DNA from: Sporomusa sp.
GTDB taxonomy: Bacteria > Bacillota_C > Negativicutes > Sporomusales > Sporomusaceae
NCBI GenBank assembly: GCA_029256645.1
Contig: JAQSXM010000054.1
Location: forward strand, 1-12,554
Reading direction: 5' to 3'
Length of the DNA stretch: 12,554 bases
Each line of letters starts with the position of its first letter. The stretch's first letter is position 1. The notes under the pieces are model-generated. The model was given only the letters and a program-made list of their open reading frames with translations, did no database searches and was not told where the DNA came from. Positions 1-12,554 of the stretch are shown in pieces. The position numbers were made by a program, and so were the translations under genes.

Positions 1-527
1 GGTGTCAGTACAGCGGTAGGCTCATCCAGAATCAAAAGCTGTGCCCCCCGGTACAACGCCTTGACGATTTCAACCCGCTGCTGCTCACCAACACTTAGCT
101 GCCAGACATAGGCGTCCGGATTGACAGCCAAACCGTAGTTTGAAGCAATCTCACGAATCCTGGCAGCCACCGACTTAAGATCAAGAAAAGGCCCGGTACC
201 GGAATCCAGCCCCAGTGCAATATTCTCACTCACAGTCAGCGTGGGAACCAGCATGAAATGCTGATGGACCATACCGATCCCGGCATCAATGGCCGTGCGC
301 GGGGAATCAATAGACAGCACCTGGCCATTGATCCGGATGTCACCGCCATCAGGCTGGTACAAACCGTACAGGGTATTCATCAATGTGGTTTTACCAGCCC
401 CATTTTCCCCCAGCAGCGCCAGTACTTCCCCTGACCGGATCTCAATACTAACCCTGTCGTTACTGAGTACGCCCGGGAATCGTTTGGTTATATCCCGCAT
501 CTCCAAATGCTCAATTGTTTGGGTCAC
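1..527 (-). CDS. Nucleoside-type ABC transporter, ATP-binding protein (3' end missing)
   Basis: This is the energy-coupling ATPase of the BMP-type importer encoded just upstream. Translation of the strand gives 175 codons before the window edge. Walker A is GENGAGKTT (residues 40-48), the Q-loop region reads MVHQHFML (86-93), the signature is LSVGEQQR (144-151) and Walker B is LLILDEPT (164-171). The N-terminal motif ITKRFPGV is typical of the ATPases of simple-sugar and nucleoside importers, which usually carry two ABC domains in about 500 residues, so only the first domain is visible. A GTG at 527 is chosen because GGGGAG lies 10 nt upstream; a GTG at 536 or an ATG nine codons inside are alternatives. 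It follows the binding-protein gene by 31 nt and should be its last or next-to-last operon partner. The assignment is firm; the exact start is not. Confidence 0.93.
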   Translation of the reverse strand, partial: MTQTIEHLEMRDITKRFPGVLSNDRVSIEIRSGEVLALLGENGAGKTTLMNTLYGLYQPDGGDIRINGQVLSIDSPRTAIDAGIGMVHQHFMLVPTLTVSENIALGLDSGTGPFLDLKSVAARIREIASNYGLAVNPDAYVWQLSVGEQQRVEIVKALYRGAQLLILDEPTAVLT

Positions 528-558
528 AGTGTCCACGCTCCCCGGTCATTACTTTTTA

Positions 559-1569
559 TTATTTAGATGTATCAATTTTCAGTGCCCCGCTGGCAATGTC
601 TTTCTTGGCTTTTTCTACCGCATCTTTTACATCCTGCGGAATTTTGTCAGCTAATTTAGGGTTATATTTGAGTTCAAGAGTACCATCGGCAAAAGACAGA
701 ACCATAGTTTGGCCGCCAATTGTACCGCCTTTGCGCAGCTCAATCATTTTAGCTACGATTTTTTCCCAGTTATAGGTTTGGGCAGCAAGCACTGTTTCAG
801 GAGCGATGCTGCTTTGATCCATATCAGTGGACAACCAGTAGACCCCTGGTTTTGAGGCAACCGCCTTGATGGCTCCTGGCACCTGCTGGGAAGAACCCGT
901 CAGAATATCCGCGCCGGCGTCCATATGGGTTTTCGCAATTTCGGCTGCTTTTACCAGATCACCAAAAGAACCGGTGTACGCAATCCGGAGTTTTACGTCA
1001 GCATTTGCGGCAGCAACCCCTTGCTGAAAGCCTTTGTTATATTTGATGGCATCGCCGGCTTCAACCGGCCCTACAATACCTACAGTTTTGGATTTAGACA
1101 TTTTTCCGGCCATCAACCCAAGCAGATAAGCGCCTTCCTGGGCTTGAGGCTCATAAGCAAAAATATTTGGTCCGCTTTGTGCCCCGGTGCCATAGGCAAA
1201 TGTAATTTTAGGAAATTCAGGGGTGATTTCTTTTAAGATTCCATAGTATTGTGCACCGTGAGCGATAATAATGTCATAGTCCTGGGTTGCATATTGCCGG
1301 ATAGCAGCACTGGCATCTACCGGTTTACCCATTCTTTCGCTTACAGCCAGTTCAATTTGATCATTCTTTTTTAAGGCCTCATACATAGACTGAGACCAGG
1401 CCAGATCATCAATTGTACTCGGAATAACCAATGCTACTTTAATTTTTTTGGCCTTTGGCGCTTCTGCCGCCGGAGCCGGAGACTTGGTGCTACCACAACC
1501 GGTAAGCAGTAATGAGACAGCTACTATAGCCATCAGCAGCAGTTTTGTCAGATTCATGATACGATTCAT
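559..1569 (-). CDS. BMP-family substrate-binding lipoprotein of nucleoside-type ABC importer
   Basis: This is the extracytoplasmic receptor of the ABC importer, anchored to the membrane by lipid. Residues 1-25 form a lipoprotein signal peptide: positive start, hydrophobic stretch, then lipobox LTGC with Cys25 as the modified residue. A flexible Pro/Ala-rich linker (about 28-42) precedes the periplasmic-binding fold of the Bmp/PnrA (Med) family, beginning IKVALVIPSTIDDLAWSQ. Length (336 aa) fits the family. AGGAGG sits 7 nt before the ATG, so the start is secure. Known members bind purine nucleosides, and the nearby deaminase gene suits a nucleoside or nucleobase. However, the DDLAWSQ motif has a Trp where classical nucleoside receptors often read DKSFNQ, so the ligand cannot be fixed from sequence. 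The gene lies after both permeases, an unusual order, and before the ATPase. Confidence 0.93.
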   Translation of the reverse strand: MNRIMNLTKLLLMAIVAVSLLLTGCGSTKSPAPAAEAPKAKKIKVALVIPSTIDDLAWSQSMYEALKKNDQIELAVSERMGKPVDASAAIRQYATQDYDIIIAHGAQYYGILKEITPEFPKITFAYGTGAQSGPNIFAYEPQAQEGAYLLGLMAGKMSKSKTVGIVGPVEAGDAIKYNKGFQQGVAAANADVKLRIAYTGSFGDLVKAAEIAKTHMDAGADILTGSSQQVPGAIKAVASKPGVYWLSTDMDQSSIAPETVLAAQTYNWEKIVAKMIELRKGGTIGGQTMVLSFADGTLELKYNPKLADKIPQDVKDAVEKAKKDIASGALKIDTSK

Positions 1570-1605
1570 TGTTTTTCCTCCTAAATGTTAAATAGTATTT
1601 ATCTG

Positions 1606-2541
1606 CTACCCCCGGGCGCCGCGATCATAGGGCCGGCCAAGCGCCGCTGGTGCCCAGATGCGCCCGTAGGTCATAGCCAGTGCAACAATGGTCACTACAT
1701 AGGGTAAAATAACTGCCAGTTCATAGGGGAAATTAATCCCAAGAACCTGCACCCACAACTGAACAGAGTCAGCCATACTGAAAAGAAGCGAGCCAGCCAA
1801 TATCCCCCACGGGCTCCAGCGGCCGAAATAAACCAGAGCTACAGCGATAAAACCACGACCGGCCGTAATATTGTCGGCAAACATGTGGGTGTTGCCCACA
1901 GTGAGCGCTGCCCCGGCCAAACCAGCCATCATGCCCCCTAAAATCAGGCATTGATAACGAATGCCGTTAACACTTACGCCCAGGGTATCAGCGGCCTGGG
2001 GGGTGGTCCCCACCGCCCGTACTTTAAGACCCCAATTGGTCTTAAACAGCACCACCCAGCAGACCGGTACCAGCAGAAAAGCCAGATACACGATGGCAGT
2101 GTGTGAGAAAAAAGCCTGGCCAATGACCGGGATGTCACTCAACACCGGAATACTAATTGGTTCCAATCCTTTAATAGTGGTAATGCCGCCAACATATAAC
2201 CGGTAAAATAAACCGGCTATACCCCAGCCTAGTAAATAAAGGCCAATGCCGCTAATCCCCTGCTCGGCCTTTAAGGTAATGCTGACAACCCCCATGATGA
2301 GGCCCATAGCAGCGCCGGCTACCATTGCAATCACCAGGCCGATATAGGCATTGCCGGTTGTTAAGGTTACAAAGAAGCCAAAGAAGGCACCTATCAGCAT
2401 CACCCCTTCAAGCCCCAGATTATATATCCCTGACCGCTGGGTGAACATCTCACCCAAAGCGGCCAGCAGGTACGGCGTCGCCAGGCGAATACCGGTAGCC
2501 ACAATGCCAAGAATGATTCCTTGTCCCATTGTATTATCCAC
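1606..2541 (-). CDS. ABC transporter permease, NupQ/COG1079-like
   Basis: This is the second membrane subunit of the BMP-type importer. The 311-residue protein is strongly hydrophobic, with about eight to ten membrane segments. It carries the family signature RSGIYNLGLEGVML (residues 36-49), found in COG1079 permeases of nucleoside importers, where this cytoplasmic-side loop precedes the transmembrane core. The start is a GTG at 2541 with AAGGAGG upstream; this ribosome binding site overlaps the last codons of the preceding permease gene, leaving a gap of only 4 nt and implying translational coupling. It probably forms a heterodimeric channel with the upstream permease. Substrate is inferred only from the family: nucleosides or related purines. 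Confidence 0.93.
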   Translation of the reverse strand: MDNTMGQGIILGIVATGIRLATPYLLAALGEMFTQRSGIYNLGLEGVMLIGAFFGFFVTLTTGNAYIGLVIAMVAGAAMGLIMGVVSITLKAEQGISGIGLYLLGWGIAGLFYRLYVGGITTIKGLEPISIPVLSDIPVIGQAFFSHTAIVYLAFLLVPVCWVVLFKTNWGLKVRAVGTTPQAADTLGVSVNGIRYQCLILGGMMAGLAGAALTVGNTHMFADNITAGRGFIAVALVYFGRWSPWGILAGSLLFSMADSVQLWVQVLGINFPYELAVILPYVVTIVALAMTYGRIWAPAALGRPYDRGARG

Positions 2542-2545
2542 TGAA

Positions 2546-3643
2546 TTACCCCTCCTTTACCGCCTTACGGAAGCATTTATTGAAAATGTTGTTTAGGATT
2601 TCAGGTTTGCGTAACACGATGTCTGCTGAAACAATGAACAAGATAACCAGCCCCTGGATGATTAAAACGATTGCCGAGGGGATGGCCACAGCCCGTTGCA
2701 TCATATCGGCCCCCAGAATCAAAGCGCCGAACAGCACCGAGGCGGGAATAACCCCAAGCGGATGCAGCCGGCCAAAGAGTGCCGCAACAATACCGCTAAA
2801 ACCATAACCGGCTGAAATATCCTCAAGGGCCCGGTGATGCACACCTACGACCTCCACCGCTCCGGCCAGTCCGGCAAAACCGCCTCCCAGCAGCATAGCC
2901 AGCACCAGATACCGCTCCACCTTAATCCCGGCATACCGCGCTGCGTCAGGACCTGACCCCACTGCCCGCATCCGGTACCCCACCGTTGTACGCCACAAAA
3001 AAATATATACTAAGACAGCAAGCACCACTGCCAGCAAGAAGCCGCTGTGCAGGCGGGTTCCGGGAATGATCCGCTCCAGCCAGAGGGCATGAGGTAAAAG
3101 CGCTGTTTGCGGAACCCCTGTCCCTAAAGCTACTTCCTGCGGATCAATTAAAAAGATCCGGATTAAGAATAAGTACAATTGTGCCGCAATCTGGTTCAAC
3201 ATTACCGTACTTAGTATCTCGTTGACGGCCAGCCGGGCTTTGAGCCAACCGGCCAACCCGCCCCACATGCCACCAGCCGCCGCTCCACCAAGCAGCACAA
3301 GCGGCAATAGCAGTACAGTAGGCATAGCAGGGAAGGCAAGCGCAATGGCGGCAGCCGTGACAGCCCCCATCAGCATTTGTCCCTCACCGCCGATATTTAA
3401 GATACCGGTACGGAATGAAACAATAATCCCCAGTCCAACCAGCAAGAGCGGTGTACACCGCACCATTGTTTCGGAAAATCCAAAACTGCTGGAAAAAGGA
3501 CCGCTAATCATTACGCCATAAGCGGTTATCGGGTTGGAGTTAGCCAGCAGGATAAATATTGCGCCTACAGCTAAAGCCCCGACAATAGCACTAAATAACA
3601 CCAGACCTTGAATCATCCATGATTTTTGAACGAAATTCTTCAT
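2546..3643 (-). CDS. ABC transporter permease, NupP/COG4603-like
   Basis: This is the first membrane subunit and first gene of the importer operon, 365 residues. The protein begins MKNFVQKSW, followed by a membrane segment at about residues 12-33, and has the COG4603 signature FRTGILNIGGEGQMLMGA (77-94). The reading frame stays open to 3760, but the ATG at 3643 is chosen because AAGGAG lies 7 nt upstream and the extra 39 residues would be read from the promoter and terminator region. It pairs with the next permease (4-nt gap). Expression should depend on the promoter at 3749-3777 and on read-through of the leader terminator at 3679-3717, which lies between promoter and gene. Confidence 0.92.
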   Translation of the reverse strand: MKNFVQKSWMIQGLVLFSAIVGALAVGAIFILLANSNPITAYGVMISGPFSSSFGFSETMVRCTPLLLVGLGIIVSFRTGILNIGGEGQMLMGAVTAAAIALAFPAMPTVLLLPLVLLGGAAAGGMWGGLAGWLKARLAVNEILSTVMLNQIAAQLYLFLIRIFLIDPQEVALGTGVPQTALLPHALWLERIIPGTRLHSGFLLAVVLAVLVYIFLWRTTVGYRMRAVGSGPDAARYAGIKVERYLVLAMLLGGGFAGLAGAVEVVGVHHRALEDISAGYGFSGIVAALFGRLHPLGVIPASVLFGALILGADMMQRAVAIPSAIVLIIQGLVILFIVSADIVLRKPEILNNIFNKCFRKAVKEG

Positions 3644-3678
3644 GTAATTTCTCCTTTTTGAGGGCGGTTTGAGCAAAT

Positions 3679-3717
3679 AAAAAAACACTCTGCGCCTCAA
3701 TAGAGACTGCAGAGCGT
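3679..3717 (-). terminator. Leader terminator (attenuator) before the ABC transporter operon
   Basis: On the minus strand a 9-bp stem (ACGCTCTGC with GCAGAGTGT, one G-U pair) closes a loop that contains a smaller CTC/GAG hairpin, and is followed by seven T residues (3685-3679). This is a standard intrinsic terminator. It sits about 25 nt downstream of the likely start site of the 3749-3777 promoter and 35 nt before the permease start codon, so it would stop transcripts from that promoter as well as read-through from the regulator gene. A longer pairing of TTGAGCA (3727-3721) with TGCTCAA (3675-3669) can enclose the same hairpin. Its position between promoter and gene points to conditional termination. 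Confidence 0.82.
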
Positions 3718-3725
3718 CTGTGCTC
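3712..3725 (-). promoter_or_regulatory. Possible antiterminator hairpin, copy A (hexaloop)
   Basis: GAGC-ACAGAC-GCTC can form a 4-bp stem with a six-base loop. Its 3' arm is part of the 5' arm of the terminator at 3679-3717, so the two structures exclude each other. A hairpin of the same layout stands at the same place before the regulator gene (4509-4522). The loop has A at position 1 and G at position 4, as in targets of ANTAR-domain antiterminators. The stem is short, and a second hexaloop hairpin expected for ANTAR targets is not convincing, so the function is inferred. Confidence 0.45.
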
Positions 3726-3748
3726 AACTTTGTATTTTGCTTGTCATG

Positions 3749-3777
3749 ATTGTATCTCATTATGAGACTGTTGTCTA
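3749..3777 (-). promoter_or_regulatory. Sigma-A promoter of the ABC transporter operon
   Basis: The -35 box is TAGACA (3777-3772) and the -10 box is TACAAT (3754-3749), separated by exactly 17 bp. The likely transcription start is near 3742. The promoter begins 17 nt after the stop codon of the regulator gene. It closely resembles the promoter at 4545-4573 in box sequences, spacer length and spacer content. Confidence 0.75.
3755..3767. promoter_or_regulatory. Palindromic operator inside the promoter spacer
   Basis: TCTCATAATGAGA (minus-strand reading) is a perfect 6-1-6 inverted repeat that fills the space between the -35 and -10 boxes and touches the -10 box. A related sequence, GTATCAATATGAGATAT, lies in the same place in the regulator's own promoter (about 4549-4564). 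A protein bound here would compete with or remodel RNA polymerase. The adjacent Fis-type regulator is the natural candidate, which would make it autoregulatory, but no direct evidence links them. Confidence 0.6.
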
Positions 3778-3793
3778 GAGGGTAGCCCTCAAT

Positions 3794-4405
3794 TTAAGAA
3801 ATTTTATATTCCTTCAGTTTGCGGTATAGTGTTGCCCGGCTGATACCCAGCATTTCAGCAGCCTTTTCTTTGCTGCGGGCCTGACCATTGACTTTAGCCA
3901 GTGCTTTCATAATAGCCTCTTTTTCCAGGTTATTCAAACTGAGCTCAGACTGGGTAAAGCCATTGGCTGCTTGCCTGCCGGCAAGCTCGCCGGCGATAAG
4001 TTCCGCCATTTTCTCAATAAAGTGCAACATCCAGTCCCGGTTCTTCATCAGGCGCTCAGTATGCACCGGATCAAAGCTAACAAGCCCAATTACCCCCACT
4101 GGTTCGCCGGCTAACATAATCGGCGCCGCCATTTCTGCATCCTCTACACACTGCCCCCGCTTGGGGCAGGGGTCACATAACGGATGTGTTCCGGCGTTTT
4201 CAATGACAACCGTATGGCGGCTCTTCAGCACATGCTGATAGACAAAACCTTCCACCATAACCTGGCCCAGCTGTCCCTGACAAGCCCCAGTACTGGCAAT
4301 ACGTATCATATCGGTGTCGACAACCTCGACATCAATTTTTAATACTTCCTTTAGCGCTTCAGCTGTTCTTTGAACAATCTGTTCGATGCTGCGCAAAGCC
4401 GACAT
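3794..4405 (-). CDS. Fis-type HTH transcriptional regulator with Cys-containing sensory domain, no AAA+ domain
   Basis: This is a one-component regulator of 203 residues. The N-terminal part (about 1-140) resembles the GAF/PAS-like input domain of clostridial sigma-54 activators: IEQIVQRTAEAL, VVDTDMIRIASTG, then a Cys cluster (Cys77, Cys80, Cys86, in CDPCPKRGQC), and GEPVGVIGLVSFDP. The C-terminus (about 158-203) is a Fis-type helix-turn-helix ending in AAEMLGISRATLYRKLKEY. The roughly 240-residue AAA+ ATPase domain normally lying between them is absent, with no GAFTGA motif, so it should act at sigma-A promoters. The ATG at 4405 is preferred because GGGTGA precedes it and homologues begin near this point; a TTG at 4456 with AAAGGA upstream would add 17 residues. 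It lies directly before the transporter operon, whose promoter shares an operator-like sequence with its own. Confidence 0.85.
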   Translation of the reverse strand: MSALRSIEQIVQRTAEALKEVLKIDVEVVDTDMIRIASTGACQGQLGQVMVEGFVYQHVLKSRHTVVIENAGTHPLCDPCPKRGQCVEDAEMAAPIMLAGEPVGVIGLVSFDPVHTERLMKNRDWMLHFIEKMAELIAGELAGRQAANGFTQSELSLNNLEKEAIMKALAKVNGQARSKEKAAEMLGISRATLYRKLKEYKIS

Positions 4406-4480
4406 TCTCTCACCCTTAAGTTGCCGTTGATCCGCAGTCATCCCCGGATCTGGCAATACTTTCCTTTGTCGAATCTAATG

Positions 4481-4512
4481 AAAAAGACTCTGCACAATAC
4501 ATTGCACAGAGC
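4481..4512 (-). terminator. Leader terminator (attenuator) before the regulator gene
   Basis: On the minus strand GCTCTGTGCAA pairs with TTGTGCAGAGT around a TGTA loop (an 11-bp stem with G-U pairs), followed by TCTTTTT. It lies about 26 nt after the likely start site of the promoter at 4545-4573 and 75 nt before the chosen ATG of the regulator (25 nt before the alternative TTG). It would also catch read-through from the deaminase gene. Position and 5' arm sequence match the terminator at 3679-3717, again suggesting regulated read-through. Confidence 0.8.
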
Positions 4513-4522
4513 TTCATTGCTC
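4509..4522 (-). promoter_or_regulatory. Possible antiterminator hairpin, copy B (hexaloop)
   Basis: GAGC-AATGAA-GCTC forms a 4-bp stem with a six-base loop whose 3' arm overlaps the 5' arm of the terminator at 4481-4512. Stem sequence, loop size and the A1/G4 loop bases are the same as in the hairpin at 3712-3725, while the remaining loop bases differ. That is the pattern expected of a conserved RNA element. The structure is short and unproven. Confidence 0.45.
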
Positions 4523-4544
4523 GCTGAGTGGTTAATCTGTCAAA

Positions 4545-4573
4545 ATTATATCTCATATTGATACAATTGTCCA
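4545..4573 (-). promoter_or_regulatory. Sigma-A promoter of the regulator gene
   Basis: The -35 box is TGGACA (4573-4568) and the -10 box is a consensus TATAAT (4550-4545), 17 bp apart. The likely start site is near 4538. The spacer contains GTATCAATATGAGA, which is related to the palindrome in the transporter promoter but is an imperfect inverted repeat. The promoter starts 16 nt downstream of the deaminase stop codon. Confidence 0.78.
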
Positions 4574-4589
4574 GACTTAGCAAGTCAGG

Positions 4590-5072
4590 TTATTTCCAGT
4601 ATCCCTGATGAACAGCCAGCACTTCCTGTTCAACCTCAGGTACTGGTCCGATGACCGCAATAGTCTTTTGGCCTCTGGCAAAGATCTCCCGGCAGGGAAG
4701 GGTGAATGTTGGGTTTTGCTCATTACTGCCGGTAAGCGCCAGCAAACTGTTTTCACTGATACCGTAAACTACCCGGCCTACATTCCCCCAATAAATCGCC
4801 CCGGAGCACATTGCACACGGCTCGGCTGTAGAAAATAGGGTGCATTGCCACAGCTGGGCTTTGGTGTATAACTTAGAAGCCCTGGCCATCAAGGCAGTTT
4901 CCGCATGACCAGTACAGTCGGAGGTAGTGATCTCAATGTTCTCCTGTTCCAGGATAACTTTGCCGTCTGCATCAACCAGAATGGCTCCAAAAGGGGTGTT
5001 GCCATGCTCTCTTGCTTTTTGCGACACTTTAACCGCCTCGCGTAGGTAATGGATATTATCTTGCCATGCCAT
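4590..5072 (-). CDS. Nucleoside/guanine deaminase-like zinc protein
   Basis: This is a 160-residue member of the cytidine/deoxycytidylate deaminase fold, COG0590. It shows the zinc and catalytic motif HAE (residues 56-58) and the PCAMC motif (85-89, zinc ligands Cys86 and Cys89), with PFGAILVD (27-34) shaping the active site. Length and the motif TTSDCTGHAE resemble bacterial guanine deaminase (GuaD) more than TadA, but guanine, another purine or a modified base are all possible. The ATG at 5072 has AGGTGA 8 nt upstream. The gene has its own promoter (5111-5139) and lies just before the regulator and nucleoside-type importer, which suggests a role in salvage or breakdown of an imported purine compound. 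The tail after residue 105 differs from the B. subtilis GuaD I recall. Confidence 0.85.
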   Translation of the reverse strand: MAWQDNIHYLREAVKVSQKAREHGNTPFGAILVDADGKVILEQENIEITTSDCTGHAETALMARASKLYTKAQLWQCTLFSTAEPCAMCSGAIYWGNVGRVVYGISENSLLALTGSNEQNPTFTLPCREIFARGQKTIAVIGPVPEVEQEVLAVHQGYWK

Positions 5073-5110
5073 AACATTATCACCTGCATCTATAAAATCT
5101 GTTGTGATTG

Positions 5111-5139
5111 ATTGTAACAGAAGGTTTGTTGTTAGGCAA
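5111..5139 (-). promoter_or_regulatory. Sigma-A promoter of the deaminase gene
   Basis: TTGCCT (5139-5134) and TACAAT (5116-5111) are separated by 17 bp, with the start site expected near 5104, about 30 nt before the ATG. The spacer does not contain the operator-like sequence seen in the two downstream promoters, and no leader terminator follows, so this gene is probably controlled differently. Confidence 0.65.
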
Positions 5140-5191
5140 GAAAATTACATTTTTGTGACTACAGCCCACAATTAATCCCTAACCGTCCTAC

Positions 5192-5232
5192 AATAAAGGC
5201 ACCATTGCCAGGGTGGCAATAGCGCCTTTATT
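5192..5232. terminator. Long hairpin, probable (bidirectional) terminator of the catabolic operon
   Basis: Two 19-nt arms, AATAAAGGCACCATTGCCA and TGGCAATAGCGCCTTTATT (plus strand), pair around a GGG loop with only a few G-U or mismatched positions. The A-rich outer end supplies a T-rich flank on either strand (TTTATT), as in bidirectional terminators, although the T-run is not pure. It lies about 140 nt after the carbonic anhydrase stop and before the deaminase promoter, so it would separate the two units. Confidence 0.65.
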
Positions 5233-5283
5233 ATTACGCAGACTATAATTTACAACCATACCCTGTAAGTGGGCAAAGCAACA

Positions 5284-5340
5284 ACGCCAACCGCTTATTA
5301 CGACATTATCGCAATATGTGCGATAAATAAGGCATTGCGT
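5284..5340. repeat. Nested inverted repeats downstream of the carbonic anhydrase gene
   Basis: A perfect inner hairpin (TTATCGC at 5306-5312 with GCGATAA at 5320-5326, 7-nt loop) is enclosed by an imperfect outer pair (ACGCCAACCGCTTATT at 5284-5299 and AATAAGGCATTGCGT at 5326-5340). It begins 30 nt after the carbonic anhydrase stop codon. It could be a structured 3' untranslated region, part of a small RNA, or a decayed small mobile repeat. No T-run follows, so it is not a simple terminator. The 297-nt gap 5073-5369 holds this element, the hairpin at 5192-5232 and the deaminase promoter; no gene is visible in it. Confidence 0.5.
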
Positions 5341-5369
5341 TAGCCACTCCCCCAGTACGCAGCCTTGTA

Positions 5370-5930
5370 CTAATACCCGTTGACCAGCACAGATACTTCC
5401 CCTGTATGCGGCTCAAATATTAAGCCATGTATCGGTACATCGGCCGGGATCAGTGGATTATTCCTTATTCGTCCAACGACTTGCCGCACATTGTCATGAG
5501 GATGGTGGAAAGTATCCAGCCAAATGGCCAGCTCATCTTTGATCATTTTTATAGCATCAGGCGAGATTCCCCTGTCCAGCATTTTATTGATCACGGTATC
5601 GGCGCTGGAGTGAGCCACACCGCAATCTTCATGGCCAATAACAATGATTTCCTGCACACCAAGTTCATAGATTGCAATAACCAGACTGCGGATGGTAGCC
5701 TCAAACGGCCCTGTCACCGAATTCCCGGCATTTTTTATGACGACGGCATCTTCGCGCCTAAGACCAAGAGCCGGTTCGAGAAACTCCACCAGCCTTGTAT
5801 CCATGCAGGTAAATACGGCCAGATTACGTTTTGGCACTTTGCCAACATAGCTGCCGATCTGCTCATGAATCAGCGACGTACTATCCACAAAAGCTTTGTT
5901 TTTTGCAAGCATCTGTTCTAAGACAGACAT
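5370..5930 (-). CDS. Beta-class carbonic anhydrase
   Basis: This is a cytoplasmic zinc enzyme interconverting CO2 and bicarbonate, 186 residues. Zinc and catalytic residues are visible: Cys42, Asp44 and Arg46 in CMDTR, and His100 and Cys103 in GHEDC. KNAGNSVTG (66-74) is the conserved substrate-side motif. Its short length places it among compact bacterial beta enzymes. The frame opens at 5966, but the ATG at 5930 is chosen because GGGGGA lies 6 nt upstream, while the outer ATG has no ribosome binding site. It is the last gene of the catabolic operon, 53 nt after the M24 gene, with hairpins and a probable terminator behind it. Its presence hints that the pathway makes or uses CO2 or bicarbonate, for example through a decarboxylation, but a housekeeping role is equally possible. 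Confidence 0.92.
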   Translation of the reverse strand: MSVLEQMLAKNKAFVDSTSLIHEQIGSYVGKVPKRNLAVFTCMDTRLVEFLEPALGLRREDAVVIKNAGNSVTGPFEATIRSLVIAIYELGVQEIIVIGHEDCGVAHSSADTVINKMLDRGISPDAIKMIKDELAIWLDTFHHPHDNVRQVVGRIRNNPLIPADVPIHGLIFEPHTGEVSVLVNGY

Positions 5931-5983
5931 ATCTTTCCCCCTGCCTTCTTGCGATTTAATCTTCATGATCTATTTCGTGGTAA

Positions 5984-7093
5984 TTAATAGGCTTGCATCA
6001 GCTGTCGCGGGTAATTGGTGAGCAATTCAGAACCATTGTTTGCTACATAAATACAATCCGTAACTCTGGGTCCGCCAATATCCTGTCTGTAGATGGTAGG
6101 CAACAGCAAATCCACCACCATACCGGCTTCAATCCGTTCATTCCGGCCTTTGCCGATGATGGGATAAAACTCAGATTGCCGGATACCCACGCCATAGCCA
6201 ATGACATCAAGAAAGCTTTTGCCGTAGCCGCACGCCTCAACAATCTCCCTGGCGGCAGCATCCACCTCAGCAACGGCTATTCCCGGCTTAAGAGCTGCAA
6301 CGGCAGCTGTTTGTGCTTTCAGCAACAGCTCATACACCGCTCTTTTGTCGTCGCCAATGTCACCAACAGCCACTGTGCGGCACAGTTTGGCACAATACCC
6401 CTCATACGTAGCTCCCAAATGGATAACGACAATCTCACCTGTTTCAATTTTCTTACTGCTGGCACAGGGATGAGTCAGCAGGGACCGGCTGCCGGAAACA
6501 ACCTGAGGACGAAAGGGAGATCCGCCTGAGCCCGCCTTTAACATGGCATACTCCGCCTCGGCCAGGACATCCAGTTCACGCACGCCTGACACTACAGCCT
6601 GCACAGCGGCCGCCATGCCTTGTACAGCAATCCTCCCTGCCTGGCGCATATACTCTATCTCACCGGCGTCTTTCACCGCGCGCAGGCGGTAAAAGAGGTC
6701 CCCGGCGTTTTTGAACCCATTCTCCGGAAAATGGTGACGCAACGTATCATATACGGCAAACCCGACAAAATAACGCTCAAACCCGATACTGGGCTCGGTA
6801 TAACCATAGGCCTTGATCTGCTCGACGGTTTTAGATACCAGACTTTCTCCGGGAAACTGATAACCGTACGTTTTTATGCCAGTCTCATTCCCTACATAAC
6901 CAGCATCCAACCATAACGTGACGGCACATGGTTCGCCCTGGCGGGGAATGATCACAGCCAGACATTCAATCTGAGTCAAACCGGTAAAGTAGATCAGGTT
7001 TTCCCGGTTGGTTATCAGCAGGACATCCAGATTGATCTCAGCCATCATTTGCTGGGCTCTTTGCAGCCGGTCACGGTAAGGGGCCTTGATCAT
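5984..7093 (-). CDS. M24 'pita-bread' family protein lacking metal ligands (creatinase/prolidase-like)
   Basis: This 369-residue protein has the two-domain layout of prolidase, Xaa-Pro aminopeptidase and creatinase: a creatinase N-terminal domain (about 8-138, with LDVLLITNRENLIYFTGL) and a pita-bread catalytic domain (about 148-365). The five metal ligands of the peptidases are all replaced when aligned by motif: Asp to His225 (VIHLGATYEGY), Asp to Lys236 (CAKLCRT), His to Tyr300 (IGYGVGI), Glu to Leu331 (LLLPTIY) and Glu to Thr345 (GGPRVTDC). It is therefore unlikely to be a metallopeptidase. Creatinase is a precedent for a metal-free C-N hydrolase on this fold, so a related amide or amidine hydrolase is possible. 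The start ATG overlaps the aldolase stop by 4 nt (ATGA), placing it firmly in the operon. Confidence 0.85.
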   Translation of the reverse strand: MIKAPYRDRLQRAQQMMAEINLDVLLITNRENLIYFTGLTQIECLAVIIPRQGEPCAVTLWLDAGYVGNETGIKTYGYQFPGESLVSKTVEQIKAYGYTEPSIGFERYFVGFAVYDTLRHHFPENGFKNAGDLFYRLRAVKDAGEIEYMRQAGRIAVQGMAAAVQAVVSGVRELDVLAEAEYAMLKAGSGGSPFRPQVVSGSRSLLTHPCASSKKIETGEIVVIHLGATYEGYCAKLCRTVAVGDIGDDKRAVYELLLKAQTAAVAALKPGIAVAEVDAAAREIVEACGYGKSFLDVIGYGVGIRQSEFYPIIGKGRNERIEAGMVVDLLLPTIYRQDIGGPRVTDCIYVANNGSELLTNYPRQLMQAY

Positions 7094-8106
7094 ACGGCCC
7101 CCTGCCGGCGTTGTTTGCTCAGTTCAATGGCAACATCAATAATCAGATCCTCCTGACCGCCTACGGTTTTGCGCCGGCCCAGTTCCATGAGAATATCCCG
7201 GGAATCAACCCCAAATTTTTCAGCGGCGCGGCGGGCATGGAGCAGGAAGCTGCCATAGGCACCGGCATACCCGATGACCAGCGCATCATTGCTGATTACC
7301 TGGGGGCGATGCAGCAGCGGATCAATGACCTCCTGACCGACATCCATCAACTTATAGAGGTTAATGCCGGTTTCATACCCCATTTTAGCAAGAACGGCTG
7401 CCAATACCTCCAGCTGGGTGTTGCCGGCACCGGCACCAAGACCGCGGACTGAGCCGTCGATCAGGGTGGCCCCGGCTTCGATAGCCGCTAAACTATTGCC
7501 AACCGCAAGACCTAAATTGTTATGGCCATGGAATCCAACCGGCACCTTGACAGCCGCCTTCACGGCCGCGATTTTCTCTTTCACTTCCCCCGGCACCATG
7601 GCACCACCGGAGTCGGTCACATAGACAACATCCGAACCATAGCTTTCCATCAGTTTGGCCTGCTCAACTACCTTTTCCACAGATGCCATATGGCTCATCA
7701 TCAGAAAGCCAATAGCCTCCAGCCCATGTTTCTTGGCAAAATTTATGTGCTGTTCGGCCACATCGGCCTCTGTAACATGGGTAGCAACCCGGACTGTATG
7801 AGCGTTGTATTCCATGGCAACCTTCAAATCCTCAATCGTCCCAATGCCGGGAATTAGCAGCACATCCAGCTTGCAATTTTTCAGCGCTTGGGAAACTGCA
7901 GCAAAATATTCTCTGTCGGTAGATTTAGCGAAACCGTATTGCAGGGATGATCCGCCAATCCCATCCCCATGGCCAATTTCAACAGTAGTTACACCGGCCT
8001 CATCCAAACGCCGGGCAATTCCCGCCATTTGTTCGGCCGACAACGAATGGCTGATGGCATGCATACCGTCGCGCAGTGTAACGTCAATGAGACGAATGTG
8101 CTTCAT
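7090..8106 (-). CDS. mhpE: 4-hydroxy-2-oxovalerate aldolase
   Basis: This class II aldolase splits 4-hydroxy-2-oxopentanoate into pyruvate and acetaldehyde. The 338-residue TIM-barrel protein opens with [11 protein letters not shown] (residues 10-20): Arg12 and Asp13 at the active site, Asp13 a metal ligand and His20 the likely catalytic base by analogy with Dmp[11 protein letters not shown] (192-201) supplies metal ligands His193 and His195. A C-terminal helical region (from about 265) matches the part that contacts the dehydrogenase and channels acetaldehyde in DmpG-DmpF. Its ATG overlaps the stop of the dehydrogenase gene by 4 nt, and its own stop overlaps the next start by 4 nt, so the genes are translationally coupled. 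Confidence 0.96.
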
Positions 8107-8975
8107 GAATTAACCCCCTTCAGTTTGTGCTGGGCATAACGTTCAGCGACAGCAATAGCTGCCGAGGTAATAATATCAAGGTTGCCGGAATATTTGGGCA
8201 GATAGTCGCCGGCCCCTTCCACTTCCACCATGGCCACTACCCGTTCCCCGTCCGCATAAGGCTCGACTTTTAAATGATAACCGGAAACATATTTTTTTAC
8301 TTCCGCCACCATAGCGTTAATCGATTCTTTGATTTTATCAATATTACGAGTGTCACATTTGCAGTAAATTGTGTTGCGCATCATAACCGGCGGTTCCGCC
8401 GGATTCAGGATGATAATGGCTTTGCCGTCTTTGGCCCCACCCACTTTTATCAGGGCGCTCCTGGTGGTTTCGGTGAATTCATCAATATTTTGCCTGGTAC
8501 CGGGTCCGGCACTTTTACTGGAGATTGTGGCCACGATCTCCGCATATTCAACAGGTGCCACCCGGTTGATTGCGGCCACAATCGGGACAGTTGCCTGCCC
8601 GCCGCAGGTCACCATATTGACATTGTCTACACCAGATCCCACGTTGAGCGCTACTGCCGGTACACAGTATGGCCCTACCGCGGCCGGTGTTAAATCAACG
8701 GCAAAAATCCCTGCTGCTTTTAAGAGTGGTGCATGCATTTGGTGAGCCCGGGCACCGGTGGCATCAAATACTATATCAATATTCGCTTCCTGCAAAATTC
8801 CCTGAATGCCCTCAAGTGTGGTTTTAATTCCTCTTTCTTCTGCCAGCTTTAATCCGTAAGAGTCGGGGACAATCCCGGCCATCATTACCAGTTCCAAATG
8901 CTCGCTGCGGGCTATTTTCAGCATTAGATCTATTCCTATATTACCTGGCCCAACTATAGCCGTCCTTAACTTCAC
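8103..8975 (-). CDS. mhpF: Acetaldehyde dehydrogenase (acylating)
   Basis: This enzyme oxidises the acetaldehyde released by the aldolase to acetyl-CoA using NAD+ and CoA. The 290-residue protein has a Rossmann motif VGPGNIG (8-14), the catalytic cysteine Cys124 in TCGGQATVP, and the [17 protein letters not shown] region (about 155-171) typical of MhpF/DmpF. Length is slightly below the usual 300-316. It starts with GTG at 8975, supported by TAGGAGGGG a few bases upstream that overlaps the stop of the hydratase gene. It forms a channelling complex with MhpE, and the gene order hydratase-dehydrogenase-aldolase is the classical one. Confidence 0.96.
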
Positions 8976-8986
8976 AAAATCCCCTC

Positions 8987-9769
8987 CTATTTTTTGAAAC
9001 GTGCAGATACACTGCCAATACGGTCAAAATAAAATGTTACATTATCGCCGTCAGCTACCGGGCAGGCGGCGGTAAAGGAACCGGACATAATAACCTCGCC
9101 TTTTTTCAGGCTTATGTTATATTGGGCCAGCTTATTGGCCAGCCAGGCTACAGCGTTGGCCGGGTGTCCGAGAACGGCAGCGCCGGCCGCGGTAGCAACT
9201 ACTTCACCGTTTTTCTCAAGAACCAGCCCCATATATCTCATGTCAATATCCGCAAGGGGAGTCAGCTTCCCGCTCAGGATAACCCGCCCGATGGAAGCTC
9301 CATCGGCAATTGTGTCCTGAATCTTGATCTTCCAGTCTTTTACCCTGCTGTCAATAATTTCGATGGCTGGCATAATCCCGGCAGTAGCCCGTAAAACATC
9401 GGCAATGGTAATACCCGGTCCCTGAAGGTCTTCCTTCAAGACAAAAGCAATTTCCGGTTCGACTTTCGGGGCGATAAGCTCGCTTAAAACAACGGCATCA
9501 CCTTCATAGCCCATCATATAATCGGCAATATAGCCATAATCAGGCTCAAACACGCCAAGCGCATTCTGCATGGCCTTACTCGTCAAACCAATCTTTTTAC
9601 CTACAATACGATGCCCATCTGCCAAGCGCAGTTTCATGCCTTCAAGCTGAATGGCATAGGCTTCGTCGTTGGTAAGCGGATACTGATCGGTAAGAGTTGC
9701 AATGGCTGTACCGGTCTTCTCCGCCTCATAAAGTGCGGCAGCCAGTTGATTAATGATGTTTTTTTCCAT
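8987..9769 (-). CDS. mhpD: 2-oxopent-4-enoate (2-hydroxypentadienoate) hydratase family protein
   Basis: This protein probably hydrates 2-hydroxypenta-2,4-dienoate to 4-hydroxy-2-oxopentanoate, the substrate of the aldolase encoded two genes downstream. It has 260 residues, the normal MhpD size, and belongs to the fumarylacetoacetase-like fold. Visible features are [13 protein letters not shown] (56-68), the metal site KVEPEIAF (Glu104, Glu106) and AIEIID (Glu137). 4-oxalocrotonate decarboxylase (DmpH) is a close relative, and the sequence alone does not exclude that activity. The frame extends to 9817, but the ATG at 9769 is chosen because GGAGGGG lies about 5 nt upstream and the protein then has the family's normal N-terminus. 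The start lies 20 nt inside the end of the molybdopterin-domain gene. Confidence 0.92.
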
Positions 9770-10658
9770 GGTGACCCCTCCATTTTTGTTGTAGTTTCTC
9801 CCGTAGAACCCGGGCAATTTCAGTCGCCAGACCAGCCTGATCCACCAAACCGGCGCGACAATATTGTTTTAGGACCTCAGTGGCAGCTACCACCTCATCA
9901 TGCGGCCCAGGCAGGTTAACGATAGTAGTAAGCCCCACCTTGCCGATGCCAATACGTACCCCATCCTTGACATGTCTACCAGTTCCCTGTTCAAATTGGA
10001 CAATATAGGGAGTCAGTGCGGCCGGATCAACAGCTAATAACGCCTCAACGCTAAAATCCTTGTCCTCTGCCCCTACACCGCCGGTAGTAATAATCAGACC
10101 AAACCCACGATCGACCGCTTCTATTATTTTCCGGCTGATCGCCCCTTTGCTGTCGGCAATCACACCGCCGAACTCTGTTTTATAACCGTTTTCCTGCATA
10201 GCTTTACAGAGATACGGGGAATTCGTGTCTTCAATCATGGACTGCTCAAGTTCAAAACCTGTAGAGTAAACCAGTGCCCGGGCCAGAACATTTTTTTCGA
10301 TTTCAGTCAGCATAGCCTGCGTTCTGGACATAATCTGCCCGGACTCAATTACATCGCAATTAATCAGTCCCATAATACCCTGGGAATCAATAAAAGTCTC
10401 AGGCCTAATCGTAAGTCCGGTGATTTGCCCCAGCTTTTCCAGCAGCAATTTTTCCTTACCGATAATCTTGTTGATGGAAACCGTCTTTTCCAGGATATCC
10501 AGACAAAAATGATCCTGCCTTACATCAATGACCAATACTTTTTCCGGTGGTAATTCCAGCACTTGGGCTACGCTTGTGGCAATATCACTTAAGTTTACAT
10601 CTTTCATAAGGACGTTCTGAACCCGCAGTTCCGTTTTCTCAAGCAGGTTTAATTTCAT
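9750..10658 (-). CDS. Molybdopterin-binding (MoCF/CinA-type) domain protein with unassigned N-terminal domain
   Basis: The C-terminal half (about residues 126-275) of this 302-residue protein is a MoaB/MogA/CinA-type molybdopterin-binding domain: STGFELEQSMIEDTNSPYL, then VIADSKGAI, the glycine-rich TTGGVGAEDKD (191-201) and NLPGPHDEV (248-256), which resembles the CinA version. The first 125 residues contain no motif I recognise. Such domains bind molybdopterin or, in CinA relatives, act on nucleotides, so the role could be cofactor handling for a molybdenum enzyme or hydrolysis of a nucleotide-like compound. The ATG at 10658 is served by AGGGAG, which overlaps the stop of the previous gene (gap 5 nt). 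The C-terminus is basic and His-rich. No molybdenum hydroxylase gene lies in the window. Confidence 0.82.
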   Translation of the reverse strand: MKLNLLEKTELRVQNVLMKDVNLSDIATSVAQVLELPPEKVLVIDVRQDHFCLDILEKTVSINKIIGKEKLLLEKLGQITGLTIRPETFIDSQGIMGLINCDVIESGQIMSRTQAMLTEIEKNVLARALVYSTGFELEQSMIEDTNSPYLCKAMQENGYKTEFGGVIADSKGAISRKIIEAVDRGFGLIITTGGVGAEDKDFSVEALLAVDPAALTPYIVQFEQGTGRHVKDGVRIGIGKVGLTTIVNLPGPHDEVVAATEVLKQYCRAGLVDQAGLATEIARVLREKLQQKWRGHHGKKHH

Positions 10659-10663
10659 GACAG

Positions 10664-11461
10664 TTAGCTCCCTACTACATCAAGTTTCATATCTAATAAC
10701 GGTGCATCGATAATTTGCATACCAATGTCCAGAATATCAATATCCTCGTCCTGTAAGTTAGCGATATCCTGCAGGGAAATTCCTTTGGCAAAAGCCAGTT
10801 GAACCTTGGACCGCCAGCCGTTTTTTTTCAGAGCTGCGCTTACCCCGCGCAAGTCTTCCACATTGCCGGTATCGACCATGATAATACCGGCCCCGCACTC
10901 GGCCGCCAACACCGCCTCGGCCGCAATATCGCCGGTTTCCCCTTTTAACTGCAGCACCTTTAACTCGGGCCTTATGCTTACGGCTGCCAGTGTTTTCTTA
11001 ATGCCGCCCAGCATGCGGACAAAGTTTTTATCCAGATACAAAAACGGGACATCGACAATCCGGAAATGCGCGCCGCCATGATTGACTGCCTCCCTGACAA
11101 GCTGCTTGATCTCTGGCGGCATTTTTTTCCAGGCACCGCTCACAATGCGCAGGGAACCAGCGCTGACAACCGCCTTACGGGCGGCAGTGGCAATCCCGGA
11201 TGGCTTACTCAACATACCGATAGCAAACTCTTCGGCAACGGCAATCTCTTTAGGTGTGCCGGTCAGGGTAAGAATGACCTCACCTGCGGTTACTGTATCG
11301 TTGTCTTTTTTGTGTAGCTGATACCTTAGCTGCTCCTCCTCCAGTACTGTTTGAAGCCGCTTAATTCCCGACACTACCCCGTCCTGTTCCGCAGTCAGGC
11401 GGGCCGTATATGCAGTGTCCCGTACAGATGCAAAAATTATGTCACGTATATCGTTTGCCAC
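10664..11461 (-). CDS. Divergent quinolinate phosphoribosyltransferase-like (ModD-like) protein
   Basis: This 265-residue protein follows the nicotinate-nucleotide pyrophosphorylase architecture: an N-terminal barrel-sandwich part with DGVVSGI and AGEVILTLTG (about 25-68), SKPSGIATAARK (85-96) at the junction, then an alpha/beta barrel. Catalytic motifs of true QPRTases are altered: TRKTTPG corresponds to SGAWKKMPPE (108-117), LDN to VDT (196-198) and SGGI to AKGI (225-228). It is therefore unlikely to make NAD precursors and may act on another phosphoribosyl or aromatic acid substrate. ModD of molybdenum gene clusters is a known non-NAD relative, and the next gene encodes a molybdopterin-binding domain. 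The GTG at 11461 is chosen over upstream TTG/ATG codons because GGGAGG precedes it by 7 nt. Confidence 0.78.
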   Translation of the reverse strand: MANDIRDIIFASVRDTAYTARLTAEQDGVVSGIKRLQTVLEEEQLRYQLHKKDNDTVTAGEVILTLTGTPKEIAVAEEFAIGMLSKPSGIATAARKAVVSAGSLRIVSGAWKKMPPEIKQLVREAVNHGGAHFRIVDVPFLYLDKNFVRMLGGIKKTLAAVSIRPELKVLQLKGETGDIAAEAVLAAECGAGIIMVDTGNVEDLRGVSAALKKNGWRSKVQLAFAKGISLQDIANLQDEDIDILDIGMQIIDAPLLDMKLDVVGS

Positions 11462-11484
11462 TGACATCCCTCCCATCAATTGAA

Positions 11485-12554
11485 TTAGGCATTTTGCCCA
11501 TTTTCACGCTCAAGCTGCAACTCTTGCTCTTTCTCCTGGCGCTGAGCCACAAAATCCTCACGTTCCAATACAATTGAGAACAGGAGACCGGCGATAAGTG
11601 CCCAGAATGGCGAACCGATGTTAAATATGCTGATATTAGAAACAGCGACAAGGAAGGACACGAAAGAACCGTATTTGAATCTGCCGGAGAAGGCACCGGC
11701 GAAGGCGCTGATTAATACGCCAAACATAGCCAGGCCTGCAAGCATCGCCGTCAGTTCTTTCGGCACAAGCCCGGCAACAGCAATAGCAACGCCGGCAGAA
11801 AGAGAGAACAGAATCCAAAAAACGCCTTCCGAAATAGCTGCAATAAAGCGGAGCGACTTATTCTCTCCGGCCGCAGGGCTGGAACAAATGGCAGTACTGG
11901 GACCGGCAGTAACGCAGGGATGGGCACCAAAAATGGCATTAAGAACAGTGCCAAGGCCAGGCGCAATGAATATTGAATTGATCGGCAGATTCTTATAACC
12001 TTCTGCCATCAAAACACCCACCGCCTGAATGTTTTGCACGCCAAGCACCAGAATCGTCAGCGGGATTGTCAGTTCGAAAAATGCTCTGGCCGTAAATTCC
12101 GGATACATAAACAGCACAGGGGTGGCTAATTGAAACTGGAGCACATCCCATTTGGCCATACCCAGCGTTGTTGCCAGAAATCCGCCAAGAATAATTGAGC
12201 CCAATATCGGGGGGAATTTCTTAGAGAACCCTTTTAGCGCCGTGAGGGCAAAAAACAGCAGCACCGGCGGACCGATAAGCACCGGCTGATCCTTGATTGC
12301 AGTGACCAGATTAACGCCAAAACTCATCATTACGCCGGCAATCATGCCCAGCATTACCGGCAGCGGCAGATAGTTAATGGCCTTTTTTACCAGCCCCGAA
12401 ACACTGATTATAATGACAACCAATGCTACCATATAGTAAGCGCCTACCGCTTCCGCGTGAGGCAGGTGAGTTAATGACTTGCCGATGATAATCGCGCCGG
12501 GAATACTATAAGCGGCTACAAGCGGCAAACGATACTTCAAAGCGTAATAAATGG
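11485..12554 (-). CDS. BenE-family (benzoate/H+ symporter-like) transporter, N-terminus beyond window
   Basis: This is an integral membrane carrier; 356 residues are visible and the frame is open to the window edge, where it reads IYYALKYRLPLVAAYSIPGA. About ten or eleven hydrophobic segments are seen. The RLPLVAAYSIPG and AHPCVTAGPSTAICSSPAAG stretches match conserved regions of BenE transporters, proton symporters of benzoate and probably other organic acids in the nucleobase-transporter superfamily. Roughly 40 residues should be missing, given the family's usual length near 400. The C-terminal tail is cytoplasmic and rich in Glu, Gln and Arg. The stop lies 23 nt before the next gene, so it probably imports the substrate of this operon. 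Confidence 0.88.
   Translation of the reverse strand, partial: IYYALKYRLPLVAAYSIPGAIIIGKSLTHLPHAEAVGAYYMVALVVIIISVSGLVKKAINYLPLPVMLGMIAGVMMSFGVNLVTAIKDQPVLIGPPVLLFFALTALKGFSKKFPPILGSIILGGFLATTLGMAKWDVLQFQLATPVLFMYPEFTARAFFELTIPLTILVLGVQNIQAVGVLMAEGYKNLPINSIFIAPGLGTVLNAIFGAHPCVTAGPSTAICSSPAAGENKSLRFIAAISEGVFWILFSLSAGVAIAVAGLVPKELTAMLAGLAMFGVLISAFAGAFSGRFKYGSFVSFLVAVSNISIFNIGSPFWALIAGLLFSIVLEREDFVAQRQEKEQELQLERENGQNA

Follow-up and report, generated by a model that had tools for sequence, protein, structure and literature searches.

Two leaders before an importer operon and a regulator gene in Sporomusa belong to a widespread element resembling the P2 half of ANTAR targets

The 12,554-nucleotide stretch of Sporomusa sp. 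DNA analysed here (contig JAQSXM010000054.1; hereafter the window) carries on its minus strand two promoter-leader-terminator units, spanning positions 3777-3679 (leader A) and 4573-4481 (leader B). In both, a terminator stands between the promoter and the gene. What are these leaders, and what would allow transcription to pass them? A preliminary description, made from the letters alone, had seen in them a duplicated, maintained control element fitting no recognised riboswitch class. A promoter scan of the window returned 28 promoter-like sites and found both of the -35/-10 pairs described, each with a 17-nt spacer. TAGACA (3772-3777) and TACAAT (3749-3754) of leader A scored 10/12, one of five sites with that score, and TGGACA (4568-4573) and TATAAT (4545-4550) of leader B formed the sole 11/12 site. 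The shared stretches TGAGATA, AAT and TGACA were present in both units. The distance from the -10 box to the first hairpin is 23 nt in leader A and 22 nt in leader B. The hairpins themselves, GAGC-ACAGAC-GCTC at 3712-3725 in leader A and GAGC-AATGAA-GCTC at 4509-4522 in leader B, were recovered by inspection of the sequence, by folding and by a covariance model (R3, below). Both have a hexaloop with A at position 1 and G at position 4, that is, a P2-type loop, and both are candidate antiterminators.

The terminators were also present, at 3683-3719 in leader A (by folding; T-run at 3679-3685) and at 4483-4515 in leader B (by a terminator scan and folding; T-run at 4481-4485), but they are not consecutive to the hairpins as had been supposed. 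In both leaders the GCTC forming the 3' arm of the hairpin is also the 5' arm of the terminator, so the two structures are alternative, mutually exclusive folds. The hairpins have a computed energy of -4.0 kcal/mol each, and the terminators of -23.3 (leader A) and -14.3 kcal/mol (leader B). When the RNA was cut just past the hairpin, the hairpin folded in the computation (-4.0 and -4.3 kcal/mol); with the full leader, the terminator folded instead. Such an arrangement is that of an attenuator: unless something holds the small hairpin, no read-through should occur. Taken singly, the fold of leader A beat all of 200 shuffled sequences (z -4.3), and that of leader B was unremarkable (z -1.35, with 20 of 200 shuffles as good). 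Nor were terminator-like sites in excess in the window (16 against 14.3 expected) by a simple terminator scan, which picked up the terminator of leader B and missed that of leader A.

Leader A precedes an importer operon of the BmpA/PnrA type, all on the minus strand: a BPD_transp_2 permease (2546-3643, by Pfam), a second permease (1606-2541, by domain search), a substrate-binding protein of the Bmp family (559-1569, by Pfam) and an ATPase that is incomplete at the edge of the window (3-536, from its translation, by eye). Leader B precedes, on the same strand, the gene for a regulator of 203 residues with a GAF domain and a Fis-type helix-turn-helix (HTH_8), identified by Pfam and by its relatives (3794-4405); its start was set at 4405, the one used in most relatives. 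For comparison we searched the order and class of Sporomusa acidovorans (L018), and as a control the class of Brevibacillus (L015), which we took as Negativicutes and Bacilli. Among 28 genomes of the order, the nearest is G009, whose importer permease is 83% identical and preceded by the same leader, with the loop AATGGC. A Desulfosporosinus importer permease, 71% identical over 319 residues, also has the leader, with the loop AATGAA and a different terminator sequence. Both importers have one copy of the element on the importer strand. The order has 23 loci with an importer permease; the remaining 22 lack the element, and their permeases are at most 48% identical.

The leaders were then placed in a wider family by means of three successive covariance models. 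R1, built from four sequences and with the terminator pairs only, returned 30 loci from the 28 genomes of the order, of which 17 had a hexaloop hairpin and 13, dropped from further use, did not. R2, built from 22 sequences, was used with strict filters on 160 genomes of Negativicutes. R3 was built from 55 elements, excluding the window and its near relative L142. Up to E = 5, R3 found only the two leader sites in the window, with 40.5 bits (E 4e-7) and 32.9 bits (E 1.6e-5); the model is held out and not fully independent, as its members were gathered with models that had included the window. It is because of this comparative match, which goes beyond the fold statistics of a single leader, that we take leaders A and B as real.

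The pairings were also conserved. In 26 matches aligned with no fit to the hairpin, 93.8% of the hairpin cells were paired (83.5% in shuffles), the covariation score was 0.361 (0.177) and 11 cells were changed on both sides (2.9); double-changed pairs, numbering 3 (1.7 in shuffles), and further pair types, numbering 4 (4.7), did not stand out. In the R3 alignment, which is fitted to the hairpin and the upper terminator pairs and leaves the lower terminator pairs outside the model, 97.3% of the hairpin cells and 98.7% of those in the competing terminator stem were paired, with changes on both sides in three of four and six of seven pairs, respectively. For both structures, paired cells, cells changed on both sides and the covariation score exceeded those of slid and shuffled controls; the numbers of double-changed pairs, and for the hairpin the further pair types, did not stand out from shuffles. 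Thus, the covariance search across relatives proposed at the outset bears out the idea of maintained attenuators whose genes need read-through: the hairpin pairings are conserved with covariation, and the element occurs in many Negativicutes and in Desulfosporosinus.

These results bear on two simple readings of the locus. One is that the leaders are plain terminators with chance hairpins, the genes being expressed constitutively through leakage. The many shuffles that match the fold of leader B and the lack of excess of terminator-like sites speak for this, but the promoter upstream keeps to a preferred spacing, both alternative folds covary and the held-out model finds exactly these sites; we therefore give this reading very little weight. 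We regard as equally improbable a riboswitch or a ribosome-controlled leader peptide, which the position of the terminator between promoter and gene could suggest. A search of Rfam found nothing above chance in the window or in 20 loci, the best sub-threshold match being to uup with 20.3 bits against a cut-off of 36.8, so the earlier statement that no known riboswitch class fits holds. The riboswitch frame itself does not: no domain of aptamer size is present, the conserved part being a 14-nt hexaloop hairpin of the ANTAR P2 type, and the genes downstream are many and unrelated. By eye, ATG occurs in several loops, and a leader peptide was considered for this reason; it was rejected because the hairpin of leader A has no ATG.

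How far does the element extend, and before which genes? R2 matched at least 64 of the 160 Negativicutes genomes at E<=0.1 and at least 29 at E<=0.001. Outside the class, matches were found in four of eight further genomes (three Desulfosporosinus and one Acididesulfobacillus), all four with ANTAR genes, and the A1/G4 hairpin was present in 8 of 10 loci inspected there. From the returned loci and 40 stretches chosen among the better matches we aligned 108 matches in 78 sources; 105 had a hexaloop on a stem of 3 bp or longer, and the three without a hexaloop stem were dropped. Among the 105 elements the loop has the consensus A-A/C-N-G-R-N and is closed by a C-G pair, with the expected base at A1 in 97, at A2 in 102 and at G4 in 104, and A1 and G4 together in 96; because loops of this kind went into training the models, these figures overstate the conservation, and the informative part is the freedom of positions 3, 5 and 6 beside a nearly fixed G4. 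Two elements stand in series, on the same strand and within 150 nt, in 20 of the 78 sources.

Sequence motifs assigned the downstream genes in 82 locus/strand cases, orthologues included, to nifH (18), amtB (12), livJ-type (9), AIG2/GGCT-like (4), corrinoid protein (3), glnA (2), glnQ-type (2) and other genes (32). Some of these last 32, for an AMP-binding enzyme, an MFS transporter and DcuC, have no obvious role in nitrogen metabolism. Pfam confirmed Fer4_NifH for one nifH, and 40 further downstream proteins included ammonium transporters, glutamine synthetase, an aromatic amino acid lyase, LamB/YcsF, an oxidoreductase of the nitrogenase-component-1 type, a Na/alanine symporter and sigma-54 activators, among others. 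Leaders A and B are thus two members of a widespread element that is found before unrelated genes in many Negativicutes and in Desulfosporosinus. Of the idea of a duplicated, maintained element, maintenance stands and duplication does not: the importers of G009 and Desulfosporosinus have a single copy on their strand, and a local duplication was dropped because the element is widespread.

ANTAR proteins recognise a target RNA of two hexaloop hairpins with A1 and G4, the second of which overlaps the terminator in attenuating cases (PMC3369931, PMC8164766), and most such targets have been reported before nitrogen genes (Ramesh 2012, PMC3369931). A domain search of the relatives' genomes found ANTAR genes in 26 of the 28 genomes of the order and in 138 of the 160 of the class. 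In G009 the core ANTAR gene codes for a REC-ANTAR response regulator and adjoins that of a HisKA_2 kinase; its best relatives in the PDB are 1s8n, a putative antiterminator, and 6wsh. By eye, GroES/GroEL-like genes follow the ANTAR locus in G009 and at four more loci. In G018 an element is flanked by an ANTAR gene and a permease gene. All 29 genomes listed with an R2 match at E<=0.001 carry ANTAR, and the 22 genomes that lack an ANTAR match supply none of them (p ~0.009, a value confounded by kinship and genome size, 11 of the 29 having supplied training sequences). At E<=0.1, R2 matched four of these 22 (G048, G011, G010 and G150); G048, the genome of which may be incomplete, has a tandem element before amtB.

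The control class, intended as a negative, gave stronger evidence than this co-occurrence. At E<=0.1, R2 matched 22 of 161 genomes of Bacilli, with 24 matches in all (by chance, some 16 genomes would be expected), and its two best, the only ones at E<=0.001, were leaders of eutH. Among ten Bacilli loci inspected, four were eut leaders with the hairpin, five had no A1/G4 hairpin there and one had a 3-bp hairpin and no recognised gene. Two of the four genes were called as eutH (one by Pfam, one by eye) and two as eutA (one by Pfam, both by a search with EutA). The eutH leaders begin 22 nt past the end of an ANTAR-domain match, and the eutA leaders stand immediately upstream of eutA, some 1.4-1.5 kb away from ANTAR domains. 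Thus, a model trained on nitrogen leaders recovers leaders of a known ANTAR regulon. Judged from sequence, leaders A and B very probably correspond in function to the P2 half of an ANTAR (EutV/NasR/AmiR) target, and an ANTAR protein is the likely factor acting on them.

The other half, P1, was not found. Sought with an A1/G4 hexaloop, a stem of 3 bp or more and a linker of 2-20 nt, P1 occurred in 6 of 101 elements, where shuffles gave 6.6 (four of the 105 were set aside, their upstream part being repeated or short), and the stricter form with AC..GU closing, ACANNGNNGT, in 1 of 101 against 0.5. No form sought (3-bp, 4-bp, AC..GU closing or any hexaloop) was enriched. An earlier count had dropped three of 26 rows, one of which (L081 2221, with C at loop position 1) later scored 25.8 bits with R3. 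Moreover, a -10 box lies 20-24 nt upstream of the hairpin in 26 of the 101 elements (6.3 expected), so that in these only about 15 nt of RNA would precede the hairpin. Leader A has no P1 candidate. As a limited control, two of the four eut leaders found by R2, those of eutA, show a P1 nearby, and the two of eutH do not. A scan of 30 eutA loci gave eight sites with hairpin and terminator, none with P1, a weak control since the scan missed two known eutA leaders in its own L258 and L259, both of which R3 finds. P1 may be less universal than has been held, or be present in some other form. In published work, deletion of P1 or a change of linker lowers EutV-dependent induction, P1 being needed for full induction, and both stem-loops together were bound better than one (PMC3369931); in later work the affinity of EutV for a single P1 or P2 hairpin did not differ significantly from that for the pair, and a longer linker abolished antitermination in vitro (2022, PMC8934654).

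Could the leaders be dual-hairpin targets of the usual kind, in which the first half has degenerated into a cryptic, non-canonical P1? Leader B has a weak 3-bp hairpin, TTG-ACAGAT-TAA, its sole candidate; the leader of the regulator gene in G001 (L081) has AC-AAGGCT-GT 17 nt upstream of P2; and some eut leaders also lack a canonical P1 nearby. CAAGT is enriched about 15 nt upstream of the hairpin (8 of 76 non-nifH elements, where shuffles gave 1.6, the overall enrichment being partly due to nifH orthologues). By eye, a similar stretch in the eutH leaders of Bacilli may belong to the 3' end of the gene before, and for this reason we did not use CAAGT as evidence. Against a cryptic P1 stand the absence of enrichment in both the A1/G4 and the ACANNGNNGT searches, the short RNA ahead of the hairpin and the lack of any candidate in leader A, and we consider it unlikely, if not negligibly so. 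Alternatively, an RNA-binding antiterminator other than ANTAR may read the hexaloop. The missing P1 speaks for this, as do a few matches in genomes without an ANTAR match, one of them, in G048, convincing. However, the same model finds eutA and eutH leaders near ANTAR genes, A1/G4 is the published ANTAR signature (PMC3369931, PMC8164766) and ANTAR genes are present in most genomes of the class, which makes such a protein improbable.

A second feature of the two promoters concerns the DNA. The spacer of promoter A contains the palindrome TCTCATAATGAGA at 3755-3767 (minus strand) with no mismatch, and that of promoter B a version with two mismatches at 4551-4563, recognised by comparison with relatives. 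Allowing up to two mismatches, 13 such sites occur in six regulator-bearing sources (the window, L001-L004 and L086), against about 2.5 in shuffles, and 10 of them precede an R3 element by no more than 90 nt. The palindrome was not found in L119 (of G009), L233 or L234, and G009 has no match to the regulator at E<=1e-40. Overall it lies upstream of just 4 of the 105 elements. Being mostly absent elsewhere and tied to sources that bear the regulator, it is not a part of the attenuator but probably the operator of the adjacent GAF-HTH_8 regulator, as judged from its recurrence near the regulator's relatives. A probable shared operator explains the similarity of the two spacers, and accounts better for the common TGAGATA than does a duplicated unit, of which it had been taken as a mark. 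The gene order of the window, regulator, element and next operon, is shared with several of the regulator's relatives. An element lies upstream of the regulator gene in L001 and upstream of the preceding amidohydrolase gene in L002. Behind the regulator gene, within about 120 nt, there is one in L001, L002 and L086 and, weakly (16 bits), in L004, followed by genes for a PALP enzyme (L001), a xanthine/uracil permease (L002), a dihydroorotate-dehydrogenase-like protein (L086) and another PALP enzyme (L004). A further relative of the regulator, L003, has no element.

We think it likely that the leaders are nitrogen-linked ANTAR-type attenuators in a single-hairpin variant, with a probable operator layer in addition. 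The promoters, both folds, their covariation, the spread over two classes, the gene contexts, the matches to eut leaders, the ANTAR genes of relatives and the palindrome are computed; from them we infer the identity of the ANTAR protein, the sufficiency of one hairpin, the nitrogen signal and the binding of the operator. Transcription would start about 7 nt past the -10 box, and the first structure possible in the RNA would be the small hexaloop hairpin closed by a C-G pair. By default, its 3' arm would be taken by the stronger terminator, and transcription would stop before the importer (leader A) or the regulator (leader B). Under nitrogen shortage, a histidine kinase would phosphorylate a REC-ANTAR response regulator, which in this form may grip the hexaloop and keep the hairpin closed, preventing the terminator and permitting read-through. 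On the DNA, the GAF-HTH_8 regulator would bind the palindrome in both promoters, tuning its own expression and that of the importer, and the latter would then answer to two layers, a promoter regulator and a leader antiterminator.

More tentatively, the nitrogen regulon of Negativicutes and Desulfosporosinus as a whole may be run by ANTAR proteins through single-hexaloop leaders, with one hairpin a few nucleotides from the 5' end of the RNA and often with two complete attenuators in tandem, a possibility to which we give somewhat less than even weight. The ANTAR dimer would then have to use one hairpin, the hairpin of a neighbouring attenuator, or a contact with the polymerase or the 5' end, contradicting the rule that requires two hairpins at a set distance. 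The elements are a large natural data set at odds with that rule, which is thereby directly testable. On the main reading, two unexplained leaders become part of a broad nitrogen network of anaerobes, comprising nitrogen fixation, ammonium uptake, glutamine synthesis and the scavenging of nucleobases and amino acids. That ANTAR proteins control nitrogen genes has been published before; the present analysis adds the breadth in Negativicutes, the importer and regulator as targets, the probable operator and the single-hairpin architecture. Searches of openly accessible papers showed no single-hairpin ANTAR target and no such regulon in Negativicutes (PMC9413887 concerns histidine genes), and we make no claim of priority.

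The closest known systems include the regulons of Ramesh 2012 (PMC3369931). The ANTAR nitrogen regulons of Desulfotomaculum, Pelobacter and others described there have attenuators before genes for an ammonium transporter, nitrogenase and glutamine/glutamate metabolism, and, as here, several attenuators per organism and per transcriptional unit; unlike the leaders described here, they were presented with a dual-hairpin model. Four Negativicutes genera were looked for in the main text of that paper and none is named there, and its section 10 mentions neither nucleoside importers nor a GAF-HTH_8 regulator. The RAT of the BglG/LicT type is also a single hairpin that overlaps the terminator and is stabilised by a protein, but it measures 29-30 nt, whereas the hairpin of the window has 14 nt and an ANTAR-type loop. 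With ANTAR target RNA (EutV and the Enterococcus eut leaders, NasR/nasF, AmiR/amiE) the leaders differ in that those of the window type have no detectable P1 and carry the hairpin about 15 nt from the predicted 5' end of the RNA. They share with it the small hexaloop hairpin, the A1/G4 signature and a 3' arm common to the intrinsic terminator, and one model retrieves both eut and nitrogen leaders.

The longest open reading frame of the importer's first permease gene, with its start at 3760, would span leader A (window 3643-3760); the true start of the gene is probably 3643.

Further copies of the attenuator leader were found in relatives of the window. In G009, the closest of the 28 genomes compared, the element occurs again on the opposite strand (L142 617-665, minus strand), where this separate copy belongs to a dihydroorotate/dihydropyrimidine dehydrogenase-like gene at the far side of the importer neighbourhood. 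In locus L086, a similar dehydrogenase-like gene comes after the regulator and lies behind an element. Three pairs of palindrome and element (4446-4549, 10674-10737 and 18492-18585) occur within one 20-kb stretch around the regulator in L004 (Pectinatus cerevisiiphilus), and the genes behind them are those for a sodium:solute symporter and a PALP enzyme, and a third gene. It seems possible that these pairs form a small two-layer regulon.

The sequence CAAGT was enriched about 15 nt 5' of the hairpin and is present in many elements, for example those of loci L184, L188, L208 and L213. [ACT]CAAGT was found upstream of the hairpin in 12 of 101 elements versus 1.7 in shuffles; with the nifH elements left out, the count for CAAGT was 8/76 versus 1.6.

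In the window itself, a long inverted repeat, AATAAAGGC...GCCTTTATT (5190-5234), is flanked by a deaminase gene and a carbonic anhydrase gene. GGC-AATGGT-GCC is present on one of its strands, and the repeat gave no score with R3, the covariance model built from 55 elements. Genes of the catechol meta-cleavage lower pathway, coding for an oxopentenoate hydratase-like protein, acetaldehyde dehydrogenase and 4-hydroxy-2-oxovalerate aldolase, lie within 5984-12554, a stretch that they share with genes for MoeA-like and QPRTase-like proteins, an M24 peptidase and BenE; the contig carrying them looks like that of an anaerobe.

Loci L116 and L118 hold a second ANTAR gene, which is EutV-like, and leaders were also seen in the stretch that separates it from a permease-like gene (reverse strand, about 1820-1960). 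These leaders did not score with R3. Their hairpins, GG(G)C-AATAGC-GCC(C), recur about 70-95 nt apart, and the fourth nucleotide of their loop is A instead of G. Perhaps the EutV-like ANTAR protein has a different loop specificity.
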